From Geothrix sp. (GTDB lineage Bacteria > Acidobacteriota > Holophagae > Holophagales > Holophagaceae): a DNA stretch of 64,000 nucleotides. Location of the stretch: NCBI GenBank assembly GCA_019449415.1, contig JAGRPP010000030.1, positions 1-64,000 on the forward strand, in the 5' to 3' direction. The position numbers and the translations under genes were made by a program. Positions within the stretch are counted from its first letter, which is position 1. Each line of letters opens with the position of its first letter. Shown here piece after piece: positions 1 through 64,000 of the stretch. The notes below the pieces were generated by a model. That model was not told the origin of the DNA, made no database searches, and saw nothing but the letters and a program-made list of their open reading frames with translations.

Positions 1-53
1 GCAGCGGCCTTTTAAGCCGTTGGCCGCGGGTTCAAATCCCGCAGGGCCCACCA
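1..53 (+). tRNA. tRNA-Lys(UUU), 5' end outside window
   Basis: The anticodon stem (4-8 with 16-20) encloses a 7-base loop with anticodon TTT at 11-13. A T-arm with GTTCAAAT and an acceptor ending in an encoded CCA (51-53) follow. The acceptor 5' strand and D-arm lie before the window. It is 13 bases upstream of tRNA-Glu, so the two are probably co-transcribed. Confidence 0.93.
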
Positions 54-66
54 AGTTCCACCCCAT

Positions 67-141
67 GGGGCTATCGTCTAGGGGTCAGGACACCGCCCTT
101 TCACGGCGGTAACACGGGTTCAAATCCCGTTAGCCCTACCA
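67..141 (+). tRNA. tRNA-Glu(UUC), integration target
   Basis: Acceptor strand 67-73 pairs with 131-137 (one G-T pair). Anticodon stem CCGCC/GGCGG encloses a loop with TTC at 100-102, and CCA is encoded at 139-141. The gene remains intact although an element is inserted at its 3' half: the sequence from the first anticodon-loop base (98) to 142 recurs at 12652-12696. Integration therefore rebuilt a complete tRNA, as is usual for tyrosine-recombinase islands. Confidence 0.96.
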
Positions 142-142
142 G
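98..142 (+). repeat. attL: left 45-bp direct repeat, inside tRNA-Glu
   Basis: It matches 12652-12696 at 44 of 45 positions. The only difference is G at 109 (tRNA position 43, last base of the anticodon stem) versus A at 12663. Confidence 0.93.
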
Positions 143-144
143 CC

Positions 145-180
145 AGACGCCTTGAGAAATCAAGGCGTCTTTTGTTTTTT
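145..180 (+). terminator. Rho-independent terminator after tRNA-Glu, carried by the island
   Basis: A perfect 10-bp stem (145-154 with 161-170), loop AGAAAT, is followed by a T-rich tail TTTGTTTTTT. It lies inside the island, so it replaces the chromosomal terminator that now sits beyond attR (12713-12739). The tail and following bases (TTTGTTTTTTATCGA) recur after the other tRNA-Glu at 63503. Confidence 0.9.
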
Positions 181-208
181 ATCGATCAGACCGAGTCGTA
201 AATTCGGG

Positions 209-230
209 TCATACGGAAAATATACGGAAA
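209..230 (+). repeat. Left paired ATACGGAAA motif (candidate integrase arm site)
   Basis: Two copies of ATACGGAAA (211-219 and 222-230), one helical turn apart. The 22-bp block is identical and in the same orientation at 12522-12543, just upstream of the integrase, and nearly identical at 63541-63562 in the second element. Position near both element ends fits arm-type recombinase binding sites. A shared promoter or operator is the alternative. Confidence 0.65.
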
Positions 231-365
231 CCTCACCCTGGGGGTCCCCTGTCGCTAGAGCCCGCTCGCTGAGGTCTCCCCACCAACCGAGCGTTTGGTG
301 CCAGCGATTCGCCACTTTCTGTCGAATGGATTCGGTCATCTTGTCCTCAATGCAATGGAGGGCCC

Positions 366-581
366 ATGGCCAAGATCGGAAGACCCATCACACTCCCGGG
401 CCCCATCGGCGAACTGGCCCACAAGGTAGGGGGAGTAGCTCAGCTCTCAGACTCGCTCGGGGTCCATGTCCGGACCGTCCGTCGATGGGCCCACGGGGGA
501 CCGATTCTTCCCATGCCTCAAAAAATGCTGCTGATGCTCTTCGAGAAACACGAGGTCGATCCGGGTGACTTCATGGGCTGA
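366..581 (+). CDS. Small HTH DNA-binding protein (71 aa), left-end module
   Basis: The start ATG at 366 follows GGAGGG with a short spacer. Residues ~22-43 form a helix-turn-helix (VAQLSDSLGV then HVRTVRRWAHG), as in small Cro/MerR-like proteins. The N-terminus (MAKIGRPI) and the overall sequence closely match the 76-aa protein at 63674-63904, and the upstream regions also match (the stretch containing TTTCTGTCGA and CTTGTCCT). It is the first gene of the island and may control island genes or recombination. The exact role is unknown; the position and conservation in both elements suggest a core function. Confidence 0.8.
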   Translation: MAKIGRPITLPGPIGELAHKVGGVAQLSDSLGVHVRTVRRWAHGGPILPMPQKMLLMLFEKHEVDPGDFMG

Positions 582-783
582 GGCAGCCGCAGTCGATCTC
601 AAGGCTCATGACGCATCCTCAAGAGAAGGATCTGGTTGCGACTGTCGACAGCGACCCACCTCCGGCAAGGGCTTGTGGCGCTGATCACACTCTTGATGAA
701 TTCCGATAATCGAAAGTCACGACTCGCGTCCCTTTTCGATTAAATGGGTCCATCCCAAGGACGGACTAAAGCGGAGCCACCTG

Positions 784-2226
784 ATGGCCACTCATCCATG
801 CCCTGACGAGCAGGGGAACCCGGTCCCCATTTCCTCCCCCAGCACGCCGACCCCACTCTTTGCGTGGCTGGACCCCAGCCAGTCCGCAACGGTGGTGCCG
901 GAGGGGGCGATGCCCCACGAGATGAACGGCGTCCCCCTTCGGCCCTGGCGCAGGCCGCCTACGAGCCGGAGGGAGTGGAACCTCCTAGCCGACGAGATGT
1001 TCCTCGCTGAACGACTGTTCCACCCGCCCAATGGCAAGATTCCGGCCGCGGGCGCCGTGGTTGTCGAGCCCGATGGCCGCGTCTGGCTGGTGTCCCCGAC
1101 CAACCAGCACGGAGGCGGCCAGCAGACCTTTCCGAAGGGCACTGTGTCGGATCTGAGCCTCGCCTCCACCGCGTTGAAGGAGGTCCTCGACAAGACTGGC
1201 CTCCAGATCGAGCTGATGGACCACCTTCTCGATGTCGAGAGGGGCACTTCCTTCACCCGCTACTACCTCGCCCGCCGGATCGGGGGCACCCCTGCGGCCA
1301 TGGGATGGCGGAGCCAGGCGGTCCACTTGGTGCCACCGGAGCTGGTCAAGGAGCGCCTCAACCTGCCGGTCGACCACCCGATCGTCGACAAGCTGATGGA
1401 GGTCTGGGGGGCTTGGGCGGGGCGATACCGGGAACCCGTCGAACGCCGTCCAACTCCAGCACGTCGACAAACACCCAAAAGCCCGCAGGCAGGCACGTCT
1501 ACACAGCACGACGAACTCGTCGCGTTGTGGATCAAGCAAGACGCGGACGCGATTGCCGCCTCCGCCTGTAAGGCCCAGAAGGCGGGCAACGAGGCGGCGG
1601 TCATCAAGCACTGCAAGCACGCCGCGGTTGTCTTCCATCACCAGGGGAAACCGGGCCTCGCCGCGTTCTTTGCAAGGTTCGTCAAGCAGGCACTTGAAAA
1701 GCAGCCTCCGGCAGAGCCCATGACTGCTCCCTCCCTTTTCAGCGAGCCTCTTCCAGCTCCATCTATTTCGGCCATCCGTCGGGGGTACATGCCTCCCGGT
1801 TCGCCGATATTCGAGGTCCAGGCCAAATTCATGGCCTCCTTGATCCTCGACCTGGAGGCCGCCTGCCTTCGCCTCTACGGGGTCGATGAATCCAGGGAGA
1901 TCCCGTGGGATGGCGACCTGACCGCCGCCTCGTGGGAGGTTCCTGAATACAGGCGCTTCATCGAAGGGAGCCCCGCCTGTGGCTTCGTGGTCGACGGGTT
2001 GCCACCTGAAGAATGGCTCGACCTGGAGGACGTCAACCGTCATCCGCGCCAGACCATTCCGATCATGAGGCCCCAGGACATCAGGCTCTTCATCCATACG
2101 GTCCACCGCTCCGAGAAGTGGGCCGACGGCTACGCCAGCCCTGTCCTCGAATCCCTCGCCAGCGGCGCCCTCCAAGCGGTCGCCAAACGTCTGCTTGAGG
2201 ACGACTCCCTCTACGAGCCGCATTGA
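784..2226 (+). CDS. Nudix-like domain protein (480 aa), restriction-linked
   Basis: An N-terminal region of ~70 residues precedes a Nudix-like fold (about residues 85-215). The Nudix box is degenerate. TFPKG leads into it, but the first glutamate is Ser125, the spacing is one residue short, and the REUxEE core reads KEVLDK, so a key metal ligand is Lys137. After a Pro-rich linker (~216-235), a helical segment and an unassigned C-terminal domain (~340-480) follow. The gene lies 153 bases before mod, in the same direction. The degenerate box suggests nucleotide binding rather than hydrolysis, possibly a sensor or accessory factor of the restriction system; this is inference. The start was chosen at ATG 784 because it gives the full conserved length. 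Confidence 0.7.
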   Translation: MATHPCPDEQGNPVPISSPSTPTPLFAWLDPSQSATVVPEGAMPHEMNGVPLRPWRRPPTSRREWNLLADEMFLAERLFHPPNGKIPAAGAVVVEPDGRVWLVSPTNQHGGGQQTFPKGTVSDLSLASTALKEVLDKTGLQIELMDHLLDVERGTSFTRYYLARRIGGTPAAMGWRSQAVHLVPPELVKERLNLPVDHPIVDKLMEVWGAWAGRYREPVERRPTPARRQTPKSPQAGTSTQHDELVALWIKQDADAIAASACKAQKAGNEAAVIKHCKHAAVVFHHQGKPGLAAFFARFVKQALEKQPPAEPMTAPSLFSEPLPAPSISAIRRGYMPPGSPIFEVQAKFMASLILDLEAACLRLYGVDESREIPWDGDLTAASWEVPEYRRFIEGSPACGFVVDGLPPEEWLDLEDVNRHPRQTIPIMRPQDIRLFIHTVHRSEKWADGYASPVLESLASGALQAVAKRLLEDDSLYEPH

Positions 2227-2379
2227 GGCGCATACAGATCGGACGGGAATTTGCACCGTTCATTCGATCGAAGTGGACCCTCAGATCGTGAGGCTTCATC
2301 ATCTTGACCAAGCCCCCTGGAACCCGTGCCCCTCGTTGCCGCGCTGCGAGAACGCGCGGGGAACACAACCGGAGTCGAC

Positions 2380-5300
2380 ATGTCCCTTGAGCACCTGACG
2401 AATGCCCTGATGGATCTGATCCCCGAGGACGGGAGCGGCGTGGGGAACATCGCCTTGAGGCAGCAGCTCGGCAAAAAGCTGGGACGCGAGATCGAGGAGG
2501 GCGAGTACGCCGAGGCCCGTGATGCCCTCGTGTCCCAGGGACGGCTGGTGAAGGGTCAGGGGCGTGGGGGATCGGTCCGTCGTCCCGGGACGGCGCCCGT
2601 GCTGGAGGACCTGGCCGAGGCCCCGACGGTGGCCGTAGAAGCCGCCGCCCGGGCGCCCCGCAAGACGAAGGTCCAGGCCGCAGCCTCCACCCCGATTGCA
2701 GAGGAAGCCGCCATCCGCTCCTACCGCCACACGGACCGCCGGGCCAACAACCCCGAGGTGGGGCTGGTGAAGCCCGAGAACGACCCCGACCAGCCCAAGA
2801 CCGTCTGGTCCTTCGACCCCCACCTGGACCCCGAGCTGCGCTTCGACATCGGCCGTTCCCAGGTCGAGGGCGTCATCGACGAGGCCCTGACCAGCGAAGA
2901 TCCGAAGGTGCTGCGAGAGGCCCTTCTGGAACTGAAGCGTCTCCAGGCCCCCTACCTCATCTGGACGGGCAAGGCCGAGCGCACCAGCTTCGAGGTGGAC
3001 ACGGTGAGCCTGCATGTCCACGAGCGGGTGGACCCCGCCAGCATCCTGGCCGCGGTGCGCAAGGGGCAGACCGCCACGACCGCCCAGAGGGCCGCGGAGT
3101 TCGTGCAGCCCAACCTATTCGAGGCGCCCTGGGAGCAGGTGCCCCTGCGGGAGGCCATCGACTTCTACCGACACGACCGAGGCTGGGCCAACCGGCTGGT
3201 TACCGGCGACAGCCTGCTGGTCATGAACAGCCTGCTCCAGAAAGAGAACATGGCCGGTCAGGTGCAGATGGTCTACATCGATCCGCCCTACGGCATCAAG
3301 TACGGCTCCAACTTCCAGCCATTCGTGAAGAAAGAGAAAGGTGATGCGAGGAAGGTGCAGGATCGGAAAGATGAGGATCTGACCCAGGAGCCCGAAATGA
3401 TCAAAGCTTTTCGGGACACATGGGAATTGGGAATTCATTCATATTTAACTTACCTTCGGGATCGACTATTACTGGCCAAGGAACTGATGCATTCATCTGG
3501 AAGCGTTTTTGTCCAAATTTCAGATGAGAATTTACATCATGTGAAAGAAATTCTTGACGATATTTTTGGTTCAGAAAATTATTTAAATATTATTCCATTT
3601 TCAAAAACAAGTGGAATTACAACTGACTTTTTGGCTAGTAATGTTGATTTTCTCATATGGTATGGAAAAGACAAATCAAAGACAAAATATTTTAATTTAT
3701 TCATTGAAAAAAGCCGAGAATCCGGCACTGCAAATACATATAGCTGGATTGACAGCCCGAACTCTCCACGCAGAGGGATGAGCGCGGCCGAGAAGCGTGG
3801 CGAAGCAGAATTACCGATTAATGCAAAGCTCTATAAACCTGATAATATTACAAGCCAAGGTAATCCAGTAATTCCATGCTGCCACAAGGGTAAAACTTAT
3901 GAACAGGCTTGGAAAATGGATAAAGAAGGAGTTGGATTTCAGAGATTGGCAGTTGCTGGGCGCCTTCATGTTGCGAGTAATACCCTTCAATACGTCAGAT
4001 ATTTATCTGATTTTGCATGCATACCAATTACCCAATTATGGGACGACATGCAAACTGGTAATTTTACCGAAGACAAGACTTACGTTGTTCAGACGGCCGA
4101 AAAGGTCATCCAGCGCTGTCTCCTGATGACTACTGACCCCGGCGACCTCGTAATTGATCCCACCTGTGGCTCCGGCACCACCGCCGTTGTTGCTGAAAAA
4201 TGGGGCCGCCGATGGATCACCTGTGACACCAGCCGCGTGGCCGTGACGCTTGCCAAGGCTCGGCTGATGACGGCGGGCTTCGACTACTACGAGCTGAAGT
4301 ATCCCCACGAGGGGCTGAAGGGCGGCTTCGTCTATGAAACCGTGCCCCACGTCACTCTGAAATCTATCGCCAACAACCCCGACATCGACACGATTTACGA
4401 GGCCCACCGCCCGAAGATCATGGCGGCCCTCGCGGCGCTGAACACAGATCTACGCATGGCCCCGCCTTCCCCCTTCACTGTCGAGGAAGGTGGGCGCAAG
4501 GGGCAGAGGGTGGACTTCAAGGCCCCTGAATCCAAGACCGTCAAGCTACCCTCGGGCGAGGACGCCCCGGCGGGCGCCCTCCTGGAATGGGAGGTGCCCT
4601 TCGACTTGCCGGATGGCTGGCCCGAGGCACCCTTCGCGGCCTTCCACGCCGCCCGCCAGGCCATGCAGAAGGCCATGGACGCCAGCATCGCGGCCCACGC
4701 TGACCAGGAGCAGCTCTTCGACAAGCCACAGGTGGATCGCTCCAAGAAGCGCATCACGGGCCCCTTCACGGTAGAGGCCGTGCCCTCGCCCACGGTGGTC
4801 AGCCTGGACGAGCAGGTAGTGCCGCAGGAGGCCGACCAGGCCATCGCCCGGTCCGGCCACAGCGCCCGGGCGCACGACTGGATGGACGAGCTGCTGAAGA
4901 CCGGCATCCGGGGCAAGGGCGGCCAGATGATGAAGTTCGCCGGTCTGGAGCCCCTGCCCGGGCTCAAGCACCTGCACGCCCTGGGCACCCTCGCCGAGAG
5001 CGGGGACCGGGTGCTGGTGGCCTTCGGGCCGGAGCACGCCGCCATGGAGCAGAAGCAGGTGGCCCTGGCCCTGCACGAGGCCGAGAAGGTGCGCCCCTCG
5101 GCCCGCCACATCGTGTTCTGCGCCTTCGCCTTCGATCCCGAGGCCGCCAAGGACATCGACGAGACGAACTGGGCTGGGGTCAACCTGCTCAAGGTCCAGA
5201 TGAACACGGACCTCCTCACCGAGGACCTCAAGAAGGCCCGCAGCAACAACCAGAGCTTCTGGCTCATGGGCCAGCCCGATGTGGAGCTAAAGAGGCAGCC

Positions 5301-5643
5301 CGACGGGCTCTTCCAGGTGGAGGTCCACGGGTTCGACTACTTCGACACCGTGAAGGGCGAGCTGGTCAGCGGCGGCAAGGGCAAGATCGCCGCCTGGCTG
5401 CTGGACACCGACTACGACAACCGGAGCCTCTACCCCCGCCAGGTCTTCTTCCCCATGGCTGGCGACAAGGAGGGCTGGAACAAGCTGCGCCGGGACATCC
5501 GCGCGGAACTGGACGAGAGCCTGCTGGACGCCTTCCACGGCACCGTGAGCCTGCCCTTCGAGGCGGGGGACCACCGGCAGGTGGCGGTAAAGATCGTGGA
5601 CGACCGGGGCATCGAGTCCCTCAAGATCATCGCCCTGGACTAG
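2380..5643 (+). CDS. mod: Type III-like site-specific DNA methyltransferase (Mod)
   Basis: The predicted product is 1087 aa. ATG 2380 is preferred over an upstream GTG (2326) because GGAG sits 5 bases before it. The N-terminus (~1-70) looks like a winged-helix domain. Motif IV is DPPYG at ~300, followed by the target-recognition region, then the SAM-binding motif DPTCGSGTT at ~592; this order is the beta class of N6-adenine/N4-cytosine methylases. A long C-terminal extension (~700-1087) is of unknown function. The segment ~3400-4090 is strikingly AT-rich compared with the flanks and coincides with the target-recognition region, suggesting replacement by recombination. Res starts 9 bases downstream, so the two are one operon. 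Confidence 0.9.
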   Translation: MSLEHLTNALMDLIPEDGSGVGNIALRQQLGKKLGREIEEGEYAEARDALVSQGRLVKGQGRGGSVRRPGTAPVLEDLAEAPTVAVEAAARAPRKTKVQAAASTPIAEEAAIRSYRHTDRRANNPEVGLVKPENDPDQPKTVWSFDPHLDPELRFDIGRSQVEGVIDEALTSEDPKVLREALLELKRLQAPYLIWTGKAERTSFEVDTVSLHVHERVDPASILAAVRKGQTATTAQRAAEFVQPNLFEAPWEQVPLREAIDFYRHDRGWANRLVTGDSLLVMNSLLQKENMAGQVQMVYIDPPYGIKYGSNFQPFVKKEKGDARKVQDRKDEDLTQEPEMIKAFRDTWELGIHSYLTYLRDRLLLAKELMHSSGSVFVQISDENLHHVKEILDDIFGSENYLNIIPFSKTSGITTDFLASNVDFLIWYGKDKSKTKYFNLFIEKSRESGTANTYSWIDSPNSPRRGMSAAEKRGEAELPINAKLYKPDNITSQGNPVIPCCHKGKTYEQAWKMDKEGVGFQRLAVAGRLHVASNTLQYVRYLSDFACIPITQLWDDMQTGNFTEDKTYVVQTAEKVIQRCLLMTTDPGDLVIDPTCGSGTTAVVAEKWGRRWITCDTSRVAVTLAKARLMTAGFDYYELKYPHEGLKGGFVYETVPHVTLKSIANNPDIDTIYEAHRPKIMAALAALNTDLRMAPPSPFTVEEGGRKGQRVDFKAPESKTVKLPSGEDAPAGALLEWEVPFDLPDGWPEAPFAAFHAARQAMQKAMDASIAAHADQEQLFDKPQVDRSKKRITGPFTVEAVPSPTVVSLDEQVVPQEADQAIARSGHSARAHDWMDELLKTGIRGKGGQMMKFAGLEPLPGLKHLHALGTLAESGDRVLVAFGPEHAAMEQKQVALALHEAEKVRPSARHIVFCAFAFDPEAAKDIDETNWAGVNLLKVQMNTDLLTEDLKKARSNNQSFWLMGQPDVELKRQPDGLFQVEVHGFDYFDTVKGELVSGGKGKIAAWLLDTDYDNRSLYPRQVFFPMAGDKEGWNKLRRDIRAELDESLLDAFHGTVSLPFEAGDHRQVAVKIVDDRGIESLKIIALD

Positions 5644-5652
5644 GACGCGACC

Positions 5653-8514
5653 ATGGCCGCCCCCAAGTCCCTGATCATCAACTCACCCTTCGAGGCCCCC
5701 ACCCGCCACTGGGTGCAGGGCCCGGGCAACGCCCTGTCCCTCGTCCAGGGCCGCAGGCCCGCAGGCTACGAAATCTTCGACACCCGGAACAACACCCGGC
5801 GCACCGCCGAGCTGGCCCTGGTGAACCGCATCCGGGAGCGGGTGGATACCTGGCGGGCCGCGGACTACCCCGGCATCACCACCGTCACCCGGCGCCTCCT
5901 GGAGCACTGGCACGACACGACCGCCCGTCAGTTTCCCCTCTACTTCTGCCAGCTCGAAGCCATCGAGACCCTGATCTGGTGGGTGGAGGCCCCGGCCGAC
6001 TTCAAGCAGGGCATCGCCATCCCCGGCGATGGCGGGGTCTGGGAGCGCTTGTGCAGCAAGATGGCCACCGGCAGCGGCAAGACGACCGTGATGGCCATGC
6101 TCATCACCTGGCAGGTGCTGAACGCCCTCACCTACCCCAAGGAGACCCATCGCTTCAGCAAGACTGTCTTCGTCGTGGCGCCCGGGATCACCGTAAAAGA
6201 CCGCCTCCAGGTGCTCTACCCTGGCCACGACAAGAACGAGTACGACGCCATGGGGCTTTGCCCGGATGAGCCCTCACGGCGCAAGCTCAACCAGGTGGAC
6301 CTCCTGGTGGAGAACTGGCACACCTTGATGCCCCTGAAGCAGACGGATCGCTCGGTGGTGAAGAAAGGGGCCGAGAGCGACAAGGCGTTCGTCCACCGCG
6401 TGCTCGGCAAGCTCGCCACCTGCAAAGACCTGATCGTGATCAACGACGAGGCCCACCACGCCTACCGCATCCCCGCCGATGTGAAAATCAGCAAGAAGCA
6501 GGCGGAGGAGCAGGGCATCGACTTGGACGAGGCCACCCGCTGGATCGAGGGGCTGGACCGCATCCACAAGCAGCTTCGCATCCGCCGCTGTTTCGACCTG
6601 TCGGCCACGCCCTTCGCCCCCACCGGGAAGACCAACACCGAGCAGGGGCTGTTCGACTGGGTGATATCCGACTTCGGCCTGAACGACGCCATTGAGGCCG
6701 GACTGGTGAAGACTCCGCGGATCGTGGTCCGGGATGGGGCCGTGCCTGATGCCCACACCCTCAAGCCGAGGCTCTATCACCTCTATCGGGAAGCTGAGGT
6801 CTCCGAAGACCTGAATCGCAGGGGCGCCCAGCCCCACGAACCCCTGCCGCCCTTGGTGCAGCAGGCGTACACCCTGCTGGGGGCTGATTGGAAGGTCACG
6901 CTGGAGAGCTGGCAGGCCAACGGCCACGCCAGCCCGCCCGTGATGCTCACGGTTTGCAACCGCATCGAGACCGCGGCCCGGATCGAGGACTACTTCAACC
7001 GGGGCGATGCCCACTGGGCCGAGTTGAAGGCACCGAACCGGACCCTCCAGGTGAACAGCAAGGTGCTGGAAAAGGCCGAGGTTGGGGAATCCGTGACGGT
7101 CGACAAGGACTACGGGTCCAGGCTCCAGGCCATCGTCGACACCGCCTCCATCCCCAAGGACCGGAAGGACCGCCTGGCGGAGCTGAAGAAGGATGAACTG
7201 CTCCGGGCCATCGTCGACACCGTCGGCAAGCGGGGCCAGGCCGGGCAGGACCTCCAGAACGTCATCAGCGTGGCCATGCTCTCCGAAGGCTGGGATGCCA
7301 AGAACGTCACCCACATCATGGGCCTCCGCGCCTTCACCAGTCAGCTCCTCTGCGAGCAGGTCATCGGGCGCGGGCTCCGGCGGGTCGGCTACGAGGCCGA
7401 GGATGTGACGGGTGAAGACGGCATCACCCGGCGCCTCTTCAAGCCGGAGTTCGTGAACGTTTTCGGCGTGCCCCTGTCGATCTTCCAGGAGGTCGGCGAA
7501 GGAGGCGAGGCCCCACCCCCACCCACGCACAGCACCCAGGTCGAGGCTCTGGTCGATCGCGGCGAGTTTGAGATCCGGTGGCCGAATGTGCTCCGTGTCG
7601 ACACCGTGATTAAGCCCCACCTGGTCCTGGATTGGTCGAAGGTGGAGCCCATCACCATCGACCCCTCCCAGGTGCCGCTCTCGGCCGATCTAGCCCCTGC
7701 CGTCGGCGGGGCCGCGGACTGGGGGAAGATCCAGACCATCGACCTGGAGAAGATGCCCGAGTCCTTCCGGCAGCAGCGCCTCATCTTCCAGGCCGCCCGC
7801 AAGGCGTTCGACCAGCTCCAGCATGGGTGGAAGGGCAACCGGGAATACCTGGTGGTCCAGCTCATCCGCCTGGTCGAGCAGTTCCTGGCCAACGGCAAGA
7901 TCCAGGTGCCCTCCCTGTTCCACCAGGACCCCCTCCGGAAGCGCATCCTCTTCGCCCTGTCGATGGACCGCATCGTCCAGCACCTCATGCAGTTCATCGA
8001 CCAGCAGAACCAGGAGCGGGTCGAGCCGGTGTTCGACTCCGAATCCCCCATCGGTTCCACGCGCCACATGCGCACCTGGTACACGACGAAGCCCTGCCAG
8101 GCCACCCAGCGCAGCCAGATCAGCCACCTGGTGGCCGACAGCGCCTGGGAGGCCCACGCCGCCAACATTTTCGAGGCGGAGTCCTCAGGGGTGCGCCACC
8201 TCATCGCCGCCTATGCCAAGAACGACCACCTCGGGTTCCAGATCCACTACCTCTGGAACGGGGCCAAGCGGCGCTACGTGCCGGACTTCTTGATCCGCCT
8301 CACCAACGGGAGGACCCTCATCCTGGAGATCAAGGGCGAGAAGTCCGACCAGACCAAGGCCAAGCACGCCTCCCTCGACGCATGGATCCAGGCCGTGAAC
8401 AGCAAGGGAGGATTCGGCGTCTGGTGCTCCGACATCGCCTACGAGCCCAGCGAGATCCAGGACATCATCCTCAAGCACGGCGGGGAGGGACTGGCGGGGT
8501 CGCGGACGATCTAG
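5653..8514 (+). CDS. res: Type III-like restriction helicase-endonuclease (Res)
   Basis: This is a 953-aa SF2 helicase with a nuclease domain. Walker A is GSGKTT (140-145), motif II is DEAHH (~265), motif III is SATPF (~317), and a late helicase motif reads GRGLRR. The C-terminus has a PD-(D/E)xK pattern, PDFL then LILEIKG (~877-893), which would cut DNA after ATP-driven translocation. In type III systems Res works only in complex with Mod, and the tight mod-res spacing fits this. No frameshift or lost catalytic residue is visible, so the system looks intact. Confidence 0.9.
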   Translation: MAAPKSLIINSPFEAPTRHWVQGPGNALSLVQGRRPAGYEIFDTRNNTRRTAELALVNRIRERVDTWRAADYPGITTVTRRLLEHWHDTTARQFPLYFCQLEAIETLIWWVEAPADFKQGIAIPGDGGVWERLCSKMATGSGKTTVMAMLITWQVLNALTYPKETHRFSKTVFVVAPGITVKDRLQVLYPGHDKNEYDAMGLCPDEPSRRKLNQVDLLVENWHTLMPLKQTDRSVVKKGAESDKAFVHRVLGKLATCKDLIVINDEAHHAYRIPADVKISKKQAEEQGIDLDEATRWIEGLDRIHKQLRIRRCFDLSATPFAPTGKTNTEQGLFDWVISDFGLNDAIEAGLVKTPRIVVRDGAVPDAHTLKPRLYHLYREAEVSEDLNRRGAQPHEPLPPLVQQAYTLLGADWKVTLESWQANGHASPPVMLTVCNRIETAARIEDYFNRGDAHWAELKAPNRTLQVNSKVLEKAEVGESVTVDKDYGSRLQAIVDTASIPKDRKDRLAELKKDELLRAIVDTVGKRGQAGQDLQNVISVAMLSEGWDAKNVTHIMGLRAFTSQLLCEQVIGRGLRRVGYEAEDVTGEDGITRRLFKPEFVNVFGVPLSIFQEVGEGGEAPPPPTHSTQVEALVDRGEFEIRWPNVLRVDTVIKPHLVLDWSKVEPITIDPSQVPLSADLAPAVGGAADWGKIQTIDLEKMPESFRQQRLIFQAARKAFDQLQHGWKGNREYLVVQLIRLVEQFLANGKIQVPSLFHQDPLRKRILFALSMDRIVQHLMQFIDQQNQERVEPVFDSESPIGSTRHMRTWYTTKPCQATQRSQISHLVADSAWEAHAANIFEAESSGVRHLIAAYAKNDHLGFQIHYLWNGAKRRYVPDFLIRLTNGRTLILEIKGEKSDQTKAKHASLDAWIQAVNSKGGFGVWCSDIAYEPSEIQDIILKHGGEGLAGSRTI

Positions 8515-8580
8515 TCCCACGCTCCAGAGAATTTCAGTCACCGCGCCCGAAACCAAAAGAGGTTCCATCGCCACCAGGGA

Positions 8581-8931
8581 CTACCAGCCCCTGGTCCGCT
8601 TGGCCTGATTCCACGCCTCCCACTCGGCCTCGGCCAGGGGGCCCTCCACCACCTTCAGGGCGCGGCCCATGTCCCGCGCGCTGACGGCCGCGATCAACGC
8701 GTCCATCAGCCCCTCGAACCGCAGGAACATCATCACCCGCAGGGCCGTGGCCGCACGCTCCCGGGTGGCCTCCATGCCCCTCACGACCGCTTTGTAGGCC
8801 GAGGCCCGGCTTCGATACCCCAGGCGCCGTGCGATGCCGTCGTAGCCCATCCCCGACGCACGAAGGACCAGAGCCTCGGCCTCCCTCAGACGGGCCCGGA
8901 CCAGGCGGGGGGTGGTCGGATTTCGAATCAT
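8581..8931 (-). CDS. Small HTH protein (116 aa)
   Basis: Residues ~25-50 read as a helix-turn-helix (YDGIARRLGY followed by ASAYKAVV), resembling the DNA-binding domain of small terminase-like or regulatory proteins. The rest is helical with no recognised domain. Its start overlaps the end of the rep gene by 4 bases, so it is translationally coupled to rep. A replication or packaging accessory role is possible. No family is assigned. Confidence 0.65.
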   Translation of the reverse strand: MIRNPTTPRLVRARLREAEALVLRASGMGYDGIARRLGYRSRASAYKAVVRGMEATRERAATALRVMMFLRFEGLMDALIAAVSARDMGRALKVVEGPLAEAEWEAWNQAKRTRGW

Positions 8932-9770
8932 TTGGTTGCCCTCTTTGGGTTGCCTGCGTCCACTGTTCCATTCCCATTGTTCGCGGCCTTCAGCGTCGTC
9001 CGGACCCTGGGGTTCTTCATGAGCCCGATCCCGGCGCCATGATGCTTACCCGAGGTGAGCGTCATCACCGCGACCTCGAACACCTCCGCTGGCCACTCGG
9101 GGTCGACCTCGGTCCCCTTGACCGTGTAGTGGAGGCGGGGGCCCCACTCGCCGGGATCGGGCGACATGCAGATGATGGCGTCCGGGAGGATGCATGCATC
9201 CGGGAAGCATTGATGCCAGTGGTCCCAAAGCAACTGGACGCACTCATCGAGATCGGCCTGATTTGAAGCAAACACCATCACATGCAGGTGGGGGTGCCCC
9301 TTCCCATCCATGCCCAATTTGATTTCAAACCACCACACAAGGCCCACGCGGAACCTCAACCCGACCTTGGGGCGCTTCCATGCCTGTCGACGGATCAGGC
9401 CCCGCATGAATTCGAGCATCCGATTCACGCGAATCTCCAGCGCCCCCTGGTGGGTGGCCGTAAGCGTGATGAAGGCTGCCGCACCGGTGGGGCCCATGAT
9501 CTTGATGGCCCGTGGCCGAAACTTCGCGAAGTTGCGCTTCTGGGCCCGGGTCGAGCACTCGGGGCATATTTTCAACTTGCAGTAGAGCCGCTCGGGCTGC
9601 CGCCGCCCATCTTGTCGCGGCCGGGATGATCCGCCGCACCCGAACAGAGCCCGAGTCCAGCGAGCCTTCCAGCCCTTCAGGACTTCGGCCAGAGCTAGGC
9701 GTTTCGCCTTCAACTCCCCCCAATCTGGTGGTCGCGAGGTTGCTTTAGATTCAAGAAGAGGCCGCGCCAC
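8928..9770 (-). CDS. HUH-type rolling-circle replication initiator (Rep)
   Basis: The product is 280 aa. The three rolling-circle Rep motifs appear in order: ITLTATH (101-107), the metal-binding HUH motif HPHLHVMV (159-166), and the catalytic tyrosine motif YTVK (215-218). A CPEC zinc-like pair lies at 69-72. Such enzymes nick at a double-strand origin, remain linked to the 5' phosphate and start rolling-circle replication. Its presence inside an integrated element implies an autonomously replicating circular or single-stranded stage after excision. No origin could be identified with confidence. Confidence 0.82.
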   Translation of the reverse strand: MARPLLESKATSRPPDWGELKAKRLALAEVLKGWKARWTRALFGCGGSSRPRQDGRRQPERLYCKLKICPECSTRAQKRNFAKFRPRAIKIMGPTGAAAFITLTATHQGALEIRVNRMLEFMRGLIRRQAWKRPKVGLRFRVGLVWWFEIKLGMDGKGHPHLHVMVFASNQADLDECVQLLWDHWHQCFPDACILPDAIICMSPDPGEWGPRLHYTVKGTEVDPEWPAEVFEVAVMTLTSGKHHGAGIGLMKNPRVRTTLKAANNGNGTVDAGNPKRATK

Positions 9771-9785
9771 AGCGCACCCCAGGAG

Positions 9786-10010
9786 CTACTTGCTACCTGA
9801 AGCGCCAGACGCCTCCCGAATAGGAAGAGCCGTCAACCATCGCTGGGCCTCGTCCAGAGCGACCAGGCTGCGCCTCCCCGCCTTTCTGACGCGAAGGCGG
9901 CCCTCCGAAATTTCGAGGTAGACCTGAGCCTTGCTCAAGCTCGTCATGGTCGCGAACTCCTCGATGGAGTAGCTCAGCTTGGGAAGGGGCTCGGCGTGTG
10001 GCATGTTCAC
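9786..10010 (-). CDS. Excisionase-like HTH protein (74 aa)
   Basis: Residues ~13-60 match the small MerR/Xis-type winged helix: SIEEFATMTSL, a turn, then AQVYLEISEGRL and a basic KAGRRSLVALDEAQRWL. These proteins bend att DNA and steer integrase toward excision, or act as small regulators. It lies between rep and the 328-aa gene on the same strand as the integrase, as expected for Xis. A plain transcription regulator (AlpA-like) is the alternative. Confidence 0.7.
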   Translation of the reverse strand: MNMPHAEPLPKLSYSIEEFATMTSLSKAQVYLEISEGRLRVRKAGRRSLVALDEAQRWLTALPIREASGASGSK

Positions 10011-10104
10011 CTCGGATAGGTCCGTATGGACAGACCAAGGTTCAGGGGCTCAAGGCCCTGTCGGCAGCCCCCGCACCCCTCACAATCTCGAAGGGGGTGC
10101 GCGC

Positions 10105-11091
10105 CTATTTCTCCTTAGATCGAGTAGTCGTCTTGCTTTTCGAGGATTTCTTGCGCGCCCCCGACGTGCTTTCCCCCTGCCCTCTTCGGTTCGGTAGTTT
10201 GATGCCGGCCAACCCTTGCAGAACCAACTCCCGCTTCGCCTCCGGGACGCGAGCGAGTGGAGTCCCCACGCAGGACCCAACCATGCGCCACCAGCGCCTG
10301 GCCCGGGTGGAGTGGTCTCTGCCCCAGGACGAGGGCACGTCCTCGTTGGTCGCGGCTTCCTGAAGTAGACGAGCTACATCTGTCAGGCGGGCCAGTTTCT
10401 TCATCGGGCCAAGGATCCGGGTGCAGTCCTCGAACAGATCCAAGTCCGGCGTCCGCCCGGTCCTCGCCTGACGAATGGACTTGGCCCCCATGACGTCGGG
10501 GTCGGCCATCTCTGCCTCGATACCATCGACAGCCAGCTTGGCCAGTGTCTCCAGTGCGGCCAGTCGCCGGACGAGGCCATTCGGAGATTTGCGGCTATCT
10601 GGAGGGCGCGCTTCGAAGACTTCCCGATCCCACCCCAACGGCCTGTCTAGGCCGCCTAGACCTTGGCGCTCGACCAGACGGGTCAGTTCCTCCCGCCCCT
10701 CCGGGATCTCGCCGAGACGATCGAGGGCCGCTGGAGGGGCATGTCTCAACAACCCCAACAGGTGCGCTGTCGCAGCGCCAATCCCCGAAAGCGCCCCACG
10801 CACTTCCCTGTATCTCCCCAGCCGTGCCTCATCTTCCAGGCGTTCGAGATGCTGGTCCAGTGCCTCCCGTAGGCGAATTCGCAGAGCAACTTGGGCCTCA
10901 GTCGTGGCCTTGTCCTTCAGCACCATCGAGACGGCCTTCTCTACGAGAGAGTCTTGTCGACAGAATTCGTCTTCCCGGGCAACCGCAGCCTCCGGATTCA
11001 TGGGGATGGTCTTGAGGATGCGGAGCGCCTTCGTGCCGGGCCAACGGCCTTTCACCTGTCCCTTCGGTTTATTCATCAGGCTCTCCGGCAT
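10105..11091 (-). CDS. Unknown island protein (328 aa) with basic tail
   Basis: No family is recognised. The protein is mostly helical and charged, with no signal peptide or membrane segment. The last ~30 residues are rich in Ser, Lys and Arg, suggesting nucleic-acid contact. It lies between the excisionase-like gene and the integrase, all on the - strand, so it belongs to the core mobility or replication module rather than the cargo. An internal start (M at residue 6) is possible. Confidence 0.5.
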   Translation of the reverse strand: MPESLMNKPKGQVKGRWPGTKALRILKTIPMNPEAAVAREDEFCRQDSLVEKAVSMVLKDKATTEAQVALRIRLREALDQHLERLEDEARLGRYREVRGALSGIGAATAHLLGLLRHAPPAALDRLGEIPEGREELTRLVERQGLGGLDRPLGWDREVFEARPPDSRKSPNGLVRRLAALETLAKLAVDGIEAEMADPDVMGAKSIRQARTGRTPDLDLFEDCTRILGPMKKLARLTDVARLLQEAATNEDVPSSWGRDHSTRARRWWRMVGSCVGTPLARVPEAKRELVLQGLAGIKLPNRRGQGESTSGARKKSSKSKTTTRSKEK

Positions 11092-11120
11092 CTGTTATGG
11101 CCGAAATTCATGCACGATCA

Positions 11121-12506
11121 TCAAGCCAATTTGGACTTGCCCTTCAACGGTGCGACGCCATCCGGCTCAAAGATGCCCAACTCCGGCGAGAGTTTGGCGA
11201 TAGCGTCCGCCAGGGCCGAGGGGGCGAGGTGCCCATAATGCTTCTCAACCATGCGAGTGTCTGAGTGGCCGAGTTGGGCGGCGACATAGGCCAGGGGCAC
11301 ACCTGCGTTCACGAGGAACGAGGCGTAGGTATGCCTCAGTTCATGGAAGGTCATCGGCTCCAGCTTGGCCTTCTTGCAGGCGGCGTTCATGAACCGGAAC
11401 TGCTCGGACTTGGTCCAGGCCCGGATGACTTTCCCGGCCCGCCAGTTCCGGGTGGCGTATGCCTCCCGGAGGAACATCGGCTCATCGGTCGGGCGTCCCG
11501 CCGTCAAGGACTCGAAGAAGGCGCGACCCTCAGCGGTCAGGACGATATGCCTGGACTTGCCGCCATCCCGCCCTTTCCCCCTGAGGATGAAGATGGTGCC
11601 CTTCCCGCCGGCTCCCTCCGGGCTGAAATCCTTAACGAGGAGGGTGCCCAACTCCCCGTAGCGGGCTCCCGTGAACAGGGCCCCTCGCACCAGCCGACGG
11701 AAATCCTCCGGACAGGCATTCACCAAGCGCTGGACCTCCAAGGTGTTCAAGAATCGGTCCCGAGCCCTATCGACCCCTTTGAAGGGTTTGGCCTCCCGCC
11801 AGGCGTCACCTGAGGCCAAGGCCCGCCCCCGCCGTTTGGCGTGGTTCAGCGCGGCCTTGAGGATGGTGAGAACGCGATTTGAAGATGCCTTACGAGCGCG
11901 CTCGGCCTCGCTCGAGAGAGGTGCAGGAGGGGCCTGCTCCATTTTCTTGACCTTCTTCGGCACGGGCCGAGGCCGGGCGCTCTGGCGGACCTTGGCGGCC
12001 GATTTCGCCAATGCATGGTGCCACTTCTCAATTCGGGCCTGGGTGAGCTTCGCGACCTCCACTTCTCCCAGCTCGGGCAGGATGTGAAGCCTGGCCGCGC
12101 ACTCCATGCGATCCACGCGCCTCAACCCTCGACGATCACAGTCCTTCAGGTAATCGACTAGGGCATCGGCCACGGTATAAGGGCCCGTGCGAACCTCCTC
12201 CCCCACGGCCAAGGTGAGGGCCACCCCGAACCACTCCCGTGCCTTGGTCTGGGCCTGGGCAAAACTCAGCACTGCCACCCCATCCGGGTCCGCATGGTCG
12301 TCTGCGGCCCCCAAGCTCTTGTAGAGCTGCTTCTGCGGATGATCCGGCAGGTAGAGCCGGGCAATCCAGGTTCCACCCTTGGCCCCGCGCCGATACCCCA
12401 GGGCCCGACCTGTCTCCAGGGTCAGCCAGTAGGGCTCACGACGCGCCCCCAGCTTGGCCCGCTGGGTCCTGTTCACGATCCGGCCATCATGCTTAACCTG
12501 GGCCAT
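11121..12506 (-). CDS. int: Tyrosine site-specific integrase (461 aa)
   Basis: The catalytic set is complete: Arg282 in TGARYGEL, His388-x-x-Arg391 in HELRH, His414 in QLGHSD and nucleophile Tyr424 in EKHYGH. The N-terminal ~200 residues hold arm-binding and core-binding domains with an Arg/Lys/Pro-rich linker at ~172-205. ATG 12506 has GGAGG just upstream. The gene is the last of the island, directly inside attR, and the paired ATACGGAAA motif lies 16-37 bases upstream of the start. The enzyme presumably recombines attP with the 3' half of tRNA-Glu. Confidence 0.93.
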   Translation of the reverse strand: MAQVKHDGRIVNRTQRAKLGARREPYWLTLETGRALGYRRGAKGGTWIARLYLPDHPQKQLYKSLGAADDHADPDGVAVLSFAQAQTKAREWFGVALTLAVGEEVRTGPYTVADALVDYLKDCDRRGLRRVDRMECAARLHILPELGEVEVAKLTQARIEKWHHALAKSAAKVRQSARPRPVPKKVKKMEQAPPAPLSSEAERARKASSNRVLTILKAALNHAKRRGRALASGDAWREAKPFKGVDRARDRFLNTLEVQRLVNACPEDFRRLVRGALFTGARYGELGTLLVKDFSPEGAGGKGTIFILRGKGRDGGKSRHIVLTAEGRAFFESLTAGRPTDEPMFLREAYATRNWRAGKVIRAWTKSEQFRFMNAACKKAKLEPMTFHELRHTYASFLVNAGVPLAYVAAQLGHSDTRMVEKHYGHLAPSALADAIAKLSPELGIFEPDGVAPLKGKSKLA

Positions 12507-12521
12507 CCCCCGCCTCCAGTT

Positions 12522-12543
12522 TCATACGGAAAATATACGGAAA
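12522..12543 (+). repeat. Right paired ATACGGAAA motif
   Basis: This 22-bp block is identical to 209-230, with repeats at 12524-12532 and 12535-12543. It sits directly upstream of the integrase, so binding here could also repress int. Either arm-site or operator use would fit. Confidence 0.65.
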
Positions 12544-12651
12544 ACACCCCCCTGGACGCTAGTGAATCTAGGTTGATCATGAAACCATGTTTTTCAATGA
12601 TTTCTGACAGTTGAGATTCCAGGCAACTCGACCAAACAATCTGAATTTTTG

Positions 12652-12696
12652 CTTTCACGGCGATAACACGGGTTCAAATCCCGTTAGCCCTACCAG
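12652..12696 (+). repeat. attR: right copy of the tRNA-Glu 3' half
   Basis: It matches 98-142 except A at 12663 for G at 109. It has no 5' tRNA half and is therefore not a tRNA gene. The A is on the element side of the crossover, so the circular element's attP presumably carries A, and strand exchange lies 3' of this base. Confidence 0.92.
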
Positions 12697-12712
12697 AGCA
12701 ATAACAGCACTT

Positions 12713-12739
12713 AGAAGCCGGAGCGACCCTCCAGCTTCT
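12713..12739 (+). terminator. Displaced original tRNA-Glu terminator
   Basis: Stem AGAAGC/GCTTCT plus GGA/TCC with one mismatch, followed by TCTTTATTT. It lies 17 bases beyond attR at the position the tRNA terminator would occupy without the island. Confidence 0.7.
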
Positions 12740-13198
12740 TCTTTATTTATGTGCTGCCTCACATTTTTGCCTCACAAATGGTTAAACGGGCGTCCCCAAG
12801 CGAAGACACGGATGCCCGTGGCGGCTCTATCTCAGGCCTCCGACCCATCGCAGACCCTTGTCTGGCCTGTATCTTGGCGATTCGAGCGATTCTCAGGACC
12901 GTCTCCATGTTCCCAGAGCTTCTTTCTGGATTCGAATAGTGGCGGGAATCCTGTCGGTAGTTCGCTGACTGGGCGGATCTGCACCATCTTGGGCGACTGA
13001 ATTCCAGGCACTCCCGACCAGGCGATTCCTGTTCGGAACTCGACATGCCCCCACTGCTTCCAGTCATTCCCTGGGTGAAGTTGCCCGTATCGGCTGATTG
13101 CTACCTGCACGGAAGACCTGGGGCATCCCACGGACATTTTCTGTCCAAACCGGTGTGGCAGGATGGTCTGGAACCAAGTCTGTCCTTGAGATGCCTGC
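12740..13198. other. Gene-free scar between attR and addB
   Basis: About 460 bases with no convincing gene and a lower GC content than the neighbours. Short open frames on both strands have no recognisable domain and no good ribosome-binding site. It contains a direct repeat TGCCTCACA at 12755-12763 and 12768-12776. It may be a decayed trace of an earlier insertion at the same tRNA. The addB promoter should also lie here, but no clear one is visible. Confidence 0.5.
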
Positions 13199-16150
13199 AT
13201 GAGCTACGACCCCTTTGATGGCGTGCTGCTGAACGATCCCCGACCGCCCGTGTCGGGTGCCGTCAGCCTCATGCTGCATCTGCGGGTGGCGCGAAGGCTG
13301 GCCAAGGCCCAGGGACGCCCCGCGGGTCCCAGTCTGGAGGCGCTGAAGGCACGTGCCCAGGCCTGCCGGGAGCTGCTGGCGCAAGGCCTACAGCCAGCCA
13401 CCCTGCGGCACTTGCAGGCATACGGGCTGGACCTCGGCCAGCCCAAGAGCGCCCATAGCCTGGCCAGCGTGCTCGCTCACATGGAGGCCTACCTCAAGGA
13501 GGTGGAAGCGGGCGGCTACCTGGAGCCGGACCTGACCCTCTGGCAGGCCGTAGACATGGAACTGGCCGGGAAGCGGGGGCTCTGGATCGAGCGAACCGAG
13601 GCCGATGGGCCGCTGGAGGCTGGGCTACGGGATCTGGTGCCCTCGCGCCTGCGGGCCCTGGCCTGCGCGCCGGGCTTGGGTGGTGCCACGTTCCGGTTGG
13701 CGGCCCAGAAGGGCGGCGAGGCTTCCGGCCTCTTTGGCAGCGCCCAGCCCCTGGTGGCCTGGTTCCTCGATGGACTCGAAGCCCATGGCGAGGGCCTCCC
13801 CAACGACCTCGACCTTTCTGAGCCGGAGGGCTGGGGAACGGCGCCCTGGTCACCCGCGCTGGAGACCCTGTTCGAGGGACCGCTGGATCTCAAGGACCAT
13901 GCGGACACATTTCAGAGGGGGCTCGTCGAAGGCCCGCTCGACCTGCTACGCCATGCCATCGAGCAGGTTTGCGTCTGGCTGGATGCGGGCATTCCCCCGG
14001 CTGAAATCACCCTCATCCATCCCGAACCTCAGGCCGTGGCCGCCTTCCTGGCACCCCTGCTCGCAGAAGAATGCGTGGCGCTCCATGTGCGCGGCGGTCT
14101 GCTGCCCCTCCTCGCCAGCGAAGCCTGGAGTCCGCTCTGGACCCTGCTCATGGGCGTGCAGCGGCTGGACCCCTGCGCCGTGTCCGCCGGGCTCCGCGCA
14201 TCCAGGCGCGACGACCTCCGCCACTGGGCGGATGCCCTTGCCCTCGCCGATCAAAGCGGGACGCTCGCGTTTGAAGGCAGCTTCATGCACCTGCGGGACC
14301 GCGTGAAGGAATACGCCCTGGGCATCTGGCAGGAACTGACCGAACTGCGGGGCACCACCCTGACCGCCCACCGGTGGGCCGAGCGCCTGGAAGCCCTGGC
14401 CACCACCCTGCGGCTGCCCATGGATCCCGACGACTTCTATTCGCCGCTGGGCCTCCTCAAGGAAGCCTGGGGCAACGAGACTTGGACCTTCGCCGACATG
14501 CTCCTGGCGTTGGAAGCCTTCCTGGATGCGGCGCGCAGCAGCGAGATCCCCCGAGCCGTCGAGGGTCTGCGCCTGGTGACTCCCAGCACGATCCTCGACG
14601 ACTGGAGCGGCGCCCGCGCCACCCTGATCCTCGACCTTTCCGAAGGTGCGTGGCCCAGCCGCCCTGCCGAGAACCCCGACCTGGACGGCGATCGCAAGGC
14701 CGCCATCAATCGCGCGCTGCTCGCCTGGAGCCAGGCCGAGCCGTCAGCGCTCTTCCCCCCTGCCCTGCAGCGGTTCTGGCTGCCCCGCAGCGAACACGGC
14801 GACCAGATTCCCCGCGCCTTCCAACGAGAGGCCTACGCCTTCAACAAGGTGCTGGCCATGACCCGCGAGCGCCTGGTGGTGCTCAGCCCCGCCCAGGATG
14901 AAGATGGCCGCATGACCTCCCAGGGGCCCTTCTGGACGGCGCTGGAAGGCGCGGCCCCCTGGCGGGCTGAAGCCGCCCTTCACAGCCGCCTGCGCTGGCG
15001 CTGGGAAGGGCACGACCAATCCCCTCACCAGCAGGCCCGGGCCACCGCCGCCCAGGCCCGTCCGGGCAGCGAGGCGCTACTGGCGGAAGCGCCCGCTTTC
15101 GACCTTGCCCCGGGACTCCGCGCCGCCTGGCTCAAGGGGCAGGCAAGCGCCAGTCCCACGGCGCTCGAAGGCCTCGCAAAGTGCCCCTTCCGTTCTTTCG
15201 CGGAGCGCGTCTGGGGCCTGCAGACCTTCGATGCGCGTACCCGGATGTCCATGGCCGTGGGCATCCTCGTCCACCACATCATGGAAGAGGCCCTGATTCC
15301 CTTCGTAGGCATGGAGGAGTGGCCTGCCGCCTTCCAGACGGCGCTGGGGCTGGGTCCTGAGGCCGGAGCCGATGACCTCATCCCCCACTTGCAAATCCTC
15401 TGGCTGGATAACCAGGACCAGTGGCTGAAGGAACTGGACCGCCACATCCCACAGGAGCAGTGGCCCCAGGCTGTGTTGCGTCTGGAATCCCTGCTACCCA
15501 ACCTCGCGGCTGCCCTGATTCGAGACATTCAGGCCGAGGCCCCCGACAAGGGGGAAATCGGATTGCTCCATCCAGCGCGTCAGTCCGCGCCGAAAACCAA
15601 GAAGGCGGCAGCGCCCCCACCGGAGACTTGGCACCGAACGCTCCTGGCACTCGAGGGCACCCTGGGTCCGGTGGCAATGGATCTGGGTGAAGGGCGCAAC
15701 CTCCTCGTGAGCGGCAATGTCGATCGCATTGAGCGCTGGACCAGTGACAGCCTCTCCTTCCTGCGGGTGGTGGACTACAAGACCTCGAAGGAGACCTACC
15801 TCAAGGCCTACGCTGAGGACGACGCACCCTTTGCGTCTCACCTCCAGACTCCGCTCTACATGCTCCTCGCGGAGCATGTCTACCCGGGCGAACGTGCCAC
15901 GGCGGTTCTCTTCCCTCTTCGTGACGAGGAGCCAAAGCCCTTCACCAAGCATCTCGTTACCCTGGCCGAGGCAGGGCCCGACAGGGTCTGGCGTCAGCGG
16001 CTACTGACGAACCTCGCCCACTTCGACGCGCGGCTGGAGTCGGGGGATTTCCCGCCGACTCCCGGCGAGCATTGCAGCCAATGTCAGTTGGCGGCCCTAT
16101 GCGGGCGGCCAGTGGACGTGACCGTCGAGACCGATGGAGAGGGGGACTGA
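13199..16150 (+). CDS. addB: AddB-like helicase-nuclease subunit
   Basis: A 983-aa protein of the AddB/RexB type. The N-terminal two thirds are helicase-like but lack a Walker A, as is common for AddB-like subunits of this kind. The C-terminal PD-(D/E)xK nuclease shows GILVHHIMEE, then DRIE and VVDYKTSK (~840-860) and QTPLYMLL. Cysteines in KCPFRSF (~660) and HCSQCQLAALC near the end form the typical 4Fe-4S C...CxxCx5C pattern. With AddA it processes double-strand breaks to Chi-like sites for RecA. The gene overlaps the addA region by a few bases. No strong ribosome-binding site precedes ATG 13199, so the start is uncertain. Confidence 0.85.
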   Translation: MSYDPFDGVLLNDPRPPVSGAVSLMLHLRVARRLAKAQGRPAGPSLEALKARAQACRELLAQGLQPATLRHLQAYGLDLGQPKSAHSLASVLAHMEAYLKEVEAGGYLEPDLTLWQAVDMELAGKRGLWIERTEADGPLEAGLRDLVPSRLRALACAPGLGGATFRLAAQKGGEASGLFGSAQPLVAWFLDGLEAHGEGLPNDLDLSEPEGWGTAPWSPALETLFEGPLDLKDHADTFQRGLVEGPLDLLRHAIEQVCVWLDAGIPPAEITLIHPEPQAVAAFLAPLLAEECVALHVRGGLLPLLASEAWSPLWTLLMGVQRLDPCAVSAGLRASRRDDLRHWADALALADQSGTLAFEGSFMHLRDRVKEYALGIWQELTELRGTTLTAHRWAERLEALATTLRLPMDPDDFYSPLGLLKEAWGNETWTFADMLLALEAFLDAARSSEIPRAVEGLRLVTPSTILDDWSGARATLILDLSEGAWPSRPAENPDLDGDRKAAINRALLAWSQAEPSALFPPALQRFWLPRSEHGDQIPRAFQREAYAFNKVLAMTRERLVVLSPAQDEDGRMTSQGPFWTALEGAAPWRAEAALHSRLRWRWEGHDQSPHQQARATAAQARPGSEALLAEAPAFDLAPGLRAAWLKGQASASPTALEGLAKCPFRSFAERVWGLQTFDARTRMSMAVGILVHHIMEEALIPFVGMEEWPAAFQTALGLGPEAGADDLIPHLQILWLDNQDQWLKELDRHIPQEQWPQAVLRLESLLPNLAAALIRDIQAEAPDKGEIGLLHPARQSAPKTKKAAAPPPETWHRTLLALEGTLGPVAMDLGEGRNLLVSGNVDRIERWTSDSLSFLRVVDYKTSKETYLKAYAEDDAPFASHLQTPLYMLLAEHVYPGERATAVLFPLRDEEPKPFTKHLVTLAEAGPDRVWRQRLLTNLAHFDARLESGDFPPTPGEHCSQCQLAALCGRPVDVTVETDGEGD

Positions 16151-16151
16151 C

Positions 16152-19100
16152 ATGCGCACCCTCGACCTGAGCGATCCCCGCATCCTGGATCAGTCACTGG
16201 TCGTGAGCGCCAGTGCAGGTTCTGGCAAGACCTTCACCCTCACGGTGCTGGTCACCGCCCGGTTGGGCCGTGGCGATATCCGCCCCTGGGAGATCCTGGC
16301 CACCACGTTCAGCGAGACCTCCGCAGCGGATCTGCGCGAGCGGCTGCTGCGCCCCCTGGACCTGCTGTCCGCCCTGGATGAGGCCGCCTGGCAGCACCTG
16401 CTGCCCCACCTCGACGCGCCCGTGGCCAAGGACCTCGAAGCTATCATCAAGGACCTGCCCAGCATCCAGCACCTGAAGAAGTCCGCCGGGGAGGTGGCCC
16501 AAGCCGCCGCCCACTGGCCGGGCGCACCCTGGCTCGGCTCACCCGCGAAGGCTCGCGCCTACTGGCGCCGCGTACGACGAGAAGCCGAACTGCTGCAGGT
16601 TTCCACCATCCACAGCCTGGCCATGCGTGTGCTGAGCAAGGGCGAGGGCAGCAACGACACCATTCTCGATGTGCGCCATCCATCCCTGCTGCGGCTGCTG
16701 CGGCTGACGGTGCGCGAGTCACTGACCCTGCCCTCCGGGCATCTAGATGAAGTGCCCGCCCGATTGCTGCTGGCCTGGGCCGAGCAGAACTGGGAGGAGC
16801 TGTCCCAGGGCTTCGACAACCACCTGGATGCCCTTGGGCACCTAACGGGTGAGGACCCCAGCCACCACCGCGATGCGTTGAGCCGAGCCCTGGCTGCAGC
16901 CCGGACCGCGCTGGTGCCCTTCGCCGCAGATCCTGAGCTGGCCAAGCACCCAAGCGGCAAGGGACTCCACAATTTCAAGAAGGAGAATCTCCTCCCGGTC
17001 CCAGTCGACGGCGCTGATCTGCAGGCGAACCTCCGCTGGGCCCAGGCCCAAAGCGGGCGCGTGTCGAATCCGCCCCCGACCTACTACTCGGACACTTTCT
17101 GCGATGCGATGGCGACCCTCAAGCCGGTGGCCACTGCGCTGGAAGCCTGGCTGCGCTGCCTGCTGGTGAACGCGCTGCAGCGCTTCGAAGGGGAGAAGCA
17201 GGCCCAGGGACTGGCCACCTTCGGCGACCTGGTCCGCAAGGCCTTGGACAGCCTCAAAGCCCACGGCCTGGAAACCCTCGCGCCCAAGCTGCTCCTGGTC
17301 GACGAGTACCAGGACACCTCCAAGGTTCAGGATGCCTTCCTGGAGGCCCTCGGCGCTGAGCGCATGGTGCGCGTCGGCGATGTAAAGCAGGCCATCTACG
17401 GCTTCCGCGGCGGCGATCCCGACCTCTTGCGGGATCGGCTGGCCGCAGCGGGCGAGGGTGCCTTCCGCCTCGCGTCCAACTTCCGCTCCACGCCTGAGAT
17501 CGTGACCCTGGCCAACACCTATGTGGACCAGGTCTGGCCCTTGTTGGACCCCACGGTCGGCGATCTCGACGGAGCCCAGGTCCCCGTTGCCCCTTCAGGA
17601 CCTCCGGTGGGGTTGGTCCGCACGCCTGCGCCATCAACATCCGGCGACCTACCGGCACTGTCGGACTGGATCTCGGGCCTCTCCCGGGAGTCTGGCTGGA
17701 CCGAATCTCTTGGCACTCCCCCGAGGACCGGTAGCCGCACCCGGGCGCTCCTGCTCAAGCAACGCACCCGCCTGCCGGGCCTCCTCCAGCGCCTCAAGGC
17801 CCAAGGCATCCAGCCCTATGTGGTGGCCAAGGAAGGTTTCTGGGACAGCCCCGGTGTGCGGCTCATCCTAGCGGCCCTGGAGGCCGTGGCTCACCCCGAG
17901 CGCCCCGTCCCCTGTGCGGCGTTGCTGCGCCAAGTGGTGGGCCTGACTGATGCCGAGATGGCGGCCCTGGCCCAAGGTAACGAAGGCCGTCGCGGACTGC
18001 CCGGCCTGGGTCAACTGGATCCTGAAGGATTGCCGGAAACGCATCGAGAGACCGCCCGCTTCCTGCTCGATCTGCGGCAGGCCTCCACCCAGACCATCGC
18101 AGGCCGCCTGCTGCGCCACGGTGCCCTGCTCCAGGCCGTGGCAGCCCTGGAGGTGCATGGTTCGCTGGAGCCCCTGCGGGCCCGGCGCAACCTGGCGGGA
18201 CTGCTCGCCAGGCTGCAGGACCTCCCGGCCAGCCCCTCCGTGGCCTACGCCCTGCTGGATGACGAACGGAATGGCCTGGAGCGGGGCGACCTGCCCGCCT
18301 CTGTTGAAGACGCCGACCTGCTCATCCAGACGGCTCACGGGAGCAAGGGGCTGGAGTACGACGATGTCATCCTGCCCCTGCTGAATGTGAACCCGCGCAG
18401 CTTCCGGAAGGGCGACCTGCGCACCCAGCCCGAGACCGGCGAGCTGCTGCTGGCCTGGAAGCTGGGGAAATTCACCGGGCGCGCCTATGACGACCTCAAG
18501 CCCCTGGTGGAGTCCAAACAGAAGCGCGATGAACTCAACCTGCTCTATGTGGCGCTCACCCGGGCCAAGGGGCGCCTCTGCGTGTTGCTCCAGGAGCCCA
18601 AGGATCCCAAAGAGTCCAAGCCCCCCAGTGAGTTCAAGACCTGGGCGAAGTGGGGGCAGGTCCTGGCCAGCGCCCACCCGGAGTGGAAAGCACTAACAGA
18701 AGCACCGACCCCGGAGCCCCTGCCGACACGGGCCACACCCACGCATGACTCACCGCCTGTGAGAACTGCCCTGACCGACTTGGGCCTGCCTGCAGATGCC
18801 CATGACGACCTTCCCGGCGACACCCGCAGCAAGGCTCGCCAGGAGGGGGAAGCGATGCATGCCTTCCTCCGGGATCTCCTCGTGCGCTGGGAGGATCCGG
18901 AGGCCTTCCAGGCCTGCCTCCACGGCGCTCCTCCTGTGGCCCACGCCCGTGAGAACGCCCTGCGCTTCCTGGAGCAGTTCGAGGCCAAGGGCTGGCGCCA
19001 CCTCCGCCGCCGAACGGAACTGCCCCTCGCGGGGGCGGCGAGCAGCGGCGCCCTCGGTCGGGCCGATCTGGTGGTCTGGGAGGGCGACCGCATCCACCTC

Positions 19101-19256
19101 CTGGACTTCAAGCACTCGAAGGCCTTCGGCGAGGCGGAACTGGTCGGCTACCGAGACCAGCTGGCCCGCTACGCGAAGGTGCTGGAAACCCGGGAGGGCA
19201 GGGTCGTGGATGCCTGGCTGGTGGCGCTGAAATCCGGCGAGTGGGTACAGGCCTAG
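16152..19256 (+). CDS. addA: AddA UvrD-type helicase-nuclease subunit
   Basis: The product is 1034 aa. Walker A is ASAGSGKT near residue 22, motif II reads LLLVDEYQDTS (~378), motif III GDVKQAIYGFRGGD, then TAHGSKGLEYDDV (~725) and VALTRAKGRL (~795). The C-terminal nuclease has GRADLVVW, LLDFKHSK and YRDQLARYAKVLE, the DxxD/ExK and QxxxY signature. ATG 16152 is preferred over 16134 because GAGAGGGGG precedes it. It follows addB directly, giving the AddAB enzyme that repairs broken DNA and degrades linear foreign DNA. Confidence 0.9.
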   Translation: MRTLDLSDPRILDQSLVVSASAGSGKTFTLTVLVTARLGRGDIRPWEILATTFSETSAADLRERLLRPLDLLSALDEAAWQHLLPHLDAPVAKDLEAIIKDLPSIQHLKKSAGEVAQAAAHWPGAPWLGSPAKARAYWRRVRREAELLQVSTIHSLAMRVLSKGEGSNDTILDVRHPSLLRLLRLTVRESLTLPSGHLDEVPARLLLAWAEQNWEELSQGFDNHLDALGHLTGEDPSHHRDALSRALAAARTALVPFAADPELAKHPSGKGLHNFKKENLLPVPVDGADLQANLRWAQAQSGRVSNPPPTYYSDTFCDAMATLKPVATALEAWLRCLLVNALQRFEGEKQAQGLATFGDLVRKALDSLKAHGLETLAPKLLLVDEYQDTSKVQDAFLEALGAERMVRVGDVKQAIYGFRGGDPDLLRDRLAAAGEGAFRLASNFRSTPEIVTLANTYVDQVWPLLDPTVGDLDGAQVPVAPSGPPVGLVRTPAPSTSGDLPALSDWISGLSRESGWTESLGTPPRTGSRTRALLLKQRTRLPGLLQRLKAQGIQPYVVAKEGFWDSPGVRLILAALEAVAHPERPVPCAALLRQVVGLTDAEMAALAQGNEGRRGLPGLGQLDPEGLPETHRETARFLLDLRQASTQTIAGRLLRHGALLQAVAALEVHGSLEPLRARRNLAGLLARLQDLPASPSVAYALLDDERNGLERGDLPASVEDADLLIQTAHGSKGLEYDDVILPLLNVNPRSFRKGDLRTQPETGELLLAWKLGKFTGRAYDDLKPLVESKQKRDELNLLYVALTRAKGRLCVLLQEPKDPKESKPPSEFKTWAKWGQVLASAHPEWKALTEAPTPEPLPTRATPTHDSPPVRTALTDLGLPADAHDDLPGDTRSKARQEGEAMHAFLRDLLVRWEDPEAFQACLHGAPPVAHARENALRFLEQFEAKGWRHLRRRTELPLAGAASSGALGRADLVVWEGDRIHLLDFKHSKAFGEAELVGYRDQLARYAKVLETREGRVVDAWLVALKSGEWVQA

Positions 19257-19330
19257 CCCTCCGGGCTGGATCGGGATTCGACACCCCATGTCCAATGGGT
19301 GGATCGACCCTGGGGTTCTGGAGGTGATCC

Positions 19331-19627
19331 ATGAGCCTGTCGAATCCGCTTCTGCGTCCCCTGCCTCTGACGCACCACGCCCGGAGAAGGATGGATGGCC
19401 GCCGCATCCCCAGCGAAGCCGTGGAGGCGGTTCTGGCCTATGGCCGGGCGGTCTGGGCGCGGGGAGCGCAGATCTACGCCCTGGGCAGGAAGGAGGTCGA
19501 GCGGGCCTCCCGGCGCGGGCTGGATCTCCGGCCCTTCGCGGGCCTCCAGGTCGTCTGCGCGGCCAACGGCGATGTGCTGACGGTCTACCGGAACCACGAC
19601 TTCAAGCCGCTTCGGCGGTCGGCATGA
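19331..19627 (+). CDS. DUF4258-like small protein (98 aa)
   Basis: The pattern fits DUF4258: an early THHARRRMDGRRI, a hydrophobic helix, then basic residues and a C-terminal LQVVCAANGDVLTVYRN strand pair. GGAGG lies 6 bases before the ATG. Its stop overlaps the next ATG (ATGA), so the two are coupled. Some DUF4258 proteins resemble RelE-fold toxins, but no such activity can be claimed here. Confidence 0.65.
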   Translation: MSLSNPLLRPLPLTHHARRRMDGRRIPSEAVEAVLAYGRAVWARGAQIYALGRKEVERASRRGLDLRPFAGLQVVCAANGDVLTVYRNHDFKPLRRSA

Positions 19628-20031
19628 GCCTCCTCCTCGAGGTGAAGCCGTTGGCGCAGGAGCCCCGGAGCGGAACCTGGCAGGGCTGGTGGCGGCACGG
19701 CCTCCGGGAAGGTCACGAGGCGCTCAGCCTCACCATCGCAAGCGGCCGGGTTCGGGGCACGGGCCAGGATCAAGACGGGCGTTTCTCCCTGGAGGGCGAG
19801 GTCCGTCCCGACGGCACCGCCACGCTTACCAAGCGCTACACCCAGCCCCTGGTGGCCGTTCCCTCCGGCTTGGCCTATCAGGGCCAGTGGAACGGCCGGG
19901 TCATCCGGGGCACCTGGGCGGATGAGGCCTCGGTCTGCGGCCGCGGTCCGTTCCTCTTGTGGCCAAGCAGCGAAGAACGCCGTGCCCCGGCCACGGACCC
20001 GGTCCACCTTCCGCGCCCGCTCACTTCCTGA
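19624..20031 (+). CDS. Unknown beta-rich small protein (135 aa)
   Basis: It is translationally coupled to the DUF4258 gene through ATGA. Glycine- and tryptophan-rich segments (SGTWQGWW, then YQGQWNGRVIRGTW) suggest a small antiparallel beta-sheet. No signal peptide or membrane segment is seen. The 3' end overlaps the convergent DUF3606-like gene by 11 bases. Function is unknown. Confidence 0.55.
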   Translation: MSLLLEVKPLAQEPRSGTWQGWWRHGLREGHEALSLTIASGRVRGTGQDQDGRFSLEGEVRPDGTATLTKRYTQPLVAVPSGLAYQGQWNGRVIRGTWADEASVCGRGPFLLWPSSEERRAPATDPVHLPRPLTS

Positions 20032-20197
20032 GGTAGCGCTTCACATCCTTGACCACGGGACCCACGACCAGGACCGCCTGCTGGATCTTCTCGGTGGACA
20101 CGCTGAAGCGGATCGCCCAGCTCCGCAGATCGTAGGGCTGATGGACATTGATCCGCTCCTGCAACTCAGGCTGGCGGATCGCCAGATCGACGGACAC
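20021..20197 (-). CDS. DUF3606-like protein (58 aa)
   Basis: A GTG start at 20197 follows AGGAGG with a 4-base spacer and gives the usual ~60-aa length. Residues ~18-57 read INVHQPYDLRSWAIRF, then KIQQAVLVVGPVVKDVKRYL, the DUF3606 pattern. This is a small cytoplasmic family of unknown function found in many Gram-negative bacteria. Confidence 0.7.
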   Translation of the reverse strand: MSVDLAIRQPELQERINVHQPYDLRSWAIRFSVSTEKIQQAVLVVGPVVKDVKRYLRK

Positions 20198-20429
20198 GGA
20201 ACCTCCTGGGGATGGGGACCCGGCGGGGACGGGGGATCCCGGCTGAGCTTTTCGCATGGCGGATCCTAGGCCCCTCTCCCGGAATCGGCCGAAGCCTTTC
20301 CCTGAACGGTCGTTTTCGGCGTCTGAACGGGCTCGTCCGTCGGCCCTGGTTCGCCAGGGTGGGCCGTCTGCGCCACCCGGTGGGGTTCCCGGGGCCTTCC
20401 ACGGTTGAAGTCGTGTTTACATACCGTTC

Positions 20430-21599
20430 ATGGAAAGGTATTGGCCACTGCCCCGGCTGGGCTCACAACCAAGGTCGCGCTCCGGGTTCGCCGGCGTCGA
20501 CCCTGGAGAAGGCGAGGGGCCCTCGATCCCCTGGTCCCATCTCTTCCCCCTGGCGAAGAACTGGCGGGCGATGGGCATCTGCTATGCCCTCTGGGTCGGC
20601 TCTCTGTTATACAGCCACTGGACCTCCACCCGCATCGAATCCGGGTGGATCTGGGCCAGTGTCTTCTCCGCGCCCCTCCTCCATGTCACGGCCTTCGCCC
20701 TCTTCGCCCCGCTGCCCTGGATCCTGCCCAGCCGGCTGCGCTCCCCATGGAACTTCGTGCTGGGGTTCGTCCTTTCGATCATAGGCTGCGAGCTGATATC
20801 GGCCCTTCTCCCGCTCATCGACGGTTGGCTATTCACCCAGGCGCAGATAAAGTTCGACGGGGCCAAACTCATGCTGATCTACACCGGGCTGGTGGGCCCG
20901 GCGATGATGGTGGTGGGGGGGCTCGTCGCGGCCAGGGCCCGATCCGAAGAGCTGCGCCAGGCTTCCGAGACCGAAGCCCAGATCGCCAAGAACCAGCTGC
21001 TCCAGAGCCAGGTGCACCCCCATGTGCTGTTCAACGCCTTGAACGGCCTGGTGGAGCTCGTCCACAAGGACCCCGAAGCCGCCGAGACGGCCATCCGGCA
21101 CCTGTCCGACCTGCTTCGACGCCTCCTCCTGGCCTCGGAGCACAGCCGCCTGCCCCTAGGGGAGGAGCGGAAGATCATCTCCGATTTCCTCGCGCTGGAG
21201 GCCATCCGGTTGGGGAGTCGGCTCCGGGTCGCCTGGGAGTGGGAGGAGGCCCTGGATGCGATCGAGCTACCGCCGCTTCTCCTCCAGCCCCTGGTGGAAA
21301 ACGCCATCAAGCACGGTATCGCGCCCAGCATCCCGGGCGGAGAGCTCATCGTTCGTGGCCGGGCTGAGGGTGGAGCCATTTCCCTGGAAGTCTGGAATTC
21401 CGGGGTGCCCTTCTGCGAGGGCGAAAAAGGGGCCGGCATCGGCCTGAGGAACCTGCGCTCCCGCCTGGCCTTGAACTTCGGCCCCGGCGCCAGCCTCTCC
21501 CTCGGCGCTTCGGGCCAGGGCACGCTGGCCTGCCTCCGCTTCGCGGCAACCCTAGTAGAATTCCCCCATGGATCCACTGAAAGTCCTAGTCGTCGATGA
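20430..21599 (+). CDS. LytS/YehU-type membrane sensor histidine kinase
   Basis: The product is 389 aa. Four membrane segments (~45-160) precede a short coiled region and the His_kinase domain. Its H box is QVHPHVLFNALNGL (~193-206). The N box is PLVENAIKHGI (~288) and the glycine-rich box GIGLRNLRSRL (~340). The domain order matches LytS-family kinases that phosphorylate LytTR regulators. It overlaps the response-regulator gene by 32 bases, so the two form a two-component pair. The signal is not evident from the sequence. Confidence 0.85.
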   Translation: MERYWPLPRLGSQPRSRSGFAGVDPGEGEGPSIPWSHLFPLAKNWRAMGICYALWVGSLLYSHWTSTRIESGWIWASVFSAPLLHVTAFALFAPLPWILPSRLRSPWNFVLGFVLSIIGCELISALLPLIDGWLFTQAQIKFDGAKLMLIYTGLVGPAMMVVGGLVAARARSEELRQASETEAQIAKNQLLQSQVHPHVLFNALNGLVELVHKDPEAAETAIRHLSDLLRRLLLASEHSRLPLGEERKIISDFLALEAIRLGSRLRVAWEWEEALDAIELPPLLLQPLVENAIKHGIAPSIPGGELIVRGRAEGGAISLEVWNSGVPFCEGEKGAGIGLRNLRSRLALNFGPGASLSLGASGQGTLACLRFAATLVEFPHGSTESPSRR

Positions 21600-22305
21600 C
21601 GAGCCCCTGGCCCGAGAGCGGCTCTCCCGGCTCCTCCGGGAAGCCGGATGCACCCTCACGGGCGAACTCGAAAATGGTGTGGCCCTGCTCCAGTGGCTGA
21701 AGGCGCCGAATAAAACAGGAGTGGATGCCATCTTCCTGGACATCCAGATGCCCGGTCTCAGCGGCATGGAAGTCCTGGCCAAGATCCCGGACGGCCCGCC
21801 CGTGGTCTTCGTCACGGCCTTCTCGTCCTACGCGGTGCGCGCCTTCGAGCTGGCGGCCGCGGACTACCTGCTCAAGCCGGTGTTCGAGGACCGCCTCGAG
21901 GCCTGCCTGCAGCGCCTTCGCGAGCAGCTCGTGCGGCGCCTCAGCCCCGCCGAGTTGAAGGCCCTCCTGCTGCCCCCCGCGCGGTTTCCCATCCGGGTGA
22001 AAGATGGTGAGATCTACCTGGAGCTGGAGGTCGTCACCCACTTCGAGCTGGAGCACGACCGCGTGTGGGCCTGCCGGGGGGCCAGCCGCTATCTGACGCG
22101 GTGGACCGCCCTGTCCGAGGTGGAGCAGGCCTTCCCCGACGACGGCCTGCTGCGGATCCAGCGCCACCTCCTCCTCCGCCCGCAGATGGTCAGGGGCATC
22201 CGCCCGGCCTCGGTGGGGCGCATCAAGGTGATGGTGGCGCCCAAGGTGGAGCTGACTGTGAGCCGGACCATGACCCCGCGGGCGAAGGAATGCATCCGGC
22301 CCTGA
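21568..22305 (+). CDS. LytTR-family response regulator
   Basis: The product is 245 aa. The receiver domain (1-~120) has acidic VDDEP, the phosphoacceptor in FLDIQMPG (Asp near 55), VTAF and LLKP. The C-terminal ~110 residues form a LytTR DNA-binding domain (RYLTRWTALSEVE and DDGLLRIQRHLLL). LytTR proteins bind promoter direct repeats after phosphorylation. The partner kinase is directly upstream. The ATG lies 17 bases downstream of a TAGAAT element inside the kinase gene, which may be incidental. Confidence 0.88.
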   Translation: MDPLKVLVVDDEPLARERLSRLLREAGCTLTGELENGVALLQWLKAPNKTGVDAIFLDIQMPGLSGMEVLAKIPDGPPVVFVTAFSSYAVRAFELAAADYLLKPVFEDRLEACLQRLREQLVRRLSPAELKALLLPPARFPIRVKDGEIYLELEVVTHFELEHDRVWACRGASRYLTRWTALSEVEQAFPDDGLLRIQRHLLLRPQMVRGIRPASVGRIKVMVAPKVELTVSRTMTPRAKECIRP

Positions 22306-22360
22306 GCGCATGCTGATCCTCAGCTGCGGATCCCCACGGCGCAGCCTCATCCCAACCACG

Positions 22361-22387
22361 AAGAAGGGGGCCGATGGCCCCCTTCTT
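22361..22387. terminator. Bidirectional terminator between LytTR and HU genes
   Basis: A perfect 12-bp stem AAGAAGGGGGCC/GGCCCCCTTCTT with loop GAT. It lies between convergent genes and can serve both. Confidence 0.88.
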
Positions 22388-22405
22388 CATTCGGCAACCG
22401 GCTGA

Positions 22406-22729
22406 CTACTTCTTCTTGCCCTTGGGGGCGGTCTTCTTCGCGACCTTGGGCTTCGCCGTCTTGGCGGCCTTCGAGGCCTTGAAGCTCATGGACTTCGAGG
22501 CGGCGATCTTGATGGGGGCGCCGGTCTGGGGGTTGCGGCCCGTGCGCGCCTTGCGGGTCTTCTGGCTGAAGGTGCCGAAGCCGACCAGCGTGACCTTGCC
22601 ACCCTTGCCGACATGGCCGGCGATGGATTCAAGGAAGCAGCCGATGGCAGCAGCGGCGGCGGCCTTCGTGATGTCGGCAGTCTTGGCGACGGCTTCGACG
22701 AGTTCAGCCTTGGTGAGGTTCTCGGCCAT
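22406..22729 (-). CDS. HU-family nucleoid protein with Lys/Ala-rich tail
   Basis: The product is 107 aa. The first ~90 residues are a normal HU/IHF fold (TKAELVEAVAK start, GKVTLVGFGTFSQKTRKARTGRNPQTG). The last ~20 residues (SKAAKTAKPKVAKKTAPKGKKK region) form a basic tail like eukaryotic H1 or mycobacterial HupB tails and would add nonspecific DNA binding. AGGAGG precedes the ATG. A 6-bp hairpin and a promoter-like pair lie upstream. Confidence 0.9.
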   Translation of the reverse strand: MAENLTKAELVEAVAKTADITKAAAAAAIGCFLESIAGHVGKGGKVTLVGFGTFSQKTRKARTGRNPQTGAPIKIAASKSMSFKASKAAKTAKPKVAKKTAPKGKKK

Positions 22730-22783
22730 GTTGCTGGCCTCCTGAATGAAAGCGCCATCGGGCGCTGGTTGGGTTTCCGCTTG

Positions 22784-22812
22784 GATAGTGCCTCAATTTC
22801 GCGCCAGTGCAA
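22784..22812 (-). promoter_or_regulatory. Candidate promoter of the HU gene
   Basis: On the - strand, TTGCAC (22812-22807) and ACTATC (22789-22784) are spaced 17 bases. The resulting leader would hold a 6-bp perfect hairpin (AGCGCC/GGCGCT, 22751-22766) just before the ribosome-binding site. Confidence 0.4.
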
Positions 22813-22961
22813 GTCAAGAAAAGCCTCTCTCTTTCAGAACCCCCGGGGGTTCCCCCGGAATCGGGTTCCTCCGGCTCCCCGAAAAACCCACCGGAACCAG
22901 GGATCTTCCCCTCGGCGAGCCGGCCGCCGGGAGCCCTGGAAACCCGCCGCACGCCTTGGTT

Positions 22962-23531
22962 TCAGCCCCGCGGCGCCGGGGAGCTGACCGGAGCAGGGAC
23001 CGGGGCCGGCCCCCTCACGACCCGCCTCCACCCCCAGCCCAGGGCCCCGGCCAGCAGCAGCCAGCCGATGGGGGACCGGGCCGCGATGCGGAGGTCCTGC
23101 CAGGATGGCAGGGCCCCGAAGAGCAGGTTCGCCAGGAGGAACACCACACCCGCTTCGGGCCAGCCCAGAGCGGGGTGCCCGCCCAACCGCCATGCGAAGA
23201 GCCCGTAGGCCGCGGGCAGCAACAGGAGCGGCGCCAGGCCGATGAAGAAGGCGTTGTACCAGCGCAGGTTCGCCAGGGCCACGGAGCCCAGCACGAAGCC
23301 GCGGCCTTCGCGCCGCGGGAGCACGGTGAAGTGGACGGGCCGGCCGTGGAGCAGGTGGCCCACGGTCCAATGACAGAGCTCATGGCAGATCGTCCCGGGC
23401 AGCACCAGCAGGGAGAAGAGCCAGAAGGAGCGCCGGGCCTGGTTCAACAGCCAGAGCACCCCAGCCGTGCCCGCCAGGTAGGCCAGCGCCGGACCGTGCC
23501 CCCCCGTCGTCCATTCCCAGGCCTGGTCCAT
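22962..23531 (-). CDS. Membrane zinc metalloprotease-like protein (HExxH)
   Basis: The product is 189 aa with about four hydrophobic segments. The zinc motif HELCH (~50) sits at the start of a membrane helix after LLVLPGTIC, as in M50/DUF3267-like intramembrane metalloproteases. A proline-rich C-terminal tail follows. The third ligand, usually an Asp in a later helix, is not obvious. The substrate is unknown. Confidence 0.7.
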
Positions 23532-23571
23532 GCCCGCCGCCTCCCGGCTTCAATTGGACCATCCTCTGGCC

Positions 23572-24273
23572 TCACCTCAACCCGTGCGCCGCCTTGAAGG
23601 ACGGCCATTCGCCCTTGAGGCGGATGAAGGCCTGGACATCCGGACACAGAAGGAAGGGATTGGTCTCGCGTTCCCAGGCCAGGGTGGAGCTGGGGCGGGC
23701 ACCGTAGTCGTGGCCGGGCCAGAGGGTCGCGTGGGCCGGCCATTCCCGGAGCAGGCGCTGGAGGCTGTCCCATTCGGTGCGGGCCTCGCGGTCGCCCGGG
23801 GTGCCACCCACCTTCCCCACGAACAGCAGGTCGCCGGTGAGGCCCGCGGCCAGGCCACCCGCCCGGCTCCCGGCGGGGCCATCTGTCCGGCTCCCGGTGG
23901 AGCCCTCCACCAGGAAGGCCAGGTGGTCCGGGCAGTGGCCGGGCACCCGCCACACGCCGAGCCGCCAAACCCCGAGGGGAATCTCCGCCCTGTCCTCCAG
24001 CACCCGGTCCAGGGGGCCGGGATGGCCGGGACCGCCCCACACCGGCGCTCCGGTGAGGGCCTGGGCCTCGGCATTGCCGTTGCTGTGATCCGCATGGCCG
24101 TGGGTGTTCAGGATGGCCGTGATCCGGAGGCCCTGGACCTTCGCCCGGGCCACGAGGGCCCCGGGATCGTAGGACGGATCGACCAGGATTCCCTCCCCCG
24201 CCATCCGATCCCCCAGGAGGTAGCCGAAGTTCCGGTCCCCGCCCACCCGCACCTGCTCGAAGACGAACCGCAT
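23572..24273 (-). CDS. MBL-fold hydrolase (glyoxalase II-like)
   Basis: The product is 233 aa, with GAGGAGG before ATG 24273. The metal motif reads [11 protein letters not shown] (~67-77), followed by [20 protein letters not shown] and a C-terminal WPGHDYG, the zinc/iron ligands of GloB-like thioester hydrolases. Between the third and fourth motifs is an imperfect 8-residue tandem repeat ([16 protein letters not shown]) encoded by a 24-bp direct repeat. This looks like a surface-loop insertion. Confidence 0.85.
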
Positions 24274-24378
24274 GAGGCCTCCTCAGGATGTTCCTGGCCG
24301 AAGCGCCATTGTCCCACTCGCCTCCGGGAACGCCTGGCCCGCGATCGGCATCCAACTCTGCATCCGGAGGATCTGCCC

Positions 24379-25443
24379 ATGCTTAAGAGAAAGATAGGGC
24401 TGGCGGTGGCGGTCGCGGTGGCCTTGGCCGGCGCGGCCGTGGCCCTCCCCCACCGGAGCACCCATTCCGCCCCACCCGATCGCGAGGTACAGGTGAACGC
24501 TCCCAAGAAGCCCACCCCGGAAGCCCTCCGGCAGAAGCTCACGCCCATGCAGTTCCATGTCACGCAGGAGGCGGGCACCGAGCCGCCCTTCCGGAACGAG
24601 TACTGGAACGAGCACCGGGAGGGCGTCTATGTCGATGTGGTGAGCGGGAAACCCCTGTTCTCCTCCAGGGACAAGTTCGATTCCGGCTGCGGCTGGCCCA
24701 GCTTCACCAAGCCCCTGGAGGGCCAGGATGTGGTCGAGAAGCGGGATGTCAGCGCCGGGATGATCCGCACCGAGGTGCGATCCAAGGAGGCCGATTCCCA
24801 CCTGGGTCATGTGTTCGACGACGGCCCGAAGGATCGCGGCGGCCTCCGCTACTGCATCAACAGCGCCTCCCTGCGCTTTGTCCCGGTCGAGGACCTGGAG
24901 AAGCAGGGGCTGGGCGCCTTCCTGCCCCTGTTCGGAAAAGCCGCCGCCAAGGCCGACCCGGCGCCGGCGGGCGAGGAGATCGCCACCCTGGCCGGCGGCT
25001 GCTTCTGGGGCATGGAGGACCTGCTGCGCCGGCAGCCCGGCGTCACGGCCATCGAGGTGGGCTACACCGGCGGGAAGGTGCCCAACGCCACCTACGAGAA
25101 CCACGAGGGCCACGCCGAGGCCGTCCAGATCCGCTTCGCCCCCTCGAAGACCACCTTCGAGGCCCTGCTGCGCTTCTTCTTCCGCATGCACGATCCCACC
25201 ACGCTGAACCGTCAGGGCAACGACCTGGGCACCTCGTACCGCAGCGCCATCTTCTACCACTCGGAGGCCCAGCGGCAGACTGCGGAGCGCGTGAAGGCCG
25301 AGGTGGACGCCAGCGGCAAGTGGAAGCGCCCCATCGTCACCGAGATCACCGCCGCGGGCCCCTGGTGGAAGGCCGAGGACTACCACCAGGACTACCTCGT
25401 GAAACATCCCGGCGGCTACACCTGCCACTTCGTGCGGGACTGA
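24379..25443 (+). CDS. msrBA: Secreted MsrB-MsrA fusion methionine sulfoxide reductase
   Basis: The product is 354 aa. ATG 24379 has GGAGG at 24366-24370. An N-terminal signal peptide (basic MLKRKIG, then hydrophobic to VALPHR) directs export. The MsrB domain (~55-190) has zinc CGWPS and catalytic RYCINS cysteines. The MsrA domain (~200-354) has the GGCFWG active site and the GYTGG motif. Together they reduce R- and S-methionine sulfoxide in envelope proteins. The order MsrB-MsrA is the reverse of many fusions such as PilB. Confidence 0.92.
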
Positions 25444-25506
25444 GGGCCTGTGGCATCCTTGTCCTCCAGGCCGGCCGCGAGGCCTGGCTGGAGTCTGGAG
25501 CCCCTC

Positions 25507-26406
25507 ATGCCGAGCGAGCACCCCCTGGAAGACCGGCCCGACCTCCATGCCGTGGTCGAGGCCCTGGCCCTGGCCGCCACGGCGCTGACGGACATGCCCC
25601 TGGGGCGCCGGGAATTCCCGTCCCGCACGGTCCTGGGGGGCCTCGTGGAGGAGCTGCGCGCCCTGCTCTTCCCGGGCTATTTCGGCGCGTCCGAGCTGAA
25701 GGCCGAGACCCTGCACTACCACCTGGGCGCCCGCATGGACCGGGTGCTGATCGGCCTTGGCGACCAGATCCAGCGGGGCCTCATGGCCTCCGATCCCACC
25801 TGCGGGAACTGCCGGGAGCGGGCCCTGGACCTGGCACGGGCCTTCCTCGCCCGGCTGCCCGAGGTGCGCCGCCTCCTCGCCACGGACATCCAGGCGGGCT
25901 TCGAGGGCGACCCGGCGGCCACCAGCCCCGATGAAGTCCTGTTCTGCTACCCCGGCCTGATGGCCATCACCAGCCAGCGCCTGGCCCACGAACTGCTGAA
26001 GCTGAAGGTGCCCCTGCTGCCGCGCATGATCACGGAGCACGCCCACAGCCTCACAGGCATCGACATCCACCCCGGCGCCGCGATCGGCGAGCGGTTTTTC
26101 ATCGACCACGGCACCGGCGTCGTCATCGGTGAAACCTGCATCATCGGCCGCAATGTGAGGATCTACCAGGGCGTGACGCTTGGCGCCAAGAGCTTCCCTC
26201 TGGATGCCGAGGGCCACCCCGTCAAGGGCGTCCCCCGCCATCCGGTGGTCGAGGACGATGTGATCATCTACTCCAACGCCACCGTCCTGGGCCGCATCAC
26301 CCTCGGCAAGGGGTCGGCCATCGGCGGCAATGTCTGGCTCACCCACAGCGTGCCGCCGGGCAGCGTCATCACCCAGGCCAACGAGAAGGACGGGATGCCC
26401 TCATGA
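25507..26406 (+). CDS. cysE: Serine O-acetyltransferase
   Basis: The product is 299 aa. ATG 25507 follows GGAG (spacer 6). The N-terminal helical half resembles EpsC-type serine acetyltransferases. The C-terminal left-handed beta-helix has hexapeptide repeats including HPGAAIGERFFIDHGTGVVIG and GVTLGAKS. It makes O-acetylserine for cysteine synthesis. Its stop overlaps the next ATG (ATGA). Confidence 0.88.
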   Translation: MPSEHPLEDRPDLHAVVEALALAATALTDMPLGRREFPSRTVLGGLVEELRALLFPGYFGASELKAETLHYHLGARMDRVLIGLGDQIQRGLMASDPTCGNCRERALDLARAFLARLPEVRRLLATDIQAGFEGDPAATSPDEVLFCYPGLMAITSQRLAHELLKLKVPLLPRMITEHAHSLTGIDIHPGAAIGERFFIDHGTGVVIGETCIIGRNVRIYQGVTLGAKSFPLDAEGHPVKGVPRHPVVEDDVIIYSNATVLGRITLGKGSAIGGNVWLTHSVPPGSVITQANEKDGMPS

Positions 26407-26804
26407 CCACGCTCCTGCGCTTCCTCTTCTCGGCCATCGGCCTGCTGGTGGCCTGCTCCTTCGTGCCCGGGCTGGGCCACGGGTCCTTCCTGGATCTCCT
26501 GATCGTGGCCGTGATCCTGGCGGCCCTGAACACCACCGTCGGCAGCCTCCTCAAGGTCATCGCCTTCGTGCCCATGGCCTGCTCCCTCGGCTGCTTCAGC
26601 CTCGTCATCAACGGCCTGGTCTTCTGGCTCGCTGGTGCCCTCTCCTCCCGGCTGGGCCTGACCTTCACCGTGAGCGGCTTCTGGGCCGGCGTCTTCGGCG
26701 CATTGGTCTCCAGCCTCGTCGCCTCCGTCCTCGGCGCCCTCTTCATCCCCAAGGACCGCCAGCGCCCCCAGGGGCCGCCTCCGTCCATCAAAGTCGTGAA
26801 CTAG
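26403..26804 (+). CDS. Four-TM phage holin-family membrane protein (PF04020-like)
   Basis: The product is 133 aa with four predicted membrane helices and a short basic proline-rich tail. The pattern matches the small PF04020 family, often named holin but common in ordinary chromosomes. It is coupled to the serine acetyltransferase gene by overlap. No phage genes are nearby, so a lysis role is unlikely. Confidence 0.7.
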   Translation: MTTLLRFLFSAIGLLVACSFVPGLGHGSFLDLLIVAVILAALNTTVGSLLKVIAFVPMACSLGCFSLVINGLVFWLAGALSSRLGLTFTVSGFWAGVFGALVSSLVASVLGALFIPKDRQRPQGPPPSIKVVN

Positions 26805-26808
26805 GGCC

Positions 26809-27537
26809 TTAGCTCTTTTCCAAGAGCCTCCGAACAGCGGACTCGGCGGCCCTCCGCAGAGCCTCGGCGTCGGGATGGGCATGGGATTCCAACGGCGTGC
26901 CCATGGTGATGCGGTAGAGGCCGCTTCGCGTGCGCCAGGTCCCCTTGGGCAGGATGTCCGGTCCACCGTGGATGGCGAAGGGCACCACGGGAACTCCGGC
27001 CTCGAAGGCCAGGGCGAAGGCGCCCTTCTTGAAGGGCAGCAGGCGGCCATCGCGGCTGCGGGTGCCTTCGGGGAAGGCCACGATGGCCTGCCCCGCCCGG
27101 ATGCGGGCGGCGGCATCCTCCAGACTGCGCAAGGCGGCCGCGCGGTTGCTGCGGTCGATGAAGATGAAGCCCGCCAGCCAGATCACCCAGCCCAGGAAGG
27201 GCACCCCCGCCAGCTCCCGCTTGGCCACGAACACGGGGTGGCAGGGCAGCGTGGAGATCATCAGGGGCGGATCAAACAGCGAAGTGTGGTTGCCGATGAA
27301 GACCGCCGGGCGGGTGCCATTGCGGAGCGCTTCGGGAAGGTCCTCCCAGCCCGCCAGTTCGCGGCGGATGCCGAAGGCCCGGGCGGTGCCACGGATGTAG
27401 CGGGGCGCCACGATCCAGAAGGCCCTCCGGCCGCCGAGAAAGGGCGCCAGCAGGAAGCACAGGCAAACAGCCAGGGCCAGGGCCAGGGCACCAAAGACCC
27501 AGACCAGGGCCGGTCGAAGGCAGGGGCGGATGGGCAT
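26809..27537 (-). CDS. plsC: 1-acyl-glycerol-3-phosphate acyltransferase
   Basis: The product is 242 aa. It has an N-terminal membrane helix, then the acyltransferase motifs NHTSLFDP (HX4D) and FPEGTRSRDG. It converts lysophosphatidic to phosphatidic acid in phospholipid synthesis. The start at 27537 is preferred because it lies 2 bases after the cyclophilin stop, giving an operon. Confidence 0.85.
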   Translation of the reverse strand: MPIRPCLRPALVWVFGALALALAVCLCFLLAPFLGGRRAFWIVAPRYIRGTARAFGIRRELAGWEDLPEALRNGTRPAVFIGNHTSLFDPPLMISTLPCHPVFVAKRELAGVPFLGWVIWLAGFIFIDRSNRAAALRSLEDAAARIRAGQAIVAFPEGTRSRDGRLLPFKKGAFALAFEAGVPVVPFAIHGGPDILPKGTWRTRSGLYRITMGTPLESHAHPDAEALRRAAESAVRRLLEKS

Positions 27538-27539
27538 GC

Positions 27540-28166
27540 CTACTGCGGCAGCAAGGAGGCATCCTTCAGGCGCACGGGATACTGCGGCACGCCGCTCTGG
27601 CCCTTGCGCCATTCCGTCTTCACCTTCTCGATCTTGTCCACAGCCTCCATGCCCGAGACCACGCGGCCGAAGACGCAGTAGCCGTAGCCTTCATCGGTCA
27701 GGTCGCGGTGATCCAGGCTCTTGTTGTCCACGGTGTTGATGTAGAACTGGGCCGTGGCACTGTGGGGCGAGCCCGTGCGGGCCATGGCCACGGTGCCTCG
27801 GGTGTTCTTCAGGCCGGCCCTGAAGGTCTGGGGCGCCTCGTTGAGGATGGGCTCCCGCAGAGGCTTCTCGTCCAGGTTCTCTAGCAGGCCGCCGCCCTGG
27901 ATCATGAAGCCGTCGATGACCCGGTGAAAGATGGTGCCCTTGTAGTGGCCGTCCTTCACATACTGCAGGAAGTTCGCCACGGTCTTGGGCGCCAGCTCCG
28001 GCTCCAGCTCGAGAACGACCGGCCCGTAGCTGGTGAGCAGCTGCACCCGCGGCTTGGCCACGGGAACGGGGGCGGGGGTTGGGGCTGGAACAACGGCAGG
28101 TGCCGGAACGGGCGCCTGAGCGGCCAGGGACATGGCGAGGGACAGGCAGAGCAGCAGACGGGACAC
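27540..28166 (-). CDS. Periplasmic cyclophilin peptidyl-prolyl isomerase
   Basis: The product is 208 aa, with GTG start after AGGAG. A signal peptide (MSRLLLCLSLAMSLAAQ) precedes an Ala/Pro spacer (~20-40). The cyclophilin core reads FHRVIDGFMIQGG, then SATAQFYINTVDN and GYCVFGRVVSGMEAVDKI. It catalyses proline isomerisation during envelope protein folding. Confidence 0.9.
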   Translation of the reverse strand: MSRLLLCLSLAMSLAAQAPVPAPAVVPAPTPAPVPVAKPRVQLLTSYGPVVLELEPELAPKTVANFLQYVKDGHYKGTIFHRVIDGFMIQGGGLLENLDEKPLREPILNEAPQTFRAGLKNTRGTVAMARTGSPHSATAQFYINTVDNKSLDHRDLTDEGYGYCVFGRVVSGMEAVDKIEKVKTEWRKGQSGVPQYPVRLKDASLLPQ

Positions 28167-28307
28167 GAGAACTCCTGGGGCTTCCCTTCATTCTGCCGCG
28201 AATGGCGGGGAAGTCCCCATTCCCGAAAACGAAGCCCTTGGCGGACAGGCCTTGAAGGAAGGCCCCGCCTGCCGGCAAGGCGGTCTCCCCTGAGTTATCG
28301 TAGTCCC

Positions 28308-29237
28308 ATGCCCTTCATGGACCTCTCCCCCTGGCTCCTGAGCCTTCTCCTGGCGCCGTTCGGCCTGGTCTTCGGCTCGTTTTCCAATGTGCTCATCCAC
28401 CGGCTGCCCCAGGAGGCGCCGGAAGACCGCAATGTGGTGAGCAAGGCCAGCCACTGCCCCGCCTGCAAAGCGAAGATCAAGCCCCGGCACAATGTCCCGC
28501 TCTTCGGGTGGCTGTGGCTCCGCGGAAAGTGCGCCGCCTGTGGTTGGCGCATCCCCGTGCGCTACCCGCTGGTAGAGGTGCTGGGTGGCCTGATCCTGGG
28601 CGGCGCCCACTGGTTCTTCCCCTTCGGAACGCTCATCTGGCTCAAGGCCGTGATCTGCGCCTACGCGCTGGTCGTGCTGTTCTTCACGGACTTCACCGAG
28701 ATGATCCTGCCGGACGCCATCCAGTTCCCCCTCATGGCCCTCGGGGTGCTCTGCGCCCTGCCGCAGCTGGCCTGGCCCGAGACCCTCCTGAAAGTCTGGG
28801 ACCGCCAGGACGCCCTCATCCAGGCGCTGGCCTTCCACAACGGCCTGCAGCCCGCCCCCGCCTTCCGTGGCTTCGAGGCCGCCGTCACCTGGCAGGCCAG
28901 CCTCCTGGGCCTGGTGATCGGCTACGGCGGTCCCGCCCTGCTCAACCAGATCTATAAATGGATCCGGAAGACCGATGGCCTGGGCATGGGCGACTTCAAG
29001 ATGCTGGCCTGGCTGGGCGCCTTCTGGGGCTGGGGCCCCATGCTGGGCATCCTCTTCCTGGGTGCGGGCCTCGGCGTGGCCGTGGGCGTGCCCCTCATGC
29101 TCATGCGCCGCGGTCCCGACCAGGCCGTCTCGGGCCAGACCATGCTGCCCTTCGGCTGCTTCCTGGCGCTCGCCACGCCGGTGGTGGTGTTCTTCGGGCG
29201 GGCCCTGTGGCTCGGGTACTTGGGGTGGGTGGGCTGA
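28308..29237 (+). CDS. Prepilin peptidase (type IV pilus / type II secretion)
   Basis: The product is 309 aa. An N-terminal segment has two CxxC pairs (HCPACKAKI and CAACGW), the methyltransferase-associated zinc site. The aspartic peptidase sites are in FFTDFTEMILPD and GLGMGDFKML (GxGD). About eight membrane helices. It cleaves and methylates type IV prepilins. The start was chosen at ATG 28308, which gives the conserved N-terminus GSFSNVLIHRLP. Confidence 0.9.
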   Translation: MPFMDLSPWLLSLLLAPFGLVFGSFSNVLIHRLPQEAPEDRNVVSKASHCPACKAKIKPRHNVPLFGWLWLRGKCAACGWRIPVRYPLVEVLGGLILGGAHWFFPFGTLIWLKAVICAYALVVLFFTDFTEMILPDAIQFPLMALGVLCALPQLAWPETLLKVWDRQDALIQALAFHNGLQPAPAFRGFEAAVTWQASLLGLVIGYGGPALLNQIYKWIRKTDGLGMGDFKMLAWLGAFWGWGPMLGILFLGAGLGVAVGVPLMLMRRGPDQAVSGQTMLPFGCFLALATPVVVFFGRALWLGYLGWVG

Positions 29238-29333
29238 CCGCCTCGCGGGGCCCTGGGGGTGGCGGGTCCGCCTCCAACCCTGGCATGGTGGTCATCCGCC
29301 CCTCCCTTAGGGGCCTCCCTTCCACAGGACACC

Positions 29334-30278
29334 ATGCCCCCTCCCCCCCGCGGTATCCCGGTCGTTGACGACCTCGGCCTGGGCCTCCAGGCGAGCTCCG
29401 GTCGAGGGGTCAACAAGGACGGCTCCTTCAATGTGCGCCGCCGGGGCCTACCCCGCTTCCGCTTCTACGAGCTCTACCACCACCTCATCACCATGGGCTG
29501 GGCCCCCTTCCTGGGGCTCCTGCTCCTGGCCTTCGTCGTCACCAATGCCCTCTTCGCCCTGCTCTACCTGGGCATCGGGATGGAGCACTTCACCCGACCC
29601 GGCGGCGAGACGCTGCCCGACCGGATTCAGGACGCCTTCTTCTTCAGCGCCCAGACGCTCACCACCGTGGGCTACGGGCACATCAGCCCCAAGGGCACCC
29701 TCGCCAACAGCGCCGCGGCGCTGGAATCCCTGCTGGGTCTCCTCAGCTTCGCCCTGGCCACGGGCCTTCTCTACGGGCGCTTCTCCCGGCCCCAGGCCTG
29801 CCTGCGGTTCAGCGCCCAGGCCGTGGTGGCCACCTACGGGCCGATCACCGGCTTCATGTTCCGCCTCGTCAACATGCGCAGCAATCAGCTCATCGAAGTG
29901 GAGGCCGCGGTCAGCCTCTCGTTCGAAGATCCGGGCTCCCGCCAGCGCCGGTTCATGAACCTTTCGCTGGAGCGATCCAAGATCAACCTCTTCCCCTCCA
30001 GCTGGACCGTGGTGCATCCCATCGACGAGGCAAGCCCCCTGCAGGGCATGACCGCCGAGGACCTGCGCCGGGCCAGGGCCGAGTTCATCGTCCTCATCAA
30101 GGCCTTCGATGACACCTTCTCGCAGACCATCTACGCCCGCACTTCCTACACCGCAGAGGAGGTCCGTTGGGGCACCCGGTTCATGCCCATGCTCTTCGCG
30201 ACCGCCCATGGGATGACCGAGATGGATGTGACACAACTGGATGCCCTGGAGGAACCCGGAACGGCGGAGCGCGACTGA
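29334..30278 (+). CDS. Inward-rectifier-type potassium channel (KirBac)
   Basis: The product is 314 aa. An N-terminal slide-helix region, two membrane helices and a pore loop with selectivity filter TTVGYGH (~104-110) precede a large cytoplasmic beta-domain (~150-300) typical of KirBac channels. It conducts K+ and is gated by the cytoplasmic domain. The start was chosen at ATG 29334. Confidence 0.88.
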   Translation: MPPPPRGIPVVDDLGLGLQASSGRGVNKDGSFNVRRRGLPRFRFYELYHHLITMGWAPFLGLLLLAFVVTNALFALLYLGIGMEHFTRPGGETLPDRIQDAFFFSAQTLTTVGYGHISPKGTLANSAAALESLLGLLSFALATGLLYGRFSRPQACLRFSAQAVVATYGPITGFMFRLVNMRSNQLIEVEAAVSLSFEDPGSRQRRFMNLSLERSKINLFPSSWTVVHPIDEASPLQGMTAEDLRRARAEFIVLIKAFDDTFSQTIYARTSYTAEEVRWGTRFMPMLFATAHGMTEMDVTQLDALEEPGTAERD

Positions 30279-30289
30279 CGGCAGAGCCT

Positions 30290-30694
30290 TCAGGCCCCCT
30301 GGCTCAGCTCCATCAGCACGCCGCCGGTTTCCGCCGGATGAATGAAGGCCACGCGGCAGCCGTGGGCGCCGTTCCGCGGGGCCTGGTCGATCATGCGCAC
30401 GCCCTTGGCGAGCAGTTGCGCCACGGCCGCGTCGATGTCGTCCACCTCGAAGCAGACATGGTGGATGCCGGGGCCGCGCTTCGCGAGGAACTTCCCGATG
30501 GGGCCGTCGGGGTCGGTGCTCTCCAGGAATTCCAGGGTGCTCTCGCCCACGGGGAAGAAGGCCGTCTTCACCTTCTGCTCGGCCACCTCCTCCGCGTGAT
30601 CCGCTGCCATGTCGAAGAGCCGCGCCATGCGCGTCATGGCCTCGTCCAGGCCCGGCGTCGCGATGCCCAAATGGTTGATGCGGAGCAGGTGCAT
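30290..30694 (-). CDS. mce: Methylmalonyl-CoA epimerase
   Basis: The product is 134 aa from ATG 30694. Two VOC-fold halves begin INHLGIATPGLDEA and GIHHVCFEVDDIDAA; metal ligands are the His and Glu residues in these and in LEFLES and VLMELSQ. It interconverts (R)- and (S)-methylmalonyl-CoA in propionate metabolism. Confidence 0.88.
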   Translation of the reverse strand: MHLLRINHLGIATPGLDEAMTRMARLFDMAADHAEEVAEQKVKTAFFPVGESTLEFLESTDPDGPIGKFLAKRGPGIHHVCFEVDDIDAAVAQLLAKGVRMIDQAPRNGAHGCRVAFIHPAETGGVLMELSQGA

Positions 30695-30720
30695 GGGTCC
30701 CCCGGAAACAGTGTAGGCCT

Positions 30721-31929
30721 CTAGATTGCGGGGTGCTTTCCCGAGGAGCGGGGGAAGACTTCCTTTGCGCACTCGGGGCAGATGCCGTGGGTGAACTCGG
30801 CGTCGGTGTGCTCGTTGAGATAGGCCTCGATCTGGTTCCAGTAGCCCTTGTCATCCCGGATCTTTTTGCAGTGGCTGCAGATGGGTAGCATGCCACCCAG
30901 GGTCTTCACTTCCGCCAGCAGCCGCGCCAGGTCCTCGTGGGCCGCCTGCTGCCGCCGCCAGGCGCGGTGCATCAACCAGGAGGCCACCAGGGTCAGGCAG
31001 GTGAACAGGGCCACTTCCGTAAGTTCCTGAACGGCCTCCCGCCACCATCCCGTCAGATAGTCCTGCTCGGCCAGTCCCACCAGGACATAGAAGGGCTGAC
31101 CCGTCACCCTGCGGATGGCGAAGGTGCGCTGGACATGGTCAAAGGGGGTGCGGGCCCGGTAGATGCCCATGCTCCGGCCGGACTGGGCGAAGGCCGAGAA
31201 CTCCGGCGAGATGACCTTCTGGCCGACCCCGGTGCCGGCGGCGACGGGTTCAGGGTGGCGGGCGATCAATTCCAGCTCCAGGTTCCGGAGCGCGACCGAA
31301 CCGTGCGGCCCCACATCCAGTGAAGAAAACGCCTGATTGAACTGATCCAGGCCAATCACCGCATGGACCATACCGGCGAAGCTGTGATCGGGGCGCTCCA
31401 GGCGCCGGGCCAGAATGATCACCCAGGTGCCGGTGAGCCTTCCGAAAATGGGTTTGGAGATCACCGCCCCGGCCTCTGGAATGTCCCGGAGTTGGATGAA
31501 ATGCTCCCGATCCGCCACGCTGACGCGGGTGCCGCCCCCGGCGCCACTCCCGTGGTCGATCATCCCCTCGGCATCGGTGGTGCGGAGGGCCAGCAATCCC
31601 GGCACCCGATCGTGCTGCCGCCGGATGAACCCGTCCAGATCGAGGTGATGACCCTTGGGGTCGGCAGCGGATCGCTCGACCTCGTCCTTCACGGCCCAGA
31701 CCGCGACATCGGCCCTGCTGAAGGTGTCGGCCACATAGCGATCGAGGACCTGAGCCAGGTTTTGGCCCGTGACGACGGCCCGTTCCTGGTGGTTGCGCCA
31801 GCTCTGCCGGAGGGAGACCACCGCCATGAGGATGACGAACAGGTTGAGGATCAGGATCCCCACACCCAGCCGGATCAGAAAGGGCCGGGGGGCGTAGGGT
31901 GAATCGAGATCGACTCGGTGGGCGTCCAT
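30721..31929 (-). CDS. Cache-domain membrane sensor with C-terminal zinc-finger-like module
   Basis: The product is 402 aa. One membrane helix (~18-40), a large periplasmic Cache-type sensor (~45-290), a second helix (~300-320), then a coiled region. The end carries PICSHCKKIRDDKGYWNQIE and HGICPECAKEVFP, a zinc-binding module often appended to PAS/Cache sensors. No kinase, GGDEF or HAMP domain is present, so the output path is unknown. Confidence 0.75.
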   Translation of the reverse strand: MDAHRVDLDSPYAPRPFLIRLGVGILILNLFVILMAVVSLRQSWRNHQERAVVTGQNLAQVLDRYVADTFSRADVAVWAVKDEVERSAADPKGHHLDLDGFIRRQHDRVPGLLALRTTDAEGMIDHGSGAGGGTRVSVADREHFIQLRDIPEAGAVISKPIFGRLTGTWVIILARRLERPDHSFAGMVHAVIGLDQFNQAFSSLDVGPHGSVALRNLELELIARHPEPVAAGTGVGQKVISPEFSAFAQSGRSMGIYRARTPFDHVQRTFAIRRVTGQPFYVLVGLAEQDYLTGWWREAVQELTEVALFTCLTLVASWLMHRAWRRQQAAHEDLARLLAEVKTLGGMLPICSHCKKIRDDKGYWNQIEAYLNEHTDAEFTHGICPECAKEVFPRSSGKHPAI

Positions 31930-31991
31930 GAGGTCCGCGGTGGAAAGACTTCCTGGAGATCCTACTGGAGTCCGACCTCCGCCCCCCGGAA

Positions 31992-32234
31992 TCAGTGCTG
32001 GCAGGCCGGAGCAGGCCCCAGGGTCACCCGGCCGTCCGCCAGGTTGATCTTGCCCTTCTGCCCGAGGAAGGCCAGCACGCCGTCGAAGTCGAAGGAATCG
32101 CCGTGGCAGTTGTGGTAGACGGGATCAGGCCCGTGGACGGCGAGGGCGGCGGTCCGGAGATCCTCGACGGAGACGGCTCCGCCGCGCTCCATCACCAGGG
32201 ACAGCAGGTCGTGGCCGTAAAGGGGATCGGACAT
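31992..32234 (-). CDS. YecH-like small metal-binding protein (DUF2492-like)
   Basis: The product is 80 aa from ATG 32234, with GGAGA upstream. YGHDLLSLVME, a middle VYHNCHGDSFDFDGVLAFLGQKGK and a C-terminal CQH match the YecH pattern with conserved His and Cys. It probably binds a metal; physiological role unknown. A 20-bp inverted repeat lies just upstream (32248-32267). Confidence 0.75.
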   Translation of the reverse strand: MSDPLYGHDLLSLVMERGGAVSVEDLRTAALAVHGPDPVYHNCHGDSFDFDGVLAFLGQKGKINLADGRVTLGPAPACQH

Positions 32235-32247
32235 GGGGATCTCCATT

Positions 32248-32267
32248 TCAGGAGTAATGACTCCTGA
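32248..32267 (-). promoter_or_regulatory. Perfect inverted repeat upstream of the YecH-like gene
   Basis: TCAGGAGT and ACTCCTGA flank a 4-base spacer. It is 14 bases from the start codon, so it may be an operator or an RNA hairpin masking translation. Confidence 0.5.
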
Positions 32268-32371
32268 ATCAAGTTTAGCCCAAGGCGGGGTGATCCGGGT
32301 CACGCCCGTCCCCGGGGCCCTCAGAGCGGCCTGGGGCCGCGATCAGCGCCAGTGTCAGGCCAGCATCAGGG

Positions 32372-33385
32372 TCAGGAGGCCTGGAGGGCCAGGCCCACTT
32401 CCCGCAGCAGGGGCTCCGGGCTCAGATTCCGCGGCAGGTGGCGCAGGGACTCGAGGGCGGCCTCCTGGGGAACCTTGAGATCCCGAGACTGGGCGGCCAG
32501 CGGCTCCAGGGCCCCGCGCCAGGGCTCCAGGGCCGGGGTCTCCCCCGCCTGGATCCGGGCCAGGTCCGCCAGCAGGCGCAGGAGCAGCTCCAGGGGCTGC
32601 CGCAGCTGTTCTCCCTGGGCCAGGACCGAGTCTTTTTCGGGAAGCAGGGCCTCCCCCGCCTCGCTGAAGGAGCGGCCCCCCAGCAGGGCGACCCAGGCCT
32701 CCACCTGGGCCTCGGCCCGGCGGAAGGCGGGTTCTTCCAGGAAACGCAGGCTGCCCTCTCCCAGGGCGGCCCAGCGGGCCCGGTCGGCTTCGCCCCATCC
32801 GTGGCGCGTGGCCACGGCCCAGGCCTCTTCCGGTGGCAGGGGCGCGAAGGGGATGCGCTCGCAGCGGCTGCGGATGGTCTGGAGCAGGGCCTCGGGCCGA
32901 TGGGTCACCAGGATGAAGTGGGTGCCCTCGGGGGGCTCCTCGAGGGTCTTGAGCAGGATGTTGCCGCTGGATTCGTTGAGGCGGTGGGCCTCCTCCACCA
33001 GGATCCAGCGGTGGCAGCCCAGGGGCGGGGCCAGGGAGGCCCACTCGATGACCCCGCGGCTGAAGCGGGGCTGGTTGTTCGAGTCCAGGCCTTCCCGGAT
33101 CTGGTCGATGCGGATGACGCCCGCCTTGCCCTCCGGCGTGATGCGCAGCAGGTTGGGCAGCTCGAAGGGCAGGTCCTCGCCCAGAAACATCCGGCAGCCT
33201 TCGCACTGCCCGCAAGCGTTCCGTCGGAAGCATATCTCACGCTGGGCCAGCTCCAGGGCCACGCGGCGCTTGCCGATGCCCTCCGGTCCCGTGAAGAGCA
33301 GCGAGCCGCGGATCCGGCCGGTCTGCAGGCGATCCAGCAGGCGCTGACGGAGGGCCTGATGGCCGGCGATGTCCGGGGCGAACAT
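32372..33385 (-). CDS. holB: DNA polymerase III delta-prime subunit
   Basis: The product is 337 aa. A P-loop-like GPEGIGKRRVA (~30-40), a zinc site CGQCEGCRMF (~65) and ILVEEAHRLNESSGNILLKTLEEPPEGTHF-type clamp-loader motifs (~135-160, quoted in part) mark the AAA+ clamp-loader delta-prime family. It helps load the sliding clamp. It overlaps tmk by the ATGA junction, a common tmk-holB arrangement. Confidence 0.88.
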   Translation of the reverse strand: MFAPDIAGHQALRQRLLDRLQTGRIRGSLLFTGPEGIGKRRVALELAQREICFRRNACGQCEGCRMFLGEDLPFELPNLLRITPEGKAGVIRIDQIREGLDSNNQPRFSRGVIEWASLAPPLGCHRWILVEEAHRLNESSGNILLKTLEEPPEGTHFILVTHRPEALLQTIRSRCERIPFAPLPPEEAWAVATRHGWGEADRARWAALGEGSLRFLEEPAFRRAEAQVEAWVALLGGRSFSEAGEALLPEKDSVLAQGEQLRQPLELLLRLLADLARIQAGETPALEPWRGALEPLAAQSRDLKVPQEAALESLRHLPRNLSPEPLLREVGLALQAS

Positions 33386-34050
33386 CAGTCGACCCCGAAG
33401 CCGGCGCTGCGCAGCAGGGGCGCCACCCGGGCCCAGATGGCCGCTTCCACCTGATCGACGGGATCCCGGGCGGGCACCAAGGCCACGCGGCCGGGGTGAC
33501 TTTGGGCGATGGCCAGGAAGCGGTTGCGCACCTTGCGGTGGAACTCCAGGGCCGCGTTGTCGAACCGGGTTTCCGCGAACTCGGCCCCCAGCGAGAGGTT
33601 GCGGACCTCCACGCGCTGGAGCGACAGCTCGGGATCCATGTCCAGCACCACGGTGAGGCTGGGGCGGAGCCCCCGCAGGACCAGCTCGCTGAGGCGGTCC
33701 AGGGCCGCCTCGGGTACGCCGCTGGCGCCCTGGTAGGCCCGGGTGGAATCCTCGAAGCGGTCCACCAGCACGACCTTCCCTTCCGCCAGCGCGGGGCGGA
33801 TCACTGTCTCGAGATGCTGGGCCCGGTCGGCGTAGAAGAGCAGCAGCTCCGCGTCCGCGCACCAGGTTTCGCCGCTGGCGTGGCGCTCCAGCAGCAGGCG
33901 GCGCAACTCCCGGCCCAGGGCCGTACCGCCGGGCTCCTTCGAGACCACCAGGGGCAGGCCCAGGTGCCGCAGGCGCTCGGACAGCCGGAGCAGCTGGGTG
34001 GACTTGCCCGAGCCCTCCACGCCCTCGATGGTGATGAACACGCCGCGCAC
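33385..34050 (-). CDS. tmk: Thymidylate kinase
   Basis: The product is 221 aa from GTG 34050, chosen because GGAGG lies just upstream and it gives the usual length. The P-loop is GVEGSGKST (~9-17), with DRFEDSTRAYQG as the DRY-like motif. It phosphorylates dTMP to dTDP. The adjacent gene is holB. A GTG at 34041 is an alternative start. Confidence 0.9.
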   Translation of the reverse strand: MRGVFITIEGVEGSGKSTQLLRLSERLRHLGLPLVVSKEPGGTALGRELRRLLLERHASGETWCADAELLLFYADRAQHLETVIRPALAEGKVVLVDRFEDSTRAYQGASGVPEAALDRLSELVLRGLRPSLTVVLDMDPELSLQRVEVRNLSLGAEFAETRFDNAALEFHRKVRNRFLAIAQSHPGRVALVPARDPVDQVEAAIWARVAPLLRSAGFGVD

Positions 34051-34192
34051 CGGACCTCCGTCCGATGAGGATACCCGGCGCGGGGCGGCCGATGACGGGC
34101 CAACGACGGGCCGACGGCGGGCCGAGGTGGCCGGGAGGTTTGGTCCGCGCTCATGCGGAGTGCTATCCTGCTCGAAACTCCAGGAGTTCCAG

Positions 34193-35335
34193 GTGGCCGA
34201 AGCGATCCATTGCCCCAGCTGCTCCACCCGCTACCGCCTCCGTCCCGAGCGGCTCCGACCGGCCATCCGCCGGGCCCGGTGCTTCTCCTGTGGTGGCGTG
34301 TTTCCCGTGGGTGACATCGTGGCCCGCCTGCTGACGCCAGCGGCAACCCCTGATTTCGACCTCGGAGCAGGCCTCGAATCCGGCCTCGAATCTCACCTGG
34401 GCTCCGAGCTGGGGGACCTCGCTGACTTCCAGCCCTCGGAGGCGCCCCCCTCCCTCACCCTGGGCGACCTGGAGGGTGCGGACGCGGAGATTCTCGAGAA
34501 GACCCTCGTGGACACCCCCGCCGCCCTGCCCGAGGCCAAGCAGGCCGCAGCGCCCGAGACGGCACCCGACTTGGCGCTTGGGACCGCACCCGCGGCCCCG
34601 CCCTTCCCCCCCGAGATCACCGAGACCACGCTGTCCGGCTACACCTCCGCCCGGGACGCCATCGACAAGCTGTTCGGCGACGCCCCGGCCCAGCCCTCGG
34701 GTCTGAAGATCACCAAGGATTCGTCCGCCATGGACATGGAGGCCACCCTCACCGCCCTGGAAGCCACCCTGGGCGGCGGTGAGGTCCCCGCCTCCCCCAC
34801 CGAGGGCGACTCGGCAGGCGACGGCCCCACCGCCTTCGGGCACCCGGTCGAGGGCGTCCAGGCTGCTTCCAGCACCACCGTGCGCCTCACCCAGGAGGAC
34901 CTCCGGGCCGCCTTGGCCGTCACGCCTCAGGAGCCTGCGGCCTTCCGGTCCCCCGAAGCGGTGCCGGTTCCCGAAGAACGCAAGGAGGCCGTGCCCTCGA
35001 CGCCGTCCCTCTCCCCCTCGGACCTGGTCTCGACCTCGCTACCCACGGATGCGGGCGCCGAGCTCCTGCGCCTGAAGATCGGCGAGGAGATCTACCCCGG
35101 GCTCACCATGTCCCAGATCATCGCCTGGGTGGAGGAAGGCCGCATCCTGGAGAACCACCTGGTGGCCCGGCAGCACAGCGAGAACTGGCTGGAGGCCCAC
35201 AAGGTTCCGGGCCTGCGTCCGGTCTTTGAGCGCCTCCGCCGCGAGCGCAGCAGCGGTGCTCCTTCCCTGGATTCCCCGGTCATGGAGATCGCCCCCAAGA
35301 AGAGCCTCTTCGGCGGCCTCTTCGGCAAGAACTGA
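34193..35335 (+). CDS. Zinc-ribbon / GYF-like domain protein
   Basis: The product is 380 aa from GTG 34193 with AGGAG 6 bases upstream. An N-terminal MJ0042-type zinc ribbon (HCPSCSTRYRL ... RCFSCGGVF) is followed by a long acidic, Ala/Pro-rich, low-complexity stretch (~50-280). The C-terminal ~80 residues (LRLKIGEEIYPGLTMSQIIAWVEEG) resemble a GYF_2-type domain. A conserved KKSLFGGLFGKN end follows. Proteins of this layout are common in deltaproteobacteria and Acidobacteria; function unknown. Confidence 0.7.
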   Translation: MAEAIHCPSCSTRYRLRPERLRPAIRRARCFSCGGVFPVGDIVARLLTPAATPDFDLGAGLESGLESHLGSELGDLADFQPSEAPPSLTLGDLEGADAEILEKTLVDTPAALPEAKQAAAPETAPDLALGTAPAAPPFPPEITETTLSGYTSARDAIDKLFGDAPAQPSGLKITKDSSAMDMEATLTALEATLGGGEVPASPTEGDSAGDGPTAFGHPVEGVQAASSTTVRLTQEDLRAALAVTPQEPAAFRSPEAVPVPEERKEAVPSTPSLSPSDLVSTSLPTDAGAELLRLKIGEEIYPGLTMSQIIAWVEEGRILENHLVARQHSENWLEAHKVPGLRPVFERLRRERSSGAPSLDSPVMEIAPKKSLFGGLFGKN

Positions 35336-35336
35336 C

Positions 35337-35837
35337 ATGCAGATACTCGCCCTCGCCGCCCTGCTCGCCCTGCCCCAGGCCACCTCAACCCAGCCGGCGC
35401 CCCCGGCGGCGGTCGCCCCCGCTTCCGCCCCCATCTCCGCCCCTGAGGCCTCGCTCTCGTTCTACTCCGAGAGCTTCGCCTTCGCCTGGGACCGCATGAT
35501 CCCCCTCACGGTGAACCTCGATGGCCTCAAGGTGACCCGCATCTTCTTCAACAAGCGCGTGGTGGAACCCGGCTTCTTCAACCTCCTCAAGGGCGCCGAG
35601 TTCGGTACCCGGGCCCAGGTGGAGGTGACCAACACGGGCAAGTATCCGAAGATCCCCGGCTTCGCCGTGGCCGTCCTCGACAAGGACGGGAAGCTTCTGG
35701 GCGCGGCCTCCGGCGGCACCAAGGTCGGCACCATCAAGCCGGGCGAAACCGAGACCTTCGACCTGAACTTCACCCAGGTGAAGGAGCGCCTCGCCAAGGG
35801 CGACCGGTTCCTGCTGACCATCGAACTCAGGAACTAA
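35337..35837 (+). CDS. Exported hypothetical protein (166 aa)
   Basis: It begins one base after the zinc-ribbon gene stop. An N-terminal signal peptide (MQILALAALLALPQAT) and Pro/Ala spacer precede a beta-rich domain (~55-165) with VEVTNTGKYPKIPGFAVAVLD and a C-terminal KGDRFLLTIELRN. The layout resembles exported immunoglobulin-like domains. No family is assigned. It converges on rfaE1 with a 4-base overlap. Confidence 0.6.
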   Translation: MQILALAALLALPQATSTQPAPPAAVAPASAPISAPEASLSFYSESFAFAWDRMIPLTVNLDGLKVTRIFFNKRVVEPGFFNLLKGAEFGTRAQVEVTNTGKYPKIPGFAVAVLDKDGKLLGAASGGTKVGTIKPGETETFDLNFTQVKERLAKGDRFLLTIELRN

Positions 35838-36838
35838 TTCGCCTCTTGCTCGTGGTAGTGGGCGAGGATCTCCGCCGGCGTGGCGGTGGCCGTGCCCACC
35901 TTGGCGACCACCACGCCCGCGGCGGCGTTGGCCAGCATGGCGGCTTCGCGCCAGTCCGCGCCCGCGGCCACGGCGGCGCCGAAGGCGGCGATGACCGTGT
36001 CGCCTGCGCCACTCACATCGAAGACCTCCCGGGCCTCCGTGGGCACCATCCAGGGGGCCGCATGGTCCCCGTCCGGCGCGAAGAGGGCCATGCCCCGCTC
36101 GCTGCGCGTGACCAGCAGGCCCCTCAGGCCCAGCTCGGCCATGATGGTGCGACCTGCTTCAGCCACCTCCGCATCGGTCCGGGCCGGCGCGTGGGCCAGC
36201 TCCGAGGCCTCCTTGGTGTTGGGTGTCATGAGCGTGGCGCCCCGGTACAGGGCCTTGTGCGCGGGCTTGGGATCCACGATCCAGGGCAGGTTCCGCGCGG
36301 TGCAGAGCTCCCGCACCGCCTCCATGACAGACTCGTTCACGGCGCCCTTGGCGTAGTCGGACACGATGAGGGCCGAGGCCTCGCCCAGGGCGCGGTCCAG
36401 ACGGTCCTTGAGGCCCAGCAGCACGGCGGCTTCCCTCGGTCCGGATTCCTCTCGGTCGATGCGGAGCATCTGCTGCTGCTGGCCGATGACGCGGGTCTTG
36501 ATGATGGTGGGCCGGGAGGCATCCAGCACCAGGCCCGAGATGGAGATGCCCAGGCGGCCCAGCAGGCCGAGCACCCGATCCCCCGCCACATCCTTCTGCA
36601 GGGTGCCGATGAGGAGGGGCTCCGCGCCCAGGGCCTTGAGGTTGGCCGCCACATTGGCCGCGCCGCCCAGCACGGCGTGCTCCCGCACCACGCGCACGAT
36701 GGGCACGGGCGCCTCCGGCGAGATGCGACTCACTTCGCCGAACAGGTACTCGTCCAGCATCACATCGCCCAGCACGGCCACCTTGCGGCCTTCCATGCGC
36801 CGGAGCAGCGATTCGGCCTGGACCCGGTCGAGCCTCAT
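35834..36838 (-). CDS. rfaE1: D-glycero-beta-D-manno-heptose 7-phosphate kinase
   Basis: The product is 334 aa. It is a PfkB-family kinase: N-terminal GDVMLDEYLFG and GGAANVAANL, C-terminal DVSGAGDTVIAAF with catalytic Asp. Length and motifs match the kinase half of HldE/RfaE (no nucleotidyltransferase half). It phosphorylates heptose-7-phosphate in ADP-heptose synthesis for lipopolysaccharide. It overlaps the Trm112-like gene by ATGA. Confidence 0.88.
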   Translation of the reverse strand: MRLDRVQAESLLRRMEGRKVAVLGDVMLDEYLFGEVSRISPEAPVPIVRVVREHAVLGGAANVAANLKALGAEPLLIGTLQKDVAGDRVLGLLGRLGISISGLVLDASRPTIIKTRVIGQQQQMLRIDREESGPREAAVLLGLKDRLDRALGEASALIVSDYAKGAVNESVMEAVRELCTARNLPWIVDPKPAHKALYRGATLMTPNTKEASELAHAPARTDAEVAEAGRTIMAELGLRGLLVTRSERGMALFAPDGDHAAPWMVPTEAREVFDVSGAGDTVIAAFGAAVAAGADWREAAMLANAAAGVVVAKVGTATATPAEILAHYHEQEAN

Positions 36839-37002
36839 GGCTGCACTTTCTTCGCCTGATCCACCAGCATCACGGGGATCCCGTCCTCGATGGGGTAGAG
36901 CAGTCCGCAACTCTGGCAGTGAAGTCCCTCCGCCTTCTCCAGCAGGTCGCCGTGGCAGGCCGGACAGCAGAGGATCTCGAGGAGACGGGGATCGAGCGGC
37001 AT
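36835..37002 (-). CDS. Trm112-like / YcaR-type small zinc-binding protein (55 aa)
   Basis: A short gene with start ATG 37002 and stop overlapping the rfaE1 ATG. It reads MPLDPRLLEILCCPAC near the start, then CQSCGLLYPIEDGIPVMLVD: two CxxC pairs and the LLYPI(E/R)DGIP motif of the UPF0434/Trm112 family. Homologues often sit in lipid-A gene clusters, and here it is coupled to a heptose kinase. The function of bacterial members is uncertain. Confidence 0.9.
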   Translation of the reverse strand: MPLDPRLLEILCCPACHGDLLEKAEGLHCQSCGLLYPIEDGIPVMLVDQAKKVQP

Positions 37003-37011
37003 GGGGGTAGC

Positions 37012-38136
37012 TTATCGGAATTGGCTCGACCCCGGGGCCGGCTCCCTTCCGGCGGGCAGGTCGAGGGGCCTGCCCAGGAACAGGGTGCCCCGCACCACGC
37101 CCCGCAGGGTGTTCGCCAGGATGTAGAGCCAGAGGCCGACCAGCGTGGCCGTCAGGAGGAGGGCGTAGCCCCGCGTGAGGGGGGATGGGAAGCGCAGAGC
37201 GATCTTCTGGCTGCCGATGGTGTAGGCGGCCAGGGGGAACACGAAGGCCCACCAGCCCAGGCTGAACGGAATTCCGCCGCGGCGGATCTGGTGGATGCAG
37301 ATGATCAGGATGATGGCCAGGATCCACATGCCGAAGCCCCAGAGGGTGGCGGCGCCGACGGAGAAGAGCCCAGTTTCGGTGACGATCCCAAGGCTCCGGG
37401 CATGGGCGCCCAGGTCCAAGAGGCAGCTCACCGCCAGCCCCGCCGCGCTCAGGAAGATGCCGAAGGTGGGTGTCGTTTCCGCCGGTGGCAGGGGGTGCTG
37501 CGCCAGCCGGACGAAGATGATGGCGCCGATGAACAGGAAGAGGAAGAAGCCGATGCCCAGCATCGCGGCGTTGACGGCGAAGATCGTCAGGCACCAGTCC
37601 GGCCGGAACAGGAGGGCCTGTCCCAGCACCGGGTTGCCCAGAAGCAGCAAGGCCATGTTGGCGATGGGCGCCATGATCCAGGAGAAGTTCATGGTCTCGG
37701 GATCGGGCGGCGCCTCGGCACGGATGAACCGGAAGGTCGTGAAGAGGGTGAAGAAGGCCACGCCGGCGACGGCGATGACCCAGCAGGCGAGCATCAGCCC
37801 GAAGGCCCACGCCCGGTCCAGGTAGGCTCCCCAGATCAGGTGGATGTTCGTGCCCAGGATGACGGTGGCCACGGGCATCGTGACGAAGAAGTTCGACGAG
37901 ACGGGATGGTGGAGGTCGCGCCGCACATAGTCGAAGTGGCGCACCCAGCGGAGCAGCCACGGAATCAGCACGATGAAGAATCCGACATCGGCCAGGGCCG
38001 CCACGACCAGGCTCGATCGCCACAGGCCCGGGACCTGGCCCTCCCAGAGGAACAGGATGTTCGCCAGCCCCCCGGTGCCCATGATCACGGCGAACCAGCC
38101 CGGCGCGAAGTGCTTGATGGCGTGCTTTTCCTGCAT
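37012..38136 (-). CDS. TDT-family transporter (TehA/SLAC1-like)
   Basis: The product is 374 aa with about ten membrane helices. The N-terminal FAPGWFAVIMGTGGLAN and the central NFFVTMPVATVILGTN fit the tellurite-resistance/dicarboxylate (TDT) superfamily, to which SLAC1 anion channels and Mae1 belong. The substrate is not predictable from the sequence. Confidence 0.82.
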   Translation of the reverse strand: MQEKHAIKHFAPGWFAVIMGTGGLANILFLWEGQVPGLWRSSLVVAALADVGFFIVLIPWLLRWVRHFDYVRRDLHHPVSSNFFVTMPVATVILGTNIHLIWGAYLDRAWAFGLMLACWVIAVAGVAFFTLFTTFRFIRAEAPPDPETMNFSWIMAPIANMALLLLGNPVLGQALLFRPDWCLTIFAVNAAMLGIGFFLFLFIGAIIFVRLAQHPLPPAETTPTFGIFLSAAGLAVSCLLDLGAHARSLGIVTETGLFSVGAATLWGFGMWILAIILIICIHQIRRGGIPFSLGWWAFVFPLAAYTIGSQKIALRFPSPLTRGYALLLTATLVGLWLYILANTLRGVVRGTLFLGRPLDLPAGREPAPGSSQFR

Positions 38137-38302
38137 CCGAACTCCCTTGCACCCGTCTTCGCCGCGCCTGCGAACCCGTCCCTTCCGGGTGGCGCAGGGA
38201 ATCGGCTGGAAGACTGCAGCCCCCCGGTTCGCAGCCTCTGCCCGGGTGCCACCCGCACGGCATGAGAAACTTCTACCTTAGCCCTTCCGGAAAGCCCCGG
38301 CC

Positions 38303-39376
38303 ATGACTCATCACGCCCTCGAAAACCTCAACATCGATGCCTTCGACCGGATGCCCTCTCCGGCGGAAGTCCACGCGGCCCTCCCCGTCCCGGACGCCGT
38401 GGCCGACACCGTGGCCGCCGGGCGCCGGGACCTTCAGCGCATCCTCATGCGCGAAGACCCCCGCCTCCTGGTGGTGGTGGGGCCGTGCAGCATCCACGAC
38501 CCCGCGGCGGGGCTCGAGTACGCGGCCCGGCTCAAGGCCCTGTCCGACGAAGTCTCAGACGCGCTCCTGCTGGTGATGCGGGTCTATTTCGAGAAGCCGC
38601 GCACCTCCACCGGCTGGAAGGGCTACATCAACGACCCGCGGATGGACGATTCCTTCCACATCGAGGAGGGGATGCGGAAGGCCCGGGAGTTCCTGCTGCG
38701 CATCGGGGAGATCGGTCTGCCCACCGCCACGGAGGCCCTGGACCCCAACACGCCCCAGTACATCGGCGACCTCATTGCCTGGACGGCCATCGGGGCCCGG
38801 ACTTCGGAATCCCAGACCCACCGGGAGATGTCCAGCGGCCTGTCCACGCCCGTGGGCTTCAAGAACGCCACGGACGGTGACCTGGGCGCCGCCGTGAACG
38901 CCATCCTCTCGGCCGCCCGTCCCCACAGCTTCCTGGGCCTCAACGACCAGGGCTCCGCCGCCATCGTGCGGACCCGGGGGAATGCCCACGGCCACCTGGT
39001 GCTGCGCGGCGGCGGGGGCCGCCCCAACTACGACACCGTCAGCATCGCCCTGGCCGAGGCTGCCCTGCGCAAGGCAGGACTGCCCGAAAACATCGTGGTG
39101 GACTGCTCCCACGCGAACAGCCACAAGAATCCCCGGCTCCAGCCCCTGGTCTTCCTGGACTGCGCCCACCAGATCCTCCGCGGCAACCGCTCCATCGTCG
39201 GGCTGATGGTGGAGAGCTTTCTCGAGGAGGGCAGCCAGCCCATTCCCGCCGACCTCGCCACCCTGCGCTACGGCTGCTCCGTGACGGATGCCTGCCTCGG
39301 CTGGGAGGCTACGGCCACCCTGCTCCGGGAAGCCCGGGACCTGCTGAAAGAAGCCCTGCCGAAACGCCGTGGATGA
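38303..39376 (+). CDS. 3-deoxy-7-phosphoheptulonate (DAHP) synthase, class I
   Basis: The product is 357 aa, the usual length for AroF/G/H. VVVGPCSIHDP (metal/PEP region), YFEKPRTSTGWKG, SHANSHKNP and SVTDACLGWEAT are present. It condenses PEP and erythrose 4-phosphate in the first step of aromatic amino-acid synthesis. Which feedback class it belongs to cannot be told here. Confidence 0.9.
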   Translation: MTHHALENLNIDAFDRMPSPAEVHAALPVPDAVADTVAAGRRDLQRILMREDPRLLVVVGPCSIHDPAAGLEYAARLKALSDEVSDALLLVMRVYFEKPRTSTGWKGYINDPRMDDSFHIEEGMRKAREFLLRIGEIGLPTATEALDPNTPQYIGDLIAWTAIGARTSESQTHREMSSGLSTPVGFKNATDGDLGAAVNAILSAARPHSFLGLNDQGSAAIVRTRGNAHGHLVLRGGGGRPNYDTVSIALAEAALRKAGLPENIVVDCSHANSHKNPRLQPLVFLDCAHQILRGNRSIVGLMVESFLEEGSQPIPADLATLRYGCSVTDACLGWEATATLLREARDLLKEALPKRRG

Positions 39377-39424
39377 GCCACGCAACGGTGCGCGGGCTGG
39401 TGCACGGCCCGGTGCTCCACGCCC

Positions 39425-42130
39425 CTACCAGAGCCCCTCCACCAGGTAGAGGGCGCTGAGTTTGCGGTCGTAGGTGAAGGCGAAGGCCTTTCCGTCGGGC
39501 GTGGCGTAGGCCGTCCGCGTCTGCAGGTAGCCCGCGGCATCAGGTGGCGTGAAGCGGTGGATCTCCACCCGCTTCCCCGTAACGGGGTCCAGGCGGTGGA
39601 TCGTCACCGGCAGGAGGGAGAGTTCCGGGCGGACGAAGAGGCTCTGTCCATCCGCCGCCCAGCTGATGAGCCGTTCCTCCGCCTGGACTCCCCGGATGGG
39701 CACGGGCTTCCCGCCATCGACCGGCAGAATGAACCAAGCCTTGCGGTCGCTCGTGATGAAGAGCCGCTTCCCGTCGGAGGACAGGGGACTGCTGCCCACG
39801 ATGTTGTGGCCGAAGCCCTCCTCGGTGATGGCCCGGGGCTCACCGCCCTTGAGCTCCACCAGGTAGTACTTCAGCCCCTGGGCCCCCTCGCTTCCCTGGA
39901 AGAGCGCGCGATGGCCGTCCGGCAGGAGGAAGGCGCACCCGACCGCCCGGAACCGCTGGGGCAGGGGCACCACGACGGGCCGGTCCAGCCCCACGGACAG
40001 GAACACCAGGCAGGGCCTGGGTGAAGCGGGGTCCAGGACGGCCGCGGGATCCAGGCCCGCCTTCAGGAGCCCCGTGGTCACGCCGGTGTCGAGGTCCTTC
40101 GGGCTGAGCCCGTTGAGGTTCAGCTGAATCCAGCGCGCGCCCAGGGAGAATCCGTAGGGGTTGCCCTTGGCCAGCTTCAAGGCCGGTCCGCCCGCGAAGT
40201 CCGCAAGATAGGTCTCATCCAGGGCGGTTCCCCCATCCAAGGCTGGCGATTCGAGCAGGAGCAGCCGCCTACCATCCGGGCTCAGCCCCTGGACCTGGGT
40301 GCCTCCGCGGACTGAGCGTTCCTGGTGGGTCAGCTCTCCTGCCCGCTGCACCAGCACGCCGCGCCGCACCTGATGGTTGGCCAGGAGGACCCGCCCATCG
40401 GAAAAGACATCCATGAGCTGCTTGGAGCCGTCCCCGCGCCACAGGAGCCGCGCCGGAGAGCCTGGCCGAACGGACCACAGGGCCGTCTGATCCGCCTGGA
40501 GTTCGCTCAGCCACAGGTCGTTCCCGGGCCCCCAGGCCAGCCCGGTAAGGGTGTCGCCGAACCCGTCTCCCGGCTTTTCGAACACCACGATCCGCCGGCC
40601 CTCCCGGTCCAGCAGCACGACCTTGGCGCTTCCATCCTGGGTCTCGACCATGGCCATCCGGTCCCCCCCCGGGGCAAGCCGGATGAGCTTGGCGGTGTGG
40701 CTGATGCCATTGGATTCAAAGGCCGCCCGCCCGATCGGAAACTCCAGCCGGCCCCGTTGGGCATCGTCGCTGGTCAGCAGAGCCAGGCCCTGGCCATCCC
40801 AGGCCGCCTCCAGCACATCCGCCTGGAGGTCCCGCAACGCCCCTCCGCCCGCGGGCACCCGGGCGAGGGTGCCGCGGTAGCGCCCCAGCAGCCAGCGGCG
40901 GGGATGCCGGATCAGGGCCAGGTCATTGTTCCCGGACACGCCGACCAGCAGGGCATCCTTCAACCCCAGCGGCTTGGGTTCCAGACTTCGGGGGTCGATG
41001 ACGAAGATCTCCGAATCGCCGCCTCCGAGCCTCGCCGAGAAGAAGATGGTCTTGCCGTCGGGCCCGAAGAAGGCGGATTCCACGGTTCCCGGCGTGAAGA
41101 AGAGCCGCTGGAAGGCGGGCGCCGGCAGCGCCGCCGGGGTGCCGCGGAAGGCCCAGGCGAGCGCGCCCCCGGCCAGGGCGGCCAGGGCCAGGGCGGCGCC
41201 CACGAAGACCGGGCGGCGCCAGACCGGCCACCGGAGCCCCGGGCCCCAGGCGGGGAGGGGACTCGCCATGGACAGGGGGGCCTCCAGCCCGAAGGCCAGG
41301 TCCTTCATGTTCTGGAACCGGTCCTGGGGGCGCTTCTCCAGACAGCGGAAGACGAGCCGGTCCAGCCCGGGGACCAGGGCGCCCCGGAGACCCTCGAGCT
41401 CCGGCGGCGCATCCCGGAGGATGGCTGAGAAGGTTTCGGCGCCGCTGGGTCCGACAAAAGGCCGCCGTCCTGTGAGCATCTCGAAGAGCACCACCCCCAG
41501 GCTGAAGATGTCCGAGCGGGTGTCCGCCGGCTCGCCCCGCACCTGCTCGGGGCTCATGTAGCCCACCGTCCCGATGAGCATTCCGGCTTCGCTGAGCTCC
41601 GTCGGATGCTCGGATCCGGGCCTCAGGGTCGCCATCTGGCCGCGCCCGGATTCCAGCGTCTTGGCCAGTCCGAAGTCCAACACCTTGACCTGGCCATCCT
41701 CGGTGATGAAGACATTGTCCGGCTTCAGGTCCCGGTGGATGATGCCCTTCTCGTGGGCGGCCCCCACGCCACGGGCGATCTGGATGGCCCACTCCACGGC
41801 CTTCCGGGGAGGCACGGCGCCATCCCTCAGGATCTCCCGGAGGCTGCTTCCCTCCAGCAGCTCCATCACGGCGTAGGCCCGGCTGCCATCCCAGCCGAAA
41901 TCGAAGATGCCCAGGATGTTGGGATGGGAGAGGGCCGCCACCGCCTTGGCCTCGCGCTCGAAGCGGGCCCGGGTCCTGGGGTCCTGGTAGAGCGCCTGGG
42001 GCAGCACCTTGATGGCCACGAAACGGTCCAGTTTCGGATCGTGGGCCTTGAAGACCTCCCCCATGCCACCGGAACCCAGGGGGTTCAGGATCTCGTAGGG
42101 GCCGATGCGGGTTCCAGGGGTGGGGTGCAT
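39425..42130 (-). CDS. Membrane Ser/Thr protein kinase with beta-propeller sensor
   Basis: The product is 901 aa from ATG 42130 (longer TTG start at 42196 is less likely). The kinase domain (~8-285) has GSGGMGEVFKA, VAIKVL, HRDLKPDNVF and DFGLAK. One membrane helix follows (~310-330), then ~570 residues of WD40/TolB-like propeller repeats outside the membrane. Eukaryotic-like kinases of this layout are common in Acidobacteria and myxobacteria. The target is unknown. Confidence 0.88.
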   Translation of the reverse strand: MHPTPGTRIGPYEILNPLGSGGMGEVFKAHDPKLDRFVAIKVLPQALYQDPRTRARFEREAKAVAALSHPNILGIFDFGWDGSRAYAVMELLEGSSLREILRDGAVPPRKAVEWAIQIARGVGAAHEKGIIHRDLKPDNVFITEDGQVKVLDFGLAKTLESGRGQMATLRPGSEHPTELSEAGMLIGTVGYMSPEQVRGEPADTRSDIFSLGVVLFEMLTGRRPFVGPSGAETFSAILRDAPPELEGLRGALVPGLDRLVFRCLEKRPQDRFQNMKDLAFGLEAPLSMASPLPAWGPGLRWPVWRRPVFVGAALALAALAGGALAWAFRGTPAALPAPAFQRLFFTPGTVESAFFGPDGKTIFFSARLGGGDSEIFVIDPRSLEPKPLGLKDALLVGVSGNNDLALIRHPRRWLLGRYRGTLARVPAGGGALRDLQADVLEAAWDGQGLALLTSDDAQRGRLEFPIGRAAFESNGISHTAKLIRLAPGGDRMAMVETQDGSAKVVLLDREGRRIVVFEKPGDGFGDTLTGLAWGPGNDLWLSELQADQTALWSVRPGSPARLLWRGDGSKQLMDVFSDGRVLLANHQVRRGVLVQRAGELTHQERSVRGGTQVQGLSPDGRRLLLLESPALDGGTALDETYLADFAGGPALKLAKGNPYGFSLGARWIQLNLNGLSPKDLDTGVTTGLLKAGLDPAAVLDPASPRPCLVFLSVGLDRPVVVPLPQRFRAVGCAFLLPDGHRALFQGSEGAQGLKYYLVELKGGEPRAITEEGFGHNIVGSSPLSSDGKRLFITSDRKAWFILPVDGGKPVPIRGVQAEERLISWAADGQSLFVRPELSLLPVTIHRLDPVTGKRVEIHRFTPPDAAGYLQTRTAYATPDGKAFAFTYDRKLSALYLVEGLW

Positions 42131-42293
42131 GGATTCGCGGCGAAAAAGGACGCGGAGGAGGACCGGGCGGACGGGAAAGCCAGGTTCCTCACCCAACCCA
42201 TCTGAGGATCAGGCTCTCAGGGTGACACGGTTTCGCGGGGGGCCACCCGGGCCCAGGAACCCCGGTGGAGCAGCCGTGCTCCAGGTCACAAAG

Positions 42294-42326
42294 GGAAAGG
42301 GGGGCGCCTCCGGCGCCCCCCTTTCC
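42294..42326. terminator. Terminator downstream of the Fe-S oxidoreductase gene
   Basis: A 15-bp perfect stem GGAAAGGGGGGCGCC/GGCGCCCCCCTTTCC with loop TCC. It follows the gene on the - strand. Confidence 0.85.
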
Positions 42327-42340
42327 TGTCAGCCATCCGG

Positions 42341-44377
42341 CTACTTCAGGGCCTTCGCCGCCAGCTCCAGCACATCGGTGGTGGCCACGCCCTCGTGGCC
42401 AGTCTCCCCCGCTGCGTTGTTGAGCATCACATTGCAGAAAGGGCAGCCCACGGCGATGGTGGTGGCCTTGGTTTCCATGGCCTGCTCGAAGCGCTCGTGG
42501 TTCACGCGCTTGCCCAGGTGCTCCTCCAGCCAGAAGCGGCCGCCGCCCGCGCCGCAGCACATGGTGGCCTCGCCGTGCTTCTCCATCTCGGTGAGCTTCA
42601 CGCCAGGGATGGCGTCGAGGATGGCGCGGGGCGCCTCCACCTGGCCGTTGATGCGGCTGAGGTAGCAGGGGTCGTGGTAGGTGAGGTCCACATCCACCGT
42701 CTGTTCCATCTTGAGCTTGCCTTCGCTGATGAGCTTGGCCACCAGCTCGGTGCCGTGCACCACCTCGAAGTCGCCCCCGAAGGCCGGGTATTCGTTCTTC
42801 AGGGTGTTGAGGCAGTGGGGGCAGTTGGTGATGACCTTCTTCACGCCATGGCCCTTGAGGGCCTCGATGTTGGCCTCCGTGGCCGTCTGGTAGAGGTACT
42901 CGTTCCCCAGGCGTCGCGCGGATTCGCAGGTGCAGCTCTCCTCGGTGCCGAGGATCGCGAACGACACATTCGCGGCCTTGAGCAGCTTCACCAGGGCCTG
43001 GGAGACCTTCTGGCCCGCGGCATCGTAGCTACCCGCACAGCCCACCCAGAACAGGTACTCGGCCTCGGGATTCTCGGCCACGGTAGGCACATGGAGACCG
43101 TCGGCCCACTTGGCGCGGTCCGCCTGGGGCAGGTTCCAGGGGTTGCCCTGGCGCTCCATGCCCTTGAAGGCCGTCTGGGCCTCGGCGGGGAAGTCGCTCT
43201 CCTCCAGCGTGAGGTAGCGGCGCATGCCGATGATCTTGTCCACGAAGCTGATCTGCAGGGGGCAGGCCCACTCGCAGTAGCCGCAACTGGTGCAGGCCCA
43301 GATCGTGTCCTGACTGATCCAGCCTTCCAGCTGCGCCTTGCTCCAGGGCGCCACTTCGTCATCGCGCTTCCAGTAGGAGCCTTCGGGCACGGGGCCGCCG
43401 ATGAGCTTGCGGTCCTCGGGCACGGGCTGGTCCTGGCCCATCTGCTCCAGGGGCGTGGCCTTCAGGTAGTCGCGGAGGTCATTGCCGAAATCCTTGGGCC
43501 GGAGGGGCTTGCCCGTGAGCGTGGTGGGGCAGTTCTCCAGGCAGCGGCCGCACTCCACACAGGTGTAGAAGTCGAGCATCTGCTTCCAGGAGAAGTCCTG
43601 GATCTTGTTGATGCCGAAGTGCTCGGCCTCCAGATCCATGGGCTTCAGGTTCTTCTGGGGCTCCAGCTCGCGGAAGTAGATGTTGAAGAGCGAGGTGAAC
43701 ACATGGAAGTGCTTGGAATAGGGGAGGAAATTGGCGAAGAAGTAGAGGGTCGCCAGGTGCAGCCACCACATGCTCTTGTAGAGCACCAGCAGCCCCGTAC
43801 CACCCATGTCCCGCAGCTGGTTCGCCACGAAGAGGCTCACGGGGGCCCAGGCCTTCCAGGCCGGGTTGTGCAGCCAGATGTAGGCCCCGTCCGCCAGCAG
43901 GTCGGTGATCATCAGGGTGCCGATGAGGCTCAGGGTGGCCCAGGCATCCCAGGAGTTCTCCAGGCGCCAGGGCTTGGCGGCCAGGCGGCGGAAGGTGGCG
44001 AGGCCCAGGCCCAGCAGCACCAGCACCTCGAAGACATCCTTGGTGGCCTGGTAGCCGTAGCCGAAGGCGCCCAGGGCCTCGGTCATGTGGAAGGCGGGGA
44101 AGAGCCCTTCCAGCACCAGCCCGATGGAGCGCAGGGCCAACGCGCAGAAGCCCCAGAAGATGAGGATGTGGTAGAAGCCCGCGTATTTGTCGCGGACCAT
44201 GCGCTTCTGCATGATGGCCAGGGTGAAGACGCCCTTCAGGCGCACCCAGGGCTGGTCGAAGCGGTTGTCCGGCAGGCCGGCCCTCAGGGTGGCCAGGCGC
44301 TTCCGCACGGTCCAGGCGAAGAACCCGGCCGCAGCCAGCGTCATGATCCAGAACAGCGCGATTTCCAGGGCCTTCAT
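42341..44377 (-). CDS. Membrane HdrD-like Fe-S oxidoreductase (ETF:quinone-type)
   Basis: The product is 678 aa, with AAGGAGG before ATG 44377. An N-terminal NarI-like membrane domain with about six helices (~1-235) is followed by two 4Fe-4S motifs (CVECGRCLENCP at ~275 and CTSCGYCEWACP at ~370) and two CCG-type domains (~455-678, including CCGAGGGRFW). This order is typical of proteins proposed to pass electrons from electron-transfer flavoprotein to menaquinone during acyl-CoA oxidation. No etfAB or acyl-CoA dehydrogenase is adjacent, so the partner is inferred. Confidence 0.82.
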   Translation of the reverse strand: MKALEIALFWIMTLAAAGFFAWTVRKRLATLRAGLPDNRFDQPWVRLKGVFTLAIMQKRMVRDKYAGFYHILIFWGFCALALRSIGLVLEGLFPAFHMTEALGAFGYGYQATKDVFEVLVLLGLGLATFRRLAAKPWRLENSWDAWATLSLIGTLMITDLLADGAYIWLHNPAWKAWAPVSLFVANQLRDMGGTGLLVLYKSMWWLHLATLYFFANFLPYSKHFHVFTSLFNIYFRELEPQKNLKPMDLEAEHFGINKIQDFSWKQMLDFYTCVECGRCLENCPTTLTGKPLRPKDFGNDLRDYLKATPLEQMGQDQPVPEDRKLIGGPVPEGSYWKRDDEVAPWSKAQLEGWISQDTIWACTSCGYCEWACPLQISFVDKIIGMRRYLTLEESDFPAEAQTAFKGMERQGNPWNLPQADRAKWADGLHVPTVAENPEAEYLFWVGCAGSYDAAGQKVSQALVKLLKAANVSFAILGTEESCTCESARRLGNEYLYQTATEANIEALKGHGVKKVITNCPHCLNTLKNEYPAFGGDFEVVHGTELVAKLISEGKLKMEQTVDVDLTYHDPCYLSRINGQVEAPRAILDAIPGVKLTEMEKHGEATMCCGAGGGRFWLEEHLGKRVNHERFEQAMETKATTIAVGCPFCNVMLNNAAGETGHEGVATTDVLELAAKALK

Positions 44378-44518
44378 GGCGGTCCCTCCTTGCAGTCATC
44401 AATCGGAACGGGCCGTGGCGCGGCGCCGCTCATTGTCTCACCCGGTTATCAGGTATGCAGTCGAAGGGACAGTGTAGCCATGGGCATGACAAACTGAAGG
44501 CCCGACCTGGAGTCAGAC

Positions 44519-44872
44519 TTGGGAAGCACCTCCGCCCTCCATTTTGAAGCCGCCGTCACCCGCCCCCTGTCGGTGGTGTTCCGGACGGGCGAAGCCTGGG
44601 AGGGCCACGACTACACGGTGGAGGTGGTGGCCATGCGGCGGGGCCTGGATGGCTTCGATGTGGTGGTCGACTTCCGCGACCTGGAGGCCGCCCTGGACCG
44701 CAGCCTGGCCCCCCTGCAGGGAAGGCTCCTCTCCGAACTGGGGCTGGACGGCCCCCTGGCCCTGGCCCAGCGCCTGCTGGCCGAGTTGGCCCCCTTCGTC
44801 CCGGCCCCCGCCCACCTCAAGGAGGTGGCCCTGACGGATGGGCGGGGGCGGAGGATGGTGGTGCTTTCGTGA
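44519..44872 (+). CDS. QueD/PTPS-like small protein lacking zinc histidines
   Basis: The product is 117 aa from TTG 44519, with GGAG 6 bases upstream. The middle reads EGHDYTVEVV, then FDVVVDFRDLEAALD, matching 6-pyruvoyl-tetrahydropterin synthase/QueD topology. But the first His is displaced, the normal HGH is EGH, and the later DH pair is absent. It is shorter than QueD (~120 vs ~120-150). A diverged, probably non-zinc relative; enzyme activity is doubtful. Confidence 0.55.
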   Translation: MGSTSALHFEAAVTRPLSVVFRTGEAWEGHDYTVEVVAMRRGLDGFDVVVDFRDLEAALDRSLAPLQGRLLSELGLDGPLALAQRLLAELAPFVPAPAHLKEVALTDGRGRRMVVLS

Positions 44873-44888
44873 GGCTGGGCTGACCATC

Positions 44889-45320
44889 ATGCGTCCCTGG
44901 ATCCCCTGCGCCGCCCTGGCCCTGGCCCTCTCGCCGCTGGCCGTGATCCACCCGGTGCGCGTGTCCGGGCACAGCATGGAACCGGGCCTGGCCAACGGCC
45001 GCCTGCGCTGGGCCCTGCGGGCCTGGGCGATTCCCCCGCCCCGGCGGGGGGAGGTCTGGCTGGTGGAGGGACCGCACGGTTCCTCCGTGAAGCGGGTGCT
45101 GGGCCTGCCCGGCGAGACCCTGACCTGGCAGGGGCCCGATCTCTGGATCGACGGCCGACGCATCGACGAGCCCTGGGTGGTCCACCCCGAACGGGGGGGA
45201 GAGGGGCACCAGGCCTGCAGCCGGGGCTATCTGGTCCTGGGGGACAACCGGCCAGAGAGCCAGGATGGGCGGCAATGGGGCCCGCTCCCCAAGGCCGCCA
45301 TGAGAGGCCGGATCCTCTAG
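44889..45320 (+). CDS. lepB: Signal peptidase I-like, short form
   Basis: The product is 143 aa. One N-terminal membrane helix, catalytic Ser in VSGHSMEPG (~33) and Lys in SSVKRVLGLPGE (~76), then GDNRPESQDGR near the end. It cleaves signal peptides at the periplasmic face. It is shorter than classic LepB, lacking an obvious second membrane helix, and may be a minor paralogue. Confidence 0.82.
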   Translation: MRPWIPCAALALALSPLAVIHPVRVSGHSMEPGLANGRLRWALRAWAIPPPRRGEVWLVEGPHGSSVKRVLGLPGETLTWQGPDLWIDGRRIDEPWVVHPERGGEGHQACSRGYLVLGDNRPESQDGRQWGPLPKAAMRGRIL

Positions 45321-45360
45321 CCGGGGCGGGGTTGGGCTACGCTGGAGAGCTGGAGATTCG

Positions 45361-46662
45361 ATGGACCGACTGGTGATCCAAGGTGGACATCCCCTGCGGG
45401 GGCGCATCCGGGTGTCGGGGGCGAAGAACGCGGCCCTGCCCTGCCTCGCGGCGGCCCTGTTGACGCCCGACCCGGTCCTGCTGTCCAACCTGCCCGCCGT
45501 GGCCGACATCCGCACCATGGTGAAGGTGCTGCAGGCCCTGGGTACGGAGGCCTCGCTGGAACCGGAAGGCGAGGGCTTCGAGCTGACCGCCCGGCTGGCC
45601 TGCGCCGGCAGCGAGGATCCCAAGGCCCCCTATGACCTGGTGAAGACCATGCGGGCCTCCATCCTGGTGCTGGGGCCCCTGCTCGCCCGCTTCGGCAAGG
45701 CCACCGTGAGCCTCCCCGGCGGCTGCGCCATCGGCGCCCGCCCCGTGAACCTGCACCTGGAGGCCCTCGAGCGCATGGGCGCCCAGATCGAGATCAGCCA
45801 CGGCTACATCCACGCCACCGTGAAGGGCCCCCTGCAGGCCATCGACCACGCCTTCGAGAAGGTGAGCGTGGGCGCCACGGAGAACATCCTCATGGCCGCC
45901 GCCCTGGCCAAGGGCACCACGGTCCTGCGCAACGCGGCCATGGAGCCCGAGATCGGCGACCTGGCCCAGCTGCTCGTCAAGATGGGCGCCCAGATCGAGG
46001 GCATCGGCACAGGAACCCTCACCATCACCGGCGTGGCGAAGCTCCATGGCTGCGAGCACGCGGTCATCGCCGACCGCATCGAGGCCGGCACCTACCTCTG
46101 CGCCGTGGCCGCGGCCTGCGGCGATGTGGTGCTGGACCGCTGCGAGCCCGGACACCTGCGCGCGCTGCTGGACCTGCTGGAGCGGGCGGGCTGCCTGGTC
46201 ACCGAGCGGGAGGGCCAGGACGGCCGCCAGCTCCGCATCCAGCGGGAGCCCGGCCAGAAGCTGCGGTCCAAGGATGTCACCACCCTGCCCTTCCCCGGGT
46301 TCCCCACGGACCTGCAGGCCCAGGTGATGGCCGTCATGACGCAGGCCTGCGGCATCAGCGTCATCAACGAGGGCATCTTCGAGAACCGCTTCCAGCACGC
46401 CATGGAGCTGGAGCGCCTGGGCGCGAACCTCCGCACGGACGGCCACCGCGCCATCGTGGCCGGCCCCGCGGACCTGACCGGGTGCACGGTCATGGCCACG
46501 GACCTCCGGGCCAGCGCCGCCCTGGTCATCGCCGGCCTCGTGGCCAAGGGCGAGACCATCGTCGACCGCATCTATCACCTCGACCGCGGCTACGCCGGCC
46601 TGGAGAAGAAGCTCCAGGGCGTCGGGGCCCGCATCGAGCGGGTGGGTGGCGGCAAGGTCTAG
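45361..46662 (+). CDS. murA: UDP-N-acetylglucosamine 1-carboxyvinyltransferase
   Basis: The product is 433 aa, full length. Conserved VSGAKNAALP at the start, active-site LPGGCAIGARPVNLH with Cys (fosfomycin-sensitive type), and FPTDLQAQ near 310. It catalyses the first committed step of peptidoglycan synthesis in the cytoplasm. GGAGATTCG precedes the ATG. Confidence 0.95.
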   Translation: MDRLVIQGGHPLRGRIRVSGAKNAALPCLAAALLTPDPVLLSNLPAVADIRTMVKVLQALGTEASLEPEGEGFELTARLACAGSEDPKAPYDLVKTMRASILVLGPLLARFGKATVSLPGGCAIGARPVNLHLEALERMGAQIEISHGYIHATVKGPLQAIDHAFEKVSVGATENILMAAALAKGTTVLRNAAMEPEIGDLAQLLVKMGAQIEGIGTGTLTITGVAKLHGCEHAVIADRIEAGTYLCAVAAACGDVVLDRCEPGHLRALLDLLERAGCLVTEREGQDGRQLRIQREPGQKLRSKDVTTLPFPGFPTDLQAQVMAVMTQACGISVINEGIFENRFQHAMELERLGANLRTDGHRAIVAGPADLTGCTVMATDLRASAALVIAGLVAKGETIVDRIYHLDRGYAGLEKKLQGVGARIERVGGGKV

Positions 46663-46689
46663 CCGACCGCGCGCACCGCCTGAATCCCC

Positions 46690-47376
46690 ATGCGCCGCGC
46701 CGACCGCCTGTTCCAGATCGTGCAGCTGCTGCGGCGGGACCGCATCAGCACCGCGGCCCGCCTCTCCCGGGAGCTCGGCGTCAGCGAGCGCACCCTCTAC
46801 CGCGACATCGCGGACCTCATGGCCTCGGGCGTGCCCATCGAGAGCGAAGCCGGCGTGGGCTACAGCCTCCCCCGGCACTTCGACCTCCCTCCTCTCATGC
46901 TCAACGCGGAGGAAGGCGAGGCGCTGCTCCTGGGCGCCCGCGTCGTGGCCGCCTGGGGTGATCCCTCCCTCCGGGAGGCCGCGGAGAGCCTCCTCCGGAA
47001 AGTGGAGGCCGTCCTGCCGCCGGACCGGAGGCGGTCTCTGTCGGACCTGCCTTTCCTGGTGCCGGACTTCCATGTCCCCCCGGAAACCGCCCGCTTCCTC
47101 GGCGAGCTGCGCCGGGGCCTGCGCGAGCATCGCCGCGTCCAGATCACCTACGCGCGTGCCGACGGGACCGCCTCGACCCGGGTGCTGCAGCCCCTGGGCC
47201 TGGTCTTCTGGGGCTACCGGTGGCACCTCGCGGCCTGGTGCGAGCTGCGCGAGGCCCTCCGCACCTTCCGCGTGGACCGCATCCAGTCCAGCGAGGTGCT
47301 CGACCCCTTCGAGCCGACCCCTGGTCGGGGCCTGGAGGACTACCTTGGACAATTCCGGGCCGGACCTTCCAGGTAA
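46690..47376 (+). CDS. HTH-WYL transcriptional regulator
   Basis: The product is 228 aa. N-terminal DeoR-type HTH (LFQIVQLLRRDRISTAARLSREL ... ERTLYRDIADL), then a WYL domain (~105-200) with RVLQPLGLVFWGYRWHLAAWC. WYL domains bind ligands such as nucleic acids. Located 27 bases after murA; targets unknown. Confidence 0.85.
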   Translation: MRRADRLFQIVQLLRRDRISTAARLSRELGVSERTLYRDIADLMASGVPIESEAGVGYSLPRHFDLPPLMLNAEEGEALLLGARVVAAWGDPSLREAAESLLRKVEAVLPPDRRRSLSDLPFLVPDFHVPPETARFLGELRRGLREHRRVQITYARADGTASTRVLQPLGLVFWGYRWHLAAWCELREALRTFRVDRIQSSEVLDPFEPTPGRGLEDYLGQFRAGPSR

Positions 47377-47459
47377 TCCCGCTCGGGGATGAACCCTCCT
47401 GCCACCAGGTTGTCAGGAGCCCTGACCTATCCTGGACCTCCTTCATCCAAGGAGCCCCG

Positions 47460-47963
47460 ATGCCGCTCTCCCAAGCCCTCCTCCCCGAGTTCCAGCACGA
47501 AATGGCGAGCCTCCGCCGCGTGATCGAACGGATCCCCGCCGGTCGGATGGACTTCCGTCCCCACCCCAAGTCATTCACGCTGGGCGACCTAGCGAATCAC
47601 CTGGTCACGATTCCCGGCTGGACCATCAGCACCCTGACCCGCACCGAGCTGGATTTCGGCCTGCCCGAGACCCGCGCCAGCCAGCCGAAGCCGAGCGACA
47701 CTGTCGAAGGGCTGCTCCGGACCCTGGACCAGGGCGTGGAGGGGGCGCTGGAAACCCTGGCCAAGACCCCGGACGAGGCCTTCCAGGTGATCTGGACCCT
47801 CAAGAACGAGGGCCAGGTGATCCTGGCCATGCCACGCGCCGCGGTCTACCGCAGCTTCGTGATGAACCACCTCATCCATCACCGGGCCCAGCTCGCCGTC
47901 TATCTCCGCCTGCTGGATGTGCCGGTCCCGTCCATCTACGGCCCCAGCGCCGACGAGAGCTGA
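47460..47963 (+). CDS. DinB-family protein
   Basis: The product is 167 aa, start ATG 47460 with AAGGAG upstream. A four-helix DinB/YfiT fold: the metal-binding histidines are likely in DLANHLVTIPGW (~45) and NHLIHHRAQLAVYLR (~140). DinB-superfamily members are metal-dependent hydrolases or thiol transferases. Specific activity is unknown. Confidence 0.8.
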   Translation: MPLSQALLPEFQHEMASLRRVIERIPAGRMDFRPHPKSFTLGDLANHLVTIPGWTISTLTRTELDFGLPETRASQPKPSDTVEGLLRTLDQGVEGALETLAKTPDEAFQVIWTLKNEGQVILAMPRAAVYRSFVMNHLIHHRAQLAVYLRLLDVPVPSIYGPSADES

Positions 47964-48063
47964 GTTCCTCCCCCCGGGAACCAGGTCGGGCTGCTTCCGC
48001 TTCATCCCTGTGACGACCTCCACGCGAGGGGTCGGCTACACTGGGTCCGAGATCGGGGGATCC

Positions 48064-49011
48064 ATGTTCGGCGAGATGAAGGTCTTTTCCGGGAGCAGCC
48101 ACCCGGACCTGGCGAGAGGCATCGCTACGCACATGGGCATGCCCCTCGGCAAGCTGAAGGTCACCCGGTTCTCCAACGAGAACATCAAGGTGAAGGTCGA
48201 GGAGAATGTCCGCGAATCGGATGTCTTCGTGATCCAGACCTCCTGCCCGCCCGTCAGCGACAACCTGCTGGAGCTGCTGATCCTCATCGACGCTCTGAAA
48301 TTCGCGTCCGCGGCCCGCATCACGGCGGTGCTGCCCTACTTCCCCTACGCCCGCAGCGACAAGAAGGACGAGGCGCGCATCTCCATCACGGCCCGCCTGG
48401 TGGCCGACCTGCTGGAGACCGCCGGAGCCGACCGCGTGCTCACGATGACCCTGCACGCCCCGCAGATCCTGGGCTTCTTCCGCAAGCCCGCGGACCAGCT
48501 GCTGGCCACGCCCATCCTCACCAACTACTTCAAGACCAAGGATCTTTCCAATGCCGTGGTGGTGGCCACGGATGCCGGGGCGGCCAAGTTCGCGGGCCAT
48601 TTCGCCAAGCGGCTGTCCGTGCCCATGGCCATCATCGACAAGCGCCGTTTCGACGACTCCGAGAAGGCCCAGAGCGTGGCCCTGATCGGCGATGCGAAGG
48701 GCAAGGACGCCATCATCTACGACGACGAGATCGCCACCGGCGGCTCCATCAAGGAGGCGGCCCGCATCCTCCGAGAGTTCGGCGCCCGCACGGTGCGCGT
48801 GGGCGTCACCCACCCGGTGCTCTCCGGCAATGCCCTGGAGACCCTCACTTCCGCCAATCTGGATGAGCTGGTGGTCACCGACAGCATTCCGATCTCGCCC
48901 GAACGCGCCAAGGCCCTTCCGAACCTGCGGGTGCTTTCCACCGCCGCCCTCTTCGGGGATGCCATCCTTCGCATCCACGGGGGCCGCAGCATCAGCGAGA
49001 TGATGGACTGA
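48064..49011 (+). CDS. prs: Ribose-phosphate pyrophosphokinase
   Basis: The product is 315 aa, usual length. FSNENIKVKVEENVRESDVF, YFPYARSDKKDE and the PRPP-binding loop IIYDDEIATGGSI match Prs. It makes PRPP for nucleotide, His and Trp synthesis. The stop overlaps the next start (TGATG). Confidence 0.94.
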   Translation: MFGEMKVFSGSSHPDLARGIATHMGMPLGKLKVTRFSNENIKVKVEENVRESDVFVIQTSCPPVSDNLLELLILIDALKFASAARITAVLPYFPYARSDKKDEARISITARLVADLLETAGADRVLTMTLHAPQILGFFRKPADQLLATPILTNYFKTKDLSNAVVVATDAGAAKFAGHFAKRLSVPMAIIDKRRFDDSEKAQSVALIGDAKGKDAIIYDDEIATGGSIKEAARILREFGARTVRVGVTHPVLSGNALETLTSANLDELVVTDSIPISPERAKALPNLRVLSTAALFGDAILRIHGGRSISEMMD

Positions 49012-50174
49012 TGCCCCTGCGCCTCGGTCCCATCGAGGCGCCGCCGGCCCTCGACCTGCTCGGGCCCCTCGGCCCCGAGATCGCGCGCCTGTTCACCAGA
49101 CCCTTCCTGGTGCTCCACCGGGCTTCGGGTTTGTACACCGCCCGCACCTGCCTGCTGGTGCTCATGGACCTGGGCTGGGAGACCCGGCTGCGCGGTGGCA
49201 CCACCCTCGACGCGCTCTGCGAGGGGCTCCCCGCCCAGGCCCGCAAGCCCCTGGCCTGGATGCTCCCCTTCCTCGCCTCGGAGGGCCTGCTGCAACGGGC
49301 CGGCGAGCGCTTCGTGCTGACGGGCGAACCCGACCTGGACCTCGCCGGCCTCCGGGAGCAGGTGGAAGCCGAGGCGCCGGGCCATGGGTCCAACTTCGAC
49401 CTGCTGGACGGCGTGCGCTCCCACATCCAGCCCTTCTTCACCGAAGGGAAGAGCGGCGACAGCCTCCTGTTCGACCTGGCCCTGTTCCCCCTCTGGCTCG
49501 CCTACTTCCGCAACGGCAACCTGGGGTACTTCCCCAACAACTGGCTCACCCTGCTGGCCCTCCGCGAAGGCCTCCCGGAAGGTGCGCGGATCCTGGAGCT
49601 GGGGGCCGGAGCCGGCTCCTTCGCCCAGCTCGTCGCCCAGACCGGGGCCGAAGCGGGCTGGCTCGACCGCATCGAGGACTACCGTTTCACCGATGTGGCT
49701 CCCACCTTCCTGCGCCGGGCCCAGAGGGACCTGAAGAGCGCCGCGCCCGGACTGCCCGTCAGCTTCCAGGCACTGGACATGAACCGGCCCCTCGGGGACC
49801 AGGGCATCGAGGCGGCGAGCCTGGATGCCATCGTGGGCATCAATGTGCTGCATGTGGCCCAGGATCTGGAAGCCACCCTGCGGGACCTGCGCGGCCGCCT
49901 GAAGCCGGGCGGTCGCCTGGTCCTGGGCGAATGCCTGAAGCCCACCCTGGACGCCCCCCTCTACCTCGAATTCTTCTTCAGCTTCATCAAGAGCTTCACG
50001 GAGGTGAAACTCGACCCCCGCTGGCGCCCCCGCCACGGGTTCCTGACCCCCGAAGCCTGGCGCGAGGCCCTGGGCCACGCGGGTTTCTCGCGAGTCGAGT
50101 GCATCCCTCCGCCGCGCCCCCTGATGGACCAGCACCCCAGCTTCACCGTGGGCGCCATGTCCGCCTTCACTTGA
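49011..50174 (+). CDS. Class I SAM-dependent methyltransferase (unknown substrate)
   Basis: The product is 387 aa. An N-terminal helical region (~1-110) resembles winged-helix dimerisation parts of O-methyltransferases. The SAM site is ILELGAGAGSFAQ (~197), with later LDAIVGINVLHV and LKPGGRLVLGE. It is coupled to prs. Possibly a polyketide-type or small-molecule methyltransferase. Confidence 0.75.
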   Translation: MPLRLGPIEAPPALDLLGPLGPEIARLFTRPFLVLHRASGLYTARTCLLVLMDLGWETRLRGGTTLDALCEGLPAQARKPLAWMLPFLASEGLLQRAGERFVLTGEPDLDLAGLREQVEAEAPGHGSNFDLLDGVRSHIQPFFTEGKSGDSLLFDLALFPLWLAYFRNGNLGYFPNNWLTLLALREGLPEGARILELGAGAGSFAQLVAQTGAEAGWLDRIEDYRFTDVAPTFLRRAQRDLKSAAPGLPVSFQALDMNRPLGDQGIEAASLDAIVGINVLHVAQDLEATLRDLRGRLKPGGRLVLGECLKPTLDAPLYLEFFFSFIKSFTEVKLDPRWRPRHGFLTPEAWREALGHAGFSRVECIPPPRPLMDQHPSFTVGAMSAFT

Positions 50175-50180
50175 TCTCCC

Positions 50181-50214
50181 AAAAGGAAGCGGCGCCCAGG
50201 CGCCGTTTCCTTTT
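50181..50214. terminator. Terminator between the methyltransferase and lipoprotein genes
   Basis: Stem AAAAGGAA...CGGCGCC/GGCGCCG...TTCCTTTT with one mismatch, loop CA. T-rich on both strands, so bidirectional between convergent genes. Confidence 0.85.
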
Positions 50215-50235
50215 GCCGAAGGTAGGCTGATGGCC

Positions 50236-51903
50236 TCAGAACCCGGTGAACACCACCACCGCGTAGGCGGCGAAGCTCCCGTCGGGCTTGGGCACGACGG
50301 CCACGCGGGCCTTGGCAGGACTGACGAGCTTGGCTCCCCAGGTGCTGGCATCGAGGGGCAGGACCGTGACCGTACCGGCCTGGTTGATCACCTCCAGCAC
50401 CACCGGTTGCGCGCCCACGGTGGTGTTCAGGCTGACCGAGATGGTCTGGGTGGCCGCGGCGGAATTGGTGAAGGTGAACCCCATCTGGCCGCCGCTGTAC
50501 GAGGTGCTGATGGCGCCCTGGGGCAGGGCCACGGGCAGGAAGATGGCGTTGCTGGCGTCCCAGGCGCTGGTGCCGCCGTTCCACACCAGGTCGCTCGCGC
50601 CCTGCACGCGCACATCGCCCGCACCGGTGACGGCGGCCGCGAAGGCGCCGCTGCTGCTGGAGGTCGCGCCGGGGAAGCCGAGATACCACCAGGAGAAGGC
50701 GTTGGCGTAGGCATGGGTGCGATCGCCGGCCAGCAGATGCTGGTAGGTGAAGGAGGTGGCGGTGGCCGCCTTGATCACGCCCCCGTCCACCGCCCGCTGG
50801 ATGTTCACCGACTTGGCATGCATGGGCACCTGGAGCGGGTCCTTCACTTCGACCTGCACCTTGAAGCCCGTCCACAGGTTGGCGAGGGCCGTCGGGCCTA
50901 AGCCGAGGGCCTGGCCCGTGCGGAAGGTGAAGGCGGTGTCCCCATCGATGGCGATGGCCCGGGGGGTGCTGGCATTGGTGCTGACCAGCAGCCGGCCCGC
51001 AGCCTGATCCACGCCGTAGACATGGCCTTCGGGCGTCCAGCCCGGCAGGGCGTTGGCGCCGTACCACACGCGCACGGCCCAGAGGCTGCCGTCGGCCTGC
51101 ATGCGCAGCGACACCAGCGCGTTCTTGCCCGCAGCCAAGCCCGCCAAGCTGCTCACGGCCTTGGCATCCGCATCGAAGAACCAGCTGCCTCCATCCACAT
51201 TCACCGTGAGATCGTTCCCGCTGTCGGTGTGCAGCACGAAGCTGGAGGCGCCTACGGAGGCGATGGTGCCGCGGCGGTGGCGGAAGGCCATCTGGACCAT
51301 GCCCATCATCCCATTGGCGTTGGGGCGGTGCTTCACCTGGAGGTTCATGACCCAGGAGCCGTCCGGCAGCTGCACCAGGAACAGCGGGTGCCCGAGGTCG
51401 AAGTCGAGCTGCACGGCGTTGTTGCCGCTGGCCGTCACCACCAGGTCCGAGCTCAGCCCTACCTGGACCGTGGAGCCCGCCACGCGCACCAAGTTGCTGG
51501 GCACGGAACTACCGTCGGCCTTCACCAGGTTCACGCTGGCGGGATCGATGGTGATGCGCAGGGCGTCATAGGTTCCCGCGGGGATCTGGGCCGTGGCGAG
51601 CAACTCGCCCACGCTGTCGAGATCCACGAGGTTGATCTTGGCGGTGGCGCCCTGGAAGGCGATGACCTCCTTGGCATGGTCGGTCTTGTTCAGCAGGGTC
51701 ACCTTGGTGACGACCACCTCGACGGCCGACCACTGGTCCGAGGGGGCGTCCGTGAGGATGATCGAGGCGGCGCCCATGGGGGTGGAGGCCGGAGTCGTGG
51801 CGGAGCCACCAGAGGAACCGCCGCTGCAGGCCAAACCAAGCGCCAAGGCGCTGAGGCCGAGGGGAAGCGCCGCCAGAGAAAGACTTCGAAACGCAGGACG
51901 CAT
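50236..51903 (-). CDS. DUF4382-type lipoprotein
   Basis: The product is 555 aa from ATG 51903 (CGGAG upstream). A lipobox LGLAC at ~27 follows a hydrophobic signal. The N-terminal domain (~45-190) begins IILTDAPSDQWSAVEVVVTKV, the DUF4382 signature. The rest is beta-rich with DUF5666-like segments. It is probably an outer-membrane or periplasmic lipoprotein of unknown function. Confidence 0.8.
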   Translation of the reverse strand: MRPAFRSLSLAALPLGLSALALGLACSGGSSGGSATTPASTPMGAASIILTDAPSDQWSAVEVVVTKVTLLNKTDHAKEVIAFQGATAKINLVDLDSVGELLATAQIPAGTYDALRITIDPASVNLVKADGSSVPSNLVRVAGSTVQVGLSSDLVVTASGNNAVQLDFDLGHPLFLVQLPDGSWVMNLQVKHRPNANGMMGMVQMAFRHRRGTIASVGASSFVLHTDSGNDLTVNVDGGSWFFDADAKAVSSLAGLAAGKNALVSLRMQADGSLWAVRVWYGANALPGWTPEGHVYGVDQAAGRLLVSTNASTPRAIAIDGDTAFTFRTGQALGLGPTALANLWTGFKVQVEVKDPLQVPMHAKSVNIQRAVDGGVIKAATATSFTYQHLLAGDRTHAYANAFSWWYLGFPGATSSSSGAFAAAVTGAGDVRVQGASDLVWNGGTSAWDASNAIFLPVALPQGAISTSYSGGQMGFTFTNSAAATQTISVSLNTTVGAQPVVLEVINQAGTVTVLPLDASTWGAKLVSPAKARVAVVPKPDGSFAAYAVVVFTGF

Positions 51904-52034
51904 GGGATCTCCGAAGGGGTGGAGCCGAGGCTCCGGGAGAGAGGGAAACGGATACCCCACTGACCCACCCCCCAGGAAGAGGGTTGAGGCGGTTTGATTT
52001 TGCGGATCCCGCCCTCGCCTTGCGATACTTCGCC

Positions 52035-52652
52035 ATGGCGTCGACCCTGCGGGACCTCCTCATCCAGCGCGCGGCGCGGCTCCAGGGCCGCCCGGCTCTG
52101 ACGGCCCCGGGTTGGGGCACCCTGTCCTACGCCCAGCTCCGCAACCGTGCCGAGGGCGTGGCCTTGGGCCTGCTGGCCGCCTCGTCGGCCCCGGCGCTCT
52201 TCAGTGCCACCGGAACGCCCTGGGACTGGGCCGCCGAACTCGCCGCCGCGGCCTCGGGCCTGACCTGGGACCCGGAAGGGCAGAGGGTGACTCCGGAGAT
52301 TCTCGGAGGGTCCCGGTTCAACCTGGACGAGGGCCGCGGCCCCTACCACACCCGGGAACAGAGCGTCTCCGGGGCCACGCCCTTTTCCGCGGGGCTCACC
52401 CACGGCGAGCTGATGCTGCGCCTCCAGCGCTTGAACCGGACCCTCGGCTGGGACCACGACACCCGCCTGGACCTGCCCCTGGCTCGCCTCGGCGAGAACC
52501 CCCTTCGCGCCGCGCTGTGGAGCCTCCTCTATGCCGGGGGCCATGCCGTCCTGGTGGAGGCGGGCCCGGCATCGCAGGGGTTGCTGGCCCGGTTCTGGAG
52601 CTCGAAGCCTGAGTGGGATCCGGCGCCCTTCGCCGCCTTCTGGACGGCCTAG
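52035..52652 (+). CDS. AMP-ligase N-terminal-like protein (205 aa), likely truncated
   Basis: The first ~60 residues (TLRDLLIQRAARLQGRPALTA then LSYAQLRNRAEGVALGL) resemble the start of acyl-CoA synthetases. The canonical P-loop (TSGTTG) and C-terminal adenylation motifs are absent. No downstream continuation is seen in any frame. It could be a remnant or a short standalone acyl-binding protein. Confidence 0.5.
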   Translation: MASTLRDLLIQRAARLQGRPALTAPGWGTLSYAQLRNRAEGVALGLLAASSAPALFSATGTPWDWAAELAAAASGLTWDPEGQRVTPEILGGSRFNLDEGRGPYHTREQSVSGATPFSAGLTHGELMLRLQRLNRTLGWDHDTRLDLPLARLGENPLRAALWSLLYAGGHAVLVEAGPASQGLLARFWSSKPEWDPAPFAAFWTA

Positions 52653-52754
52653 AAGAACATCGGCCGCCGACGGCACCCCATCCTCGGCCGCCGGCGCCAT
52701 CTGCACCTTGCTTCTCGACAGTCACTGACCAATCATGATGCGGAGGAGACCGCC

Positions 52755-53813
52755 ATGGCTCGGACCGCATACCGCAAGGCCCTCGAATCGCCCCGCCCCG
52801 ATGGTGGCCACTTGGTGAAGCCCGAGCGACTCCAGGCGGTGCTGGAGGCCGTCCGCGACTCAGGGGACCGCGGCATCACCAAGGCGGGGCTCGCGCGAAA
52901 GCTGGGCGGCACCGCCATGCGCACCGTGGACCGCGCCATCGCCTTGCTGGAGGAGCAGGGGGCCCGCTTCGGCAAGGCGCGCGAGGGCCGACCCGCCGTC
53001 ATCCACTTCACCCTGGAAAAGGCACCGGACTGGGACAGCAAGATCACCCCCCATGCCCGCATGGCGCTGGAGGTCGCCCTCATGGCCCTGGAGGGCACCG
53101 CCACCGAGCTGTGGTACGACCAGCTGGAAGGCCTGCGCACTCTGGCCGACAGCCACCTGAGCACCCGCGACCGTGACCTGTTCCGCGCCCTGCAGGAGCA
53201 TGTCTGCGTGCGCGGCAGCGCCGACGACCAGCAGGCCCTCGATACCAGGATGCTCACCCAGGTGCTCCTGGCGCTCGGTCATCCCGATGGGCCCCGTGAG
53301 CTCGAGCTCACCTACCGCGCGGCCTCCACGGGCCGCACCAGCGCCCGCACCGTGATCCCCTACACCCTCACCCACGATGTCTTCTCCGGCGGCGCCTTCC
53401 TGCTGGCCTGGGACCCCGCCAAGCAGGAGCCCCGCCACTTCCGGCTGGCCCGCATCGAGGAGGCCAAGGCCTCGGCGAAGCGCGGCCTCATCCCCGACAA
53501 GCGCCCCCTGGAGCAGGCGCGGGATCTGCAGATCGGCGGCTGGTTCAGTCCCGGCACCCCCTTCCAGGTCCGGGTGCGGATCGGAGGTTCCAACTGGCCC
53601 CAGGCCCTTCTGGACGCCCCCCCCGCCCTGCCCGGCGTCGAGGTCCGCAAGGAAAAGGGCGGCACCGTGCTGCTGAGCTTCATGGCCACCGACTTCCAGG
53701 GGCCCACCCGCTACATCCTCCAGCTGGGCGCGGAGGCCGAGACCCTTGAGCCCAAGGCCCTACGAACGCACCTTGCGGCCACCCTGAAGGCCATGGCGGC
53801 ACGGTACCGCTAG
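52755..53813 (+). CDS. WYL-domain transcriptional regulator
   Basis: The product is 352 aa. The N-terminal winged helix (~18-70) has KPERLQAVLEAV and GITKAGLARKLGG; the WYL domain (~175-260) has RTVIPYTLTHDVFSGGAFLLAWD. The C-terminal WCX-like part ends ATLKAMAARYR. No adjacent target is obvious. Confidence 0.82.
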   Translation: MARTAYRKALESPRPDGGHLVKPERLQAVLEAVRDSGDRGITKAGLARKLGGTAMRTVDRAIALLEEQGARFGKAREGRPAVIHFTLEKAPDWDSKITPHARMALEVALMALEGTATELWYDQLEGLRTLADSHLSTRDRDLFRALQEHVCVRGSADDQQALDTRMLTQVLLALGHPDGPRELELTYRAASTGRTSARTVIPYTLTHDVFSGGAFLLAWDPAKQEPRHFRLARIEEAKASAKRGLIPDKRPLEQARDLQIGGWFSPGTPFQVRVRIGGSNWPQALLDAPPALPGVEVRKEKGGTVLLSFMATDFQGPTRYILQLGAEAETLEPKALRTHLAATLKAMAARYR

Positions 53814-53839
53814 CTCAGCCCTTCGCTCGAAGTGCGCGA

Positions 53840-53864
53840 AAAGGGCCGGCAAAGCCGGCCCTTT
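53840..53864. terminator. Terminator between the WYL and nrfA genes
   Basis: Perfect stem AAAGGGCCGGC/GCCGGCCCTTT with loop AAA; serves both convergent genes. Confidence 0.88.
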
Positions 53865-53886
53865 CCCCTGACACTCCTCTTTCCGA

Positions 53887-55377
53887 CTACTTCTTGGCCA
53901 CCTTCGCCACGCCCAGGTCGCGCAGGGCGATCTGACCCTGGCGGCCGAAGTCGATGGCCTCGCCGAGGATTCGGGCGGCTTCCTGGGGGGCGTGGAAGCC
54001 CATGGAGTTTTCGGCATTCACGAAGTCCACGCGCCACTGAGCCTTGCGCTGGAGCTCATAGATGGGCTTCAGCTTCGCCTCGTCCACACCGGCCTTCTTG
54101 GCAGCGTCGATGTTGTTGATGAGGTCCACCACGGCGTCCTCGGCCCGGTCCATGAGGGCCTTCGTGCGGTCCTGGATGGTCGTCACGCGGGCCTTCAACT
54201 CCGCCTCGGGGAAGCGGTGACAGGTCTGGCAGGCCCGGGAGATGTTGAGCAGGGGGCTGCGCACCTGGTGGTCGCTGATCTTGAGGGCGCCCTCGCGCTG
54301 GTAGGGCATGTGGCAGTCTGCGCAGGACACGCCGGAACGGGCATGGACGCCCTGGCTCCACATCTCGAACTCGGGATGCTGGGCCTTCAGGACCTCGGCG
54401 CCGGTCTTGCCGTGCTTCCAGTCGAAGAAGCGGGCGCCATCGGGGAACTTGTAGTCGTTGTAGGTCGCCTCGATCTGCTCGACCTTCAGGCCCTTGTTCC
54501 AGGGGAAGAACAGGGTGACCTTGGGCCCGCAGTAGTACTCCACATGGCACTGGCCGCAGACCATGGAGCGCATCTCCTGGCGGGAGGCATCCCGGTTGGC
54601 GTCGTAGGCCACGGCCTTGTCGCCCTTGCGCCACTTCTCGATGGAGGGCAGGTGCGGCACGGGCTCGCTGCTCTTGGCCAGGGCGTCGATGCCGCGGATG
54701 AAGCCGGGCTTGGTGACGCGGAGGGCCATGTTCTTGGGATCGTGGCAGTCGATGCAGGCCACGGGATGCTTCACAAGCTGGCTGGCCTCGGCGTAGGGCA
54801 TCTTGCAGATGGCCTCGAAGCCGGCCATGAGCTGGGCCTGGGCGTTCGGGCTGGTGAAGGCCTCGTCCAAGGTACCGGGGGCGCCGCCCTTCAGCCCGAC
54901 TTCGCGGAAGGCCACGGTGTTGGAGGCGTGGCAGTGGAGGCAGGCGCCAGGCTGCTTTCGCTCGGTGACGCGCTTGGTCTTGCGCTGGTCATCCAGCATG
55001 TAGGCGTGGCCCTGGCGCTGGTTGAAGTCGATGGCGAAGGCGTAGCCATCGAAGATCGTCACCAGCCGGGGATCCTCCTGGATGCGGCTCTTGGGCAGAC
55101 CCTCGCTGCCGGCCCCGCCGTACTTGGTGCTGTACTTCTCCGCGGTGCGCTGGTAGGCGTCGAACTGGCGGGGGAAGTTCTTCCCCCACACGGCCGGATC
55201 GACGGTCTTCTCGTCGAGATCCACCAGCTTGAAGCTGGTCTGTTTCGCCTCGGCCTTGCGGTTGGTGATGCTGGCGTACAGCGACATCACCAGCACGGTG
55301 GCCAGGGCCGCGCCGGCGGCGATGAGGCCCATCCGGACCACCGGACGGGAGAGCAGCGGAGTAGGGTTGTCGGTCAT
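53887..55377 (-). CDS. nrfA: Ammonia-forming cytochrome c nitrite reductase (CxxCH type)
   Basis: The product is 496 aa with an N-terminal membrane anchor (~14-34). Five haem motifs: CLHCH 146-150, CIDCH 208-212, CGQCH 274-278, CADCH 352-356, CQTCH 383-387. The first, catalytic haem site is CxxCH rather than the classic CxxCK. Active-site context is kept: Tyr in YYCGP (281-285) and KAQHPEFEMW (331-340). It reduces nitrite to ammonium in the periplasm using electrons from NrfH. GGAGG lies upstream of ATG 55377. Confidence 0.92.
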   Translation of the reverse strand: MTDNPTPLLSRPVVRMGLIAAGAALATVLVMSLYASITNRKAEAKQTSFKLVDLDEKTVDPAVWGKNFPRQFDAYQRTAEKYSTKYGGAGSEGLPKSRIQEDPRLVTIFDGYAFAIDFNQRQGHAYMLDDQRKTKRVTERKQPGACLHCHASNTVAFREVGLKGGAPGTLDEAFTSPNAQAQLMAGFEAICKMPYAEASQLVKHPVACIDCHDPKNMALRVTKPGFIRGIDALAKSSEPVPHLPSIEKWRKGDKAVAYDANRDASRQEMRSMVCGQCHVEYYCGPKVTLFFPWNKGLKVEQIEATYNDYKFPDGARFFDWKHGKTGAEVLKAQHPEFEMWSQGVHARSGVSCADCHMPYQREGALKISDHQVRSPLLNISRACQTCHRFPEAELKARVTTIQDRTKALMDRAEDAVVDLINNIDAAKKAGVDEAKLKPIYELQRKAQWRVDFVNAENSMGFHAPQEAARILGEAIDFGRQGQIALRDLGVAKVAKK

Positions 55378-55391
55378 CGGGGAGGTCCTCC

Positions 55392-55409
55392 CGCGTGGAG
55401 TTCCACGCG
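55392..55409 (-). promoter_or_regulatory. Palindrome just upstream of nrfA
   Basis: Perfect 8-bp arms CGCGTGGA/TCCACGCG around GT, 15 bases upstream of the nrfA start. It may be an operator or an mRNA hairpin. Confidence 0.5.
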
Positions 55410-55414
55410 CCAAT

Positions 55415-55474
55415 GTGAGATCAGGGGTGAGATCAGGGGTGAGATCAGGGGTGAGATCAGGGGTGAGATCAGGG
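55415..55474 (+). repeat. Five perfect 12-bp tandem repeats between nrfH and nrfA
   Basis: Unit GTGAGATCAGGG repeated five times without mismatch. It lies in the nrfH-nrfA intergenic space and is not coding there. Confidence 0.95.
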
Positions 55475-55508
55475 ATTGAAAATCAAGGCTTGGTGAGCCA
55501 TCCGAAAA

Positions 55509-56006
55509 TCAGCGCGTCGGCCCATGGCCCACCTCCTGATGGCAGCGCACGCAGCCGTAGAGGTCGGCCTTCTGCGTCGGATCCGAAGGCACGCCGAGGG
55601 TGCCGTGGGCGGTGATCTCGCCCACCAGCTCGCCGTGGCAGCGCAGGCAGTTGTCCTCCAGTACCTGGGCGTTGGAGGGCTTGATGCGGATAGGCTCGGG
55701 GAAATTCAGCAGCGTGAAGGCCTTCGAGTGGTGATAGCCGTTGCTGGCCTTCACGAAGAGCTTGTTCACGGGGTTGTCGTGGGGCAGGTGACAGTCGTTG
55801 CACACGGCCACGGCGTGGTGGGATCCGTGGCGCCAGCCGTCGTACTCCTCGCGCATGATGTGGCAGTTCACGCACACGGAGGGGTCGTTCGACAGGTACG
55901 AGGTGCCGTGGGCCGAGACGAAGGTGTAGGCCCCGGACCCCAGGAACACGCCGGCGAAGACGCTGGCAAGGATGCTCAACAAGAACAGGCGACGCTTTCC
56001 GCTCAC
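55509..56006 (-). CDS. nrfH: NrfH-type tetrahaem quinol dehydrogenase
   Basis: The product is 165 aa from GTG 56006; an upstream TTG (56063) is possible but poorer. An N-terminal membrane helix (~5-30) is followed by four CxxCH motifs (CVNCH, CNDCH, CLRCH, CVRCH). It belongs to the NapC/NirT family and passes electrons from menaquinol to NrfA. nrfA lies 131 bases downstream. Confidence 0.9.
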   Translation of the reverse strand: MSGKRRLFLLSILASVFAGVFLGSGAYTFVSAHGTSYLSNDPSVCVNCHIMREEYDGWRHGSHHAVAVCNDCHLPHDNPVNKLFVKASNGYHHSKAFTLLNFPEPIRIKPSNAQVLEDNCLRCHGELVGEITAHGTLGVPSDPTQKADLYGCVRCHQEVGHGPTR

Positions 56007-56125
56007 GGGGTGTCCATCCGAGTGTGCGGGGTTCCGGCCTCGCACCGGAACAGGATGAAACAAAAAACGGACCTGTCAATCCGATATCAAAAAAAGTTCC
56101 GCCCTCGAGCCTCGGCCCCACGAAA

Positions 56126-56146
56126 AGGGCCGGCTGAGCCGGCCCT
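56126..56146 (-). terminator. Terminator downstream of the DUF4097 gene
   Basis: Stem AGGGCCGGC/GCCGGCCCT with loop TCA on the - strand followed by TTTT. Confidence 0.8.
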
Positions 56147-56165
56147 CCATCAGAGGAGAGGGCGA

Positions 56166-56978
56166 TCAGTTGATCGTGATGCCGCCATTCACCGTCTCCA
56201 ATTCGATGCTCTGGTCCCCGCCGGGGAAGACAGCGCTCACGCGGCGCTTGCTCACCTCGACCTGCTCGGCCCCCTTGGCATTGAAGGAGATCCCGCTGTT
56301 CAGGGTGGAGGCCTTCAAGCGGCCCTTGAGGCCGGCGATCTGCAGGTGGATGCCCCCGTTCACGGTCTCGGCCTTGACGCCCTTCCCCTGGCCGTCCAGG
56401 CCCGATCCCTTGATGCCGCCGTTCACGGTCTGCAGGGACAGTCCGCCCCGGACGCCCTCCAGGGTGATGCCCCCGTTCACCGTCGTGGCCTTCAGCGAAT
56501 CATCCAGGCTGGTGGCGCGGATGCCGCCGTTCACGGTGGTGAGGACCGCGGCACCCTGGGTGCCGGTGAGGGTCACTTCGCCGTTCACGCTGTCGAGGGT
56601 GGCCGCCACCCGACGCGGCACCTTGAGGGTCATCTGGCACTGAGGCCCCCGGTACGAGCCCCAGCCGTTGTGCTTGGGGTACTCGCCCCGGATCTCCAGG
56701 CTGCCCTTGCCCGGCTCGATCACCACCTTCACCTGCTCATCCTGGCTGCTGGGCTTGAACTCCCCCGTGAACTGGACCTCCTCCCGATCCCAGGCTTCCA
56801 CGCGGATGAAGCCGTTGACATTCTTCACCCGCAGGGAGGACCCAGAGGCCAGGGGCACCGTGCGGGTTTCCGTGGCCTTCTCCGGCTTGGCGGGCTGGAT
56901 CACTTGGGTCTGGGCCCCGAGCGAGGCGCAGAGGATGACGACGGCGACGGCCGCGGCAAGGGGACGGGCGAGGGCCAT
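56166..56978 (-). CDS. DUF4097-like exported beta-helix protein
   Basis: The product is 270 aa. A signal peptide (~1-22, ending LGAQT) precedes repeated TVNGGI/SVNGEV units (~130-270), each ~20 residues, typical of DUF4097 adhesin-like beta-helices. It is probably exported to the periplasm. GGAGG lies upstream of the ATG. Role unknown. Confidence 0.8.
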   Translation of the reverse strand: MALARPLAAAVAVVILCASLGAQTQVIQPAKPEKATETRTVPLASGSSLRVKNVNGFIRVEAWDREEVQFTGEFKPSSQDEQVKVVIEPGKGSLEIRGEYPKHNGWGSYRGPQCQMTLKVPRRVAATLDSVNGEVTLTGTQGAAVLTTVNGGIRATSLDDSLKATTVNGGITLEGVRGGLSLQTVNGGIKGSGLDGQGKGVKAETVNGGIHLQIAGLKGRLKASTLNSGISFNAKGAEQVEVSKRRVSAVFPGGDQSIELETVNGGITIN

Positions 56979-57084
56979 GGGAGCCTCCTGGGATGTCAGA
57001 GATCGTGACCTTGATTACGAAGGGATTCGGAGCAGGTTTAGAGCCCTGGACCTCCGTATACTTGGGGCGCCCCGGGAGCTTCCC

Positions 57085-57360
57085 ATGCCGCAGACCCCCA
57101 TGCCGCAAAGCATCGACCAGCCGAACCTCAGCGCCTCCGAATGGAAGCTCATCCAGGGCCTGCGCGCCCTTCCGGACGAGGCGCTCCGGGGGCGGATGGA
57201 GACCTCCCTGAGCGAACTCCTCTTCTTCTTCCAGACCCCCCGGTGCCAGGGCATCGGGATCGAAGGCTTCCCCTGCGGGGATCCCCGCTCCTCCTGCGAG
57301 GACTGCCACCAGATCTGGGACATGCTCGACAAGGTGGCCGAACGGGCCCGGAAGGCCTGA
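57085..57360 (+). CDS. Small protein with a Cys cluster (91 aa)
   Basis: ATG 57085 is preceded by GGGAG. The N-terminus is soluble and helical. The C-terminal half has CQGIGIEGFPCGDPRSSCEDC followed by HQIW, so four Cys and one His could bind a metal. The CEDCH resembles a haem site but there is no export signal, so haem is unlikely. No family is assigned. Confidence 0.65.
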   Translation: MPQTPMPQSIDQPNLSASEWKLIQGLRALPDEALRGRMETSLSELLFFFQTPRCQGIGIEGFPCGDPRSSCEDCHQIWDMLDKVAERARKA

Positions 57361-57436
57361 ATCCTAAAGCCTGCAGTATCCTGGTCGAGGAGTGGAAAAG
57401 GCCGTTCCTCTGACGGCCGGATGCCTGGAGAGCACC

Positions 57437-57976
57437 ATGAGCCGCAGGCTGAGCGTCAGGATCCTGGTGGTCGAGGAGGATCGCTCTGCCTGGCCCCGGA
57501 TCGCGGCCTTCTTCGACCTCCAGCTCGCCCAGGTCGGCACCCGGCCGGTGATGGTGTTCCGAGACCGGCTGCCCCAGCGGGCCGCGGGCTTCGACTTCAT
57601 CTCCCTGACGGATCGCACGGGTCGCCGGAAGGTGGTCCACCTGCTGCTGGATCGGCCAGAGCTGCTCGCGGATCTGCGGAATACGCCCATCGTGAACCTG
57701 CATGCCCCGCGGCCGAGCAGCATGCACGGCGACATGCGGGTCCTGCTGGGCCGCGAAAGCGTCGGCCTGATGTCGGATGGCCTCTGGGTGTTCGCCCAGG
57801 ACTGGATGGCCCCCTGGTTCGAGGATTCTCTCGAATTCCCGGAATTGGGCCTGGCCCAGCTCCCTGCGGTCCGGCCCGCGACCCCCGATCGGACCTGGGA
57901 GCGGCGCTCCGGCCGGGCCAGGGATCTGAGCCGGGCCGCGGGCTTCGGGTTCCCGCTGCCCGCGGGGGCCCGCTAG
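57437..57976 (+). CDS. Hypothetical protein (179 aa)
   Basis: ATG 57437 follows GGAGAG. The N-terminus (RRLSVRILVVEEDRSAWPRIA) looks like the first strand of a receiver domain, but no phosphoacceptor pattern follows. A variable Arg-rich C-terminus ends the protein. No family is recognised. Confidence 0.5.
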   Translation: MSRRLSVRILVVEEDRSAWPRIAAFFDLQLAQVGTRPVMVFRDRLPQRAAGFDFISLTDRTGRRKVVHLLLDRPELLADLRNTPIVNLHAPRPSSMHGDMRVLLGRESVGLMSDGLWVFAQDWMAPWFEDSLEFPELGLAQLPAVRPATPDRTWERRSGRARDLSRAAGFGFPLPAGAR

Positions 57977-57983
57977 GAACGGC

Positions 57984-58457
57984 TCAGGGCGGCTGGGATC
58001 CCAGCCAGCGGTCGCCGAAATTCACCAGCACGGCCCCCGCCAGGATCAGCGCGGCGCCCGCGAGGCGGACGCCGGAGATGCTTCGCACCGGCAGGCCCAG
58101 AAGGCCGTAGCGATCGAAGACCAGGGAGGAGATCACCTGCCCCGCCACGATCAGGGCGATCATGGCCGCCACGCCGATGCGGGGGGCCAGCAGCGTCGAG
58201 CCGAACACGAAGAAGGCGCCCAGGGCGCCGCCCAGCCATTCCCACCAGGCCACCCTCGGCAGGCCGCCGAGGGCCGCGAAGGGCTGGCCCGTGAGCACCG
58301 AGGCCACCAGGAGCGCCAGGGTGCCCACGGCGAAGGAGACCAGGGCCGCCAGCACCGATCCGCTGTGCAGGGTGTCCCGCAGCGAACTGTTGATGGCCGA
58401 CTGCAGGGGGATGACCAGCCCGATCACGAACGCCATGAGGATGAACACCAGGACCAT
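57984..58457 (-). CDS. DMT-superfamily membrane protein (YdcZ/DUF606-like)
   Basis: The product is 157 aa, with GGAGGG before ATG 58457. Five hydrophobic helices and the motifs GLVIPLQSAINSSLR and APRIGVAAMIALIVAGQVISSL fit the half-size YdcZ family. These may act as dimers. Substrate unknown. Confidence 0.8.
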   Translation of the reverse strand: MVLVFILMAFVIGLVIPLQSAINSSLRDTLHSGSVLAALVSFAVGTLALLVASVLTGQPFAALGGLPRVAWWEWLGGALGAFFVFGSTLLAPRIGVAAMIALIVAGQVISSLVFDRYGLLGLPVRSISGVRLAGAALILAGAVLVNFGDRWLGSQPP

Positions 58458-58526
58458 GCGGCCCTCCAGCCCCCGGGAAGCCGTTCCCCGGAACCGCGAT
58501 GGTAGCCCAGCCCCCGCAGCCTGTCT

Positions 58527-59951
58527 TCAGAGGCCATCCCAGGCATGGCGCGCATTCCCCGAGGCATCCGCCGTCGCCGCCTTCACCTGGGCGCGAAGGT
58601 CGGAGGGAAGGCGGTGGGCGGCCTCCAGGGCCTGCACCCGGAAGGGCTGGGCCAGCGCAGGCCAGGCCGCCAGGAGCGCCTCGGCCCAGGCCGCGTCCCC
58701 CAGGGACGCCCGCGAGGCCCAGCGCCAGGCCGAGCCAAGCCCGGGCTCCTGCAGCGCCGCCCGTACCTCGTCGACCCTGCCCGTCCGGAGAGCCAAGTCG
58801 GCAGCGGCCTCCACGGCCTCCCGTTGTGTGAAGGGATCAGGTACCAGGGCGAGGATGGCCGGGAGGGCGGAGGCATCCCCCACGCGGCCCAGGGCTTTCA
58901 CCAGGGCGAACCGGGAGCCTTCGGGCCCCCGGTCGAGCGCTTCCAGCAGCCAGGGCGCGTCCACGGGCCGGGCGGCCCCGCAAAGGCCTTCGGCAGCGGA
59001 TCGGCGGATGCCCACGGGGCCCGTGGCCAGGGCATCCAGGTACGGTCCCAACCGCTCCTCGGGGCCGGATTCGTCCCGCGGACCCGCCAGGGTGGCAGTC
59101 TCCCGGTCCACGGTCCGATAGCCCGGCAGGGGCTCCTCGCCCCACCCGGCGGCTTCGGCGCTGTCCAGCCAAGTGGACAGTTCTTGTCCGAACGCCTCCA
59201 TGTCCGGCAGACGCTTCGAGGGTTCGGGCTGGAGGGCGCGCAGGATCAGGCCCGCCAACCGGGGGGGAAAGCCCGTCCGTGCGGCGGCCGGCGGCAACTG
59301 AACCTGGGCATAGGCCTGGCCCGTCGTGAACTCGTAGAGGATGGCGCCCAGGGCATAGACATCGCAGCGGCCATCCACGCGGCGGGGATCGCCGTGCTGC
59401 TCGGGGGCCATGTAGCCCAGCGTGCCCACCACCATGTGGCTGCGGGTCGCGCGGGTGCGGCCCTCGCCTCCCTCCCATAGGCACACCCCGAAATCTGTGA
59501 CCTTTAGGCGGCCATCGGGGGCGAAAAGCAAGTTGGACGGCTTGAGGTCCCGGTGGATCACGCCCTCGCCGTGGGCCACCCGCAGGGCATCGCAGATGGG
59601 GACGAGGCGCCGGACCAGGACCGCCGGAGCCTCGCCCCGGCAGGCCTTCAGGCTGCCGCCCGGCAGGAGCTCCATCACCAGGTAGGGCCAGGCGCCGCTG
59701 CGCCCGAAGGCGAAGATCTCCACCAGGTGCGGGTGGGACAGGTGCGTGAGCACCTCCCCTTCACGGAGGAAGCGCCGCACCAGCCCGGCGTCCCCATGCA
59801 CCTCGGGACGGAGCAGCTTCACGGCGGAGGAGATGCCGCGAAAGCGGTCCTCGCCTCGGAAGACCAGGGCCATCCCCCCTTCGCCCAGGGGTTCCAACAG
59901 GCGCACGCTGCCGATCTGGGCCGGGGGCCGCAAGGCGCTCATGGCATCCAT
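58527..59951 (-). CDS. Ser/Thr protein kinase with HEAT-like repeats
   Basis: The product is 474 aa (start 59951; 59942 is also possible). The kinase domain (~10-270) has GEGGMALVFRGED, HRDLKPSNLLF and DFGVCLW. The C-terminal ~170 residues are HEAT-like helical repeats. No membrane helix. It is the last gene of a six-gene - strand group that also includes two FHA-GGDEF proteins, which could read its phosphothreonine marks. Confidence 0.85.
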   Translation of the reverse strand: MDAMSALRPPAQIGSVRLLEPLGEGGMALVFRGEDRFRGISSAVKLLRPEVHGDAGLVRRFLREGEVLTHLSHPHLVEIFAFGRSGAWPYLVMELLPGGSLKACRGEAPAVLVRRLVPICDALRVAHGEGVIHRDLKPSNLLFAPDGRLKVTDFGVCLWEGGEGRTRATRSHMVVGTLGYMAPEQHGDPRRVDGRCDVYALGAILYEFTTGQAYAQVQLPPAAARTGFPPRLAGLILRALQPEPSKRLPDMEAFGQELSTWLDSAEAAGWGEEPLPGYRTVDRETATLAGPRDESGPEERLGPYLDALATGPVGIRRSAAEGLCGAARPVDAPWLLEALDRGPEGSRFALVKALGRVGDASALPAILALVPDPFTQREAVEAAADLALRTGRVDEVRAALQEPGLGSAWRWASRASLGDAAWAEALLAAWPALAQPFRVQALEAAHRLPSDLRAQVKAATADASGNARHAWDGL

Positions 59952-59964
59952 TCCAGCAAGGCGC

Positions 59965-60879
59965 TCATGGCGCCTGGGCGACGCGGTTCCGTCCCCCGGT
60001 CTTGGCGCGATGGAGGGCGGCGTCGGCCCGCGCCAGAACGGCGCCACTGCAGGAATCGCCGGTCTTCAGGTCCGCGACGCCCAGGCTGCAGGTGGCCTGG
60101 ATGAGGCGGCCGTCCTCCAGTTCCACGCCCTGTTCCGCCAGGGCCAGGCGGAGGTCGTCGGCGGCGGGGAGGGCCAGCTCGGAGGGGGTGCCGGGAAGCA
60201 CGGCCAGGAATTCCGCCCCCCCCAGCCGGCCCACGGAATCCCGGTCCCGAAGGCGCCGGAGCAGGTGCCCACCGAAGGCCCGGATCACGCGGTCCCCGGC
60301 AGGAGAGCCGTGAGTCTCGTTGAGGCGCCCGAGCTGGTCGAGGTCCGCCAGGATCACCGACAGGGGGCGGTGGTGCCGGCGGGCCCACTCGAAGTGGACC
60401 TCCAGCTGGTGCAGCACCGCGGCGCGACTGCTCACGCCCGTCCAGGCGTCCAGGGCGGAGGGCGTCTCCGGGGCCTGGTGGTACCGTCGCTCCAGCGCGT
60501 CGAGCCACTTGAGCTTGAAGGCGTGTGATCCCACCCGCAGCACATCGCCGGGCCGGAGGATCGCGGGGCTCGGAGTCGCCGCAGCCTTGCGGCCGTTCAC
60601 ATAGACGCCGTTGGTGGACCCCAGATCCAGCAGGGCCAGGGATTCCCCGTCCTCGGCCACTTCGAGCCGCGCATGCCGGCGGCTCACCTCGGGTTCCGGG
60701 AGGCAGATCCCGCATTCCGGCGCCCGCCCGATCTCCAACCCCTCCGGGGGCAGGGTCACCATCTCGCCCAGGGGCTGGCCGATGTATCGCACTAGGACCC
60801 ACGCGCGGGCCCCGGGCCCCCCCGGGGCATCGGCGGAACCGGGTGGCCTGGGTTCGAGCGGCTCGGGTTCGGGGGTCAT
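59965..60879 (-). CDS. FHA-GGDEF protein with degenerate GGAEF site
   Basis: The product is 304 aa. FHA domain (~25-125): GRAPECGICLPEPEVSRRHARL and LGSTNGVYVNGRK. GGDEF-like domain (~135-304): ADLDQLGRLNETHG, but the active-site motif is GGAEF, lacking the usual acidic third residue. Diguanylate cyclase activity is therefore probably lost; it may bind or regulate. Confidence 0.85.
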   Translation of the reverse strand: MTPEPEPLEPRPPGSADAPGGPGARAWVLVRYIGQPLGEMVTLPPEGLEIGRAPECGICLPEPEVSRRHARLEVAEDGESLALLDLGSTNGVYVNGRKAAATPSPAILRPGDVLRVGSHAFKLKWLDALERRYHQAPETPSALDAWTGVSSRAAVLHQLEVHFEWARRHHRPLSVILADLDQLGRLNETHGSPAGDRVIRAFGGHLLRRLRDRDSVGRLGGAEFLAVLPGTPSELALPAADDLRLALAEQGVELEDGRLIQATCSLGVADLKTGDSCSGAVLARADAALHRAKTGGRNRVAQAP

Positions 60880-60942
60880 CCCTTCCAGTCTAGGAGGCTG
60901 CCGGAGGAATGAGAATGCCCGGAACCACCGGAACGGCCCACC

Positions 60943-61881
60943 TCAGCCCTGGCACACGCGATTCCGCCCCCCGGCCTTGGCCCGATAGAGGGCCGCGTCG
61001 GCCCGGGCCAGCAGCTGGCCCGCATCCTGGTCTCCCGGGAGGCGCTCCGCGATGCCCAGGCTGCAGGTGACTTCCAGCCCCCCTCCGGGCAGGGGCACCG
61101 GCGTCGAGGCCACGGCCTTCCGCAGGCGCTCGGCGAAGGTCAGGGCGCCACCCAGGTCGGTCTCCGGCAGGATCATCAGGAACTCCTCGCCGCCGATGCG
61201 CCCCGCCAGATCCGCTTCGCGCTGGGTGGCCAGCAGGCGCTCCCCGATGACCCGCAGCACGAAGTCCCCGGCGCCATGGCCCAGGGTGTCGTTGATCTGC
61301 TTGAAGCAATCCAGGTCGCACACCGCCACGGACAGGGGCCGGTCGTACCGCAGGCTCAGGCCGAACCGAGTCTGCAACTCCGACAGAGCGCTGCTGCGGT
61401 TGGCCAGGCCCGTCAGCGGATCCCGGGTGCTCAGGTCGAGCAGGGTCTCGTGGAAGGCCCGCTCCAGGGCATCCAGCGCCACCAGCTTCAGCACATGCCC
61501 CCCGATGGACAGGCGGTCTCCCGCCTGGAGCGTGGTAATCCCCCGCACGCGCTCCCCGTTCACGAGCGTCCCGTTGGTAGAGCCGAGGTCCTCCAGCTCG
61601 ACCCGCCCTTCCACCAGGGCGAGCCGAGCATGGAGCCGGCTCACCTCGCCATCCAGCAGCGCCAACTGGGCCTGGGGCGCCCGGCCGATCAGCGACTCTC
61701 CCGGCGGCAGCGGGAAGATTCGGCCCAGGGCCGCGCCCGCATAGGCCACCAGGGCCCATTCCGCCGGCAGGGCCGAGGTCTCGGCTTCCGTTTTCGCGCG
61801 CACCATCGTGGGCATCTCGGGGGAAACCGACGCCACCGGCAGGGCCGGTTCCGCTTGTCCGGGTGGATGCGTTCGTTTCAA
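60943..61881 (-). CDS. FHA-GGDEF diguanylate cyclase (GGEEF intact)
   Basis: The product is 312 aa, a paralogue of the next gene. FHA domain (~40-145): LIGRAPQAQLALLDGEVSRLH and LGSTNGTLVNGERV. The GGDEF domain (~155-312) has DLDCFKQINDTLGHG and an intact GGEEF. It should make cyclic di-GMP. FHA binding of phosphothreonine could couple this to the nearby kinase. Overlaps the 261-aa gene by ATGA. Confidence 0.9.
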   Translation of the reverse strand: MKRTHPPGQAEPALPVASVSPEMPTMVRAKTEAETSALPAEWALVAYAGAALGRIFPLPPGESLIGRAPQAQLALLDGEVSRLHARLALVEGRVELEDLGSTNGTLVNGERVRGITTLQAGDRLSIGGHVLKLVALDALERAFHETLLDLSTRDPLTGLANRSSALSELQTRFGLSLRYDRPLSVAVCDLDCFKQINDTLGHGAGDFVLRVIGERLLATQREADLAGRIGGEEFLMILPETDLGGALTFAERLRKAVASTPVPLPGGGLEVTCSLGIAERLPGDQDAGQLLARADAALYRAKAGGRNRVCQG

Positions 61882-62663
61882 GATTCCTCCACGAAACAGC
61901 TGACCAGCGCGCCGTCGTCCTTCCGCCGGGCCAGGATGAAGGGGGCACGCGGAGCGGAGGCCGCCACGGGCTCCAGATGGACAAAGATCCGGCCCGACCG
62001 CGCATCATGCCGAAGATCGGCCACGCCCTTGCGGGGGATCCGGAACAGGCCCAGCACCTCGAGGTTCCGGACATTCTCGCCCGTGCCCCGCACCAGCTGG
62101 AGGCTGTACCGCATCCACAAGCCCTTGGGTAGGTGGTGGATGTCCTCGCCGCGGATGGGCACCGGCAAAGCGAAGGCGGCCTCCAGCCCAGCCCGCCCCA
62201 CCCCGCCCTCCAGGGCGGGATCCAGGCGCCGGACACCGGGCCGGAGCAGCGGGTCCGACAGGCGCCGCGCCGCCGGGCGCGCGAGCGGCTCCGCCTGGCC
62301 GGCGACCGCAATCCTGCGCGGCAGGGGAGGAACGCCCACCCGCGCGGCCCGGCCCGACTCCAGCGACGCCATGCGGACCACGGTGGCCTCCGTCCCCCAG
62401 CGGGCCCAGCCGGACTCCGCCCTCAGCGGGGCTTCAAAGGGTTCCAGAGCCCGGCTTTCCACCGCCTCCCGGAAGAGCGGCATGTCCCGCAGGTCGGCGT
62501 GAGGCGCCTCCAACCCTGTCCGCGCCACCGCGCCCAGGCCGGAGGATCCATGGCTGTGGGGAGCGAAGGGCTCCGGGGAGGCCTCGACCACCGCCAGGCT
62601 GGAGAACGCCCGCCGCAGCGTTTCCGCCGCGTCCGACATTGCCTCCTTCATCCGTCCGAACAT
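61878..62663 (-). CDS. Hypothetical protein (261 aa) of the signalling operon
   Basis: No family is recognised. A disordered Ala/Arg/Pro-rich middle (~60-150) precedes a folded C-terminal part (~165-261; e.g. LPKGLWMRYSLQLVRGTGE). It overlaps the downstream FHA-GGDEF gene (ATGA) and the upstream gene (TGATG), so it is co-translated with both. Confidence 0.6.
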   Translation of the reverse strand: MFGRMKEAMSDAAETLRRAFSSLAVVEASPEPFAPHSHGSSGLGAVARTGLEAPHADLRDMPLFREAVESRALEPFEAPLRAESGWARWGTEATVVRMASLESGRAARVGVPPLPRRIAVAGQAEPLARPAARRLSDPLLRPGVRRLDPALEGGVGRAGLEAAFALPVPIRGEDIHHLPKGLWMRYSLQLVRGTGENVRNLEVLGLFRIPRKGVADLRHDARSGRIFVHLEPVAASAPRAPFILARRKDDGALVSCFVEES

Positions 62664-63211
62664 CAGGAGCCCTTCACCACCAGGCTCTGGAGGGCCGCAC
62701 CCACGCGCTCCAGGGGCTCCACGAGGTCCATGTGGTAGCCGGCCTCCAGCAGCTTCGGCACGGCCTGCTCCTGGGCCGCCGCATCCACCGAGGTGGCGAA
62801 CATCACGCGCAGCGGTGCCGCGCCTTCCGCCAGCTGGATCAGCAGATCCCGCGGCCCGGCGCGGAACACATCGCCCACCTTCGCCAGCGGGGATTCCTGG
62901 CTCTTCTGCACCGCCATCACGGGGTACTTCGCGTCTCCGGCCCAGCCTCCCGCCAGCTCCGAGGCGCTCAGGATGAACAGATCCGGCGCGGCCTTCAGCT
63001 CCTTGAGGAGCGTCTTCTGGATGACTTCCTCTTTCAGGTGCGGCTCCAGCGACTTGCCGTAGAGGATGCCCTGCAGCCGGGTGGGCGTGATCGGCTCGGT
63101 GTAGCGGAAGTCCAGGGGGATGCCCGAGGTATCCGTCACCAGGAGGCCTCCCAGGTAGCTCGCCCCCTCCTTGACCGCCATGAAATAGGCCAGTTTGATC
63201 GGTTCCGCCAT
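62663..63211 (-). CDS. Hypothetical cytoplasmic protein (182 aa), first operon gene
   Basis: Soluble alpha/beta protein, no signal peptide. IKLAYFMAVKEG and FRYTEPITPTRLQGILYGK in the first half look conserved; no family is assigned. AGGGG lies upstream. First of six genes ending with the kinase. Confidence 0.65.
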   Translation of the reverse strand: MAEPIKLAYFMAVKEGASYLGGLLVTDTSGIPLDFRYTEPITPTRLQGILYGKSLEPHLKEEVIQKTLLKELKAAPDLFILSASELAGGWAGDAKYPVMAVQKSQESPLAKVGDVFRAGPRDLLIQLAEGAAPLRVMFATSVDAAAQEQAVPKLLEAGYHMDLVEPLERVGAALQSLVVKGS

Positions 63212-63263
63212 GTCGTCCCCTCTATCATTGGAAGGTTACTGCGCCCATCGGCAGAACCCCCCC

Positions 63264-63291
63264 TTGCCTTTTGCCCCGCACCTGATACATT
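63264..63291 (+). promoter_or_regulatory. Promoter of the tRNA-Gln/tRNA-Glu operon
   Basis: TTGCCT and TACATT, 16 bases apart, with an extended -10 TG (TGATACATT). Transcription would begin about 9 bases before tRNA-Gln. Confidence 0.6.
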
Positions 63292-63306
63292 GGATCTTCC
63301 ACTCGT

Positions 63307-63381
63307 TGGGGAGTGGTCTAATGGTAGGACAACGGTTTCTGGTACCGTCAGGTGAGGGTTCAAATCCTTCCTCCCCAACCA
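63307..63381 (+). tRNA. tRNA-Gln(CUG)
   Basis: Acceptor TGGGGAG pairs with CTCCCCA; anticodon CTG at 63339-63341; T-arm GAGGGTTCAAATCCTTC; CCA encoded at 63379-63381. Confidence 0.95.
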
Positions 63382-63398
63382 TTCACAACTTGTTCGAT

Positions 63399-63473
63399 GG
63401 TCCCATCGTATAGCGGTTAGTACACCGCCCTCTCACGGCGGGAACAGGGGTTCGATTCCCCTTGGGACTACCA
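63399..63473 (+). tRNA. tRNA-Glu(CUC), second integration target
   Basis: Acceptor 63399-63405 pairs with 63463-63469. Anticodon CTC at 63432-63434 and encoded CCA at 63471-63473. The 3' part (63433-63473) is repeated, with two changes, at 63939-63977. It lies 17 bases after tRNA-Gln. Confidence 0.95.
63433..63473 (+). repeat. Left repeat of the miniature element
   Basis: The 3' part of tRNA-Glu(CUC). It matches 63939-63977 except for G/A at tRNA position 43 (63441 vs 63947) and one missing G in the copy. Confidence 0.85.
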
Positions 63474-63477
63474 GCAA

Positions 63478-63508
63478 GCCCCCTAGAGAAATCTAGGGGG
63501 CCTTTGTT
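63478..63508 (+). terminator. Terminator after tRNA-Glu(CUC), element-borne
   Basis: Perfect 10-bp stem GCCCCCTAGA/TCTAGGGGGC with a 4-base loop GAAA and tail CTTTGTTTTTT. Loop (GAGAAATC in context) and tail resemble the terminator at 145-180. Confidence 0.9.
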
Positions 63509-63540
63509 TTTTATCGACCCTCTTCGAGATGCGCTGAGGG

Positions 63541-63562
63541 TAATACGGGAAATATACGGAAA
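63541..63562 (+). repeat. Paired ATACGGAAA-like motif of the miniature element
   Basis: ATACGGGAA at 63543-63551 and ATACGGAAA at 63554-63562, in the same orientation and spacing as at 209-230. Confidence 0.65.
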
Positions 63563-63673
63563 GTCCGTCGAGGACTCTGGTTCGCCCTTGGTGCTCCACG
63601 GGGTGGATCTCCGGGGACTCGCCAATTTTTGTCGATTGGTTTCGGCCACCTTGTCCTTCAGCAAGGAGGCCCC

Positions 63674-63904
63674 ATGGCAAAGATCGGCAGACCCATCGCC
63701 CTTCCCGGCCCACTCGGTGATCTGGCCCACAAGCTGGGCGGCGTTGGCCCCCTGGCGGAAGAGGTCGGCGTCAGCGCCCGGACGGTTCGTCGTTGGGCCC
63801 ACGGAGACCCAATGCTCCCGATGGCCCGCAAGGTGCTCACGCGACTCTTCAAGAAGCATGGCGTGAACTCAAGCTGCCTTTTCGATCCCGATCCTGAACC
63901 CTGA
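63674..63904 (+). CDS. Small HTH protein (76 aa), paralogue of 366-581
   Basis: ATG 63674 follows AAGGAGG. It aligns almost end to end with the 71-aa protein of the large island: MAKIGRPI start, helix-turn-helix VGPLAEEVGV then SARTVRRWAHGD. The C-terminal ~10 residues differ. As the only gene in the miniature element, it is probably the core regulator of this element family. Confidence 0.8.
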   Translation: MAKIGRPIALPGPLGDLAHKLGGVGPLAEEVGVSARTVRRWAHGDPMLPMARKVLTRLFKKHGVNSSCLFDPDPEP

Positions 63905-63938
63905 CCCCGGAGCCCGGCTCCAGGGAGCAGGACCGCGG

Positions 63939-63977
63939 TCACGGCGAGAACAGGGGTTCGATTCCCCTTGGACTACC
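63939..63977 (+). repeat. Degenerate right copy of the tRNA-Glu(CUC) 3' end
   Basis: Matches 63433-63473 with one substitution (A for G at 63947) and one deleted G in the acceptor strand. Such decay suggests an old insertion. Confidence 0.8.
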
Positions 63978-64000
63978 AAACACGGCCCGGCTCACGCCGG

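Follow-up and report, generated by a model that had tools for sequence, protein, structure and literature searches.

Island remnants that have kept attL and attR while lacking genes for integration or transfer are known as cis-mobilizable elements (CIMEs; PMC5704250); in Dehalococcoides, ssrA islands devoid of integration modules have been described (PMC3146451). A comparable element of about 0.55 kb was found close to the end of the window, as the whole 64,000-nt stretch analysed here is called, which belongs to a 72.5-kb contig (C15) of a 2.15-Mb, 64%-complete genome. By its relatives, this genome falls in a family of the Acidobacteriota, probably the Holophagaceae (Geothrix). This mini element resembles a CIME in being flanked by att sites, in lacking an integrase, in having a full-island relative and in lying at a tRNA gene. 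It differs in its size, in its single gene and in a missing right arm-type site.

The mini element carries one gene, which encodes a small helix-turn-helix (HTH) protein, and a homologue of this gene opens a 12.6-kb island at the other end of the window. The closest described regulators are the Cro, Aca (anti-CRISPR-associated) and C-protein autoregulators, with which the protein shares a lambda-repressor-type fold of about 70 aa, a putative operator proximal to the promoter and mobile defence or counter-defence neighbours. It differs from them in belonging to no named sequence family, in having an operator that is predicted, and in its partners, which are HicAB, AbiEii, NUDIX/R-M and BRO proteins. 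On balance, we think it probable that the HTH protein is a Cro/Aca-like autoregulator of mobile cargo or defence genes and that the mini element represents a remnant of the CIME type.

The 12.6-kb island (98-12696) lies downstream of a tRNA-Glu(TTC) gene, and direct repeats of the 3′ part of this tRNA bound it. Its features are the following.

67-141, forward strand: tRNA-Glu(TTC), the 3′ part of which is attL
98-142, forward strand: attL of the 12.6-kb island
145-170, forward strand: island-borne intrinsic terminator, right after tRNA-Glu(TTC)
211-230, forward strand: left-side tandem site with an 11-bp period, ATACGGAAAATATACGGAAA, likely of integrase arm-type; islands of the genus have other tandem repeats at the same position
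309-347, forward strand: conserved 39-nt promoter-proximal block, a putative operator, with a CGAAT-GG-ATTCG inverted repeat
366-581, forward strand: 71-aa HTH protein of Cro-like type, leftmost gene in the island
784-2226, forward strand: 480-aa NUDIX-domain protein
2380-5643, forward strand: type III R-M methyltransferase (mod), with an uncertain start at 2326 or 2380
5653-8514, forward strand: type III R-M restriction subunit (res), with a ResIII helicase domain
8940-9770, reverse strand: rolling-circle type Rep (Rep_1)
9786-10004, reverse strand: small HTH_17/AlpA/Cox-like protein, the likelier excisionase
11121-12506, reverse strand: tyrosine integrase
12524-12543, forward strand: second copy of the tandem arm-type site, on the right side
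12652-12696, forward strand: attR of the 12.6-kb island, which is absent from the same tRNA-Glu(TTC) locus in genome G002

Between the HTH and NUDIX genes of this island no intrinsic terminator was found, and their co-transcription is uncertain because the gap between them measures 202 nt.

The mini element (about 63430-63978) is organized in the same way behind a tRNA-Glu(CTC) gene, with direct repeats at about 63430-63474 and at 63936-63978.

63399-63473, forward strand: tRNA-Glu(CTC), the 3′ part of which is the mini attL
63478-63501, forward strand: terminator, with compensated stem changes relative to the big island
63543-63562, forward strand: tandem site ATACGGGAAATATACGGAAA
63619-63657, forward strand: mini copy of the 39-nt block
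63674-63904, forward strand: 76-aa HTH protein, the sole gene, identified as an ORF and by BLAST
63936-63978, forward strand: mini attR, lacking 1 nt of attL and with a G replaced by A

That the mini element was truly inserted follows from G002, where the site is empty and tRNA-Glu(CTC) is joined straight to the downstream flank. As in a CIME, the element is bounded by the att sites of a site-specific island, attL on one side and attR on the other, and genes for integration or transfer are missing. The right-side copy of the tandem site is absent from it, and its HTH ORF, which stops 31 bp before attR, is apparently complete, its end coinciding in length with that of a homologue in genome G068. 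Its left end is homologous to that of the big island, and its parent element was not found. The best reading of the mini element is that of a CIME-like remnant, derived from a related island, that kept this regulator only. In the presumed deletion, everything downstream of the HTH stop codon as far as attR would have been lost, integrase and right arm-type site included, and the first gene with its promoter would have been spared together with attL and the left arm-type site; the element may also be a one-gene element that was never longer than now. Read as a remnant, it shows to what small size an att-flanked island can be reduced. Both attRs carry a G-to-A change relative to their own tRNA (window positions 12662 and 63946), at the same anticodon-stem base, and this common change may mark attP and the position of the crossover.

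When the 71- and 76-aa proteins were compared by BLAST, they were 66% identical over 65 residues (E 2e-26), and a BLAST of the genome gave no further good match to the pair. Both genes also have in common, in their 5′ flanks, the tRNA terminator hairpin, a tandem ATACGGRAAAT site and the 39-nt block, so the original prediction of close homologues with homologous 5′ flanks was borne out, as was its statement that this is the only gene shared by both elements, a statement that holds since one gene is all that fits into the mini element. The tandem site (ATACGGRAAATATACGGAAA) was found three times in the window, against zero expected by chance, at both ends of the big island and at the left end only of the mini element; these repeats, with an 11-bp period, are likely integrase arm-type sites. 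The terminator stems of the two elements still pair through compensated changes. The 39-nt block is identical at 33 of 39 positions (85%), compared with 27 of 65 third codon positions (42%; P ~4e-8), and the inverted repeat of the big copy is only partly retained in the mini copy.

Between the two genes, dN was 0.22 and dS 1.56, giving a dN/dS of 0.14 (bootstrap 0.06-0.31), with the NG86 and LWL85 methods in agreement. Judging by this ratio, by the conservation of the block and by the compensated terminator changes, the HTH protein, its promoter block and the terminator have been under selection since the copies diverged. The original argument that retention of the gene alone suggests selection could be sustained in part: purifying selection between the copies is evident, but it may predate the mini element, and the position of the gene next to attL would suffice, since a deletion derivative would retain it by position. 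An unlikely alternative is that the mini element and its HTH gene are leftovers of an old deletion, under no selection, and that the protein is now functionless. The mini attR is already decaying, through its deletion and its G-to-A change; a neutral simulation left the mini ORF intact with a chance of about 35% at 5% divergence, roughly the decay of attR; left-end scars are common at this hot spot, and a homologue in G009 is truncated. Set against this are the ORF, the start signals and the promoter block, none of which is disrupted and all of which show constraint between the copies, although here too the constraint may be older than the deletion.

The AF2 model of the 71-aa protein (pLDDT 84) has four helices. 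The top Foldseek matches were phage Cro proteins, none of them below an E of 0.001, and VIA-align, which merely re-orders the Foldseek list, gave Z values of 5-6.8 against Xfaso1 Cro, CI, Aca7, C.AhdI and YdaS. The model thus has a lambda-repressor-like helical DNA-binding fold of the Cro/CI type, with Z up to 6.8, in a structure search by which no family outside this fold is excluded. Sequence profiles returned sub-threshold matches only. YdaS scored 13.4 and 19.3 bits against a cut-off of 30, and the best named sequence match, NCBIfam NF046037 (carph-isopro), reached an E of 2e-7 over 33 residues with the G068 copy, all HTH copies remaining below its curated cut-off (≤31 vs 38 bits). Membership among the controller (C) proteins of R-M systems was also considered and discarded, the adjoining R-M system being type III and not type II, and lying beyond the NUDIX gene.

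Homologues were searched for in the genus, the family and the phylum, and 11 members were obtained including the 71- and 76-aa pair; all those at useful E-values were confined to one bacterial family (Holophagaceae), so that what follows describes a small sample. Searches of IMG/VR and of phages and plasmids revealed no homologues, and of two scans of genome contigs, the first had no match and the second matched only JAJYMZ010000061.1. Adjacency to a tRNA att site was restricted to the pair. Two findings had been named in advance as counting against the original prediction: neutral decay, which was seen in one homologue (the truncated G009 copy) beside the low dN/dS of the pair, and frequent occurrence apart from att repeats, which is what the other nine homologues show.

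The partners of the homologues are not integration genes; they are HicAB, AbiEii, a NUDIX protein near restriction genes, and the passengers of IS1595-type transposons. In G068, the HTH domain forms the C-terminal part of a NUDIX fusion protein, the first 215 residues of which are 57% identical to the N-terminus of the window NUDIX protein, and the island that carries the fusion has an integrase at tmRNA and type I R-M genes. The fusion gene (L086:8952-11018) contains an internal start candidate (GGAG, 6 nt, TTG), from which a free HTH protein could also be produced, and a Rep upstream of it is 30% identical to the island Rep. In G343 and G438, the HTH gene flanks an AbiEii toxin gene and a gene of 98-99 aa, and the truncated copy in G009 follows the same 99-aa gene. 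In G335, HicA and HicB are followed by the HTH gene in tight order (L120, reverse strand, 8090-8832); this HicB is without a DNA-binding domain of its own, and the three genes possibly form a three-part toxin-antitoxin operon. In G014 and G388, the HTH gene lies within IS1595-type transposons with BRO-N or nucleotidyltransferase-like passengers. Transposons of this family with terminal inverted repeats TGATTATCGGCGACC, carrying the HTH gene and passengers, were located at L008:248-2721 and L009:1141-3626 and in L118 and L119. A promoter palindrome, TAGGACC-N3-GGTCCTA, which is a candidate operator, is present in four transposon-type homologues, with a covarying AAGACC/GGTCTT form in G388.

Taken with these partners, the HTH protein is most likely a self-regulating cargo switch rather than a gene for island control or immunity. 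A dimer would bind the operator over its own promoter and would set the expression of the accompanying cargo, which in the big island would be the NUDIX and type III R-M genes (NUDIX-mod-res). The family would then act as a portable regulatory module, paired with varied toxin-antitoxin, defence or passenger genes and standing outside the island integration machinery. Counting against a cargo switch, the HTH gene lies upstream of its partner at some loci and downstream at others. What the sample does present is a narrow family of detached proteins, predicted to bind operators, whose partners are unrelated kinds of mobile cargo (HicAB, AbiEii, NUDIX/R-M, transposon passengers); in one case, regulator and cargo have been fused.

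The original prediction proposed, as examples, control of the element, through expression of int, or immunity to incoming related islands, in the manner of a phage repressor or of a resident R-M controller protein, as the reason for which the mini element was kept. This we regard as distinctly unlikely, and control through int was rejected as the main reading, as the only copies of the 39-nt block in the window are those at the two HTH promoters and none is near int or rep. Other islands of the hot spot are without the HTH gene, and the homologues accompany cargo, not integrases. The idea retains some room because the recognition helices and the putative operators are held in common: with RTVRRWAHG identical in both proteins and the operator-like blocks nearly so, each protein could act on the promoter of the other, both protein and promoter are constrained, and the arm-type site common to the two elements makes the same integrase specificity likely. 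A resident C regulator can reportedly exclude incoming R-M genes, a behaviour that Nakayama and Kobayashi are said to have described in 1998 as 'apoptotic mutual exclusion'; to our knowledge, type III R-M systems make no use of C proteins, which speaks against a parallel here.

It is highly improbable that the HTH protein is an excisionase (recombination directionality factor) and the mini element movable by an integrase acting in trans. A small HTH protein encoded beside attL and an arm-type site would fit that role, and there are weak matches to excisionase profiles, but every one is under its cut-off (HTH_17, 22.6 vs 27; TIGR01764, 14.5 vs 28.8; Exc, 13.3 vs 23 bits), and the fold matches Cro/CI rather than Xis. 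The AlpA/Cox-like protein near int is the better candidate, the HTH promoter carries a conserved block, and homologues are found where this integrase is absent, alongside HicAB or AbiEii or inside IS1595-type transposons; the excisionase reading was therefore rejected. About as improbable is a mini element selected as a single-gene exclusion element, the regulator of which would recognise the operator of incoming islands and upset the establishment of their NUDIX/type III R-M genes, protecting the cell or the tRNA-Glu site; cross-regulation of incoming islands by the mini HTH protein is possible from the shared motifs, and if the lone regulator does affect them, such remnants would be candidate exclusion elements.

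In many relatives, tRNA-Glu(CTC) holds other insertions, each starting with a terminator hairpin and usually with an 11-bp-period tandem repeat. Occupants of the same tRNA-Glu sites in G020, G060 and G029 have other first genes, and the HTH gene was therefore rejected as a core left-end gene of all islands. The G029 occupant (L140:14180-17109, minus strand) is a 2.8-kb att-flanked, integrase-less insert in tRNA-Glu(CTC) encoding a DNA methylase, a restriction-like protein without a Pfam match and a C-protein-like HTH; with this R-M cassette, integrase-less remnants of the kind recur. In G060, a genome of the same species, tRNA-Glu(CTC) holds a different remnant, with no attR recognisable within about 20 kb.

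Just past the attR of the big island, at window positions 12697-12785, a terminator is accompanied by another tandem repeat, TGCCTCACATTTTTGCCTCAC; this stretch resembles a scar from the left end of an island since lost, and in G002 and G060 a different scar occupies the position. Within the host sequence flanking tRNA-Glu(CTC), the tRNA 3′ end recurs in inverted orientation, CCCAAGGGGAATCGAA (L007, about 1015-1035; also in L019, L035 and L135), and this copy belongs to a dispersed repeat of about 220 nt that ends in another tRNA 3′ end.
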